A stretch of 44,193 nt of DNA, from contig WFMZ01000013.1 of the NCBI GenBank assembly GCA_015484555.1, forward strand, positions 1 through 44,193, read 5' to 3'. The notes beneath the pieces are model-generated. The model ran no database searches. It was not told the DNA's origin and saw only the letters and a list, made by a program, of their open reading frames with translations. Below are positions 1 through 44,193 of the stretch, piece after piece; the stretch's first letter is position 1; every line of letters begins with the position of its first letter. The translations under genes were made by a program, and so were the position numbers. Source of the DNA: Hydrogenovibrio sp. (GTDB taxonomy: Bacteria; Pseudomonadota; Gammaproteobacteria; Thiomicrospirales; Thiomicrospiraceae).

Positions 1-59
1 GCCTAGGACACCGCCCTTTCACGGCGGTAACAGGGGTTCGACTCCCCTACGGGACGCCA
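1..59 (+). tRNA. tRNA-Glu (TTC), 5' part cut by window edge
   Basis: The visible 59 nt are identical to the 3' part of the complete tRNA-Glu at 315-390: anticodon arm with loop CTTTCAC (anticodon TTC), T arm, 3' acceptor strand and encoded CCA at 57-59. The 5' acceptor strand and most of the D arm lie outside the window. It is the first of three closely spaced tRNA genes. Confidence 0.93.
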
Positions 60-66
60 CTATTAT

Positions 67-141
67 GCGGGAATAGCTCAGCGGTAGAGCACAACCTTGC
101 CAAGGTTGGGGTCGCGAGTTCGATCCTCGTTTCCCGCTCCA
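67..141 (+). tRNA. tRNA-Gly (GCC)
   Basis: Complete cloverleaf: acceptor GCGGGAA pairs with TTCCCGC, discriminator T, encoded CCA. The anticodon stem CAACC/GGTTG closes loop TTGCCAA with anticodon GCC; the T loop reads TTCGATC. It begins 7 nt after the upstream tRNA-Glu, so the two are probably co-transcribed. Confidence 0.96.
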
Positions 142-265
142 TATTTAGTGAGCTGATTGACGTAACACTAGGCCGTTACATTAGTTAATCAGTTTGCTGT
201 TTGTTGAAATACAAACATCCTAAAAGCAGAGGTTTTATAGTTCACTATAAGACACTTACTTTTAA

Positions 266-309
266 GCTTGTTTAGCCAGCCTTTTGTAAAGAGGGGTGGC
301 TAAACAAGC
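266..309. repeat. 13-bp perfect inverted repeat upstream of tRNA-Glu
   Basis: Arms GCTTGTTTAGCCA (266-278) and TGGCTAAACAAGC (297-309) are perfectly complementary and separated by 18 nt. The second arm ends 5 nt before the tRNA-Glu. No T-run follows, so it is not a standard terminator. It could be an RNA-processing hairpin in the tRNA precursor or a protein-binding site. The rest of 142-314 holds only a weaker imperfect hairpin near 151-192. Confidence 0.75.
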
Positions 310-314
310 ACATT

Positions 315-390
315 GTCCCGTTCGTCTAGAGGCCTAGGACACCGCCCTTTCACGGCGGTAACAGGGGTTCGACTCCCCTACGGGACGCCA
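315..390 (+). tRNA. tRNA-Glu (TTC)
   Basis: Complete 76-nt tRNA: acceptor GTCCCGT pairs with ACGGGAC, discriminator G, encoded CCA at 388-390. The anticodon stem CCGCC/GGCGG closes loop CTTTCAC (anticodon TTC). It is identical to the partial copy at 1-59 over all 59 shared bases, indicating a duplicated gene. A terminator follows after 10 nt. Confidence 0.96.
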
Positions 391-400
391 CATTTCAAAA

Positions 401-433
401 CCTGTAACAATGTCAGTTGTTACGGGTTTTTTT
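401..433 (+). terminator. Rho-independent terminator of the tRNA cluster
   Basis: CCTGTAACA (401-409) pairs with TGTTACGGG (418-426, one T-G pair) and is followed by a run of seven T at 427-433. It ends the tRNA transcript. Confidence 0.9.
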
Positions 434-480
434 ATATCTGTTATTTAAGCCATTAAGGTCGCGCAATGTCGAAGACATTA

Positions 481-504
481 TTAGGCATTAGATTAGGCAT
501 TAGA
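481..504. repeat. Two tandem copies of a 12-bp unit
   Basis: TTAGGCATTAGA occurs twice back to back at 481-492 and 493-504. It is a short duplication in non-coding DNA, probably from replication slippage. Confidence 0.8.
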
Positions 505-767
505 TCTAACGGAATATCTATGTTTAAATGACCTTTAATAGCACTCCCTCTAGTCATTGTCTCAACAGCTCCTTATGCTGAAACAGATGACTTTTATGCT
601 CTGCAGCCATGACCATTAATCTATGGTTCATAAATGATAGGCCGTTTAAATACCCACTTTTCAAGCTTTTAAAAAAATCGTTCCTGTAGGGTATTAACCT
701 AGCTATTTCCATACCTTGATGGCTTCTAATATATGTCATATCTAGTGTTGAATTTCTTTGAGTTAAA

Positions 768-798
768 CTGCCGTTTTAGTAAGTTTGGCGGGTTTTTT
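768..798 (+). terminator. Possible orphan terminator (plus strand)
   Basis: CTGCC (768-772) can pair with GGCGG (787-791, one T-G pair) across a 14-nt loop, followed by G and six T (793-798). The stem is short. No plus-strand gene lies directly upstream, since the tRNA cluster already has a terminator at 401-433. Confidence 0.35.
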
Positions 799-912
799 AG
801 GTTTATTAATTGCTTTATGTCCTTTTGTGAATATTAATAGGCTATCAAATTCGACGGCTTTATCAAATTACGATAAAGAGGGGGATAAATTTTGAGGATT
901 TAATTAGGGTAG

Positions 913-1743
913 CTAGCGTATCTGGTACACAATAGGGATAGCTAATACCCAATTTTTTTTCTTAATAGTTTTTGGGAAGGCTTCATATTGCATAGCCATT
1001 TTTTCAGTAAAGATACTTTTTGCGGCGTCATTGAATATTTCTCTAGAATCGGCTGAAATAATGGTTAAATCTGAAATTTGGCCGTTGGCATGTAAGGTAA
1101 ATTGTAGGGTAACCCTGCCTTGCCATCTTCTACGGTAAGCTCTATTTGGATAGGTATCTTTGGCATAAATAGCCAGGGTTGCCTGTAATTTTTGTAGATA
1201 ATATTTTTCTGCCTGTGCTTCGACTTGCTGTGCTGCTGCTTTGGCCGCTAAAGCGGCTTGTTGTTGAGCCTTGTTTTTTGCTTCTTCCACGGCTTTTTTC
1301 TTGGCCTCTTTCTCTGCTTGTTGTCTAGCTGCTTCATCAATTGCTTTTTGATCTACTAGGGGGGGGGTGACCGGCTTAACTCTTGCTACGGAAGTGGTTT
1401 CAACAAAGGGTTTTTCTATTGGCTTGATGGTTGGTTTAGTATGTTTCTTGGGTTTTGCAGGTTTGGTAACAATTTTTTTAGGAACAGGCTTGGGCGGCAT
1501 AGCTTTTTTAGGCTTGACGGTTTTCTTAATTAGTTTGGTAGCCGGCTTAATGACTGGTTTTGGGCTAGGTTTAGTAACAGGCGTATTGGCCACTTGAAAC
1601 ATATTCAGTTGAATAGAAACCTGCTTCAGGGCTGGGTTTTTGGTGGGCGAACTTTGCGATGAAAAGGTATAGAATAATGCCAGCCCGATTAAAGCAAACA
1701 GTGCTAGGCTAATGGCAAAGGCAATTTGGCTGTTTCGGCTCAA
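913..1743 (-). CDS. tonB: TonB family energy-transducing protein
   Basis: Transmits proton-motive-force energy from ExbB-ExbD in the inner membrane across the periplasm. The 276 residues show an N-terminal membrane anchor (about 8-27), a Pro/Lys-rich periplasmic spacer (about 55-125), an Ala/Lys/Glu-rich probable coiled coil (about 130-185) and a C-terminal TonB domain (about 185-276) with the typical RWQGRVTLQFTL strand. The start is TTG at 1741-1743, one base after the exbD stop, suggesting translational coupling. A run of nine C on the coding strand (1359-1367, residues 126-128) is slippage-prone. It is the last gene of the porin/FMN/PepSY/ExbBD operon. No TonB-dependent receptor gene is in the window, so the receptor is unknown. 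Confidence 0.9.
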   Translation of the reverse strand: MSRNSQIAFAISLALFALIGLALFYTFSSQSSPTKNPALKQVSIQLNMFQVANTPVTKPSPKPVIKPATKLIKKTVKPKKAMPPKPVPKKIVTKPAKPKKHTKPTIKPIEKPFVETTSVARVKPVTPPLVDQKAIDEAARQQAEKEAKKKAVEEAKNKAQQQAALAAKAAAQQVEAQAEKYYLQKLQATLAIYAKDTYPNRAYRRRWQGRVTLQFTLHANGQISDLTIISADSREIFNDAAKSIFTEKMAMQYEAFPKTIKKKNWVLAIPIVYQIR

Positions 1744-1744
1744 G

Positions 1745-2128
1745 CTACTTGGCCTTGTCGGTTAAAAACGTTAGGTTGGTTAACAGGTATTTTTTTAAAA
1801 TATCGACGACCTTAACAAAGTCTCCAAATTTAGTGGCTTGGTCAATCTGTATCACAATGGCATCTTTTGGATTAAATAAAGCCGCTTTTTCTTGAAACTG
1901 TTGAAGGCTTAATGGCACTTGGTCTAAAAACAGTTGGCCTGTCTTGTCTAAAGACAGCTGAATACTCTTCTGGTCACTAGGTTGATAAGCTTGCGTGCTT
2001 TCTGTTGTCGGTAGGTCTAGTTTGATAGAGTCATGCACGATAAAACTGGCGGTGGTAAGCACCATTGCTAATAGCACTAACATCACATCAATTAGCGGGA
2101 TAACGTTAATAGTATCAAAACGTTTCAT
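1745..2128 (-). CDS. exbD: ExbD biopolymer transport protein
   Basis: Component of the ExbB-ExbD proton-channel motor that energises TonB. 127 residues: a very short cytoplasmic N-terminus, one transmembrane helix (about 8-30) carrying the family's essential aspartate (D14, in VIPLIDVMLVLL), then a periplasmic domain. It begins 6 nt after exbB and its stop is one base before the tonB start, the usual exbB-exbD-tonB order. It could in principle serve a TolR-like role, but the adjoining tonB argues for ExbD. Confidence 0.93.
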   Translation of the reverse strand: MKRFDTINVIPLIDVMLVLLAMVLTTASFIVHDSIKLDLPTTESTQAYQPSDQKSIQLSLDKTGQLFLDQVPLSLQQFQEKAALFNPKDAIVIQIDQATKFGDFVKVVDILKKYLLTNLTFLTDKAK

Positions 2129-2134
2129 AGCGAG

Positions 2135-2578
2135 TTACCCTGCGCTGGAGGTGTTAAGTGCTTTAAACGCTTTAAACTTAGCTTCTAAAACATCTACCTT
2201 TCTCATATAAGCGTTGTAAATAATAATGCTTGGAATCGCCAATGCAATACCGCCCGCTGTGGCTTTCAATGCCAATGCTAGCCCAACCATAATTTCACCT
2301 GTGTTCACTTGGCTAGACAGCCCAATATCGTAAAAGGTGACCATAATGCCTAAAACGGTTCCTAATAAGCCAATGTAAGGGGCGTTTGCACCAATACTGG
2401 CAATGACGGTTAAGTTTTTAGTGGCATCTACTTTCATCAGTTCAATATGATCGTACTGGCTAATATCAAACTGGCGCAAGGTTAGGAAGCGTTCAATGCT
2501 AAACCATAAGGTTATAAATGCCATTAACCCTAGTAGGGTAAACACGGTAATATCAAGATATTCTTTTAGCAGTTCCAT
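2135..2578 (-). CDS. exbB: ExbB, short (type 2) MotA/TolQ/ExbB proton channel
   Basis: Inner-membrane channel subunit of the TonB motor. At 147 residues it is of the short ExbB type (compare E. coli ExbB, about 244 residues), lacking the long N-terminal extension. Three hydrophobic segments are visible (about 8-28, 62-85 and 95-125), with the family's small-residue-rich core GANAPYIGLLGTVLGIM and the following helix GLALALKATAGGIALAIP. An AAAGGG ribosome-binding site lies upstream of the ATG. It starts 29 nt after the PepSY gene and is followed 6 nt later by exbD. Confidence 0.92.
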   Translation of the reverse strand: MELLKEYLDITVFTLLGLMAFITLWFSIERFLTLRQFDISQYDHIELMKVDATKNLTVIASIGANAPYIGLLGTVLGIMVTFYDIGLSSQVNTGEIMVGLALALKATAGGIALAIPSIIIYNAYMRKVDVLEAKFKAFKALNTSSAG

Positions 2579-2607
2579 AGCATTGCCCTTTATGAGCTGA
2601 GAGTAAT

Positions 2608-3372
2608 TTAGGAAGGTATTTTATGCTTTTTCTGCTTTTTATGGTTTGTTTTTATCACCATCCAAACGCCCGATATTGCCAGCAATAAAAACAGGATAGA
2701 AAATAGGTCGATAAGGTAAACACCCCAAGCGCCAAAAAAACGCCCTGAATGAATATCTAGCAAGATGCGTTCAGCCGTTAAACCACTTTGGTTGGATTGA
2801 GCTTGTAAAGCAGTTTTTAACCCTGGCGGCAGGTCACTAGGCAAGATCGGAAATAGACTGTTGGTGTCACGAACGGCTAAATCTATTTTGGTAAGTTGTT
2901 CGTAAGGTTCAAGAATTTGAAGGGTGTCTCCATTTTCTAGTGTTAACAGCAGTTGTTCATTGAAAAAATAGGCATGCTCTATTGGTGAGGATAGCGGCAT
3001 AATATCAATTAACGCCACGCTGTCGTCTACCAAAATTAAACGGTTTTTAGTGATTAAAATATAGCCAAAAGGGGTGGTTTGAAACCCAAATAAGCGGTTA
3101 GCAGAAAGGTTGTTTAAGGGGGTTTGATTTATAAACAAGGTATGCCCAACCAAGCTTGCCCAGTTTTCTTGCTGTTGAAAGCCTTGTTCTACAACAGGCA
3201 ATTGAATGCCGTACCATTGGTTTAATAACGGGGAGCTAATTGGTTGTTGGTTAAACTTTAAACTGTCGTTATGGTTTAGCAGTAGGCCGGTTATCACCAG
3301 CATGACCACGACCACAATAGAGCTGAGGCCTATTTTTTTATGAATTTTATTGAGGATATTACGTTTCATCAT
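2608..3372 (-). CDS. PepSY-associated two-helix membrane protein
   Basis: 254 residues with one N-terminal helix (about 17-33), a large periplasmic loop (about 35-213) and one C-terminal helix (about 216-240), ending in a Lys/His-rich cytoplasmic tail. Hallmarks of the PepSY-associated TM family are visible: H11 before helix 1, LLLNHND at its end (H34), and DIHSGRFFG (H208) before helix 2. In larger relatives such histidines are candidate haem ligands. Many PepSY_TM proteins have four helices; this is a minimal form. It lies between the FMN-binding protein and ExbB, which suggests a role in periplasmic electron transfer or metal reduction. AGGAA precedes two consecutive ATGs (3372 and 3369); either may be the start. 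Confidence 0.75.
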   Translation of the reverse strand: MMKRNILNKIHKKIGLSSIVVVVMLVITGLLLNHNDSLKFNQQPISSPLLNQWYGIQLPVVEQGFQQQENWASLVGHTLFINQTPLNNLSANRLFGFQTTPFGYILITKNRLILVDDSVALIDIMPLSSPIEHAYFFNEQLLLTLENGDTLQILEPYEQLTKIDLAVRDTNSLFPILPSDLPPGLKTALQAQSNQSGLTAERILLDIHSGRFFGAWGVYLIDLFSILFLLLAISGVWMVIKTNHKKQKKHKIPS

Positions 3373-3390
3373 TCGTTCCTAAAAAAGGGG

Positions 3391-4071
3391 CTATTTTGTG
3401 GTAGGTTTAATTTTAGAATCTAAATATAACGCTAACCTAGCCAACTTGGTAACGGCTCGGTAAGACAAGGTGGCACCAGAAATATTGTCGACCTTGTTGG
3501 TTAGTTTATAAGTTGGTTCGGGTGCTAGCGTGTTTTGTTCAAATTGTTCCGTGAAGAAGGGTAGCTTTACTTCCCAGCCACGACTTTCTCTAAATTCTAA
3601 AACCCGTAGTTGTTTAATTTCCCCTTGTTCAATGGTAATGGCAACATCAATATATTTATCCTTGCCAATCTCCTGTAAAAACCAAACTCGGCGGCTAAAA
3701 TCTACCCTAAAGGGCACAAGGCCAGGGGTGGTATTGGGTGTGGTCCAGTAACCTACTCGCATTTGCTTATAGGGGTGTCCTAGAATCTTTTGTACGGCTT
3801 GTTTTTTATCGCCTAGTATCCAAACCTTATGTTCTTGAACAGATTGAATAGACTGTGGAAAGGCTTGGGATAAATAAGCCTGTTGTTTTGATAGGGTATC
3901 TGCATAGCTAATCGGCTGAAAGAGCACCAAGCTGATGAGACTGGCAAAAACCATTTTAAAGCCAAAAATCGCTTGTAAAAAGATATTTTTATTCAGACCA
4001 CTCTTGGCCTTGTGCCCTTTAGGGTAGGTTTTTGGCTTTGAAACGGTTAAAGATAGGTGAATAGATTTCAT
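3391..4071 (-). CDS. Exported FMN-binding domain protein
   Basis: The C-terminal half carries the FMN_bind signature DNISGATLSYRAV. In flavinylated relatives (NqrC, RnfG) the Thr of S(G)AT accepts FMN covalently through ApbE. A hydrophobic stretch ending QPISYA before DTLSKQQ looks like a signal peptide. The frame is open upstream to a GTG at 4122, but that codon lies inside the porin terminator hairpin and has no ribosome-binding site. The ATG at 4071 (226 residues) is preferred; the ATG at 3954 is possible but would give a signal peptide with no basic N-region. It is followed 18 nt later by the PepSY gene. It probably carries electrons in the periplasm. No apbE is in the window. Confidence 0.78.
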   Translation of the reverse strand: MKSIHLSLTVSKPKTYPKGHKAKSGLNKNIFLQAIFGFKMVFASLISLVLFQPISYADTLSKQQAYLSQAFPQSIQSVQEHKVWILGDKKQAVQKILGHPYKQMRVGYWTTPNTTPGLVPFRVDFSRRVWFLQEIGKDKYIDVAITIEQGEIKQLRVLEFRESRGWEVKLPFFTEQFEQNTLAPEPTYKLTNKVDNISGATLSYRAVTKLARLALYLDSKIKPTTK

Positions 4072-4108
4072 TAATAAAGTCTTTAATAAGTTAGGGTATT
4101 TGTAAATC

Positions 4109-4141
4109 AAAAAAGCCCGCACTGCTATAAAACCAGGCGGG
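4109..4141 (-). terminator. Terminator after the porin gene, inside the operon
   Basis: On the minus strand CCCGCCTG pairs with CAG-T-GCGGG (one bulged T) around loop GTTTTATAG, followed by CTTTTTT. It lies 34 nt past the porin stop and before the FMN-binding gene, so it should lower downstream expression relative to the porin. Confidence 0.85.
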
Positions 4142-4175
4142 AAATGCTTAGGAGGAAAAAATGTAGTGATTTAGT

Positions 4176-5333
4176 TTAGAACTGGTAACCCATACCTAGG
4201 TTAAAGCCAGAATATTCGTTCTTAGCAGTCGTATTCTTCTTATAGTTAACATAGTCTGCTTTGAAAACAACATCAGGATGAGGCCAGTAGCTGAAACCAA
4301 CATTCATTTGGGTTTCTTCATTTTTACTATCAGTCGTGTTGTTCCAAGCGTTGTAACGCCCGAAAACACCCCAGTTCTCATTTAACTTATAACTTGGCTC
4401 AATATAGTAACCAGACTGCTTGTCGGCATTGTTTGCCTTAGCGTTGCTGCCACCAATATCCCATTGAGCGTACAGTGCTTTAAGGGTGAAATCTTGAATG
4501 TTATAAATGGCATGGGTTTCAAGTAAGGTTGCGCTGGCGGCACTACCGTTGGTTCTATCACCTTGGGTCATGTCATCTTGAAAGTTAGCGGTTAAGGCAA
4601 TCTCTAGTCCTTTTACGCCAGTATATTTAACACGACCAGTATAAGATAGGGATTTAGCTTTGGCTTTAGAAACCTGTTGGCGACCACCTCGTACAGTGTA
4701 ACCATCTGCAGAGTTAAGGCCTTCACCAATCATTAAATCATAACTAATACCAGATTCGAAATTAGCATTAAAAGCCGTTCCTCCTTGATACCAGGTGACA
4801 GGCACAATATTCTTTTCAACGGGATTTCTTTCAACACCGTAGAAAGTAGGCGGCTCGTGAGTTTCATTTATAATCCCGACCGGCACTAAGATAACACCTG
4901 TTTTGTTTTGAAATTTTTTGCCCATTAAATCCATTTCAATATAGGCTTGCTCTAGTTCAACAACACCGCTCTGTTGGGTGTTAGCATGCTCAAGCTCAAC
5001 TTCAGAAAAAAAACGTATTTTTTCGTTAAACTCATGGCCAAAGAACAGCACGAAACGGTGAAAATCAATTTCTTGCTTATCATTAGCACCTGCAACGCCA
5101 TTCTTAGTACCCGATAAATTATTGTAATGTAACTCGCCATAACCACCGACGGTTGTTTTGTTTTTAGCTGAGCTAGACTGCGCTTGTTCGGCTTGGGTAG
5201 CCAGCTCGTTAACCTGTGCTTTTAGTTCGTTATATTCTGCATCACTAACAGCCATAGCGTTAGAAGCAAAAAAGCTAGCGGCTAAGGCAGTTGCTAAAGC
5301 GATGTTAATAGGAGAGCGTTTTAAAGTTTTCAT
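4176..5333 (-). CDS. Outer-membrane porin (phosphate-selective porin O/P-like)
   Basis: 385 residues: signal peptide ending SNAMA (about 1-28), a short coiled-coil-like segment (about 30-58), then alternating amphipathic beta strands to a C-terminal phenylalanine (GMGYQF), the usual signal for outer-membrane insertion. Segments such as VGGYGELHYN and RFVLFFGHEFNEKIRFFSEVELEH resemble the OprP/OprO-like porin family. The substrate cannot be told from sequence. It is the first gene after a consensus promoter with Fur-box-like sites, and heads an operon with flavin, PepSY and TonB-motor genes, hinting at metal-related uptake. A terminator follows it. Confidence 0.82.
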   Translation of the reverse strand: MKTLKRSPINIALATALAASFFASNAMAVSDAEYNELKAQVNELATQAEQAQSSSAKNKTTVGGYGELHYNNLSGTKNGVAGANDKQEIDFHRFVLFFGHEFNEKIRFFSEVELEHANTQQSGVVELEQAYIEMDLMGKKFQNKTGVILVPVGIINETHEPPTFYGVERNPVEKNIVPVTWYQGGTAFNANFESGISYDLMIGEGLNSADGYTVRGGRQQVSKAKAKSLSYTGRVKYTGVKGLEIALTANFQDDMTQGDRTNGSAASATLLETHAIYNIQDFTLKALYAQWDIGGSNAKANNADKQSGYYIEPSYKLNENWGVFGRYNAWNNTTDSKNEETQMNVGFSYWPHPDVVFKADYVNYKKNTTAKNEYSGFNLGMGYQF

Positions 5334-5369
5334 GTTCAGTCTTATCCTGTTTTAAATCTAAATGTAAAT

Positions 5370-5442
5370 ACGATTTATTATCGTTTGCGTGAATTATAAG
5401 TAGAAGATGAATAATGTCAAATAAAGATGATAATTATTTTCA
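5370..5442 (-). promoter_or_regulatory. Consensus promoter with Fur-box-like operators for the porin operon
   Basis: On the minus strand a perfect -35 TTGACA (5415-5420) and a perfect -10 TATAAT (5393-5398) are 16 bp apart. Just upstream, TGATAAT-T-ATTTTCA (5428-5442) matches the 7-1-7 Fur consensus with one mismatch. A second palindrome, ACGAT-5-ATCGT with GATAAT on the minus strand (5370-5384), covers the expected start of transcription. The arrangement suggests iron repression through Fur (inference). Confidence 0.75.
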
Positions 5443-5566
5443 TTTAGTTTTAAGAAAAGTTTGATTAAAGAAGTTTTAAGCTTCAGAAAAATGGTCGGTG
5501 AGTAAGGAAAAATGGAAAGCTTCTATTTGGTAGAATAGCTAAAAATTTAATAAGAGTTTACAAATT

Positions 5567-6904
5567 ATGTCTAAAGCAAATCCAACCGTTGGTATTGTTA
5601 GTTTAGGTTGCCCTAAAGCGACTGTTGATTCAGAGCGTATTCTGACGCAATTAAAATCAGAAGGCTACGAGCTAACCAATAGCTATGAAGATGCCGATAC
5701 GGTGATTGTGAACACCTGTGGCTTTATTGATAGTGCGATACAGGAATCATTAGATACCATTGGTGAAGCTTTAGAAGAAAATGGCAAGGTCATTGTGACG
5801 GGTTGTTTGGGAGCGAATGCCGATAAAATAACCGAGGTTCACCCAAAGGTGATGGCGGTATCAGGCCCTGCGGCCTATGAAGAAGTGTTAACCGCTGTGC
5901 ATGACGTGATTGCGCCACCAGAACATAACCCTTTTGTTGACCTAGTGCCGCCTCAAGGCATTAAGTTAACCCCTAAGCATTTTGCTTATTTAAAAATATC
6001 AGAAGGGTGTAACCACCGTTGTACCTTCTGCATTATTCCTTCTATGCGTGGTGACCTAGTGAGCCGACCTGTGTCAGATGTATTGGCTGAAGCCAAACGT
6101 TTGAAAGAAGCGGGTGTGAAAGAGCTATTGGTGGTCTCGCAAGACACTGCCGCTTATGGTGTGGACGTGAAGTATAAAACAGACTTTGCAGAAGGAAGAC
6201 CGACTAAAACATCTATGTTTGGTTTAGCGGAAGCCTTGGGCGAGCTAGGTGGAACGGATGAATTTTGGGTAAGAATGCATTATGTTTACCCTTATCCGAA
6301 CGTAGAAGAAGTTATTTCATTGATGGCGGCAGGCAAAATTTTACCTTATTTAGACATGCCTTTACAGCATGCGCACCCACGTGTGTTAAAAGCGATGAAA
6401 CGTCCTGGTAATGTTGAAAAGACTTTAGAACGTATTAATAAATGGCGAGCGACCGTACCAGATTTAGTGATTCGCTCTACCTTTATTGTTGGCTTCCCAG
6501 GGGAAACCGAAGAAGAGTTTCAAACTTTGCTAGACTTCTTAAACGAAGCACGTTTAGACAGAGTGGGTTGTTTCCAGTATTCGCCAGTTGATGGCGCAAC
6601 TGCTAATGAGCTTGCAGAACAGGTACCTGATGAGATTAAGCAAGACCGTTTTGATCGCTTCATGCAAACTCAGCAAGTGATTAGTGCCGAAAAAATGCAA
6701 GAGAAGGTTGGTAAGACTTTACAAGTATTGGTTGATGAAGTGGATGATGAAGGTGCTGTTGCACGTTCACAAGCAGATGCACCAGAGATAGATGGGCTAG
6801 TTTATATCAAAGATGGGCATAACTTAATACCCGGTCAATTTGCGATGGTTAAAGTGACTGAAGCTGATGAATATGATTTATGGGCTGAGTTAAGTTTAGC
6901 GTAG
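5567..6904 (+). CDS. rimO: Ribosomal protein uS12 methylthiotransferase RimO
   Basis: Radical-SAM enzyme that adds a methylthio group to the conserved aspartate of ribosomal protein S12. The 445 residues match the family length. The N-terminal UPF0004 domain supplies three Cys ligands for the auxiliary cluster (C15 in SLGCPKA, C51 in NTCGF, C80 in VTGCLG). The radical-SAM motif CNHRCTFC gives C148, C152 and C155, with [10 protein letters not shown] following as in RimO rather than MiaB. A C-terminal TRAM domain covers about 375-443. It is transcribed divergently from the porin operon and convergent with the large fusion gene. Confidence 0.96.
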
Positions 6905-6927
6905 GTTACGCTAGCTCGGTTTTAAGC

Positions 6928-6949
6928 CGACAGGCCAACAGACCTGTCG
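6928..6949. terminator. Hairpin between rimO and the convergent fusion gene
   Basis: CGACAGG (6928-6934) pairs perfectly with CCTGTCG (6943-6949) around an 8-nt loop. No T-run follows on either strand, so it is a weak or factor-assisted terminator at best. Confidence 0.5.
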
Positions 6950-6984
6950 TGATATTCGTTCGCACGTTTAATGGCTTTAAGGCT

Positions 6985-9900
6985 TTAAGCTAATGCCTTA
7001 ATAAAGTGGGGTATGTCTTCTGCTGGAATGGGTTTTGAATAAAAGTAACCTTGAATATCATGACAACCTTCAGCGAGTAGGAAATCTCGTTGCTCGGCTG
7101 TTTCAACGCCTTCTGCAATTACTATTAAACTTAATGCTTTGGCGAGTGCGATAATGGCTCGGGTAATAGCCGAGTCATTTTCTTCTTTAGGTACACCATC
7201 TATAAAGGCTTTATCAATTTTAAGCTTATCAATAGGCAGTAATTTTAAGTAAGACAGAGAGGAATAGCCGGTACCAAAGTCATCTATGGCAAGTTGAATC
7301 CCCATGTCACTAAGTGACTGTAGAATAGAAATGGCTGCTTCAGGGTTTTTCATTACCTCGCCTTCAACCACTTCTAGTTCTAACCAGTTGGTATGGCAAC
7401 CCGTTTCTAGCAACAGTGCTTTTAAAAAGGGAATAAAGTCTTCTTTTAATAGTTGCTGTATGGTTAGGTTGATAGCCAATATACCAGGGTTAAGGCCTTC
7501 TTTATACCATTCAACGAATTGGGTGAAAGCCTGCTTCATTACATAGCGATCAATGTCGATAATAAGCCCACTTTCTTCTGCAATAGGTAGGAAGTTGCAA
7601 GGTGGCATCATCCCTCGTTGTGGATGGAGCCATCTTATTAAAGCTTCCATGCCGACTAAGCTATTATCTTCGGCATTTACTTGAGGTTGATAATGAATAA
7701 TAAACTCGCCTTTTTTTAAGGCTTCTCGCATGCTAGATTCTAGCTCGATGTAGTCGGTCACTGACCGGGTCATATCTTGTGAATAGTAGGCAAAATCATT
7801 TTTACCATTTTCTTTAGCCTTGTACATGGCACTGTCGGCATACATGAGTAGGTCATCACCATTTTCACTGTCATCCGGGTAGGTGCTAATGCCGATGCTT
7901 GAGGTGATATAAAGTGTGTGGCCTTCTATTTCCATAGGTTCGGCTAATGTAGTTAATATTTTTTTAGCCAGTAAGGAAATGCTCTCTTTGGTTAGAGTGG
8001 GGATGATAATGGTAAATTCATCTCCCCCTAGTCGGGAAACCGCATCATCTCGTCTAATTATTTTATGCAGTCTGGCAGAGGCTTCTTGTAGCACTTTGTC
8101 GCCAATAGCATGCCCTAAAGAATCGTTTATTTGTTTAAACCTATCTAGGTCGATAAAAAAGAGCGTTAGGGATTGATTCAGTCGTTCTGCCTGTTTTAAA
8201 GATTGTGCTAAGGTTTGTTTAAACAAGGCTCTATTGGGAAGTTCGGTTAAAGAATCATAGTGTGCTTGGTGTTGTAGCGTAATACGATGATGCTCAAGTT
8301 TTTGCTCGGCTTGTTTACGTAAGGTAATGTCGGTGGCATAGGCAACGATACGGCTAGGGTGACCATTTTCATCTTTAAGAATCGAGACAGATATAAATAC
8401 ATCAATGATGGAGCCATCTTTTCTGATACGTTTAACTTCACTTTGAAAAGAACCTGTTTGTTCAAGATTTTTCATTACGCTCATAAACTCAGCTAAATCC
8501 TTTTTAGGCGATAGTAGAGAGGCATTTTTACCTAAGAGTTCTGCTTCAGTATAACCATAAATAAATTCAGTACCTTGGTTGGAACTGAGTATATAGCCAT
8601 TAAGGTCGGTTGAAATAACGCTGTCATGCGCTTGCCTTATCATTTGAGCTTGTTGTGCTTCTTTGTGCTTTTGTTTTTTGAGTAGTAGGTTTTGTTCTTC
8701 TAAACTATCTTCAGCCTGTAATCTATTTTCATAGGTCAATAGGTAAAACCACACCAATATCATAATGAAAATAGCAATGATAAAGAAAGCAAGTTTCAAG
8801 GTGTTTGCGATAGCCAGTTTGTCGGATGGACTAACCATAGTTAATGAGAGGATCATCCAAAAAGACACCGCAATCGTAAAGAGTATGAGCGAGCTTAGCA
8901 GTATGAAGCTAAACAATCTTTTAAAAGATTTGGGCGATAGCAATTGAAAAATGGGAGAGTTTTTAGCAGGTAATATTGAGTCAAGTACATTTTCGCTGTC
9001 TTTTTTACAGCTGTCGTGACACAAGGAATCTAAAGAACAGCATAAGGAGCAAATGTTGACTTCATGTTTAGGGCAGTAGGCCATGTCTTCACGCTCGTAG
9101 GTGACAGCGCATACTTTACATTGAAGGTGTGTAATACCTTGCAGCATTATTTTGTTTTCGCGGGCAATGTAGTATTTTCCTTTGGTAATATAAGCAATAA
9201 GTGGGGAAAGTATCAAGGCCAATAGCATGGCAATAAGGGCAGAATAACTTTGTGCATAGTCACCAAATAGTCCCATGAATGCCAGAATAGAGACAATAGA
9301 AGCAATACCCATACTACCCACGCCGACAGGGTTGATGTTGTACAGGTAGGCTCTTTTAAATTCCACTATTTTGGGGCTTAAGCCTAAAGGCTTATTGATC
9401 ATTAAGTCTGCGGTGATGGCAGCAATCCAGGCAATGGCCACATTTGAGTAAAGCCCTAAGATACTACCTAAGAAGTCGAAAATACCCATTTCCATTAACA
9501 TGAGCGCAATAAATATATTAAACACCATCCAAACGGCACGCCCAGGGTGAGTATGGGTTAACCGTGAGAAAAAATTTGACCAAGCAAGTGAACCCGCATA
9601 AGCATTGGTGACGTTAATTTTGATTTGTGAAACCAGAACAAACAGCACGGCAATACCCAGTGCAGCTTCAGGGTTGTCAAAAACATACTGATAGCCAAGA
9701 TAGTACATTTCAATAGGGGTTTTGGCTTCATAGACAGAGAAGCCGGCAGCCAAGACTGCTGATGCCAATAAAATACCGCCCAGTTGCTTTAAAAAGCCCA
9801 GAATAATCCAACCTGGACCGGCAATTAATAAGGAAACCCACCATTGAAAGCGGTTCTTTTTTGTTTGTTCTGGCATAAAACGAAGGTAGTCAACTTGCTC

Positions 9901-10608
9901 TCCAATTTGACCAATTAAGGCAAGGGAAATACCCAGGGCGAAACCAAAATAATAGAGGTTGAAGTCGGCACTTCCAGAGACTTCGCCTGACAATGCCATC
10001 ATGGTTGACAGGGCAGTAGGGTCTTTAATTAAAATAGCCACAAAGGGCGCTATCATTAATAAAATCCAGAAGGGTTGCGTATAAAAATGCAACTTGTTAA
10101 TAAAGGTAATACCACGGTAAACCAGCGGAATAATAATGACGGCACTGATAAAATACCCCCATGACAAAGGTAGTTCGAAGTACAGGAGTAGTGCTTGTGC
10201 CATGATGGCGGCTTCAAGCGCAAAAAATATAAAACTAAAGGTGGCATAAATAAGCGAGGTAAAGGTAGAACCAATGTAACCAAAACCAGCGCTTCGGGTG
10301 ATTAAGTCGATGTCGATATTGTATTTAGCGGCATGGTAGCTAATAGGAATAGCGGTAATAAAAATAATGACAGCAGCGGCTAAAATGGCCCAGAAAGCAG
10401 TGGTAAAACCATACTTGAGAGCAATGGTGGCGCCGATGGCTTCAAGCGCTAAAAAAGAGATACTGCCTATTGACGTATTGGCAATAGTATAAGCAGAAAA
10501 CTGTCTGAAAGATTTTGGGGTATAGCGAAGTGAAAAATCTTCAATAGTTTCATCTGCTACCAGGCGATTATATTGTCTAAGGTTTTTCTCTTCTTGCATA
10601 TACATCAT
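6985..10608 (-). CDS. NCS1-type transporter fused to PAS-GGDEF-EAL (c-di-GMP enzyme)
   Basis: 1207 residues. Residues 1-480 form a multi-helix purine/cytosine-permease-like (NCS1) domain. Residues 497-534 are a Cys-rich segment (C497, C500, C512, C520, C523, C524, C530, C534, with H515 and H531) that looks metal-binding. Two further helices (about 565-590 and 603-625) lead through a short coiled coil to PAS (about 655-765), GGDEF (about 780-940) and EAL (about 958-1205). GGDEF is intact (861-865) with an RxxD inhibitory site at 852-855, so cyclase activity is plausible. EAL (988-990), DDFGTGYSS (from 1109) and the later Glu/Lys residues are kept, so phosphodiesterase activity is also plausible. 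By analogy with transporter-kinase fusions such as CbrA, the transporter part may sense or import a nucleobase-like ligand and tune c-di-GMP (inference). It is a single gene with no partner. Confidence 0.88.
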   Translation of the reverse strand: MMYMQEEKNLRQYNRLVADETIEDFSLRYTPKSFRQFSAYTIANTSIGSISFLALEAIGATIALKYGFTTAFWAILAAAVIIFITAIPISYHAAKYNIDIDLITRSAGFGYIGSTFTSLIYATFSFIFFALEAAIMAQALLLYFELPLSWGYFISAVIIIPLVYRGITFINKLHFYTQPFWILLMIAPFVAILIKDPTALSTMMALSGEVSGSADFNLYYFGFALGISLALIGQIGEQVDYLRFMPEQTKKNRFQWWVSLLIAGPGWIILGFLKQLGGILLASAVLAAGFSVYEAKTPIEMYYLGYQYVFDNPEAALGIAVLFVLVSQIKINVTNAYAGSLAWSNFFSRLTHTHPGRAVWMVFNIFIALMLMEMGIFDFLGSILGLYSNVAIAWIAAITADLMINKPLGLSPKIVEFKRAYLYNINPVGVGSMGIASIVSILAFMGLFGDYAQSYSALIAMLLALILSPLIAYITKGKYYIARENKIMLQGITHLQCKVCAVTYEREDMAYCPKHEVNICSLCCSLDSLCHDSCKKDSENVLDSILPAKNSPIFQLLSPKSFKRLFSFILLSSLILFTIAVSFWMILSLTMVSPSDKLAIANTLKLAFFIIAIFIMILVWFYLLTYENRLQAEDSLEEQNLLLKKQKHKEAQQAQMIRQAHDSVISTDLNGYILSSNQGTEFIYGYTEAELLGKNASLLSPKKDLAEFMSVMKNLEQTGSFQSEVKRIRKDGSIIDVFISVSILKDENGHPSRIVAYATDITLRKQAEQKLEHHRITLQHQAHYDSLTELPNRALFKQTLAQSLKQAERLNQSLTLFFIDLDRFKQINDSLGHAIGDKVLQEASARLHKIIRRDDAVSRLGGDEFTIIIPTLTKESISLLAKKILTTLAEPMEIEGHTLYITSSIGISTYPDDSENGDDLLMYADSAMYKAKENGKNDFAYYSQDMTRSVTDYIELESSMREALKKGEFIIHYQPQVNAEDNSLVGMEALIRWLHPQRGMMPPCNFLPIAEESGLIIDIDRYVMKQAFTQFVEWYKEGLNPGILAINLTIQQLLKEDFIPFLKALLLETGCHTNWLELEVVEGEVMKNPEAAISILQSLSDMGIQLAIDDFGTGYSSLSYLKLLPIDKLKIDKAFIDGVPKEENDSAITRAIIALAKALSLIVIAEGVETAEQRDFLLAEGCHDIQGYFYSKPIPAEDIPHFIKALA

Positions 10609-10714
10609 TCCATGTAGTTGTTTCTTAGGGTTGAATCATTGTGTTTAAAGACCTAATTATACGTTATTAAATATAAGGTATTCATTAATTATTAGAGGTT
10701 AAGTATAGTTGAAA

Positions 10715-10748
10715 GCCTTTTGAAAAGGCAAAAATCGCCAGGGGTGGT
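10715..10748 (+). repeat. Hairpin plus dispersed 19-bp motif, copy A
   Basis: GCCTTTT-GA-AAAGGC forms a small hairpin followed directly by AAAAATCGCCAGGGGTGGT (10730-10748). The same 19 bases occur on the minus strand at 24693-24711, also next to a small hairpin, and 18 of them recur inside a gene at 19458-19475. It lies in the 223-bp gap between the fusion gene and the DNA glycosylase gene; nothing else is recognised there. Confidence 0.7.
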
Positions 10749-10831
10749 CTGCTTAAAAAGAGGTATTTAGGGTGAATATGTTATTATTGATGTTTTAAAT
10801 TAGGCTGTTTTAATCAATAAATAGGCATTAA

Positions 10832-11347
10832 ATGAGTATGAAAAAATGTTTTAGCCCTATCTATGCAAAGGTGCCAAAAGTATTGGTGCTGGGTACCATG
10901 CCTAGTAAAGTCTCATTCGAAAAAAATGAATATTACGCACACCCTCGTAATGCCTTTTGGCCCATTTTAACCCGCTTTTTTAAAGCACCTTTGCAGAGTA
11001 TGGCTGAGAATAAAGCGTTGTGTGAACAGCAGGGCGTCATGATTTGGGACGTATTGGCAGAATGTGAGCGAAAAGGCAGTTTAGATTCGGCAATTAAACA
11101 AGAAAACGTGAACCAGTTTGATTCTTTGTTTCAGGCCAACCCTTCTTTAGAGTACGTTATTTTTAATGGTAAAGCTGCAGAGGCTTTTTTTAAGAAAAAG
11201 GTCTTAAAGAACCAGGCTATTCCTGGGTATATTACCTTCTTTTGTTTGCCCTCAACTAGCCCTGCAAATGCGCAATTAACCCTTGAAAGTAAAAGGGTTG
11301 TCTGGCATGAAACATTACATAAAGTTTTTGGAAATACGGTAGAATAA
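10832..11347 (+). CDS. DNA-deoxyinosine glycosylase (UDG superfamily)
   Basis: Probably removes hypoxanthine (deaminated adenine) from DNA for base-excision repair. The 171 residues fit the family of hypoxanthine-DNA glycosylases within the UDG superfamily. The first motif region VLGTMPSKVSFEKNEYYAHPRNAFWP, the central MIWDVLAECERKGSLDSAI and the late LPSTSPANA are characteristic, and NGKAAEAFF fits the middle strand. ATG at 10832 is taken; a second in-frame ATG lies 6 nt later. It stands alone after a 223-bp gap. A Mug-type specificity is the main alternative. Confidence 0.82.
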   Translation: MSMKKCFSPIYAKVPKVLVLGTMPSKVSFEKNEYYAHPRNAFWPILTRFFKAPLQSMAENKALCEQQGVMIWDVLAECERKGSLDSAIKQENVNQFDSLFQANPSLEYVIFNGKAAEAFFKKKVLKNQAIPGYITFFCLPSTSPANAQLTLESKRVVWHETLHKVFGNTVE

Positions 11348-11422
11348 ACGCCTTATTTTATTGTGCGTGTTTTGCTCATCAATTCCGCCTACCAACACAG
11401 TCAACACTGAAAGGAATTTGCC

Positions 11423-12910
11423 TTGGAAGCAGATAACAACCAGCCAGGCTTAAAACCAAAAGGCTTTAAGTCCGAACTACTTTCCCCTGCGGGAACCTTT
11501 AAAAACATGGAGTTTGCTTTTGCCTACGGAGCAGATGCCGTTTATGCTGGGCAACCCCGTTATAGTTTGCGTGTTCGTAATAATGAATTTGATGAAGCGC
11601 ATTTAGATAAAGGCATTAAGCGTGCCCATGAACTGGGTAAGAAGTTTTATGTGGTCAGTAATATTGCCGCGCACAATGGCAAAATAAAAACCTATATGCG
11701 TGATATTGCGCCCGTAATTGCGATGAAGCCTGATGCGCTGATTATGTCCGACCCTGGGTTAATTGCGATGGTACGAGCAGAATACCCGGAGCAAGAAATT
11801 CACCTATCAGTGCAATCTAATGCCGTCAACTGGGCAACCGTTAAATTTTGGTATGACCAAGGTATTACCCGTGTGGTACTTTCACGAGAATTATCTGTAC
11901 AAGAAATTCGTGAAATTGGCGAAGCCGTGCCAGGCATGGAATTAGAAGTGTTTGTACATGGTGCTTTGTGTATTGCCTATTCAGGTCGTTGTTTGTTGTC
12001 TGGTTACATTAACAAGCGTGATGCAAACCAGGGTACTTGTACCAATGCTTGCCGTTGGAACTATAAAACCTACGAAGGCAAAGAAGACGAAATGGGTGAT
12101 ATTGTGGGTGTGCCGGTTGAAAATATTGGCAACATTACCGAATTAACCTCAGAAGCCAGCAGTGTGTTAGATGATTTGACGACTGAAGCTGCGCCAGAAC
12201 CGACTTTAGGCGTGGGTGAAACTACCGATGTGGCGATGCTGTTAGAAGAAGAAGGCCGCCCTGGTGAATATATGCCTGCTTTTGAAGATGAGCATGGTAC
12301 TTATATTATGAACTCAAAAGATTTACGAGCGGTTGAATTGATTCCTGAATTGGTTCAAATGGGCGTAGATTCGTTAAAGATTGAAGGGCGTACTAAGTCG
12401 CACTATTATGTGGCCAGAACCGCACAGGTTTATCGTAAAGCGATTGATGATGCGGCGGAAGGTAAGCCATTCGATACCAATTTATTATCAGATCTTGAAA
12501 GCCTAGCTAGTCGTGGCTACACAGAAGGTTTTTTACGTAGACACGTTCATTCGGAATATCAAAACTATGAATATGGTGTGTCAAAGTCTGACCGCCAACG
12601 CTTTGTAGGGGAAGTGACTGCGGTACTAGACCGTGAAGGTCGTAGCTTTTTAGAAGTAGACGTTAAAAACAAGTTCTGTATTGGCGATTCGCTTGAGATT
12701 ATGACACCAACAGGTAACGTTACCTTGGTCTTAAATGAAATGTATAACAAACATGATGAAGCCATTGAAGCTGCACTAGGTTCTGGTTGGGTTGCTCGTA
12801 TTCCCAACCCATTTGTGGACTTAGATTTTGATGTATTACGATTTGCTTTGATTATGCGTAACGAGTCTTGGGGTGGCGATACAAAGCGAGATGCTGCTGC
12901 AAAAGGGTAG
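11423..12910 (+). CDS. trhP: TrhP (YegQ), prephenate-dependent tRNA U34 hydroxylase
   Basis: U32-peptidase-family protein of the YegQ/TrhP type, which makes 5-hydroxyuridine at tRNA position 34. The start is TTG at 11423, supported by AAGGA 7 nt upstream. Of 495 residues, the N-terminal barrel begins at LLSPAGTFKNMEFAFAYGAD. Cys residues C183, C190, C206 and C210 (HGALCIAYSGRC ... GTCTNACRW) fit the family's Fe-S-binding region. FEDEHGTYIMNSKDLRA is the conserved block after it. Compared with E. coli YegQ (about 453 residues) there is an extra Ser/Thr/acidic stretch at about 235-258. The gene sits 2 nt from a YfhL-type ferredoxin, which may supply electrons or cluster support (inference). Confidence 0.92.
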   Translation: MEADNNQPGLKPKGFKSELLSPAGTFKNMEFAFAYGADAVYAGQPRYSLRVRNNEFDEAHLDKGIKRAHELGKKFYVVSNIAAHNGKIKTYMRDIAPVIAMKPDALIMSDPGLIAMVRAEYPEQEIHLSVQSNAVNWATVKFWYDQGITRVVLSRELSVQEIREIGEAVPGMELEVFVHGALCIAYSGRCLLSGYINKRDANQGTCTNACRWNYKTYEGKEDEMGDIVGVPVENIGNITELTSEASSVLDDLTTEAAPEPTLGVGETTDVAMLLEEEGRPGEYMPAFEDEHGTYIMNSKDLRAVELIPELVQMGVDSLKIEGRTKSHYYVARTAQVYRKAIDDAAEGKPFDTNLLSDLESLASRGYTEGFLRRHVHSEYQNYEYGVSKSDRQRFVGEVTAVLDREGRSFLEVDVKNKFCIGDSLEIMTPTGNVTLVLNEMYNKHDEAIEAALGSGWVARIPNPFVDLDFDVLRFALIMRNESWGGDTKRDAAAKG

Positions 12911-12912
12911 GC

Positions 12913-13170
12913 ATGGCGCTTAAAATTTTAGACAGTTGCACGGATTGTGATATGTGTGAACCAGAGTGTCCTAACCTGGCTATTTCGTATAGCAAAAAGG
13001 GCACTGTGATTAACCCAGACCTTTGTACGGAATGTGTGGGTTATTATGACCAACCAACCTGTATCAGTGTTTGCCCGATAGATTGTATTATTACTGATCC
13101 AGAACGAGTCGAAAGCCCAGAATTTTTATTGAAAAAATTTGAAACGTTGGTCTTACAAGACAAAATATAG
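12913..13170 (+). CDS. yfhL: YfhL-family 4Fe-4S dicluster ferredoxin
   Basis: 85-residue electron carrier with two cluster motifs: C9-x2-C12-x2-C15-x3-C19 and a second set starting CTECVGYYDQPTC and continuing CISVCPIDC; the YfhL-type insertion between the first two cysteines of the second motif is visible. The frame is open further upstream inside trhP, but ATG at 12913 with AAAGGG upstream gives the normal family length. It is 2 nt after trhP and surely co-transcribed with it. Confidence 0.92.
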   Translation: MALKILDSCTDCDMCEPECPNLAISYSKKGTVINPDLCTECVGYYDQPTCISVCPIDCIITDPERVESPEFLLKKFETLVLQDKI

Positions 13171-13172
13171 TC

Positions 13173-13213
13173 GTTTATTGCTTAATGAAACAAACTGTTA
13201 TTAAGCAATAAAC
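13173..13213. repeat. 14-bp perfect inverted repeat
   Basis: GTTTATTGCTTAAT (13173-13186) and ATTAAGCAATAAAC (13200-13213) are fully complementary around a 13-nt loop. It begins 2 nt after the ferredoxin stop. No T-run follows, so it may be an unusual transcript-end hairpin or an operator for the following GST gene. Confidence 0.75.
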
Positions 13214-13250
13214 TTCGCTAAAATAAAAATCATTATTTCGGGAGAATATG

Positions 13251-13913
13251 ATGTCACTAAACTTAGAATTGATTAGCTTTAAACTGTGTCCTTTTGTACA
13301 AAGAGCGGTGGTTACCTTAAAAGAAAAAGGCATTGATTTTGATATAACCTATATTGACCTTAATAACCCGCCAGAATGGTTTAAAGAAATTTCTCCTTTG
13401 GGGCAAGTGCCTGTCTTACGAGTAGGCGATGAAGTATTATTTGAATCGTCTGTGATTCAGGAGTATGTCGATGAAGTAACACCGCCTTCTTTGCATCCCT
13501 CTGATGTACTTTTAAAAGCTAAAAACCGTTCTTGGATGTCTTTTGGGGGCGAAATAAACGGGCTTTTATATCAAATTAACCAGGCAAAAGATCAAGCAAG
13601 CTTTGACGAAAAATTTAATGGCATTAAAGATAAGTTAGCAAAACTAGAAGAAGTGCATTCTGGAGAGTCTTTTTTTAACGGCAAAACCTTTAATTTAATT
13701 GATGCAGCTTATGCGCCTGCGTTGATGCGTTTAGATTTTCTGGCAGACTATTGTGGGTTAAATTTTTATGAAGGCCTTCCTAAAGTTGCTGGCTGGGCAA
13801 AGGCGCTAAGCGAAAAAGAGAGTGTTCAGCAATCAGTTGTAGAAGCTTTTCCCACTATGTTTAAAGGTATGTTGAAGCACTTTGATGGTTATATCGCCAC
13901 CTTACTTAAATAA
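13251..13913 (+). CDS. Glutathione S-transferase family protein
   Basis: 220 residues. The N-terminal thioredoxin fold begins LELISFKLCPFVQRA, where C13 in the CPF motif points to a Cys-type (omega/stringent-starvation-like) GST. PLGQVPVL supplies the cis-proline and LFESSVIQEYVDE the glutathione-contact Ser. The C-terminal helical domain has FNLIDAAYAP. Two adjacent ATGs exist (13248, 13251); GGGAG at 13240-13244 is better spaced for the second. Substrate unknown; thiol-linked redox or detoxification is likely. Confidence 0.88.
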   Translation: MSLNLELISFKLCPFVQRAVVTLKEKGIDFDITYIDLNNPPEWFKEISPLGQVPVLRVGDEVLFESSVIQEYVDEVTPPSLHPSDVLLKAKNRSWMSFGGEINGLLYQINQAKDQASFDEKFNGIKDKLAKLEEVHSGESFFNGKTFNLIDAAYAPALMRLDFLADYCGLNFYEGLPKVAGWAKALSEKESVQQSVVEAFPTMFKGMLKHFDGYIATLLK

Positions 13914-13920
13914 GGTTGGC

Positions 13921-14751
13921 TTGACTCTCTTGAGGTTGATAAAAAAAACAGTTTTAGCGTGTCTATTGTTTGGGATAGGGTTATCCTGTTCCATGGCAAG
14001 TGCTTTGTTGATCCCTAATTTAAGCTCCGCACAACTGAATCAGTTAGCTTTAAAAATAGAGCAAAATGAAACCGCCGGGCAAAAAGATTATTTGACCTAT
14101 TGGAGCAAAAATGAAGCCTTTCCTTCTTTCGGAATAGGGCACTTTATTTGGCTACCGAAAAACAGCCAGGCACCTTTTCAACAAACCTTTCCTGACTTAG
14201 TTCAATTTATTTCTAAAACGAAATCGCCTCCTTATTGGTTATTGAAATTGCATCCCTTTGAGCTACCTTGGCAAAATAGAACTGAATTTTATCGTGCTTT
14301 TAATGATGAGGCTTTAACCCGTTTAAGAGATTGGTTAGCAGAGAGTAAAACCGAACAAGCACAATTTATTGTGAATCAGTTTGTCGAAAAGGTAGCTCAA
14401 AAACTAACTCAGCTTTCTCCAGAACAACAGAGGATTTTCGTACAAAACCTAAACCTGTTGATGTTAACTGAACCGGGTGTATATGCCGTATTGGACTACT
14501 ATAACTTTAAAGGGTTAGGCGCGAACAGCCAAGAGCAGTACCAGGGGCAGGGTTGGGGGCTGGTAGATGTGGTGCTAAATATGGACGCCAAGAAAATGTC
14601 AGCGGTACATCATACTGCTTTAGCGGAGTTTGTAGACAGCGCCAAAGAAAAGTTACTAACAAGAACTAAAAATGCCCCTAAAACTAAAAATGAATCTCGC
14701 TGGCTAACAGGTTGGTTTAAACGCCTCAATGGATACCTTACCCATGATTAA
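13921..14751 (+). CDS. Secreted protein of unknown function, weakly lysozyme-like
   Basis: I do not recognise a named family. The frame opens at TTG 13882/ATG 13885 inside the GST gene, but TTG at 13921 is preferred. It has TAAGG just upstream and yields a clean signal peptide (basic LRLIKK, hydrophobic TVLACLLFGIGLS, cut after SMASA). The mature part has NETAGQKDYLTYWSKNEAFP then FGIGHFIWLP. That Glu followed by a Gly-rich GIGH segment recalls lysozyme-like hydrolases, but this is only a resemblance. A Lys-rich tail follows. Its end overlaps the prenyltransferase start by 23 nt. Likely periplasmic. Confidence 0.65.
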   Translation: MTLLRLIKKTVLACLLFGIGLSCSMASALLIPNLSSAQLNQLALKIEQNETAGQKDYLTYWSKNEAFPSFGIGHFIWLPKNSQAPFQQTFPDLVQFISKTKSPPYWLLKLHPFELPWQNRTEFYRAFNDEALTRLRDWLAESKTEQAQFIVNQFVEKVAQKLTQLSPEQQRIFVQNLNLLMLTEPGVYAVLDYYNFKGLGANSQEQYQGQGWGLVDVVLNMDAKKMSAVHHTALAEFVDSAKEKLLTRTKNAPKTKNESRWLTGWFKRLNGYLTHD

Positions 14752-15637
14752 AGCTATTTTAAAGACCCTTCGACCTCCCTTTCTAGTGCTGACTTTAACC
14801 AGTTTATTATTGGTGATTGGTTGGGCAGAATATCAACAGGTTGAATGGCATGGTGCTATTTTCTTTTTAATCTGTGTGGGTGCTTTGGCAGCGCACATGA
14901 GTGTGAATATGCTGAATGAGTATGAAGACTATCATTCCGGCCTAGATGACTTAACGGAAAGAACCCCTTTTAGTGGTGGAAGCGGTAGCTTACAACAAAC
15001 GCCAGAAGCAGAAGAATGGGTGGGTATGATTGGCTATGCCTTAATTGGCTTGGTGATGGTCATCGGTTTATTCTTTATTTATATGCACGGTTGGAAAATG
15101 TTGGCATTAGGTGGCTTGGGCATACTAATTATTTTAAGTTACACCCGTTGGATTACCAAACATCCTTGGTTATGTTTGGTGGTGGCAGGCTTGGCATTTG
15201 GCCCCTTAATGATTGGGGGCGGTTATTTTGCCCTAACAGGACAATGGGATAATCGTTTATTGCTGGTTTCTTTAGTCCCTTTTTTCTTAGTCAATAACTT
15301 GTTATTGTTAAACCAAATTCCTGATGAAGCGGCAGACCAAAAGATAGGACGTTTTAATTTTTTACATCTAGTGGGTATACAACATACGTTAACTGTTTAT
15401 AAAATGAACGGGATACTTACATTTGTTTTACTATTTGGTTTAATATTAATTGGATGGCTGCCAGTGACAAGTCTTTTGGTTATAATTAGTTTGTTTGTGT
15501 TTATCTTGCTTTGGCTAGCGCTAAAGTATGAGGATGGGCAAATAAAAGCATTGGATAAAGCGCTAGGGTTATCGGTCTCGATCACCTTATTAACGCCCGC
15601 CTTACTTTCTGTTGGTTTAATGTTAGGAAATACTTAA
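14729..15637 (+). CDS. UbiA-family prenyltransferase (MenA-like)
   Basis: Polytopic membrane enzyme (302 residues, about eight or nine helices) of the UbiA superfamily. It joins an isoprenyl diphosphate to an aromatic or related acceptor. The first Asp-rich motif is NMLNEYEDYHSGLDD, followed by RTPFSGGSGSLQ; the second is NQIPDEAADQKIGRFN. Both are of the Mg-diphosphate-binding type, and RTPFSGGSG is more like MenA-type than UbiA-type members. The acceptor is not deducible and no quinone genes are adjacent. ATG 14729 or 14744 could be the start. Its stop overlaps the cysM ATG (TAATG). Confidence 0.78.
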   Translation: MDTLPMIKAILKTLRPPFLVLTLTSLLLVIGWAEYQQVEWHGAIFFLICVGALAAHMSVNMLNEYEDYHSGLDDLTERTPFSGGSGSLQQTPEAEEWVGMIGYALIGLVMVIGLFFIYMHGWKMLALGGLGILIILSYTRWITKHPWLCLVVAGLAFGPLMIGGGYFALTGQWDNRLLLVSLVPFFLVNNLLLLNQIPDEAADQKIGRFNFLHLVGIQHTLTVYKMNGILTFVLLFGLILIGWLPVTSLLVIISLFVFILLWLALKYEDGQIKALDKALGLSVSITLLTPALLSVGLMLGNT

Positions 15638-16548
15638 TGACTTCAGTGACTCAGCCTTATCAAACCTTGATGAATACCGTTGGTAATACACCGCTGGTTA
15701 GGATTCAACGCCTAGTGAACCCTAATACAAATAGTGTGGTTCTGGCAAAGTTGGAAGGAAATAACCCTGCCGGTTCGGTTAAAGATAGACCTGCTTTGCA
15801 CATGATTGAGCAGGCTCAAAAACGGGGGGATATAAAACCCGGCGATACTTTAATTGAAGCAACCAGTGGCAACACCGGTATTGCCTTAGCGATGGCCGCC
15901 TCGATGATGGGCTATAAAATGAAGTTGATTATGCCTGATAACATGTCGATGGAACGTAAAGCGTCAATGGCAGCCTATGGCGCAGAATTAATTACGGTTT
16001 CGCAAGCACAAGGCATGGAAGGCGCCAGAGATTTAGCCAAAGCTATGCAAGAAAAAGGTGAAGGCTTTATGCTTGACCAGTTCGCTAACCCGGACAACTT
16101 GCTTGCACACTACCATTCAACAGGCCCTGAAATTTGGGAAGCAACCCAAGGTAAGCTTACCCACTTTGTGAGTGCAATGGGGACAACAGGTACCATTATG
16201 GGTGTGTCTATGTATTTGAAAGAGCAAAATCCTGATATTCAAATTATTGGTGTTCAGCCAGAAGATGGCGCGGCTATTCCGGGTATTCGTCGTTGGGCGC
16301 CAGCTTATTTACCCGCTATTTATGATAATAAAAGAGTTGATAGAGTTATTGATATGGCGCAAATTACTGCTGAAAATACAATGCGTAAAATGGCAAGTCA
16401 AGAAGGTATTTTTGCAGGTGTTTCTTCTGGTGGCGCTTTAGCAGCCGCTTTACAAGTGGCGAATGAAGTCGAAAATGCAGTCATCGTTACCATTGCGTGT
16501 GATCGTGGCGACAGATACTTATCAACCGGTGTATTTAATACACTTTAG
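15637..16548 (+). CDS. cysM: Cysteine synthase B
   Basis: PLP enzyme that makes cysteine from O-acetylserine and sulfide or thiosulfate. 303 residues. The PLP lysine is K49 in NPAGSVKDRPA, followed by the phosphate/substrate loop EATSGNTGIALA. CysM-type features are the short length and the RRWAPAYLPAIYD loop rather than the CysK sequence. It overlaps the preceding prenyltransferase gene by one base and is followed 21 nt later by the CYTH gene. Thiosulfate use would suit a sulfur oxidiser (inference). Confidence 0.94.
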   Translation: MTSVTQPYQTLMNTVGNTPLVRIQRLVNPNTNSVVLAKLEGNNPAGSVKDRPALHMIEQAQKRGDIKPGDTLIEATSGNTGIALAMAASMMGYKMKLIMPDNMSMERKASMAAYGAELITVSQAQGMEGARDLAKAMQEKGEGFMLDQFANPDNLLAHYHSTGPEIWEATQGKLTHFVSAMGTTGTIMGVSMYLKEQNPDIQIIGVQPEDGAAIPGIRRWAPAYLPAIYDNKRVDRVIDMAQITAENTMRKMASQEGIFAGVSSGGALAAALQVANEVENAVIVTIACDRGDRYLSTGVFNTL

Positions 16549-16569
16549 TCAATTTAAAAAGGGCATGTT

Positions 16570-17070
16570 GTGGCAAGAGAGATAGAACGAAAATTTTTAG
16601 TAAAGGGTGAGTCTTGGAAAGCGTTGGCGCATAAACAGACGCATTTAGCGCAAGCCTATTTAAATGATATTCAGCAAGCAGGTTCAAAAAGCTCTGTCCG
16701 CATTCGTATTGAAGGCGACAAAGCCAATATCAATATTAAAAGTTTAGAAATTGGTATGAGCCGAGATGAATATGAGTATGGTATTGATGTAGATGATGCT
16801 CAGAAAATGATTAATACCCTAGCAGTAGGGCCTGCCATAGAAAAGATTCGTTACTTAATTAACCATGAAAACTATTTATGGGAAGTGGATTATTTCTTAG
16901 GTGAGAATGAAGGCTTAATTGTGGCAGAAGTAGAGTTAGTTTCAGAAGCAGAGCAACCTATATTGCCACCTTGGGTGGGTAAAGAAGTCACTGAATATGC
17001 TCGATATTATAATATTAGTTTAAGTCAATCCCCTTTTTCACAGTGGAGTCAAAATGAACAACAATTTTAA
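16570..17070 (+). CDS. CYTH-domain triphosphatase
   Basis: 166-residue triphosphate tunnel metalloenzyme. The N-terminal EIERKFLV gives the ExExK metal-binding motif; alternating charged strands follow (SVRIRIEG, ANINIKS, YEYGIDV, WEVDYFLGENEGLIVAEVEL). Such proteins hydrolyse inorganic tripolyphosphate or similar substrates. The start is GTG at 16570, with AAAAAGGG properly spaced upstream. Its end overlaps the tolC-like gene by 17 nt, implying coupling. Confidence 0.9.
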   Translation: MAREIERKFLVKGESWKALAHKQTHLAQAYLNDIQQAGSKSSVRIRIEGDKANINIKSLEIGMSRDEYEYGIDVDDAQKMINTLAVGPAIEKIRYLINHENYLWEVDYFLGENEGLIVAEVELVSEAEQPILPPWVGKEVTEYARYYNISLSQSPFSQWSQNEQQF

Positions 17071-18427
17071 AAAGTCAATAATAGGCATTGTTATAACTGG
17101 TGTATTCGGCCTATCTTCCTCAGCCGTGTTCGCGGCTTCTGGATTAGTTGAAGTTTACCAACTGGCAGCCAATCATGATGCAAAGTTAGCACAAGCTCGT
17201 GCTAACCTGGCAGCAAATTTAGAAAGCCAAGATATTGCTCAAGCACCTTTACTGCCTCAGGTTTCTGCTGATGCTAGTTATAATAAAACTGATAGTAATT
17301 TAGGCAGTGGTAATGTTAATACACGTACATTAGGCGTGAGTTTAAGCCAGTCTTTATATCAACATGATTCCTGGGCGCGCTACTCACAGTCTAAATTTGT
17401 TGTCAAAGAAGCGATTTATGCTTTTAAAAAAGCAGAGCAAGATATTATTGTTCGCGTTGCAGATACCTACTTTAAAGTATTGTTGGCGCAAGAAGACGTA
17501 CAACTAGCAAAATCCAAGGAAGAGGCGAATAAAACGCAATGGGAGAGAGCAAATGCTTCTGCTGAAGTGGGGCTGGCCAGTAAGACAGATGTCCTTCAAG
17601 CTAAGTCAAGTTTTGACCTGTCTCGATCAGATCGTATTTCAGCAGAAAATAATCTAGATGTAGCTTATGAAGAGCTAATGAAATTAACGGGCGTGCCTAT
17701 TAAGTCATTAAAAGTAATGGCTTTGAATGTTCAGTTACCTCATCCAAATTTAAATATGAATGAGTATGAAGAAAAAGCTCAGCAAAGTAACCTAGCCGTA
17801 TTACAGGCCGTTCAAAAAGCTAATGCAGCTGGAGAAGAAATTGAGGTTCAAAAATCAGGGCATTGGTTTAAATTGGATTTAAAAGCAGGTTATTCAGATA
17901 AAGCCTATAGCGAATATGCATCAGGTTCAGCAATTTCTCAGTTTAGTTATCGAGATAGATCGGATTTAAATATAGGGGTGTATGCTTCTATCCCGCTTTA
18001 TTCTGGTGGTGGAACTTCTGCTAGAGTAAGCCAGGCAAGAGCACAGTTTAAATCGACCAATATGTTGGTCAGAGATACTCGAGAAACAGCTCGTTTAAAT
18101 GCTCGAATACAGGTTAGAAATGTAGAAAGAGGGTTGGAATTAGTTTCTGCTAACCGAGCGGCAGTACAATCGAATGATGCTTTTTTAGAAGCTGCTGAAG
18201 AAAGTTATAAAGTGGGCTTAAAGGACTTATTAGATGTATTAACCGCCCGAAGCAATAAATTTCAAGCAAGAAGAAATTTAGCTTCATCTCTTCATAATGT
18301 GGTATTAAGCCGTCTAAAATTAGAGGAAGCGGTAGGTGTCTTAACACCTGATAAATTAAATACTTTTGAAGCTATTTTATCTGAACCCTCTGTACGTTCA
18401 GCAGCTCAGTTAGAAACTGTGAAATAG
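17054..18427 (+). CDS. tolC: TolC family outer-membrane channel
   Basis: Outer-membrane exit duct of type I secretion or RND/ABC efflux systems. 457 residues: signal peptide ending SAVFA (about 1-28), then two repeats of the OEP fold with long heptad-rich helices (about 125-215 and 335-420) and beta strands (VSADASYNKT, LNIGVYASIPLYSGGGTSARV). GGAG lies upstream of the ATG. It overlaps the CYTH gene and precedes the binding-protein gene by 15 nt. No membrane-fusion or pump gene is adjacent, so it is probably the housekeeping TolC. Confidence 0.9.
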   Translation: MNNNFKKSIIGIVITGVFGLSSSAVFAASGLVEVYQLAANHDAKLAQARANLAANLESQDIAQAPLLPQVSADASYNKTDSNLGSGNVNTRTLGVSLSQSLYQHDSWARYSQSKFVVKEAIYAFKKAEQDIIVRVADTYFKVLLAQEDVQLAKSKEEANKTQWERANASAEVGLASKTDVLQAKSSFDLSRSDRISAENNLDVAYEELMKLTGVPIKSLKVMALNVQLPHPNLNMNEYEEKAQQSNLAVLQAVQKANAAGEEIEVQKSGHWFKLDLKAGYSDKAYSEYASGSAISQFSYRDRSDLNIGVYASIPLYSGGGTSARVSQARAQFKSTNMLVRDTRETARLNARIQVRNVERGLELVSANRAAVQSNDAFLEAAEESYKVGLKDLLDVLTARSNKFQARRNLASSLHNVVLSRLKLEEAVGVLTPDKLNTFEAILSEPSVRSAAQLETVK

Positions 18428-18442
18428 TTCAGGCGTTTACTA

Positions 18443-19987
18443 ATGACTCTGAAGCTTGATAGACGACAACTGTTAAAAACAACAGCGCAAGGAGCGATGG
18501 GTACTAGTTTTCTGTCGGGATTAGCGGGCTGTTCGACAGCTGGCAATAATGATAATGTCATTAACATGGGCGTAACTTCACGCCCAAGAATGCTGGACCC
18601 TCGACAGGCAACTGATGCTTTATCTAGCCGTATCAATCGTTTGTTGTACAGTCAACTGATAGATTTTGATTCTGCCTTTCAAGCGATTCCTGATCTAGCG
18701 GCTTGGCAACAATTGTCTCCGACCAATTATCGTTTTAATTTGTTAGAACTGCCTAGATTCCATAATGGAATGACATTAACCTCAAAAGATGTCAAAGCCA
18801 CTTACGATTCTATTCTTGATGTTGATACGGGTTCTCCCCATCGCGGTTCGTTAAAGAATATTTCTCGAATTGTTGTGCTAAATGAACGGCAGATAGACTT
18901 TTATCTACACAAGGAAGATGCCCTTTTTGTGGGACGTTTGGTAATTGGAATCTTGCCCAAAGAGTTAATTGACCAGCAATATTCGTTTGCTAAGACTCCG
19001 GTGGGTTCAGGGCCTTGTCGTTTCGTATCTAGCTCAGAACAGAAGTTGGTTTTGGCTAGGAAAGATAATGTGCATCTTCAGTTTTTACCTGTCAAAGATG
19101 CCAATGTTCGAGTGTTAAAGTTGTTAAAAGGCGAGTTGGATATTATTCAAAATAACTTGTCTCCCGAACTACTGTCTTATTGTGAACAGCAGAAAGGCGT
19201 ATTGAAAGTATATTTTCATCCAGGTACCAACTTTGGTTACATCGGCTTTAACTTTGATGACCCACTATTAAATCAACTTGCGATGCGCGAAGCTTTAGCT
19301 TATGGCATAGATCGTCAGCAGATTATAGATAAGGTATTTGTCGGGCATGCCCGCTTGGCAGGAGGCTTGTTGGTACCAGAACATTGGTGTGGTTCTTCAA
19401 AATTAAAAGGATTTGAGTTTAACTTGGAAAAAGCCAGAGAAAGGGTTGCCCAACTTAAAAAATCGCCAGGGGTGGGTCGCTATCTAAATGATAAGAATGA
19501 GATAGAACTTAGCTATAAAACCTCTTCTGATCCTACTCGTATCCGCTTGGCTACGGTGTATCAATCACAACTTAAAAAAATAGGGATTCATCTCAATATT
19601 CAAAGTTATGACTGGGGAACTTTTTACAGCGACATCAAACAAGGCCGTTTTCAGCTATATAGTTTGGCTTGGGTAGGTGTTAAAAGCCCTGATATATTTC
19701 AATATATATTTGATTCTAAAGCGATTCCCCCCAAAGGTGCGAATAGAGGACGCTATAAGGATAGTTTGACAGATGATTTAATTCATGAGGCTGCTAATAC
19801 TCAAGATTTAGAAGAGCAGGCTAGTCTGTATCGTGAGCTGCAAGCTCGATTACAGCAAAATTTAGCAACTATTCCTTTATGGTATGAAGATCAATACTGT
19901 GTGATGCGAAACGATATTGAAGGTTATGAATTGTTTAGTGATGGCCGTTTTGATGGTTTACTGAATGTGACAAAAAAACGAGTATAA
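18443..19987 (+). CDS. Peptide-type ABC transporter binding protein (SBP family 5), Tat lipoprotein
   Basis: 514-residue DppA/OppA-like solute-binding protein. The N-terminus combines a Tat-like motif (DRRQLLK) with a perfect lipobox LAGC, so the mature protein should be lipid-anchored at C30 after Tat export. Family features include MLDPRQATDALSSRINRLLYSQL, DVKATYDSI and the late EALAYGIDRQQI. It heads a unit with a YkuD enzyme, two DppBC-like permeases and nagZ, so murein peptides are the suspected ligand (inference). A copy of the 18-bp dispersed motif (19458-19475) lies within the coding region as KKSPGVG. Confidence 0.9.
   Translation: MTLKLDRRQLLKTTAQGAMGTSFLSGLAGCSTAGNNDNVINMGVTSRPRMLDPRQATDALSSRINRLLYSQLIDFDSAFQAIPDLAAWQQLSPTNYRFNLLELPRFHNGMTLTSKDVKATYDSILDVDTGSPHRGSLKNISRIVVLNERQIDFYLHKEDALFVGRLVIGILPKELIDQQYSFAKTPVGSGPCRFVSSSEQKLVLARKDNVHLQFLPVKDANVRVLKLLKGELDIIQNNLSPELLSYCEQQKGVLKVYFHPGTNFGYIGFNFDDPLLNQLAMREALAYGIDRQQIIDKVFVGHARLAGGLLVPEHWCGSSKLKGFEFNLEKARERVAQLKKSPGVGRYLNDKNEIELSYKTSSDPTRIRLATVYQSQLKKIGIHLNIQSYDWGTFYSDIKQGRFQLYSLAWVGVKSPDIFQYIFDSKAIPPKGANRGRYKDSLTDDLIHEAANTQDLEEQASLYRELQARLQQNLATIPLWYEDQYCVMRNDIEGYELFSDGRFDGLLNVTKKRV
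19458..19475 (+). repeat. Dispersed 18-bp motif, copy inside the binding-protein gene
   Basis: AAAAATCGCCAGGGGTGG is identical to the first 18 bases of the motif at 10730 and 24693. Here it is read through as codons for KKSPGVG. A 4-bp hairpin GTTG-CC-CAAC sits just upstream. Confidence 0.65.
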
Positions 19988-19990
19988 GTT

Positions 19991-20476
19991 GTGTCCAAAC
20001 AGAGCCTTCTTATTTCAATTAAAAATCAAACGCTGGTATTGTGTGTTGATGATAATCCGGTTAAACAATATTCGATTAGCACGGCGCTAAAAGGCACCGG
20101 ATGTGATAAGAATTCTTTTCAAACCCCATTAGGGAAGCATATTATTCGTGCCAAAATAGGGCAAGGTAATCCCATGAATATGGTCTTTATTGGGAGACGC
20201 GCGACGGGCAAAATTTATAGTTCAGACTTTGCTCGGCAACAACCTAATAGAGACTGGGTATTGTCGCGTATTCTTTGGCTGTCAGGTTGCGAAGTCGGGC
20301 TAAATCGTTTGGGTCAGGTCGATACGATGCAACGTTATATTTACATCCACGGTACACCAAATTCAGAGCCGATGGGAAAGCCTCTTTCGCATGGTTGTAT
20401 CCGAATGCGTAATGAAGATGTGATTGATTTGTTCTCTTTAGTCAATGTGGGAATGCAGGTTAATATTCAGCCTTAA
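19991..20476 (+). CDS. YkuD-domain enzyme without signal peptide (probable cytoplasmic L,D-carboxypeptidase)
   Basis: 161 residues forming an almost bare YkuD domain. The catalytic signature is present: H120 in YIHGTP, then SHGCIRM with H134, C136 and R138. No signal peptide or membrane segment exists, unlike classical periplasmic L,D-transpeptidases. Cytoplasmic YkuD proteins (ElsL of Acinetobacter, LdcV-type) act as L,D-carboxypeptidases trimming recycled tetrapeptides to tripeptides. Its place between a peptide-binding protein and permeases, and near nagZ, supports that role. The start is GTG 19991, 3 nt after the previous stop, with only a weak ribosome-binding site. Confidence 0.82.
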   Translation: MSKQSLLISIKNQTLVLCVDDNPVKQYSISTALKGTGCDKNSFQTPLGKHIIRAKIGQGNPMNMVFIGRRATGKIYSSDFARQQPNRDWVLSRILWLSGCEVGLNRLGQVDTMQRYIYIHGTPNSEPMGKPLSHGCIRMRNEDVIDLFSLVNVGMQVNIQP

Positions 20477-20548
20477 AATATTCGTCTTAACCCTTTGTTT
20501 CAGCAGTTTAGAACGTTATAAACTTAAGGGGAAAATATTGAAATAGTG

Positions 20549-20554
20549 TATAAT
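20549..20554 (+). promoter_or_regulatory. Possible -10 box upstream of the permease genes
   Basis: TATAAT at 20549-20554 lies about 30 nt before the permease ATG, in the only gap over 100 bp inside the cluster. No good -35 is visible, so this internal promoter is tentative. Confidence 0.35.
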
Positions 20555-20585
20555 TTTGCTTATCTAAATTTATAAAAAAATATTC

Positions 20586-21509
20586 ATGTTTCAATTTCTG
20601 CTTCGCTTATCTATTTCCGTATTATTTATCTCTTGGGTAGTGGGATCTCTTGTTTTTTTATTAATCCATTTGGTACCAGGCGACCCAGTTGCAGTGATGT
20701 TAGGAGATTGGGCTAGTCCAGCGGATGAAGAAGTATTACGTCAGCAGCTAGGCTTAAATCTTCCGCTTTGGGAGCAGTATTGGGTTTATATGTCGAATCT
20801 AGTTCAGGGCGACCTTGGACAGTCACTTTTCTATCAACAACCTGTTTCAGAGCTTATTTCCCAACGGTTTCCCTTTACTTTACAATTAACTTTAATGGCT
20901 TTATTTATTGCGATTCTCATCGCATTTCCAATGGGTATTTTTGCCTCTATTAGAGCGGGAGAATGGCCTGATCATGTTGCTATGACGGTATCTTTAATTG
21001 GTGTTTCTATTCCTAATTTTTGGTTGGGGCCGATGTTGATTTTATTGTTCTCTATTGGTTTAGGTTGGCTACCTGTCAGCGGAGCAGAGGCCAGCGGATC
21101 ATGGATACTACCTTCCTTAACACTCGGGACGGCTTTAGCAGCAATCTTAGCCCGTATGTTGCGAGCTTCTTTATTAGAGATATACCATGAAGATTATATT
21201 AAAACTGCTAGGGCAAAAGGATTGTCGGCCACAGCCGTGTATGGCAAGCATGCCTTAAGAAATGCTATGTTACCGGTGGTGACTATCCTTGGCTTACAGC
21301 TAGGAACTTTACTAGGAGGAGCCGTTATTACTGAAGTTGTATTTGATTGGCCTGGTTTAGGGCAGCTACTGGTTGACTCAATTCAGAGACGAGATTACCC
21401 AGTTGTACAGGCCTGTATTTTAGTGATTAGTATGTCATACATTACTATTAATGGCTTAACTGAAATGGTATATGCTTGGTTAGACCCTCGTATTAGGTTA
21501 GCAAAATAA
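20586..21509 (+). CDS. Peptide-type ABC transporter permease (DppB/OppB-like)
   Basis: 307-residue inner-membrane subunit with about six helices. The N-terminal helix precedes the family's LIHLVPGDPVAVMLGDWA, and the cytoplasmic EAA loop LLEIYHEDYIKTARAKGLS is the contact for the ATPase. It overlaps the second permease gene by one base (TAATG) and follows the YkuD gene after 109 bp. No ATPase gene of the DppD/DppF type is present here, so the pair must borrow ATPases encoded elsewhere. Confidence 0.92.
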   Translation: MFQFLLRLSISVLFISWVVGSLVFLLIHLVPGDPVAVMLGDWASPADEEVLRQQLGLNLPLWEQYWVYMSNLVQGDLGQSLFYQQPVSELISQRFPFTLQLTLMALFIAILIAFPMGIFASIRAGEWPDHVAMTVSLIGVSIPNFWLGPMLILLFSIGLGWLPVSGAEASGSWILPSLTLGTALAAILARMLRASLLEIYHEDYIKTARAKGLSATAVYGKHALRNAMLPVVTILGLQLGTLLGGAVITEVVFDWPGLGQLLVDSIQRRDYPVVQACILVISMSYITINGLTEMVYAWLDPRIRLAK

Positions 21510-22318
21510 TGTTTAATAACCTGAAATATATTCCGTACCTTATTATTATTCTTTGGTTTTTAATGGCTCTATTCGCTCCGTTGTTGGATGATGGTGTCAA
21601 TGTGGTTGACTTAGATAGGATGCTATCTCCTCCTAGCTTCTCGGCAATATTTGGTACAGATGAGCTAGGGCGCCCAGTTTTTGAACGCCTATTACTCGGT
21701 GCACAAACCTCTTTTTATGTCGCAGTCAGTGTCGTTATTTTTTCATTTATGATTGGGACAACAATCGGTATTTTTAGTGCTTATACAGGTGGGCTAGTCG
21801 ATTCGGTGATTACCAAAGTGATTGATGTTTTTTTAGCTTTTCCGGGGTTATTATTAGCCATTGCTTTGGCTGCTATTTTAGGGCCAGGAATTGAAAATGT
21901 TGTGTTTGCCCTAGTGACTGTAGGTTGGGTAGGTTATGCCCGCTTGGCTAGGGCACAAACCTTAAGTATTAAGCATAGAGAACATATTCAGGCGGCTAGG
22001 TCACTAGGGACGTCGACCTTTTGGATACTGTTTAAACATATTTTACCACTTATTTTAGCAACACTAGGGGTCGAAGCAACGTTTGGTATTGCGGGTGCGG
22101 TTATTTCAGAAGCAGGGCTTTCTTTCTTGGGGTTAGGTGTACAAGCCCCAGATGCTTCATGGGGGAATATGATTCGTGAAGGGACTCGCTATTTATTAGT
22201 GGCACCGCATCTGGTTCTTTTTCCTGGTGTCGCGTTAATGTTAGTCGTATTGGCGGTTAATTTAGTGGGTGATCAATGGCGTGATTACCTGGATGTTAAA
22301 TCGAAGAATAGAAATTAA
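21509..22318 (+). CDS. Peptide-type ABC transporter permease (DppC/OppC-like)
   Basis: 269-residue partner permease with about six helices. It has the DppC-type periplasmic start FGTDELGRPVFERLLLGAQ, the EAA loop SIKHREHIQAARSLGTSTFWILFKHILP and the conserved ISEAGLSFLGLGVQAPDASWGNMI near the C-terminus. It starts within the stop of the first permease gene and ends 3 nt before nagZ, indicating one transcript. Confidence 0.93.
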   Translation: MFNNLKYIPYLIIILWFLMALFAPLLDDGVNVVDLDRMLSPPSFSAIFGTDELGRPVFERLLLGAQTSFYVAVSVVIFSFMIGTTIGIFSAYTGGLVDSVITKVIDVFLAFPGLLLAIALAAILGPGIENVVFALVTVGWVGYARLARAQTLSIKHREHIQAARSLGTSTFWILFKHILPLILATLGVEATFGIAGAVISEAGLSFLGLGVQAPDASWGNMIREGTRYLLVAPHLVLFPGVALMLVVLAVNLVGDQWRDYLDVKSKNRN

Positions 22319-22321
22319 ATT

Positions 22322-23395
22322 ATGGATAAATTACTTGGAAAAGCAATGCCGTTAGGCAGTTTGATGATTGATATCGAGGGCTTAGCTTTGACTGAAAATG
22401 ATAAAAATAGGTTGTTAAATCCTCTTGTCGCGGGGGTTATTTTATTTGGTCGCCATTATGAGTCTATTCAGCAGCTACAAAAATTAACGACCGAAATTCA
22501 TCAGCTTAGGCATCCTAGGCTGCTTATTGCGGTGGATCATGAAGGGGGTCGAGTTCAACGTTTTAGAGAAGAATTTACGCGCCTTCCTGCTATGGGTGAA
22601 CTAGGCGAATTGTATCATCAAGATAAAATTGAATCGCTTAAAATGGCTGAAACAATAGGCTGGCTATTAGCCACGGAGTTGTTAGCAGCAGGGGTCGATT
22701 TTAGTTTTGCCCCCGTATTAGATTTAGACTATGGCGATAGCCGTGTAATAGGTGATAGAGCATTTGATGCTAATGAATTTGTGGTGGCAGAACTGGCTGC
22801 CAAGGTGATGTTAGGTATGCATAAAGCGGGTATGGCTTGTGTGGCTAAACACTTTCCTGGTCATGGCTACATTGAACAGGATACACACAAAGAAGTGGCC
22901 GTTGATAATCGTTCTTTAGCTGAAATTAGCCAAAAAGATATACAGCCATTTTTAAAGTTAATTAGTCAAAAAATTGAAGGGGTGATGCCTGCGCATGTGA
23001 TTTATTCTAAGGTAGATACTAAACCAGCTGGTTTTTCAGCAAAATGGTTACAAGAAATTTTACGCGATCAGTGCCATTTTAATGGTGCAATTATCAGTGA
23101 TGATATGTCGATGCAAGCAGCCGTTCAGTTTGGTAGCTCGCTAGAAAGGGTCAATAAAGCACTGGAAGCTGGGTGTGATTTGGTCTTGTTATGTAATGAT
23201 TTAGTGATGGTTGATGAGGTATTGTCTCAGCTAGTATGGCAGGCAAATGTCTTGAACCACAGCCGTTTAATTCGCTTACATGGTAAGCCCATATTACAAC
23301 AACAGCATTTGCATAGCAGCCCCTTATGGCAAGCAGCTGCTTATAAAATAAATTCTTTTCGAGATCAACGACAGCAGCAGGAAATCATATTATGA
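22322..23395 (+). CDS. nagZ: Beta-N-acetylhexosaminidase NagZ
   Basis: Cytoplasmic GH3 enzyme that removes GlcNAc from GlcNAc-anhydroMurNAc-peptides in peptidoglycan recycling. 357 residues. DHEGGRVQRF (72-81) contributes to sugar binding, KHFPGHG spans 176-182, D187-T-H189 is the NagZ catalytic Asp-His pair, and ISDDMSM holds the nucleophile (D260 or D261). It sits 3 nt after the permease gene and overlaps the mechanosensitive channel gene by 4 nt (ATGA). This context ties the ABC permeases and YkuD protein to recycling. Confidence 0.95.
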   Translation: MDKLLGKAMPLGSLMIDIEGLALTENDKNRLLNPLVAGVILFGRHYESIQQLQKLTTEIHQLRHPRLLIAVDHEGGRVQRFREEFTRLPAMGELGELYHQDKIESLKMAETIGWLLATELLAAGVDFSFAPVLDLDYGDSRVIGDRAFDANEFVVAELAAKVMLGMHKAGMACVAKHFPGHGYIEQDTHKEVAVDNRSLAEISQKDIQPFLKLISQKIEGVMPAHVIYSKVDTKPAGFSAKWLQEILRDQCHFNGAIISDDMSMQAAVQFGSSLERVNKALEAGCDLVLLCNDLVMVDEVLSQLVWQANVLNHSRLIRLHGKPILQQQHLHSSPLWQAAAYKINSFRDQRQQQEIIL

Positions 23396-24621
23396 GCGAT
23401 ACAAACGTAAAAATAATGACTGAGGTAGCGGACAAACCGGTGCTTTTATCTCAGCCAGATATGGGGTCAACTACTAACTTGGTAGAAGACATTACTAAGC
23501 AAAGCTTTAGTGGGCTTGTTGAAGCTTTTCCTGATGCCTGGGCATATTTAGCGGGCTTATTTGGTGGGCACACTTGGGTACTCTTTATGGGTATTATTTT
23601 TCTAGTTACCTTCACACTAGATTTTATTATTAGAAATATTTTTAAAACATTAGATAAGCAATTTAAGAAAAAAGGTAAGGACTTCCTGGTCACCATTACC
23701 AAGGCTTTAATTGCCCCCATATCCTTTTATATTTGGCTGTCAGGTTTAGTGATGGGTATTTTATTAGTCTTTCTATTTTTTCCTGTTTTTAAAGAGGCCA
23801 TGCCTTATGTGAATGGGTTTAAGTCAACTTTATCAGTGATTGCTGTTGCTTGGTTCTCCATTCGCTGGGTACAAAATATAGAGTTTTATTTTAAAAATTT
23901 AGGAAAAGAGTCCAATTGGGATCCTGTCACCATTGAAGCGATGGCTAAAGTGTTTAAACTGACTGTCTTTATCTTTACCGGATTATTTGTTCTAAGTTCA
24001 TTAGGTGTTAATTTAACCGGCCTAATCGCTTTTGGAGGAATGGGGGGGGTTGCTGTTGGTTTTGCTGCAAAGGATTTTGTCGGGAACCTAATTGGTGGCT
24101 TAATGATTTATATGGATAAGCCTTTTAAAGTGGGGGATTGGATTTGCTCCCCTGATAAATCCATTGAGGGGACGGTTGAAAGCATTGGTTGGAGAATGAC
24201 GGTTATTAGAACTTTTGACAAACGACCTCTTTATGTTCCGAATGGTACCTTTTCAGTCATATCCATTGAAAACCCTTCTCGCATGACTAACCGCCGCATT
24301 AAAGAGACGATTGGGGTGCGTTATGATGATTTAGATCAAGTTAAGTCTATTACAGAGGGGATTCGTAAGATGCTAATTGCGCATGATGATATTGATAATG
24401 GTCAAACGATGTTTGTTTATTTAGGTGCCTTCGGAGAGTCTACTTTAGATATTGATGTGTATACCTTTACCAAGACGACGGCTTGGGTTCCATACCGTCG
24501 AATTAAGCAAGATGTCTTATTAAAAATTGCAGGCGTGATTTCAGACCATGGTGCAGAAATAGCCTTCCCAACACGTACTTTATACATGGCAGAGGCTGGA
24601 AACGAACAGCCAATGGATTAA
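23392..24621 (+). CDS. MscS-family mechanosensitive channel
   Basis: 409 residues. A polar N-terminus is followed by about five helices (about 60-82, 105-130, 145-160, 185-205 and the pore helix about 208-240). The pore helix GLIAFGGMGGVAVGFAAKDFVGNLIGG is the Gly/Ala-packed TM3 of MscS, followed by the beta domain (KPFKVGDWI, GTVESIGWRMTVIRTFD, VPNGTF). The length and extra helices resemble the YnaI/YbdG medium-sized group. A run of eight G (24042-24049) lies in the pore-helix codons. Its start overlaps nagZ by 4 nt; a terminator begins at its stop. Confidence 0.92.
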   Translation: MSDTNVKIMTEVADKPVLLSQPDMGSTTNLVEDITKQSFSGLVEAFPDAWAYLAGLFGGHTWVLFMGIIFLVTFTLDFIIRNIFKTLDKQFKKKGKDFLVTITKALIAPISFYIWLSGLVMGILLVFLFFPVFKEAMPYVNGFKSTLSVIAVAWFSIRWVQNIEFYFKNLGKESNWDPVTIEAMAKVFKLTVFIFTGLFVLSSLGVNLTGLIAFGGMGGVAVGFAAKDFVGNLIGGLMIYMDKPFKVGDWICSPDKSIEGTVESIGWRMTVIRTFDKRPLYVPNGTFSVISIENPSRMTNRRIKETIGVRYDDLDQVKSITEGIRKMLIAHDDIDNGQTMFVYLGAFGESTLDIDVYTFTKTTAWVPYRRIKQDVLLKIAGVISDHGAEIAFPTRTLYMAEAGNEQPMD

Positions 24622-24642
24622 TAGGTAGGTAATACCTATTTT
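24620..24642 (+). terminator. Terminator after the MscS gene
   Basis: AATAGGTA (24620-24627) pairs perfectly with TACCTATT (24633-24640) around GGTAA, with four consecutive T at 24639-24642. It starts within the stop codon of the MscS gene. The T-run is short, so strength is uncertain. Confidence 0.6.
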
Positions 24643-24692
24643 GGTGCCGAGTTTGAAATAGCTTTTAAGCCTAGGCTAGGGAGCGGTAAGAC

Positions 24693-24724
24693 ACCACCCC
24701 TGGCGATTTTTAGCTTTGAAAAAG
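24693..24724 (-). repeat. Hairpin plus dispersed 19-bp motif, copy B
   Basis: On the minus strand a small hairpin AGCTTT-TTC-AAAGCT is followed directly by AAAAATCGCCAGGGGTGGT (24711 to 24693). This is the same layout as the copy at 10715-10748, although the hairpin sequence differs. It lies just downstream of murB, between two convergent genes. Confidence 0.7.
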
Positions 24725-24725
24725 C

Positions 24726-25754
24726 TTATTTAACGATAATAACTTCTTGTTCTAAATGAATGCCAAATTTATGATCGACATCTTCTTGAATTTTGCAGGC
24801 AAGTTTCACAATATCCTCTCCCTTTGCTTCACCGTAGTTCACTAAAACAAGTGCATGTTTTGCTGAAACTCCCACATGTTTATTCAGCTTTTTGCCTTTC
24901 CAGCCAGCACTTTCAATTAACCAGGCGGCAGGAATCTTATAGTTTTTATCAATCGTTTTATGGTAAGGGATATCCCCAAATTTTTCACTAAGCTTATCAA
25001 AATAATCACGAGATACGATGGGGTTTTTAAAGAAGCTACCGGCATTACCATAAACTTTAGGATCTGGTAATTTACGTTGTCGAATAGCAACGATAGTATC
25101 AAATATTATCTTTGGAGTAAGTTCGGTTTTCTTATATGCTTTCAAGGCTTCTTTTAAAGGCTCATAATATAGGTTGGCGTGCCCAGCTTTCAGCTTGGTT
25201 AAGCGAAAGGTAACGCGGTGAACTAATAGTTTATTTTCAAAGTTTGTTTTAAATATACTGCTTCGGTAGGCAAACTGGCAATCAGAATTACGGAACTCTG
25301 TTCTTTCTCCTGTAAACATATTTAAGGTTTGTACACGTGTAACGCTATCTTGTGCTTCTGCGCCATAAGCACCAATATTTTGAACAGGGGCCGCACCCAC
25401 TGTGCCAGGAATTAAGGCTAGGTTTTCTAGCCCCCAAAGGTTATTATCAACGGTATATTCTACAAGCTTGTGCCACTCCATTCCTGCACCAACAGAAATC
25501 CAAATATTTTCGTCGTCTTCTTTAACCACTTTGATTTTGTTGTAACGACAAGAGATAACCACTTTTTCTAAATCATTTTTAAAGACCAAGTTACTGGCAC
25601 TGCCAATAATAATCCAAGGAAGAGCGGCTAGCTTTAAGTCAGACCGCAGAACGATAATGTCAGATTGCTTTTCAATTTCAGCAAAGTATTGTGCTTTGAC
25701 ATCAATTTGAAAGGTATTGTGGTGTTTAAGGGAATAGTTAGCTTGAATTCTCAT
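24726..25754 (-). CDS. murB: UDP-N-acetylenolpyruvoylglucosamine reductase
   Basis: FAD/NADPH enzyme that reduces the enolpyruvyl group to make UDP-MurNAc, the second committed peptidoglycan step. 342 residues. FAD-binding features are WIIIGSASNLVF and LALIPGTVGAAPVQNIGAYG. The catalytic region has YRSSIFK and GNAGSFFKNP (proton-donor Ser), and a C-terminal Glu in LEQEVIIV. It is the type I form, as in E. coli. It is convergent with the MscS gene and divergent from the NSS transporter; the two starts are 51 nt apart. Confidence 0.95.
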   Translation of the reverse strand: MRIQANYSLKHHNTFQIDVKAQYFAEIEKQSDIIVLRSDLKLAALPWIIIGSASNLVFKNDLEKVVISCRYNKIKVVKEDDENIWISVGAGMEWHKLVEYTVDNNLWGLENLALIPGTVGAAPVQNIGAYGAEAQDSVTRVQTLNMFTGERTEFRNSDCQFAYRSSIFKTNFENKLLVHRVTFRLTKLKAGHANLYYEPLKEALKAYKKTELTPKIIFDTIVAIRQRKLPDPKVYGNAGSFFKNPIVSRDYFDKLSEKFGDIPYHKTIDKNYKIPAAWLIESAGWKGKKLNKHVGVSAKHALVLVNYGEAKGEDIVKLACKIQEDVDHKFGIHLEQEVIIVK

Positions 25755-25757
25755 ATC

Positions 25758-25766
25758 TGCTATAAT
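25758..25766 (+). promoter_or_regulatory. Extended -10 promoter for the NSS transporter
   Basis: TGCTATAAT (TG-n-TATAAT) at 25758-25766 is a good extended -10 about 40 nt before the transporter ATG. No convincing -35 is visible, as is usual for this promoter class. It lies in the short murB/transporter divergent gap. Confidence 0.5.
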
Positions 25767-25805
25767 TTTTCAATTAATAATTTATCTCATTATAAAGGAA
25801 ACTGT

Positions 25806-27158
25806 ATGACTAAAGCAGCTCTTTCATCTCCAACGTGGTCTACTCAAACAGCTTTTATTTTAGCCGCTATTGGCTCGGCAGTAGGTTTAGGGAATTTATG
25901 GAAATTTCCTTATATTACGGGAGAAAATGGTGGTGGTGCTTTTGTATTAGTTTACCTAGCTTGTATTCTGTTAATCGGTTTACCCGTGTTGATAGCTGAA
26001 ATTAGTATGGGACGAAGAGGGCGAGGAAGCCCGCCTGAAACGATGAGCCGTTTAGCCAAAGAAAGTGGCGCTTCTAAGTTATGGTGGTTGTTAGGGGTGA
26101 ATGGTATGTTGGCGGGTATTTTAATCCTATCCTTTTATACCGTTATTGCGGGTTGGGGCATGGCCTATTTTGTAGATAGTGTGTCGGGTGATTTTATTGA
26201 CATGGATGCGAAAGGGGCGGCAAGCCATTTTTCAGCGTTAATGGGTAGTCCAGAAACCTTATTGTTGTGGCACAGTGTGGTGATGTTATTCACGATTGTG
26301 GTCATATCAAAAGGGGTGAAGAGTGGTATTGAAAAAGCCATTAGTTTTATGATGCCGGCTTTATTTGTCGTATTAATTGTTTTGCTAGGTTATGCTTTTT
26401 TTACACCAGGGTTTGGTCAAAGCCTAGCATTTCTTTTTGAACCAGATTTTTCAAAGTTAACGGGGGAATCTGTCTTAATTGCGATGGGACATGCCTTCTT
26501 TACGTTAAGTATTGGTATGGGTACCATGATGGTCTATGGCGCTTATGTGTCTGAAAAATATTCAGTGGTTAAAGCCAGTATTTGGATAGCGGTAGTCGAT
26601 ACGCTAGTCGCTTTAATTGCCGGTATTGTTATTTTTTCTATTGTGTTTACCAATGGCTTAGAGCCTGGGTCAGGCCCAGGTTTATTGTTTCAAACTTTAC
26701 CCGTTGCATTTGGTCAAATGACGGGTGGTTGGTTCTTTGGTAGCTTATTTTTTGGATTAGTTGTGTTAGCAGCATTATCGTCAGCTATTTCATTAATAGA
26801 ACCGACAGTAAGATGGTGTGAAAGCCGTTGGAGTATACCCCGTACTAAGGCAGCCTGGCTTATTGGTGGGTTAACTTGGTTGATTGGTCTAGCAACCATT
26901 GCTTCCTTTAATATCGCATCAAATATACATCTGTTTGGCGATAAAACCTTCTTTGGCAGTATTGATTTTTTAACCGCTAATATTATGTTGCCATTGGGTG
27001 GATTATTAATGGCCGTCTTTTTTGGGTGGATTATGTCAAAAGAATCTGTGCAAAAAGAGTTGGGTTTATCGGTCTACTGGTTAAGACTCTTTAATTGGGT
27101 ATTAAAGTTTGTCACCCCGGTTGCGGTGTCAATTGTCTTTGTCTCTAATATTATCTAG
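25806..27158 (+). CDS. Sodium-dependent NSS-family (LeuT-like) transporter
   Basis: 450-residue, 11- to 12-helix sodium symporter for amino acids or related amines. Helix 1 carries the NSS signature AAIGSAVGLGNLWKFPYITGENGGGAF (Na+ and substrate site), helix 6 is preceded by the usual conserved segment (FFTLSIGMGTMMVYGAYVS), and ALSSAISLIEP sits in helix 8. The frame is open further upstream over murB, but ATG at 25806 with AAAGGA is clearly the start. Substrate unknown. It appears monocistronic. Confidence 0.93.
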   Translation: MTKAALSSPTWSTQTAFILAAIGSAVGLGNLWKFPYITGENGGGAFVLVYLACILLIGLPVLIAEISMGRRGRGSPPETMSRLAKESGASKLWWLLGVNGMLAGILILSFYTVIAGWGMAYFVDSVSGDFIDMDAKGAASHFSALMGSPETLLLWHSVVMLFTIVVISKGVKSGIEKAISFMMPALFVVLIVLLGYAFFTPGFGQSLAFLFEPDFSKLTGESVLIAMGHAFFTLSIGMGTMMVYGAYVSEKYSVVKASIWIAVVDTLVALIAGIVIFSIVFTNGLEPGSGPGLLFQTLPVAFGQMTGGWFFGSLFFGLVVLAALSSAISLIEPTVRWCESRWSIPRTKAAWLIGGLTWLIGLATIASFNIASNIHLFGDKTFFGSIDFLTANIMLPLGGLLMAVFFGWIMSKESVQKELGLSVYWLRLFNWVLKFVTPVAVSIVFVSNII

Positions 27159-27216
27159 AAGTAGATGAATAAAGGGTTGATAGGAAGAATGAGAATGAAT
27201 GTAGAGGGTTAGAAAG

Positions 27217-27242
27217 TACCCTAGCCACTGTGTGCTAGGGTA
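27217..27242. terminator. Hairpin between convergent transporter and dapD
   Basis: TACCCTAGC (27217-27225) pairs perfectly with GCTAGGGTA (27234-27242) around an 8-nt loop. Neither strand shows a strong T-run, so it is a plausible shared transcript-end hairpin only. Confidence 0.55.
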
Positions 27243-27259
27243 TAGAACATAAAGCAGAA

Positions 27260-28159
27260 TTAATCGTTACTGTGTAACGCGCTGTTTAAACCGCTCCAAG
27301 TCGTACCGTCTGTAATAATCGCCTGTACAGAACCGGTTTGGCTATGACGTCTAAATAGTAACTTAGACTGACCAGATAGATCTCGTGCCGAAACAATCGA
27401 ACCATCAGGCATCTTAACCTTAGTGCCTGCTGTTAGGTAAAGACCCGATTCAACAATACAGTCATCGCCTAAAGAAATGCCTAGTCCAGCGTTTGCGCCC
27501 AATAGGTTTCTTTTACCCATTGAAATCACTTGCTTACCACCACCAGATAGTGTGCCCATAATAGAAGCACCACCACCAATATCTGTATTTTCACCCACTA
27601 CAACGCTGGCACTAATTCGGCCTTCAACCATTGAATTACCCAAGGTTCCTGCATTAAAGTTTACAAACCCTTCATGCATAATGGTGGTACCAGGCGCAAG
27701 GTGAGCACCCAGTCTAACGCGGTCAGCATTACCAATACGTACGCCTTCAGGAATAACATAGTCTGTCATGCGAGGGAACTTATCAATAGAGGTGACATTG
27801 AATTGATGTATTTCAGTCGCAATCGCTTCACGTAGGTTTTCAACTTCGCTTGGTAAGATAGGGCCAGCGGTTGTCCAAGCGACATTGTTTAGTAAACCAA
27901 ATACACCATCAAGGTTAATTTCATTAGGCTTTACCGCACATTCAGACAATAGGTGAAGGCGTAAGTAAGCTTCTTCGGCAGAGGTTGGTGCATCATCAAT
28001 AGATGCAATTTCAACGGTTACAAAATCACTTTTAATTAAACCGGCTTTTTGTGCCAAGCAGTGACGTGCAATTTCTTTGTTAGAACGTGGAAACCATACG
28101 TCTAGCGTAACGCCTGTTTTGGTATCGCTATAACGGTGGCCAATTCTTTTAATGCTCAT
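27260..28159 (-). CDS. dapD: Tetrahydrodipicolinate N-succinyltransferase
   Basis: Succinylates tetrahydrodipicolinate in lysine/diaminopimelate synthesis. 299 residues. The N-terminal part includes [31 protein letters not shown], and the C-terminal half has the hexapeptide-repeat left-handed helix ([40 protein letters not shown]). This resembles the Pseudomonas-type DapD rather than the 274-residue E. coli type. AAAGGAC gives a good ribosome-binding site. It is grouped with dapE, the next enzyme but one of the pathway. Confidence 0.9.
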
Positions 28160-28262
28160 GATGTTGTCCTTTTAAACAGGTTAAAAATAAATTAGAAGGA
28201 AGTATACCCGCTCTGGGTAAAGAACCCAAAAAAACATAGTATTTTATTGGGGTTTAAAAGCA

Positions 28263-28484
28263 CTATTTTAGGGTGTCGACAGACCACATTAAATCAATGT
28301 AAAGCGCGCTGGTAACACTGAGAATGGCGATTAAAATAAAAACAATTAGCAGTGATTTAGCATGTTTATTTTCAATAAATTTTTGCTTCCATTTTTCAGC
28401 TTTAACCAATGGCCAAATTAAAAAGATAAAACCAAACACCGCGCCAATTTTAGCCAATACTAATAAAATTGATAAGATATCCAT
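28263..28484 (-). CDS. Small two-helix membrane protein, unknown function
   Basis: 73 residues with two hydrophobic helices (about 4-26 and 43-64) joined by a basic loop with KAEKWKQKF. I do not recognise the family. A GAGGGG sequence upstream of ATG 28484 supports translation. It lies between dapE (33 nt) and dapD (about 100 nt) on the same strand and is probably co-transcribed with them. The helices argue against a chance frame. Confidence 0.6.
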   Translation of the reverse strand: MDILSILLVLAKIGAVFGFIFLIWPLVKAEKWKQKFIENKHAKSLLIVFILIAILSVTSALYIDLMWSVDTLK

Positions 28485-28517
28485 TTTAAAACCCCTCTAA
28501 GGATGAGTAAAGCATCA

Positions 28518-29654
28518 TTATTTAGCCAGTAGATTAACTAATACTTGGTAATAAACTTGAGTTAACTTGTTTAAATCTGACGTACTGACACACTCATCTA
28601 TTTGATGAATGGTTGCATTCAAAGGGCCTAGCTCAATGACTTGTGCACCCGTTGTGGCAATGAAGCGCCCATCAGAGGTGCCGCCACCGGTAGATAGTTC
28701 TGGCTCATAGCCCAACTCTGTTTTCACCGCACTTTTTACTGCACTGATTAACTTGCCATCAGCTGGGGTAATAAAAGGGCCTCCAGAATATTGCCATTCA
28801 ATTTTGTAAGTTAAACCATGCTTTTTAAGGATGTTGATAATCCCTTCGGTTAAGGTCTCTTTGGTATTTTCAGTTGAAAAACGGAAGTTAAAATCGATAT
28901 GACAGTCAGCAGGGATAATATTTCCCGCACCCGTTCCTGCATTGATGTTTGAAATTTGAAATGAAGTAGGGGGGAAATATTCATTTCCTTCATCCCAGGT
29001 GGTGTCAACCATTTCAGTTAAGGCAGGCATGGCTAAATGAATAGGATTTTTAGCCAGTTGTGGGTAAGCAATATGACCTTGCTTACCAATGATGGTTAAA
29101 CGGGCAGATAAAGACCCTCTGCGACCATTTTTAATAGAGTCACCTAGCTTGTTACTACTAGAAGGCTCGCCGACTAAGCAATATTCAAATTTTTCATTGC
29201 GAGCTTCTAAGGCTTCAATGACTTTAACTGTACCATCATGAGCGGGACCTTCTTCATCGCTGGTAATTAAAAAAGCAATAGAACTTTTCGCATTTGGGTG
29301 GCTTGCTTCAAACTGCTTACAGGCAACCATAAAGCAAGCAATGGCACTTTTCATGTCTGCTGTGCCGCGCCCAAACATCATGCCGGTATCATCAATATGA
29401 GCAGAAAAAGGTGGGTAGGTCCATTGATCTTCAGGGCCAGTTGGTACTACATCGGTATGGCCTGCAAAGACAATGAACGGGCCTTCTGTTCCTTTACGCG
29501 CCCAAAGGTTATCTACTTCACCAAACTTCATGTTTTCAATATTAAAGCCTAAAGGGGTTAAGTAGTCGGCAATGATCTGCTGGCACCCTTTATCGTTAGG
29601 GGTAACAGAATCTATTTGAAGCAGTTGCTGTGCAAGGGTAATGGTTTCAGACAT
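28518..29654 (-). CDS. dapE: Succinyl-diaminopimelate desuccinylase
   Basis: Zinc M20 hydrolase giving L,L-diaminopimelate and succinate. 378 residues, usual length. First metal motif [11 protein letters not shown], then [12 protein letters not shown] with the bridging Asp, TSDEEGPA with the catalytic Glu pair, [13 protein letters not shown], and [16 protein letters not shown] with the last His ligand. The lid domain is [17 protein letters not shown]. It follows the ArsC-like gene by about 29 nt, the same pairing as yffB-dapE in enterobacteria. Confidence 0.96.
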
Positions 29655-29683
29655 GAGTTTTCTCGAAAAGTTTAGGAATGCTG

Positions 29684-30028
29684 CTATTTTAAAAGGTTTT
29701 TGTAATCAGTTTCATTAAAACCGAATAAAATTTTATTTTTAGTTTGCAGCACGGGTCTTTTAATTAAAGTGGGCGTTTGTACCAATAGGGCAAGGTCGGC
29801 TTTTTCTAGTAATTGTTGCTGTTCGGTTTCGCTTAATTTTTTCCACGCCTGACTCCTTGGGTTAACGATGTCGGTGAGCGAAGTGATGGTTAACCAGCCT
29901 TGAATATGGGCTTCTGAAAAATCAGCTTTACGGAAGTCGACATAGGTAAAATCAATTTGGTGATCGGTTAACCATTTTTTAGCTTTACGAACGGTGTCGC
30001 AGTTGTTAATGCCGTAGAGTGTGGTCAT
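29684..30028 (-). CDS. ArsC/Spx-family reductase (YffB-like)
   Basis: 114-residue thioredoxin-fold protein starting [20 protein letters not shown]: a single Cys (C10) followed by DT/VRKA, as in the YffB group of the arsenate-reductase/Spx family. The late segment PTLIKRPVL carries the family's cis-Pro and Arg. The frame is open further upstream, but ATG 30028 with AAGGA 7 nt away is the natural start. Its link with dapE is conserved in gammaproteobacteria. Activity is unknown; arsenate reduction should not be assumed. Confidence 0.88.
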
Positions 30029-30065
30029 ATTGTTGTCCTTAAATATTTTTAAGTTATTAAAACCA

Positions 30066-30092
30066 AAAAATCCCCGCAATGCGAGGATTTTT
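30066..30092. terminator. Terminator downstream of the carbonic anhydrase gene
   Basis: AAAATCC ... GGATTTT with inner CGC-AAT-GCG (one C-A mismatch) forms a symmetrical hairpin with A and T tracts on both sides. It lies about 28 nt past the stop of the minus-strand lipoprotein gene and should act in that direction. Confidence 0.75.
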
Positions 30093-30119
30093 ACTCTTTC
30101 TGACGTTCAAATAAAGAAG

Positions 30120-30992
30120 TTATTGAATTTTAGAGAGTAGCGCGGGGTTTTGAACTAAGTTACGAACACCATGGGCGTGATTTTCTTTAAAGTCATTTCC
30201 TTTACACCACTGACCAACAGTTTTAATATTTACCTTTGCAACCTTGGGGCGAACACTCCAAGTGACTTGGAAAGGAGATCCTTTTTCATTATAGCCTGGC
30301 CCAGTTGTTGAACCAGCATATTGGATAGGTAAACCTGTATTGGTCGGGATATTTAATGCTTGGTAACGAGCATCTTTTTTGCCATAAGCGGTTAGCTTGG
30401 CGAAGTCTAAAGCTTTATCATCGTTTACCAGTACATAAACTTGTGTTTCAACACGTAGCTGTGGGTTTTTGATAGACTTACTTAAGCAAGAGTTTAAGGT
30501 TGCACCAGGTTTAACATCTGCTGTTGAATAGACGTAATGCACTTCAATGGTATCCCCTGTTGATAAAGCACCATGCTTACTTGGGCAGATTTCACTGTGA
30601 ACGGCACGGGCTTCTACAGCGCTAAGTTTCCCACTGTATTTATAACCGCTTAGATTGCCATGGCCATCGCCATTACCAGCATAAGTTGTAAATTCTCCAC
30701 CTTTATGTTCGGCATTTTTATGGAAATGGATGTTACAAAGATTCATTTTGTTAGAGGTCGGTGCTAGACCAAATAAGCGAGCATTTGTACCTGTTTTTGA
30801 ATCAATATCTCTAGGTGATTGTGGCCCAAAACCTTTATTATAAGTATTTTTTGCTAGTATCTCTCGTTGTTCAGCCACAATATGGTCTGAGACAACCGCA
30901 TGTGCATGGTTTTCTTCTTCGTGATGTACTATGCTTGAACAAGCAGGTAAAAAAGCTGCCGTGGCGAGGATAAGTAAAGATTTTTTAAACAT
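30120..30992 (-). CDS. Probable delta-class carbonic anhydrase, lipoprotein
   Basis: 290 residues. The N-terminus has a hydrophobic signal and FLPAC lipobox-like site (C18). The body has NLCNIHFHKNAEHKGGEF, giving clustered H89, H91 and H96, followed by GDTIEVHYVYS (H152). The HxH pattern with a third His one strand away fits a zinc carbonic anhydrase site and matches, from memory, bacterial proteins named delta-class carbonic anhydrase. C86, C136, C169 and C263 could form disulfides. It would interconvert CO2 and bicarbonate in the periplasm, useful for an autotroph (inference). It has its own promoter and terminator. Confidence 0.72.
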   Translation of the reverse strand: MFKKSLLILATAAFLPACSSIVHHEEENHAHAVVSDHIVAEQREILAKNTYNKGFGPQSPRDIDSKTGTNARLFGLAPTSNKMNLCNIHFHKNAEHKGGEFTTYAGNGDGHGNLSGYKYSGKLSAVEARAVHSEICPSKHGALSTGDTIEVHYVYSTADVKPGATLNSCLSKSIKNPQLRVETQVYVLVNDDKALDFAKLTAYGKKDARYQALNIPTNTGLPIQYAGSTTGPGYNEKGSPFQVTWSVRPKVAKVNIKTVGQWCKGNDFKENHAHGVRNLVQNPALLSKIQ

Positions 30993-31044
30993 AAATTTTC
31001 CTAAAAATAAGCGTGATAATAAAAGAATAAAATTCTTGGCACTT

Positions 31045-31073
31045 ATTGTAGGATAAAAACTTAGAATTACAAT
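31045..31073. promoter_or_regulatory. Overlapping divergent promoters (carbonic anhydrase / VOC gene)
   Basis: ATTGTA (31045-31050) and TACAAT (31068-31073) form an inverted repeat. On the minus strand TTGTAA-16-TACAAT, and on the plus strand TTGTAG-16-TACAAT, look like promoters that share each other's boxes, so the two genes may compete for polymerase. Matches to consensus are partial. Confidence 0.45.
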
Positions 31074-31112
31074 GTAAATACTTACTTTTTAAGGTATTAA
31101 GGAGGATGAAGA

Positions 31113-31490
31113 ATGACTCATATTTTAGGTATAGATCATGTGAGTGTATTGGTTAAAAATGCTGATAGATCTCGAGACTTTTATCAAGCAGTATTGGGCT
31201 TAAAAGTATTAGATCGACCTAACTTAGGCTTTCCTGGTTATTGGTTAGATTTAGGTTCAAGGCAAAGCATTCATCTAATGGAGCTGCCCAACCCTTGTGA
31301 AGGGGTGGTAAGGCCAGAGCATGGTGGACGAGATGCACATTTTGCATTAAGGGTAGAATCGATCGTGAGTGTTAAAATAGCTTTAACCCAAAAAGGGATT
31401 GTTTTTTCAGAAAGCAAGTCGGGTAGAAAAGCATTGTTTATTAAAGATTTGGATAACAATGCTTTTGAGTTGTTTGAACTTAGCATTTAG
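31113..31490 (+). CDS. VOC (glyoxalase/dioxygenase superfamily) protein
   Basis: 125 residues with two beta-alpha-beta-beta-beta modules: IDHVSVLVKNADRSRDFYQAVLGLKVL and later DNNAFELFEL. Metal-ligand positions H9, H52 (SIHLME), H72 (DAHFAL) and E120 (FELFEL) are present, so it is probably an active metalloenzyme. Substrate unknown; glyoxalase I is not implied. A strong AAGGAGG precedes the ATG. Divergent from the carbonic anhydrase gene. The 267 bp after it hold only the hpf terminator. Confidence 0.88.
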   Translation: MTHILGIDHVSVLVKNADRSRDFYQAVLGLKVLDRPNLGFPGYWLDLGSRQSIHLMELPNPCEGVVRPEHGGRDAHFALRVESIVSVKIALTQKGIVFSESKSGRKALFIKDLDNNAFELFELSI

Positions 31491-31700
31491 CTGGGTACGA
31501 AAGAAGATAAAGCCTATCATGGTTATGCTCTTCAGGCATTGAATTTACTGGTTAACATGAGAAAGTTAGATAGTAATAGCGCTGTCATTATTGAGTAATT
31601 TAAGGCTTTAAGCAGGCTTGTTCATTTATTAACTTATCGTTCCAAATAATGGCAAAATAGCTTGAAACAGTTGTACTGGTGGTTTGAATATTTTGAACCT

Positions 31701-31734
31701 AAAAAAAGGTAACAACATAGTGGCTACCTTTTTT
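31701..31734. terminator. Bidirectional terminator between the VOC gene and hpf
   Basis: AAAAAGGTA and TACCTTTTT form a 9-bp stem with T-runs on both strands (31729-31734 on plus, the A-run 31701-31707 on minus). It lies about 24 nt past the hpf stop. Confidence 0.85.
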
Positions 31735-31757
31735 AATTTTAAAATATGTTCGGTTAA

Positions 31758-32099
31758 TTATGCTTCGGCAACTTCTTCCGAGATCATATTTTTTACACCA
31801 CCTGATTTTTTGTGGTGACTACCAATTTTTTCTTTGTGCTTAATAATTTGGCGATCTAACTTATCAATAAGACCATCAATAGAGGCATACATATCATCAG
31901 ATATGTGTTCAGCAAATAAATCTTTACCAGAAACATGAACAGTTGCTTCTGCTTTTTGTCCTTGCTTCTCTAAAGTTAGAATAGTATGTACATTAGTAAC
32001 ATGGTCAAAATGACGTGTTAACCTTTGCATTTTTTCAGTAACATAATCCTTTAATGGATCTGTAATTTCTACATGATGACCAGTGATGTTAATTTGCAT
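31758..32099 (-). CDS. hpf: Ribosome hibernation promoting factor
   Basis: 113-residue short-form HPF/YfiA family protein that binds 70S ribosomes in slow growth. The start MQINITGHHVEITDPLKDYV and the basic helices (LTRHFDHV, DKLDRQIIKHKEKI) are typical, and DMYASIDGLIDKLDRQ is the conserved block. There is a strong AAAGGAGC ribosome-binding site. The short acidic tail (EEVAEA) is longer than in E. coli Hpf. It follows lptB as in most gammaproteobacteria, except that rpoN is absent between them. Confidence 0.93.
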   Translation of the reverse strand: MQINITGHHVEITDPLKDYVTEKMQRLTRHFDHVTNVHTILTLEKQGQKAEATVHVSGKDLFAEHISDDMYASIDGLIDKLDRQIIKHKEKIGSHHKKSGGVKNMISEEVAEA

Positions 32100-32222
32100 A
32101 ATTTGCTCCTTTGGCGCGACATAAAGAATAGAAAATAACTTGATAAGATTTTTTTTGTAGATAAAAATTACTTAAGTTTTATAAGTATAATTTTAACCTT
32201 ATTTTGTATTTTCTCCAGTTTC

Positions 32223-32231
32223 AGTATAGCA
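32223..32231 (-). promoter_or_regulatory. Extended -10 promoter for hpf
   Basis: On the minus strand TGC-TATACT is an extended -10 about 125 nt upstream of hpf. No well-spaced -35 is visible. The 208-bp gap between lptB and hpf holds no gene. Confidence 0.4.
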
Positions 32232-32307
32232 CAGAGTCTCTAAATGTTACTTGTAAAGGTTGAAGAGATAATGGAGGCAAGAACTAGTAAGGTTAAGATG
32301 TTATGGC

Positions 32308-33030
32308 TTACTTAAAATCCTTTCCTAGGTAAACTTTTTTAACATTTTCATCTGCTAGAATCTCTTCTGGCGTGCCTTTGGCAAGGATGGTACCGGCATG
32401 GAGAATGTAAGCTCTATCGCAAACGCCTAGAATTTCTCGTACATTATGGTCGGTAATTAAGACACCAATACCTTGTTCTTTTAAGTGCAGAATAATGGAC
32501 TGAATATCTTTAACTGAAATAGGGTCTACGCCGGCAAAAGGTTCATCTAATAGGATGAAACTAGGCTCCATTGCTAAGGCTCTGGCAATTTCGACACGGC
32601 GCCGTTCACCACCAGACAGAGCTTGACCTAGTTGTGTGGTAATATGGCCAATTTGTAGGTCACTTACTAAGCTTTGATATTTTTCTACTTGTTCTGCCTT
32701 ACTTAAGCCGCCTCGCATTTCTAAGATGGCCATAATATTTTGTTCTACAGTTAGCTTGCGAAAGACGGAAGCTTCTTGTGGCAGATAGCCTATGCCTAGG
32801 GTGGCTCTTTGATCAATGGAAAGCTCACTTATTTCTTGGTCATCTAAGAATATTTTGCCCGCATCATTTTTAACAAGGCCTGTCATCATATAAAAGGTAG
32901 TTGTTTTTCCGGCTCCATTGGGGCCTAGTAACCCGACAACTTCTCCACTGTTAACATCTAAGTCAACAGAGGTAACGATGGTACGTTTGTTGTAGCTTTT
33001 AGCGATGGATCTTGCACAAAAATGAGCCAT
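32308..33030 (-). CDS. lptB: LPS export ABC transporter ATPase LptB
   Basis: Cytoplasmic ATPase that powers LPS extraction by LptFG. 240 residues: Walker [11 protein letters not shown] (36-45), Q-loop YLPQEASVF typical of LptB, signature [12 protein letters not shown], Walker [14 protein letters not shown] and switch His in LITDHNVRE. It is the last gene of kdsC-lptC-lptA-lptB, 72 nt after lptA. Confidence 0.96.
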
Positions 33031-33102
33031 ATTAATCTGTTCCTTGCCTATTTTTTAGGGCGGAGGTTCGTTAAATTTAATGCTTTTATTTAGCTAAGTA
33101 GC

Positions 33103-33606
33103 CTATTTAGTTTTCTTTTTTTCTTCGGTAGAAAAAATGACTTTAACACGTTGTTTTTTATTTTTATTACTCATTGCTTTCAGTGTTTTATCTTTTGCGT
33201 TATATAGAATTCGGGGGCTGGAAATAGAGTTTTCACCTTCTTGTGATACAAAGGCATTCCCTTCTAATAATATTGTTTTCGTCACGGTTTGGTAAGTTAT
33301 TTTATCTGCATGGCCCTTGACCCATTTTTTTGCTTCATTATCAAAACGTTGAAATTTAGCAGGTGACCCGATGATGATGGATTTTGTGACAGCTCGATTA
33401 GGGTGAATAATCGTGGCTTTATCACCCTTTATTTCTGTTGTTCCTTGGGTAATAATGACATTTCCTTGGTAAATACTTTGACCTTTACTATCTTGAGAAA
33501 TTAAGGAATTAGCTTCAATTTCGATGGGTAAGGAGGCCGGTGGTGTAGCGGCTTGTACCAGTTGAGTTAAGGGTATGAATAATGCGATGAGTAGAAGTTT
33601 TTTCAT
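33103..33606 (-). CDS. lptA: LPS periplasmic bridge protein LptA
   Basis: 167 residues: signal peptide ending VQAA (about 1-19), then an OstA-type beta-jellyroll (IEIEANSLISQDSKGQSIYQGNVIITQGTTEIKGDKATI). It polymerises across the periplasm to carry LPS from LptC to LptD. A Lys-rich tail is unusual but harmless-looking. It starts 5 nt after lptC. Confidence 0.94.
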   Translation of the reverse strand: MKKLLLIALFIPLTQLVQAATPPASLPIEIEANSLISQDSKGQSIYQGNVIITQGTTEIKGDKATIIHPNRAVTKSIIIGSPAKFQRFDNEAKKWVKGHADKITYQTVTKTILLEGNAFVSQEGENSISSPRILYNAKDKTLKAMSNKNKKQRVKVIFSTEEKKKTK

Positions 33607-33611
33607 GGTAT

Positions 33612-34217
33612 TTATTGTGCTACTTTATGGCTGTCATAAACGGTTTTAACATTACCCGTAAATTTAAAATTATTGGTGTTTAGATCGGCTTGAACGTTGT
33701 CAGCTGAAACTTTGAAGCCAGGCTGTTGAATTGTTGTACGAGTTTGGCTTGTGAGTATTTGATTTTTATTATTATAGGTAATTTGTTCACTGGTTAATAA
33801 CTTTATTATTGCTTTATCTGTTTGATTAGGCTTCAGCTTTTCGATGATTTCGATTTTAACCTCTCCCGTTAAATGAATGATACTCTCATCTTGACTACGG
33901 CCTTTTAAGCTAGAAATAAAAGTTACTTTTTCAGCAGTATTTTGAATAATACTAGGTTTTTTAAAATGACTTAAGTGGTTCTTATTCTGATAGTAAATTG
34001 CATCGGCAGAAAAAATATTTTGGTGACTATTACTTGTGTTAGGCTGGTTTTTGGGGAGGTTCCAGGTAGTTGATTTAAAAATTTGCCAATTTGTGCTAGG
34101 TTCTAAGTTATCAATTTGAGGTATGTCTTCTGAACGGAGAGTAAAGGTTTGAAATGAATTCAAAAATAGAAAGATAGCTGTAAAGATGAAAATAAAAAAT
34201 AGGGATAATTTTTTCAT
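33612..34217 (-). CDS. lptC: LPS export protein LptC
   Basis: 201 residues: one N-terminal membrane anchor (about 5-22), then a periplasmic jellyroll. Sequence conservation is low in this family; late strands such as VKIEIIEKLKPNQTDKAIIKLLTSEQITYNNKNQILTS match the LptC/YrbK pattern. Position between kdsC (26 nt) and lptA (5 nt) makes the assignment firm. It links LptBFG to LptA. Confidence 0.9.
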   Translation of the reverse strand: MKKLSLFFIFIFTAIFLFLNSFQTFTLRSEDIPQIDNLEPSTNWQIFKSTTWNLPKNQPNTSNSHQNIFSADAIYYQNKNHLSHFKKPSIIQNTAEKVTFISSLKGRSQDESIIHLTGEVKIEIIEKLKPNQTDKAIIKLLTSEQITYNNKNQILTSQTRTTIQQPGFKVSADNVQADLNTNNFKFTGNVKTVYDSHKVAQ

Positions 34218-34243
34218 TGGCAGATTAACTTGCTAGCTTAAAG

Positions 34244-34786
34244 CTAAAGATTTTCTCTTAAATAAAAATCTATTTGTTTTTGCCATAAGCCTTGGGATTT
34301 TAAGATAAGTTCGCAAATTTCTCTAACACAGCCTTGCCCTCCATTGAACTCTGAAATTAAATCAACCCTACTTAAAACTTCTGCATCGGCATCTTTAGGG
34401 CTGGCAGATAGGCCGACACGGGTTAGGATAGGGAGGTCTAAAATATCATCTCCCATATAAGCTATTTCATTAAATTTTAAACCTAGCTTTTCGACTAAAC
34501 TTAAAAAAGTAGGTAGCTTATCTGGCTTACCTTGATAGACATGTTTAACTTTTAAGTCATTCATGCGTTTATCAATTAGAGGAGATTTTCGGCCTGTAAT
34601 AATCCCTATTTCAACACCACTTTGTTGCAACATTACCATGCCATGACCATCACGAGTAAAGAAGGATTTGTATTCAATACCATTATCACCATAATAAAGT
34701 TTGTTGTCAGAAAGCACACCATCAATATCTAAAATAAGTAGCTTGATTTGAGCTGCTTTATCATTTAATTGCTTTAAATCTGTCAT
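34244..34786 (-). CDS. kdsC: 3-deoxy-D-manno-octulosonate 8-phosphate phosphatase
   Basis: HAD phosphatase of the KdsC type (180 residues, no cap domain), a step in Kdo synthesis. The nucleophile motif is LLILDIDGVLSD (D20, D22), then IITGRKSP, and YMGDDILDLP holds the metal-binding Asp pair; GGQGCVRE lies near the end as in family members. It is 21 nt after the antiporter gene. The usual kdsD isomerase gene is absent between them. Confidence 0.95.
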   Translation of the reverse strand: MTDLKQLNDKAAQIKLLILDIDGVLSDNKLYYGDNGIEYKSFFTRDGHGMVMLQQSGVEIGIITGRKSPLIDKRMNDLKVKHVYQGKPDKLPTFLSLVEKLGLKFNEIAYMGDDILDLPILTRVGLSASPKDADAEVLSRVDLISEFNGGQGCVREICELILKSQGLWQKQIDFYLRENL

Positions 34787-34807
34787 TGGAAGGCCTTCTA
34801 TAAATAT

Positions 34808-35797
34808 TTATGCGTTGGTCGCTCTAAAGTATAACAATATCATATAAGCGATGAAACAAGAGACTAAGAAAATACCCTCAAGTCGGGTTATTTCAGTTTT
34901 TCCTTTTCTAGGAAGGGCTACCATTAGCATGAGCAGTGTTAGACCTAACATAATAGGGTAGTCAATAAATAATGTTGTACCTTCTACTCTGGAAGGAGAA
35001 ATAAGAGCAGGCATAGCCAAAACGGCTAAGAGGTTAAATAGGTTAGATCCAATGATATTTCCTATCATTAAATCACCTTCGCCTTTTTTGGCGGCAGTAA
35101 TAGCCGAAGCTAGTTCAGGTAGGCTTGTTCCAATCGCAACAATGGTGAGACCAATAATGGTTTCAGGCACGTTAAAGTAATGTGCAATATCGACTGCCCC
35201 CATCACCATTAACTTTGCACTGAGCATAAGGATGATGAGTCCTACAACTAACATGACAAGTGATTTTTTATAAGACACTTTAGGAAGATTATCTATTTCC
35301 TGAATAGTCTCTTCTGCAAGAGAGTCTGACTTATCGACACTTTTATTAGCTCTGATCATCCAGACCATAACAACAATGAGCAAGATGAGTAAAATAATAC
35401 CATCAAAGATATCTAGAGTATGGTCCATCATCAATACAATTCCGATGAGGGAGATACCAAGTAGAACTGGAAATTCACGCTTTAGTAAAGAGGACTTTAC
35501 CGTAATAGGGGCGATAATGGCGGTTATCCCTAATACAAGGCCTATATTGGCAATATTAGAGCCAATAACATTACCGATTGCTAGCCCTGGGCTATTATCT
35601 AAGGAAGCGAGTGTTGCCACTAGAATTTCAGGAGCAGAGGTGCCAAATCCTAATACCACTACACCGATAATTAAAGGTGAAATAGAAAGATATTTTGCAA
35701 TGCTTGCCGCACCATCAATAAATAAATCTGAACTCCATACAAGAAGGGCAAGTCCAATAATAAGAAATACAGAAGGCAGTAGCAGTGCTGAAAACAT
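34808..35797 (-). CDS. Calcium/sodium antiporter (YrbG-like, CaCA family)
   Basis: 329 residues, about ten helices in two inverted halves. Each half carries an alpha repeat: GFGTSAPEILVATLASLDNSPGLAIGNVIGSNIANIG and AIGTSLPELASAITAAKKGEGDLMIGNIIGSNLFNLL, with the ion-binding Glu residues. Upstream of kdsC as yrbG is in E. coli. Confidence 0.93.
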   Translation of the reverse strand: MFSALLLPSVFLIIGLALLVWSSDLFIDGAASIAKYLSISPLIIGVVVLGFGTSAPEILVATLASLDNSPGLAIGNVIGSNIANIGLVLGITAIIAPITVKSSLLKREFPVLLGISLIGIVLMMDHTLDIFDGIILLILLIVVMVWMIRANKSVDKSDSLAEETIQEIDNLPKVSYKKSLVMLVVGLIILMLSAKLMVMGAVDIAHYFNVPETIIGLTIVAIGTSLPELASAITAAKKGEGDLMIGNIIGSNLFNLLAVLAMPALISPSRVEGTTLFIDYPIMLGLTLLMLMVALPRKGKTEITRLEGIFLVSCFIAYMILLYFRATNA

Positions 35798-35869
35798 AAG
35801 ATTTTCTATCGCTTTAGAATTTTAAAACGGCTATTATAGGTCTTTTAATCATTTAAATAAATAATACTT

Positions 35870-36511
35870 ATGAGTAACTCCCCGGAAAATATTTTAGTTG
35901 GATCAACTGGTTGGCAGCATGCCAACTGGCAAAATAGTTTTTATCCTGAAGATATGCCGAAAGACTGGCAATTGGATTTTTACAGTAATCAGTTTCAAAC
36001 CATTTTAATTACCTCTAATGAGTGGCTAGAATGGAGTAGTGGTGCGATAGAAGAGATGAGAGAAACCTTAGATAAAGAAGATTTTTACTTTGTTTTTAAA
36101 GTAGACGCTTTAAATACAGCGGAACAAACCCAGTTAAGGTTGCTTAAGCGGATATTGGGAGAACTTTTCTATGCTGTGTTACTGGTTAATGAAGCGGCGA
36201 GTGTATTGGATAAAAATCTAAGTAATTTTATTGGGTTTCTTGATGTAAAAGTGACCTACCAAACCTTGCAAAAAATGACTGGAAACGAATGGAATTATGT
36301 TTTTAACGGTCAGTTTTATAGTGGATTCCCTATGCTAGAAGTATCTTTGAGTGACCTGTCTTTAGACCAGAAGAAGCAACTATTAAATGATTTTTCTAGC
36401 AGCTTAGAGAAAAGCGTAGAAGGCGGGTTGATTTTTATAAGTCCTTCAACACAGCTTTCTGTACAAGCCCTAGTGGATTTCCAAATATTATCAGAATTAT
36501 TAGGTTGTTGA
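35870..36511 (+). CDS. Short DUF72-like protein
   Basis: 213 residues, shorter than typical DUF72 proteins (about 240-300). The N-terminus VGSTGWQHANWQNSFYPEDMPKDWQLDFYSNQFQTI matches the DUF72 pattern (GTSGW...FYP...W..YA..F). The later part is diverged and several conserved barrel residues of the family appear to be missing. Function unknown. Divergent from the antiporter gene; 64 bp before mlaF. Confidence 0.75.
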   Translation: MSNSPENILVGSTGWQHANWQNSFYPEDMPKDWQLDFYSNQFQTILITSNEWLEWSSGAIEEMRETLDKEDFYFVFKVDALNTAEQTQLRLLKRILGELFYAVLLVNEAASVLDKNLSNFIGFLDVKVTYQTLQKMTGNEWNYVFNGQFYSGFPMLEVSLSDLSLDQKKQLLNDFSSSLEKSVEGGLIFISPSTQLSVQALVDFQILSELLGC

Positions 36512-36575
36512 GGTCTTAGCGCTAAAATATCAACTTAAATGAGTAAGCTATTTTTAATTTTGTTAAAATAATCAA

Positions 36576-37424
36576 ATGAATATTCAGAATCCCCTTGTAA
36601 ATGGTAGCTATAAAACAACAGAACCTCCTTTAATTGAAGTTAAGGGATTGGGTTTTTTTCGTGGTGAACGAGAAATATTTAAAGATTTGAGTTTAAATAT
36701 CTATAAAGGGAAGATTACAGCCATTATGGGGCCGAGTGGTACGGGTAAAACCACCTTACTAAAATTAATTTCTGGGCAATTAAGGCCTTGTGCAGGAAAA
36801 GTGTTGGTAAAAGGTGATGATATTCATCAATTGAAGCGTTCTCAGCTGTATCAGTTACGCAGGTCAATGGGAATGTTGTTTCAAAGTGGCGCCTTATTAG
36901 CAGACTTAACGGTATTTGAAAATGTTGCTTTTCCCTTAAGGGAGCATGCTAGCTTACCTGATGAGATTTTAATGCCTTTGATTAAAATGAAATTACAATC
37001 GGTTGGTTTAAGAGGTGTTGCTGACTACATGCCCTCTGAACTTTCTGGCGGAATGTTGCGCCGAGTGGCATTAGCTCGAGCGATTGCACTAGACCCTGAA
37101 ATTGTATTTTATGATGAGCCTTTTGTTGGGCAAGATCCTATTACAAAAGGCGTGTTGGTTTCGTTAATTCAAAAATTAAACCAGAGCCTAAAGTTGACCA
37201 GTGTCATTGTTTCTCATGACGTGGAAGAAGTGCTTAGTATTGCCGATTATGTTTACGTTATTTCGGATGGGAAGGTGATTGCAGAAGGAACACCTGAAAG
37301 TTTGTTAAAAAATCCGAATGATGCTGTTAAACAATTTATTAAAGGTGAGGTTGATGGCCCGGTTCCTTATCACTACGCTGCGCTAGATTACAGTCAAGAC
37401 TTAAGGTGTAAACACAGTGAGTAA
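36576..37424 (+). CDS. mlaF: Phospholipid ABC transporter ATPase MlaF
   Basis: ATPase of the Mla system, which keeps outer-membrane lipid asymmetry. 282 residues: Walker A GPSGTGKTTLL, signature LSGGMLRRVALA, Walker B EIVFYDEPFVGQDP (the FVGQDP sequence is MlaF-like), and switch His in VSHDVEEV. An N-terminal extension of about 18 residues precedes the core. Overlaps mlaE by 8 nt. Confidence 0.95.
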   Translation: MNIQNPLVNGSYKTTEPPLIEVKGLGFFRGEREIFKDLSLNIYKGKITAIMGPSGTGKTTLLKLISGQLRPCAGKVLVKGDDIHQLKRSQLYQLRRSMGMLFQSGALLADLTVFENVAFPLREHASLPDEILMPLIKMKLQSVGLRGVADYMPSELSGGMLRRVALARAIALDPEIVFYDEPFVGQDPITKGVLVSLIQKLNQSLKLTSVIVSHDVEEVLSIADYVYVISDGKVIAEGTPESLLKNPNDAVKQFIKGEVDGPVPYHYAALDYSQDLRCKHSE

Positions 37425-38199
37425 AGTATTGAATAAATTTCAATGGCTTGGTCAATCTATGATAGCCATTTTTCAAACTTTAGGGCAGGTTACTTTATTT
37501 ATAGTTAGTTTGTTACCAGCTATTCCTTATGCCTTTATTCGCTTTGAATTGTTAATTAAACAAATTTATTTTGCAGGGGTTTTATCTTTACCTATTATTC
37601 TGACAGCTGGTTTTTTTGTCGGTATGGTACTCAGTCTGCAAGGTTATAATGTACTGGTGGATTACAATTCAGAAGAAGCTGTGGGTACTATGACGGCACT
37701 CTCATTGTTAAGGGAGTTAGGCCCCGTGGTTGCGGCATTGCTTTTTGCGGGAAGGGCTGGGTCAGCTTTAACAGCTGAAATAGGGCTGATGCGTTCAACC
37801 GAACAAATATCGGCTTTAGAGATGATGGCTGTAGATCCGCGAAAATATATTTACGCGCCTAGATTGGTGTCAGCAATTATTGTATTACCGATGTTATCTA
37901 TACTTTTTATTGCCATGGGTATCTTGGGTGGCTATTTAGTTGCGGTAGGGTGGTTAGGCGTTGATGAAGGTTCTTTTTGGTCTCAAATGCAAAGTCATGT
38001 CAACTGGAAGGATGATGTACTAAATGGGATTTATAAATCGATTGCTTTTGCTATTTTAATTTCGATTATCTCTCTGTTTCAAGGGGTGAGCGCCACTCCT
38101 ACTTCAGAGGGTGTGAGTCGAGCGACGACTCGAACGGTTGTAGATTCTTCATTAGGAGTTCTAGGGCTAGATTTCATCCTAACGGCATTAATGTTTTAA
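37417..38199 (+). CDS. mlaE: Phospholipid ABC transporter permease MlaE
   Basis: 260-residue permease with about five to six helices and the MlaE core: SLPIILTAGFFVGMVLSLQGYNVL, LLRELGPVVAALLFAGRAGSALTAEIGLMRSTEQISALEMM. ATPase-contact helix includes EQISALEMMAVDP. It starts within the end of mlaF (GTG at 37417) and precedes mlaD by about 75 nt. Confidence 0.95.
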   Translation: MSKVLNKFQWLGQSMIAIFQTLGQVTLFIVSLLPAIPYAFIRFELLIKQIYFAGVLSLPIILTAGFFVGMVLSLQGYNVLVDYNSEEAVGTMTALSLLRELGPVVAALLFAGRAGSALTAEIGLMRSTEQISALEMMAVDPRKYIYAPRLVSAIIVLPMLSILFIAMGILGGYLVAVGWLGVDEGSFWSQMQSHVNWKDDVLNGIYKSIAFAILISIISLFQGVSATPTSEGVSRATTRTVVDSSLGVLGLDFILTALMF

Positions 38200-38274
38200 A
38201 CTAGACAGATGGTTAGGTATTGAATGTATCTGATTGGTAAAACAAATAAAAATTAAATAATAACTTTGGAAAAA

Positions 38275-38760
38275 ATGAATATGTCACGTCGAATGATGGT
38301 TGAAGTCTGGGTAGGAATTTTTACCTTTATTACATTGGTTTCATTAATGGTCATTGCTTTTAAAGTAAGCGGTATACAAACGGGCGTGAGCCAAGGAAGC
38401 TATCAGATTAATGCTTTATTTGGCAATATAGGTGGTTTAAAGGTCAGAGCTCCTGTCAAAATAAGTGGTGTAGTGGTAGGAAGAGTATCCAGTATTAGTA
38501 TTGATCCTAAAAGCTACAAAGCACTGGTGTCTATGGATATAGACAATAATTTTAACAAGTTATCTTTAGATACCTCTGGCATGATTTTAACCTCTGGACT
38601 GTTAGGTGACCAGTATGTTGGACTGGAGCCTGGTTCAGATGATGAGTATTTGGTAAATGGAGACTATCTAGATATTGTGCAGTCCGCTTTGGTTTTAGAG
38701 GAGTTGATAGGGAAGTTTATGACCAGTTTGTCAGCAGGAGAGACTAAATGCACAAAATGA
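38275..38760 (+). CDS. mlaD: MCE-domain lipid-binding protein MlaD
   Basis: About 161 residues: one membrane helix (about 10-30), then one MCE domain (YQINALFGNIGGLKVRAPVKISGVVVGRVSSI), and a hydrophobic C-terminal helix (SALVLEELIGKFMTSL) that lines the hexamer pore. The frame opens at TTG 38266, but ATG 38275 (or 38281) is the more likely start behind TTTGGA. Its end overlaps mlaC by 13 nt. Confidence 0.93.
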   Translation: MNMSRRMMVEVWVGIFTFITLVSLMVIAFKVSGIQTGVSQGSYQINALFGNIGGLKVRAPVKISGVVVGRVSSISIDPKSYKALVSMDIDNNFNKLSLDTSGMILTSGLLGDQYVGLEPGSDDEYLVNGDYLDIVQSALVLEELIGKFMTSLSAGETKCTK

Positions 38761-39365
38761 TTTTAAAGCTAGGGTTGGTAACCAGCATACTATTTTTTTC
38801 ATGTGCCTATGCAGAACCTAATCAGCAGCAGAGTGCTGGTGAAATGGTATCAGAATTGACGCATAGTGTGCTAGTTAAGTTGCACGCAGAACAAGCTAAT
38901 TTTGAACGACATCCAGAATTACTTAAATCCTTTACGATTAAATATATATTACCTTATATTGATACGGCTAAAATGGCTCGATATGTAACGGGACGGAACT
39001 GGAAAAATGCTACGAAAGCTCAACAAAAGGCTTTTACTCATGCTTTTACCGAGATGCTGTTAAATTCTTATTCTAGCGCTCTGCTTAAATACCATATCAA
39101 ATCGATGAAAGTGGTTAAGGTGGAAGGACGTAAAAAAACTCGTCAGTCGATTACAACAGAAGTTATTCAAGAAAGTGGTGATAAATTGAAAGTGGTGTAC
39201 CGTGCTTATCAAAATAAAAAAACACATAAATGGATGCTTTATGATGTTTCTTTCGAAGGTATTAGTTTGTTGGTGAACTATCGGAAATCGTTTACATCAG
39301 AAATTGATAAAAAAGGGTTTGATCAGGTCATTCAAGAATTAGAGGCTAAAAATGATACACCTTAA
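38748..39365 (+). CDS. mlaC: Periplasmic phospholipid-binding protein MlaC
   Basis: 205 residues: signal peptide ending CAYA (about 1-22), then the MlaC/Ttg2 fold with LKSFTIKYILPYIDTAKMARYVTGRNWKNATKAQQKAFTHAFTEMLLNSYSSAL. It carries lipids between the outer-membrane MlaA and MlaD. The start overlaps mlaD. No mlaA in the window. Confidence 0.94.
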   Translation: MHKMILKLGLVTSILFFSCAYAEPNQQQSAGEMVSELTHSVLVKLHAEQANFERHPELLKSFTIKYILPYIDTAKMARYVTGRNWKNATKAQQKAFTHAFTEMLLNSYSSALLKYHIKSMKVVKVEGRKKTRQSITTEVIQESGDKLKVVYRAYQNKKTHKWMLYDVSFEGISLLVNYRKSFTSEIDKKGFDQVIQELEAKNDTP

Positions 39366-39386
39366 AAATACAAAGAATCAGCTTTC

Positions 39387-39701
39387 GTGAGAACCGTTAA
39401 CTTGGCAGGTCAGACCACCTGCGTATTAGATGGGCAAACATTGCAGCTAGCGGGTAAACTAACGATCTCTTCTGTAGGTGAGCTATTTAGTTCTTCTCAT
39501 AAGGCTATTTTTAATCATCCGATTACGACAATAAATTGTGAAGAAATCAAGCAGGCAGATAGTAGTTGTCTGGCCTTACTGGTTTACTTACAAACCCATA
39601 ATGATGCTCTTGAAATTGTTAATCTACCTGTTAATTTACAAACATTGGTTAATCTATACGACCTACAAAACGTTTTACATATCAAGGAAGGTTTTGAATG
39701 A
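39387..39701 (+). CDS. mlaB: STAS-domain protein MlaB
   Basis: 104-residue STAS protein that binds MlaF and stabilises the complex. QLAGKLTISSVGEL gives the first strand-helix, and INCEEIKQADSSCLALLVYL the conserved Asp-Ser-Ser block. The start is GTG at 39387 with a weak ribosome-binding site, 21 nt after mlaC. It overlaps the next ATPase gene by 4 nt, linking the mla genes to the ABC exporter. Confidence 0.9.
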   Translation: MRTVNLAGQTTCVLDGQTLQLAGKLTISSVGELFSSSHKAIFNHPITTINCEEIKQADSSCLALLVYLQTHNDALEIVNLPVNLQTLVNLYDLQNVLHIKEGFE

Positions 39702-40615
39702 CCACTGCTGCAGTAGAGTTTCGATCGATTTCTAAAAATTACGGAGAGTTACAGGCCTTAAATAATATTTCATTTCAAGTTGAAAAAGGGAGTTTTTTTG
39801 GTTTATTAGGGCCGAATGGAGCAGGAAAATCTACCTTAATTAATGCTATGGCTGGCTTGATTACACCGACCAGTGGCGATATTTTAGTGAATGGGTTTCA
39901 CACGGTTAAAAACTATAGAGGATCTAGGAAATCATTAGGTCTGGTGCCACAAGAATTAATTTCAGATCCCTTTTTCACCATTAAAGAGTTACTTGATATT
40001 CAGTCGGGTTATTTTGGGCTGAAAGGTCCTGAACAAAAGCAATGGACCTCTGAATTATTAGAAAGACTGGCCTTGTCTGATAAAGCCAATTCTTTAACAA
40101 ATACTCTGTCGGGTGGAATGAAAAGACGTGTGCTTATTGCGATGGCACTGGTGCATAAACCCGATGTTATTGTCTTAGATGAGCCCACTGCAGGAGTAGA
40201 TGTTGATTTACGAAAAACACTTTGGGATTTTACCAAAGAGCTGCATGCTAAAGGTCATACCATTATTTTAACCACACACTATTTAGAAGAGGCGGAAGCC
40301 TTATGCGAAAAAGTCGCTATTCTTGATAAAGGTCAGTTAAAAGCTTTAGAGAAAACCAGTGATTTACTCTCTAGGCACAATTTTAGATATATCCGAGTAA
40401 ACTTTGAAGGTGGTGAGCCTTATTTTATATCAGAGCTTCAAAGTCGAGTAGACTCACTGAGTAAAACAGAAGTGGTCTTTAAGGTTGAAAAAGAAATGCC
40501 TTTAAATCAAATATTAGGCTGGCTTGTTGAAAGTAAAGTGCACTTAAAAGATATCACTAGTCGAGATGCGACCCTAGAAGAAGTCTTCTTGGATATAACG
40601 AGTGAAGATAAATGA
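39698..40615 (+). CDS. ABC-2 type exporter ATPase (YadG-like)
   Basis: 305 residues with Walker A GPNGAGKSTL, signature LSGGMKRRVLIA, Walker B VIVLDEPTAGVDVD and switch His in TTHYLEEAE; about 90 extra C-terminal residues are typical of the YadG/DrrA group. Overlaps mlaB and the permease by 4 nt each. Substrate unknown; the mla context suggests an envelope compound (inference). Confidence 0.92.
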   Translation: MTTAAVEFRSISKNYGELQALNNISFQVEKGSFFGLLGPNGAGKSTLINAMAGLITPTSGDILVNGFHTVKNYRGSRKSLGLVPQELISDPFFTIKELLDIQSGYFGLKGPEQKQWTSELLERLALSDKANSLTNTLSGGMKRRVLIAMALVHKPDVIVLDEPTAGVDVDLRKTLWDFTKELHAKGHTIILTTHYLEEAEALCEKVAILDKGQLKALEKTSDLLSRHNFRYIRVNFEGGEPYFISELQSRVDSLSKTEVVFKVEKEMPLNQILGWLVESKVHLKDITSRDATLEEVFLDITSEDK

Positions 40616-41382
40616 TGGCATTTAATTTTGTAGGTTGTTGGGCGCTATTTGTAAAAGAAGTACGCCGATTTTATTCTGTTGCTGTGCAGACGATCTTTGC
40701 CCCTATCGTATCATCTTTACTTTATTTATTGATTTTTGGAACAGTAATCTCCGCCAAAATAGATGTTTTTACGGGGTTATCTTATAGTCAGTTTTTAATC
40801 CCTGGTTTAGTTATGATGACTATTCTACAAAACTCATTTTCAAATACCTCTTCTAGCCTTATCCAAGCTAAAATGCATGGTAATTTAAGCTTTGTTTTAC
40901 TCAGCCCAATTTCTCCTTTAGAGTTTTACATTGCTTTTATTGGCGCGGCTGTTGTACGGGGGTTGGCTGTTGGCCTTGGGGTATTGGTGGTTGGGCTATT
41001 CGCTTTTGACTTGCATATGATTCAGCCAGGCTTGATTTTACTGTTCGCCCTGTTAGCCTCCGCTATTATGGGTGGAGTTGGTATGACGGCGGGAATTTTA
41101 TCGGATAAATTTGATCAGTTATCAGCCTTTCAGAACTTTTTAATTGTTCCACTAACTTTTTTGAGTGGTGTTTTTTATTCTATTAGTGCCCTGCCTAGTT
41201 TTTGGCAACAGGCCTCGCATCTTAACCCATTTTTCTATATGGTTGATGGGTTTAGGTATGGTTTTTTTAACCAGTCCGATGTTTCTATTGGTTTAAGCTT
41301 AGGGGTTTCTTTCGGGTTCTTTTTGTTGATAACGTTTATAAATCTGATTTTATTATATAAAGGCGTTAAGATACGCGATTAA
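40612..41382 (+). CDS. ABC-2 type exporter permease (YadH-like)
   Basis: 256 residues, six helices. Typical YadH segments are WALFVKEVRRFYSVAVQTIFAPIVSSLLYLLIFG, FLIPGLVMMTILQNSFSNTSSSLIQAK and VPLTFLSGVFYSISALPSFWQQASHLNPFFYMVDGFRYGF. Pairs with the preceding ATPase. Confidence 0.93.
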   Translation: MMAFNFVGCWALFVKEVRRFYSVAVQTIFAPIVSSLLYLLIFGTVISAKIDVFTGLSYSQFLIPGLVMMTILQNSFSNTSSSLIQAKMHGNLSFVLLSPISPLEFYIAFIGAAVVRGLAVGLGVLVVGLFAFDLHMIQPGLILLFALLASAIMGGVGMTAGILSDKFDQLSAFQNFLIVPLTFLSGVFYSISALPSFWQQASHLNPFFYMVDGFRYGFFNQSDVSIGLSLGVSFGFFLLITFINLILLYKGVKIRD

Positions 41383-41457
41383 AATTTTTACCGTGTCCTT
41401 TAGTAACCAAGTTGTTTTCCTAAAGAGCATTTAAACAGGGTTTCAAGTAGGTTTTCT

Positions 41458-41682
41458 ATGTCGCCAGATTTAATTAAAGATCGAATTCAAGCACAAATTG
41501 CCAATGCTCAAGTAGAGATGAGTGGTGCGGAATGTAATTTTGCAGTCATTGTGACTAGTGATAGTTTTGAAGGGAAGTCTCCTTTACAGCGTCATAGAAT
41601 GGTAAATGATTTATTTAAAACTGAATTTGAAAGTGGTGCCTTACATGCGCTGTCGATTAAAACACTTTTGCCAGGAAGCTAA
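41458..41682 (+). CDS. ibaG: BolA-family protein IbaG
   Basis: 74-residue BolA-like protein (IbaG/YrbA), a partner of monothiol glutaredoxins in Fe-S handling and linked to envelope control. Core block DSFEGKSPLQRHRMVNDLF with the conserved His; C27 lies in GAECNFAVIV. It is 5 nt before murA, the usual ibaG-murA pair. Confidence 0.93.
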   Translation: MSPDLIKDRIQAQIANAQVEMSGAECNFAVIVTSDSFEGKSPLQRHRMVNDLFKTEFESGALHALSIKTLLPGS

Positions 41683-41687
41683 TTTAA

Positions 41688-42944
<1,257 letters not shown>

Positions 42945-42983
42945 AATAACCGTCTAAACATTAAATTATTGAAAAGAAAATAT

Positions 42984-43610
42984 ATGAACGATCAACTAAC
43001 AATCGCACTTTCTAAAGGCCGTATTTACAAAGATACTTTGCCACTTCTTGAAGCTGCCGGTATTGAGCCGCTTGAAGATCCAAGTAAATGTCGCAAGCTT
43101 ATTATTCAAACCAATCAGCCTAACGTGCGACTATTAATTGTACGCGCGACAGATGCACCTACCTATGTTTCGCATGGTGCTGCCGATTTAGGGGTGGCAG
43201 GTAAAGATGTATTGATGGAAGCGCCGACTGATAACCTATATGAGCTATTAGATTTAGAAATTGCAAAATGCCGTTTAATGGTAGCCGGGCCAAAAATTGC
43301 CAAGCCACAAGGTCACCAGTTAAAAATTGCGACTAAGTATATTAAGTCTGCACGAGCTTATTACGCTTCTAAAGGGCAGCAAGTTGATTTAATTAAGCTA
43401 TATGGCTCGATGGAAATAGCCCCTTTAATTGACCTTGCAGATAAAATTGTAGACTTGGTTGATACCGGTAACACGCTAAAGGCAAATGGTTTAGTGCCTG
43501 AAGAGCATATTGCTCATATTAGCTCACGTTTGATTGTGAACGAGCATGCTTATAAGACAAAGTTTAAGCAAATCAATGACATTGTAGAAAAATTTAAGTC
43601 AGCTATTTAA
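42984..43610 (+). CDS. hisG: ATP phosphoribosyltransferase, short form
   Basis: First step of histidine synthesis. 208 residues, so it is the short HisGS form lacking the C-terminal regulatory domain; the family then needs HisZ for activity and histidine feedback. [28 protein letters not shown] and the PRPP loop [16 protein letters not shown] are visible. The frame opens at TTG 42969, but ATG 42984 gives the natural start [13 protein letters not shown]. hisD follows after 28 nt. Confidence 0.95.
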
Positions 43611-43638
43611 ACACTATTAAAAAATACGGGAATTATCT

Positions 43639-44193
43639 ATGTTAAATATTAGAAAATTATCAGCAATCAATGCAGGGTTTGATGAAGAATTAGAAGCATT
43701 GTTGGCTTGGGAGTCGGTTTCAAACGAATCTGTTAATGATGTTGTAAAAGACGTTATTAAAAATGTACGTAAGAATGGTGATGCAGCCTTACTAGACTAT
43801 ACAGAACGCTTCGACCGTTTAACCGTAAAAAAGGGTGCTGATCTTGAAATTGCGAAAGAAAAGCTAAAAGAAGCTTTTGATCGTATTCCTGATGACCAAA
43901 GAGAAGGGTTGATTTTATCTGCCGATAGAGTGCGCAGTTACCATAAAAAGCAAGTCACAGAGTCTTGGCGCTTTACAGAAGCTGACGGTACGATGTTAGG
44001 CCAAAAAGTGACTCCTTTAGATAGGGTTGGGCTGTATGTACCAGGTGGTAAGGCCGCTTACCCATCTTCAGTTATTATGAATGCCATTCCTGCAAAAGTA
44101 GCCGGTGTTGAAGAGCTGATTATGGTTGTGCCTACACCTGATGGTGCTATCAACGATATGGTGCTAGCCGCCGCTTATATTTGTGAAGTAGAC
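43639..44193 (+). CDS. hisD: Histidinol dehydrogenase, 3' end outside window
   Basis: The first 185 codons are open to the window edge. The translation begins MLNIRKLSAINAGFDEELEA and includes VTPLDRVGLYVPGGKAAYPSS and MNAIPAKVAGVEE, which are HisD signatures (NAD-binding start of the catalytic domain). It would oxidise histidinol to histidine in two steps. Part of hisGD with the upstream gene. Confidence 0.95.
   Translation, partial: MLNIRKLSAINAGFDEELEALLAWESVSNESVNDVVKDVIKNVRKNGDAALLDYTERFDRLTVKKGADLEIAKEKLKEAFDRIPDDQREGLILSADRVRSYHKKQVTESWRFTEADGTMLGQKVTPLDRVGLYVPGGKAAYPSSVIMNAIPAKVAGVEELIMVVPTPDGAINDMVLAAAYICEVD

Follow-up and report, generated by a model that had tools for sequence, protein, structure and literature searches.

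What does a cyclic-di-GMP (c-di-GMP) enzyme sense when its input region resembles a transporter? Sequence seldom reveals the ligand of such an enzyme, and in the case described here it is genomic context that supplies a candidate. The protein is encoded in a 44,193-nucleotide stretch of Hydrogenovibrio sp. DNA (contig WFMZ01000013.1; hereafter the window), in which a sequence-only reading had proposed a one-protein sensor: a purine/cytosine-permease-like transporter joined through a linker with eight cysteines to an apparently active c-di-GMP module, with nucleobase-like compounds, and perhaps metal or redox state, as its inputs.

Domain architecture of the protein

The gene is a single uninterrupted frame from ATG to stop, with the following features:

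6985..10608, minus strand: whole gene, 1207 aa, comprising an NCS1-like module, 8-Cys knot, two TM helices, PAS, GGDEF and EAL
9169..10608, minus strand: divergent NCS1 (LeuT-fold) domain, residues 1-480 (hhalign, AlphaFold, Foldseek)
9001..9129, minus strand: 8-Cys knot, residues 494-536 (motif positions, alignment, AlphaFold)
8677..8934, minus strand: two TM helices leading into a signalling helix, residues 559-644 (AlphaFold; also within the DibA profile match)
8314..8646, minus strand: PAS domain, residues 655-765 (Pfam; some relatives lack PAS)
7798..8265, minus strand: GGDEF domain, residues 782-937 (Pfam, 7.6e-52)
8044..8055, minus strand: RxxD inhibitory site, residues 852-855 (motif; five residues ahead of the GGDEF motif)
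8014..8028, minus strand: GGDEF motif, residues 861-865 (motif reading)
7030..7734, minus strand: EAL domain, residues 959-1193 (Pfam, 1.3e-74)
7639..7647, minus strand: EAL motif, residues 988-990 (motif reading)

The one-frame layout read from the sequence is upheld by the intact frame and by Pfam, motif and fold evidence, and a TM helix pair between the Cys knot and PAS can now be added to it. The motif set of a bifunctional GGDEF-EAL protein (GGDEF, RxxD, EAL, DDFGTG and KIDK) is complete, the EAL domain retaining DDFGTG (DFGTG at 1110), KIDK and AEGVE; judged by these motifs, the module is apparently active. Among the expected domains Pfam recovers PAS, GGDEF and EAL; residues 1-640 have no match at E<=1, to PF02133 or any other model. 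GGDEF-EAL modules fused to the same N-terminal module were found in eight further genomes (one with degenerate motifs, two without PAS), and the fusion is therefore not a joining artefact. A sequencing error that merged two genes, which the initial reading had named as an outcome that would count against it, can thus be ruled out, as can the notion that the protein is unique.

Affinities of the N-terminal domain

Despite the silence of Pfam, profile-profile comparison and predicted structure support membership of the N-terminal domain in the NCS1 family. Comparison by hhalign with seven PF02133 members gave 98.9% over 401 columns, and AlphaFold modelled residues 1-645 with a mean pLDDT of 90.2 and a pTM of 0.90. 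Foldseek placed only Mhp1 or CodB at PDB ranks 1-5, with Nramp at rank 6, and NCS1 folds outrank SSS folds in its listing. The permease-like assignment is thus borne out, by profile-profile and fold comparison rather than by Pfam: PF02133 gives no match at E<=1 in this protein or in any of the 18 members of profile A1, whereas a stand-alone relative (L021, 45% identical) clears its cut-off, at 31.5 over 23.5. The Pfam SSS model has no match at E<=1, and residues 480-650 match no family at that threshold in a set that may not include the STAC model. Sequence searches of the PDB returned two chance matches only for profile A1, and for L021 weak matches to cytochromes, confined to the tail (E 0.0014 and 0.0041).

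Mhp1 and CodB share their fold with the window protein and are remotely homologous to it in sequence along most of the transporter domain, but they have neither its Cys knot nor its TM pair or output domains, and differ at the Trp and Na2 residues. We take W117 and W220 of Mhp1 to be a ring-stacking Trp pair, and S312 and T313 to be Na2 residues. Taken as a mark of membership, these residues are not retained: W220 is replaced by I232, W117 by F128, and S312/T313 by K330/I331 (I329/K330 by an alternative mapping route). F128, being aromatic, could still stack a ring, and Mhp1 N318 is kept as N335. The Na2 residues are likewise not conserved in CbrA, according to PMC7918813. In the alignment N335 is present in 80 of 80 rows and E132 in 79 of 80; the invariance of N335, E132 and K330 may reflect fold and not ligand. 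The NCS1-like domain might carry out transport, cation-coupled or otherwise.

Comparison with known receptors

The SLC5/STAC kinases (CbrA, CrbS/MxtR, RpuS) likewise have a LeuT-fold transporter domain and cytoplasmic signalling domains connected by a linker domain. The NCS1-type fold, the Cys-rich linker, the apparently active GGDEF-EAL module and the CbrA-like sensor layout of the initial reading are all supported. They differ in having an SSS instead of an NCS1 domain and kinase instead of c-di-GMP enzyme domains; the place of their linker is taken here by the 8-Cys knot and two TM helices. At the other end, the profile of the DibA-type 2TM-PAS-GGDEF-EAL phosphodiesterases matches residues 574-1199 from its position 5. 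The score of 572.2 bits against a cut-off of 980 rejects identification as DibA (NF045675), and only the window protein has an NCS1 module in front.

No paper on NCS1-GGDEF/EAL proteins was among the literature matches listed, in agreement with the initial reading, to which no described c-di-GMP counterpart of this layout was known. There is some precedent, however, for a transporter fold with a c-di-GMP output: as PMC11109136 describes them, 5TMR receptors use a transporter fold as receptor, with GGDEF and EAL among their outputs, the fold being that of ECF S-components and not LeuT/NCS1.

Relatives and their genomic context

The N-terminal module defines a large family in which histidine kinase fusions predominate (90 of 109 tree rows have kinase outputs; the module is 45-66% identical in the aligned kinase rows). 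One input module is thus joined to swapped outputs, namely kinases, GGDEF alone or GGDEF-EAL, and also stands alone. Hybrid histidine kinases encoded beside urtABCDE-fmdA have the same module as the window protein, but with a kinase output and in many cases urea/amide neighbors, whereas the window protein has GGDEF-EAL and no such neighbors. The histidine kinase drawn in Ectopseudomonas guguanensis in PMC13296017 would appear to be one of these kinases.

Outside the clade of the window protein, urtA, fmdA or ureC is present at 52 of 73 sampled loci, as against 0 of 20 control stretches taken from four genomes only; 18 of the 73 have neither these genes nor a urtB-E run. The 73 loci include three beta-proteobacterial kinases (L060, L071, L095) whose flanks lack such genes. 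The gene urtA lies 0.3-1.5 kb from the module in seven genomes of the class, and ureC or fmdA within 2.2 kb in three more; in an annotated example fmdA-urtEDCBA and the sensor gene with its regulator are arranged divergently. All four stand-alone modules seen (L021, L026, L067, L088) have ureC or fmdA no more than 2.5 kb away, and L067 lies about 40 bases upstream of fmdA. UreC co-occurs with the module in 15 of 18 genomes, compared with 69 of 351 (p 3.6e-8, by a statistic that ignores kinship).

The window's own clade departs from this pattern. There urtA, fmdA and ureC adjoin the gene at 0 of 16 loci, some of them on short contigs, and UreC, UrtA, FmdA and AmiE were found in 0 of 15 genomes of the wider clade, kinase members included, in a search covering these four proteins. 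Ten neighbors of the clade's genes (ALAD, CobD, a LysR regulator, an amine oxidase, a DmsC-type protein, a kinase, a TPR protein, two helicases and an epimerase) share no theme and include no extracellular binding protein; local context was thus discarded as a ligand clue for this gene and its clade. The window gene itself is flanked by rimO and by UDG-superfamily and peptidase U32 genes, which likewise give no ligand clue.

Functional predictions

On the strength of the urea and amide genes beside relatives outside the clade, and their absence from the control stretches, urea or a small amide is a better guess for the ligand than a nucleobase. The explanation that we place first, and to which we give a nearly even chance, is that the protein is a receptor derived from a transporter and that its ligand, probably urea or a small amide, serves as a cue that sets c-di-GMP. 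The NCS1-fold domain would bind a small polar compound, with urea or a short amide such as formamide or acetamide as the likeliest, and its opening and closing would be relayed by the 8-Cys knot, probably a zinc site, and the additional TM pair to the coiled coil, PAS and GGDEF-EAL, thereby tilting the balance between making c-di-GMP and hydrolysing it. In urea users, which make up most of the family, this module would drive a kinase, often near urea/amide uptake genes; in the window's clade, where UreC, UrtA, FmdA and AmiE were not found, the ligand would be a cue, originating in decaying biomass or excretion, and not a nutrient. Here we infer the ligand, its constancy within the clade, the zinc, the mechanism and the direction of the response.

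A wider proposal, possible but some way from probable, is that there is an unnamed, widespread group of NCS1-derived receptors ('NCS1-8Cys') that sense urea or short amides via kinases and were rewired to c-di-GMP in non-ureolytic Sulfurimonas-type bacteria, for which urea would be a habitat signal. If so, the kinase members would control urea/amide uptake in urea users, and the group would provide, as far as our literature search goes, the first bacterial receptor of NCS1 type as well as the first receptor known to couple urea or amides to c-di-GMP. A widely distributed membrane module on which Pfam is silent is now tied to a testable class of ligands, and becomes a candidate sensor for urea/amide regulation across many urea-using bacteria.

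It is conceivable, if rather unlikely, that the same architecture responds to another small nitrogen or sulfur compound in the Sulfurimonas-centred clade, with urea or amides as ligands only in the rest of the family. The clade's lack of the urea and amide genes, both at its loci and in its genomes, suggests that the ligand may have changed there, and by the thresholds chosen six positions (22, 92, 227, 279, 285 and 424) consistently distinguish the clade from the rest. Close to the mapped sites, position 125 is S or C in the clade and T in 68 of 70 of the rest, position 226 is G as against mostly T or A, and position 229 is L as against mostly F, L or I. However, at the positions mapped from the Mhp1 site itself the commonest residue is identical in the clade and the rest.

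That a classical NCS1 site senses a nucleobase- or hydantoin-like compound and sets c-di-GMP, much as first suggested, appears improbable: the NCS1 homology and fold, N335 and the aromatic F128 are in keeping with it, but the W220 to I232 change and the urea/short-amide genes adjoining relatives are not. Still less probable is a protein that is mainly a transporter, its activity adjusted by the c-di-GMP turnover of its C-terminal domains, and not a sensor. Stand-alone relatives without outputs adjoin urease or fmdA genes, from which it follows that the module can probably transport, and CbrA transports histidine according to PMC7918813; the prevalence of kinase outputs nevertheless argues for signalling, and the clade genomes lack four enzymes or carriers for the likely substrates.

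The cysteines of the linker (497, 500, 512, 520, 523, 524, 530 and 534; C-x2-C-x11-C-x7-C-x2-CC-x5-C-x3-C) are each present in 79 or 80 of 80 rows, and are predicted by AlphaFold to lie in four short strands and one helix, suggestive of a structural zinc knot. A search with the knot alone yielded as its best match 2n94, a Box C/D snoRNA protein, at a non-significant E of 0.65. Metal or redox sensing at this knot, with the NCS1 domain as a membrane anchor, might draw on the near-invariance of the cysteines, but is very improbable in view of the predicted fold, the equal conservation of the knot in histidine kinase relatives adjoining urea genes, its presence in the stand-alone L026, L067 and L088, and the conservation of the mapped pocket residues to about the same degree. 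As the knot occurs in nearly all relatives, it is probably a structural element, presumably binding zinc, and not a sensor peculiar to this protein; the eight-Cys linker of the sequence-only reading stands, and its metal/redox role is improbable.

Evolutionary implications

The gammaproteobacterial window protein is nested inside a Sulfurimonas-family clade, which indicates horizontal transfer between Campylobacterota and a gammaproteobacterium. The three beta-proteobacterial kinases mentioned above branch next to this clade. A single origin of all GGDEF-EAL fusions was rejected when the nine rows were held together (p-AU 5e-114), with the reservations that this group was defined only once an earlier tree was available and that losses of outputs could account for part of the result. 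One fusion (G197) has an output only 33% identical to that of the window protein, as compared with 35-37% for the other enzymes of its own genome and 44-55% for the fusions of the Sulfurimonas family; this favors a separate fusion event.

Architecture of the fusion protein and identity of its transporter domain

The window protein is encoded by one unbroken frame (6985-10608, minus strand; 1207 residues), as the sequence-only reading had described it, and the GGDEF, RxxD and EAL motifs which that reading considered intact are all present, as is DFGTG. An alignment of the protein with nine GGDEF-bearing relatives recovers the motifs DDFGTG, KIDK and AEGVE; the PAS domain is missing from two of these relatives (L033 and L133) and is thus dispensable to the layout. 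The top NCBIfam model is DibA, a 2TM-PAS-GGDEF-EAL phosphodiesterase, which spans residues 574-1199 (572 bits against a cut-off of 980), so that the C-terminal half resembles an entire enzyme of that layout.

PAS, GGDEF and EAL are the only Pfam matches in the window protein. The proposed purine/cytosine-permease-like domain therefore failed the direct Pfam search, PF02133 being matched neither by the window protein nor by any of 18 aligned relatives (alignment A1, E<=1), but was recovered by three other routes. Set against seven PF02133 proteins of other genomes, the A1 profile gave 98.9% over 401 columns in hhalign; a stand-alone relative, L021, which is 45% identical to the window protein, passes the PF02133 cut-off; and Foldseek placed the NCS1 permeases Mhp1 and CodB at ranks 1-5, with Nramp and SSS-type folds next. 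Together these identify a divergent NCS1 domain. An AlphaFold model of residues 1-645, with the 80-row alignment A2 as input (mean pLDDT 90.2, pTM 0.90), predicts a transporter domain built of helices, then a small knot rich in strands (494-526) and, after it, helices at 559-589 and 594-644; confidence drops around 531-550 (block means 60-68), where the last cysteine of the knot falls.

Mhp1 residues were mapped onto the window protein by two hhalign modes. Q42, W117, Q121, W220 and N318 correspond to F52, F128, E132, I232 and N335, and S312 and T313, the Na2 pair, to K330 and I331, a mapping that moves by one residue when two hhalign comparisons are chained by eye. All 80 aligned rows have N335 and K330, and 79 have E132; at position 128, 63 rows have F and the other 17 have L. 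The loss of W220 counts mildly against a flat ring as ligand, and a lysine close to the Na2 site suggests Na-independence. In CbrA, an SLC5/STAC sensor kinase, the Na2 residues are likewise not conserved (PMC7918813).

A literature search, which covered few subscription papers and no preprints, listed among its matches no paper that describes an NCS1-GGDEF or NCS1-EAL fusion. Both the SLC5/STAC kinases and the 5TMR receptors with GGDEF/EAL provide precedents for the layout, and the window protein is thus a variant on an existing theme.

Size of the family and its outputs

The N-terminal NCS1-like module has a single copy in the window's genome, where 33 of 34 full-protein matches start at residue 604 or beyond, and this is the only genome with it among 62 of its family. 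In the class sample 20 of 369 genomes gave module matches, or 18 after exclusion of weak partial matches in G175 and G180; one of the 18 matches, that in G099, lies at a contig end and is partial. Scanning of genome contigs yielded at least 575 relatives among at least 596 stretches, of which the best 80 were retained.

Local profile searches assigned the outputs, aided for some kinases by a motif. The 109 tree rows, which exclude duplicate loci and rows with fewer than 420 aligned residues, comprise 90 histidine kinases, nine GGDEF-EAL, one GGDEF alone and nine with none. Of these last, L036, L056, L086 and L135 stop where their contig ends, L021, L026, L067 and L088 are stand-alone modules, and in the ninth, L129, GGDEF and EAL sit in an overlapping second frame. 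This split fusion from the Sulfurimonas family (G578, 7690-11723), a module-PAS-PAS frame overlapping a GGDEF-EAL frame, reflects either a genuine break or a sequencing error.

The family of G429, which is Sulfurimonadaceae to judge from the label of L032, has matches in 13 of 200 genomes, those in G629 being fragments only. The other 12 carry 13 copies: seven GGDEF-EAL, one split GGDEF-EAL, one GGDEF and four of kinase type, one of which (G441) is cut within HisKA. L033 (3861-7127), one of the seven GGDEF-EAL fusions, has degenerate motifs (NGNEF for GGDEF, DNYGTG for DDFGTG) and is possibly a c-di-GMP receptor without activity. The same gene set, with genes for a DMSO-reductase-B-type protein and a distant cytochrome-oxidase-I-like protein, occurs in L132 (3017-7592) and L133 (3992-8580), on one side of the fusion gene in the first and on the other side in the second.

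Urea and amide genes beside the relatives

Neighbors were sought with tblastn at E 1e-20, and a match had to show 35% identity or more across 60% of the probe. Among the 80 loci, the best of at least 575, urtA was found at 34, fmdA at 19 and ureC at 17 (the UreC probe coming from L065, itself one of the 80), and any of the three at 52. All 52 belong to the 73 loci that lie outside the clade of the window protein (the 80 minus L030-L036; stored lengths 4.5 to about 18 kb); of the rest of the 73, three have urtB-E and 18 neither a marker nor urtB-E. None of the three markers was found in 20 control stretches, each 18 kb long and placed at positions fixed beforehand in four genomes that carry the module; two of the stretches had weak urtD/E matches.

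In seven genomes of the class sample (G198, G308, G416, G231, G109, G130, G070) the distance between urtA and the module is 0.3-1.5 kb; ureC is 1.0-2.1 kb away in G167 and G338, and fmdA 0.2 kb away in G322; in six (G093, G188, G113, G256, G299, G197) none of the three is on the module's contig. The markers are also commoner in class genomes with the module than in those without it (kinship uncorrected): UreC in 15/18 against 69/351 (p 3.6e-8), UrtA in 13/18 against 71/351 (p 6.3e-6) and FmdA in 5/18 against 14/351 (p 0.0012). In all five genomes where FmdA (E 1e-60) and the module are both present they are at most 9 kb apart.

On a Paracoccus plasmid record fmdA and urtEDCBA are divergent from the genes for the sensor and its response regulator; two Ensifer/Sinorhizobium records are unannotated at the module region. 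In two papers (PMC13296017, PMC2907700) kinase and regulator genes adjoin urt genes, apparently without being studied themselves; we infer that these kinases belong to the module family.

All four stand-alone modules have a marker gene less than 2.5 kb away, ureC for L021 and fmdA for L026, L067 and L088. The L021 gene (8092-9777 of L170, the same locus) is on the same strand as ureC, 2.1 kb away, and adjoins a nickel-transporter-like gene, named by eye; its product is a candidate urea permease. Two others, both with the eight-cysteine knot, stand directly 5' of fmdA, L067 (7965-9623) by about 40 bases and L026 (1282-3132, in G322) by about 160 bases, and are candidate amide permeases.

A clade with no matches to urea genes

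Within the Sulfurimonas-centered clade that encloses the window protein, tblastn found none of urtA, fmdA and ureC near the module at any of 16 loci, some of them on short contigs. UreC was found neither in the seven genomes of L030-L036, with the same search matching in six of six cyanobacterial genomes, nor in the window's genome or G197, which carries both a GGDEF-EAL and a kinase copy. Outside the clade, G231 gave no UreC match and has UrtA and FmdA. A joint probe with AmiE, FmdA, UrtA and UreC (E 1e-20) matched in none of 15 clade genomes, several of them drafts, and in all four comparison genomes, among them G115, the source of the AmiE probe.

On the simplest view of these sequences, the clade would have kept the ligand class and acquired a new output. 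The main rival is that the ligand itself changed in the clade: positions 125, 226 and 229, close to the mapped site, differ in their commonest residue between the clade and the rest of the 80 aligned rows, but at the mapped Mhp1-site positions themselves the commonest residue is the same in both. The ligand, perhaps urea or a short amide, would drive a change within the NCS1 domain, which would be relayed through the cysteine knot and the TM pair to the signalling helix.

Origin of the window copy

A careful tree of 42 rows groups the window protein with 13 rows from G429's family (14 rows in all, support 100/99), and this clade is part of a larger one of 20 rows (100/97). In its output half the protein has 50-55% identity with most fusions of that family (44% with L033), against 35-37% with the nearest enzymes of its own genome. 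Tree position and output identities together make horizontal movement of the entire fusion most likely. Three beta-proteobacterial kinase versions (L060, L071, L095) form a long branch next to the c-di-GMP clade, and tblastn of their flanks found none of urtA, fmdA and ureC.

The gene adjoining that of the window protein is rimO, and the eight of its 101 matches that were listed, at 68-70% identity, all come from Gammaproteobacteria by record name, which suggests that the window belongs to a gammaproteobacterium. A Delta-type carbonic anhydrase gene at 30120-30992 of the window is in keeping with a CO2-fixing organism.
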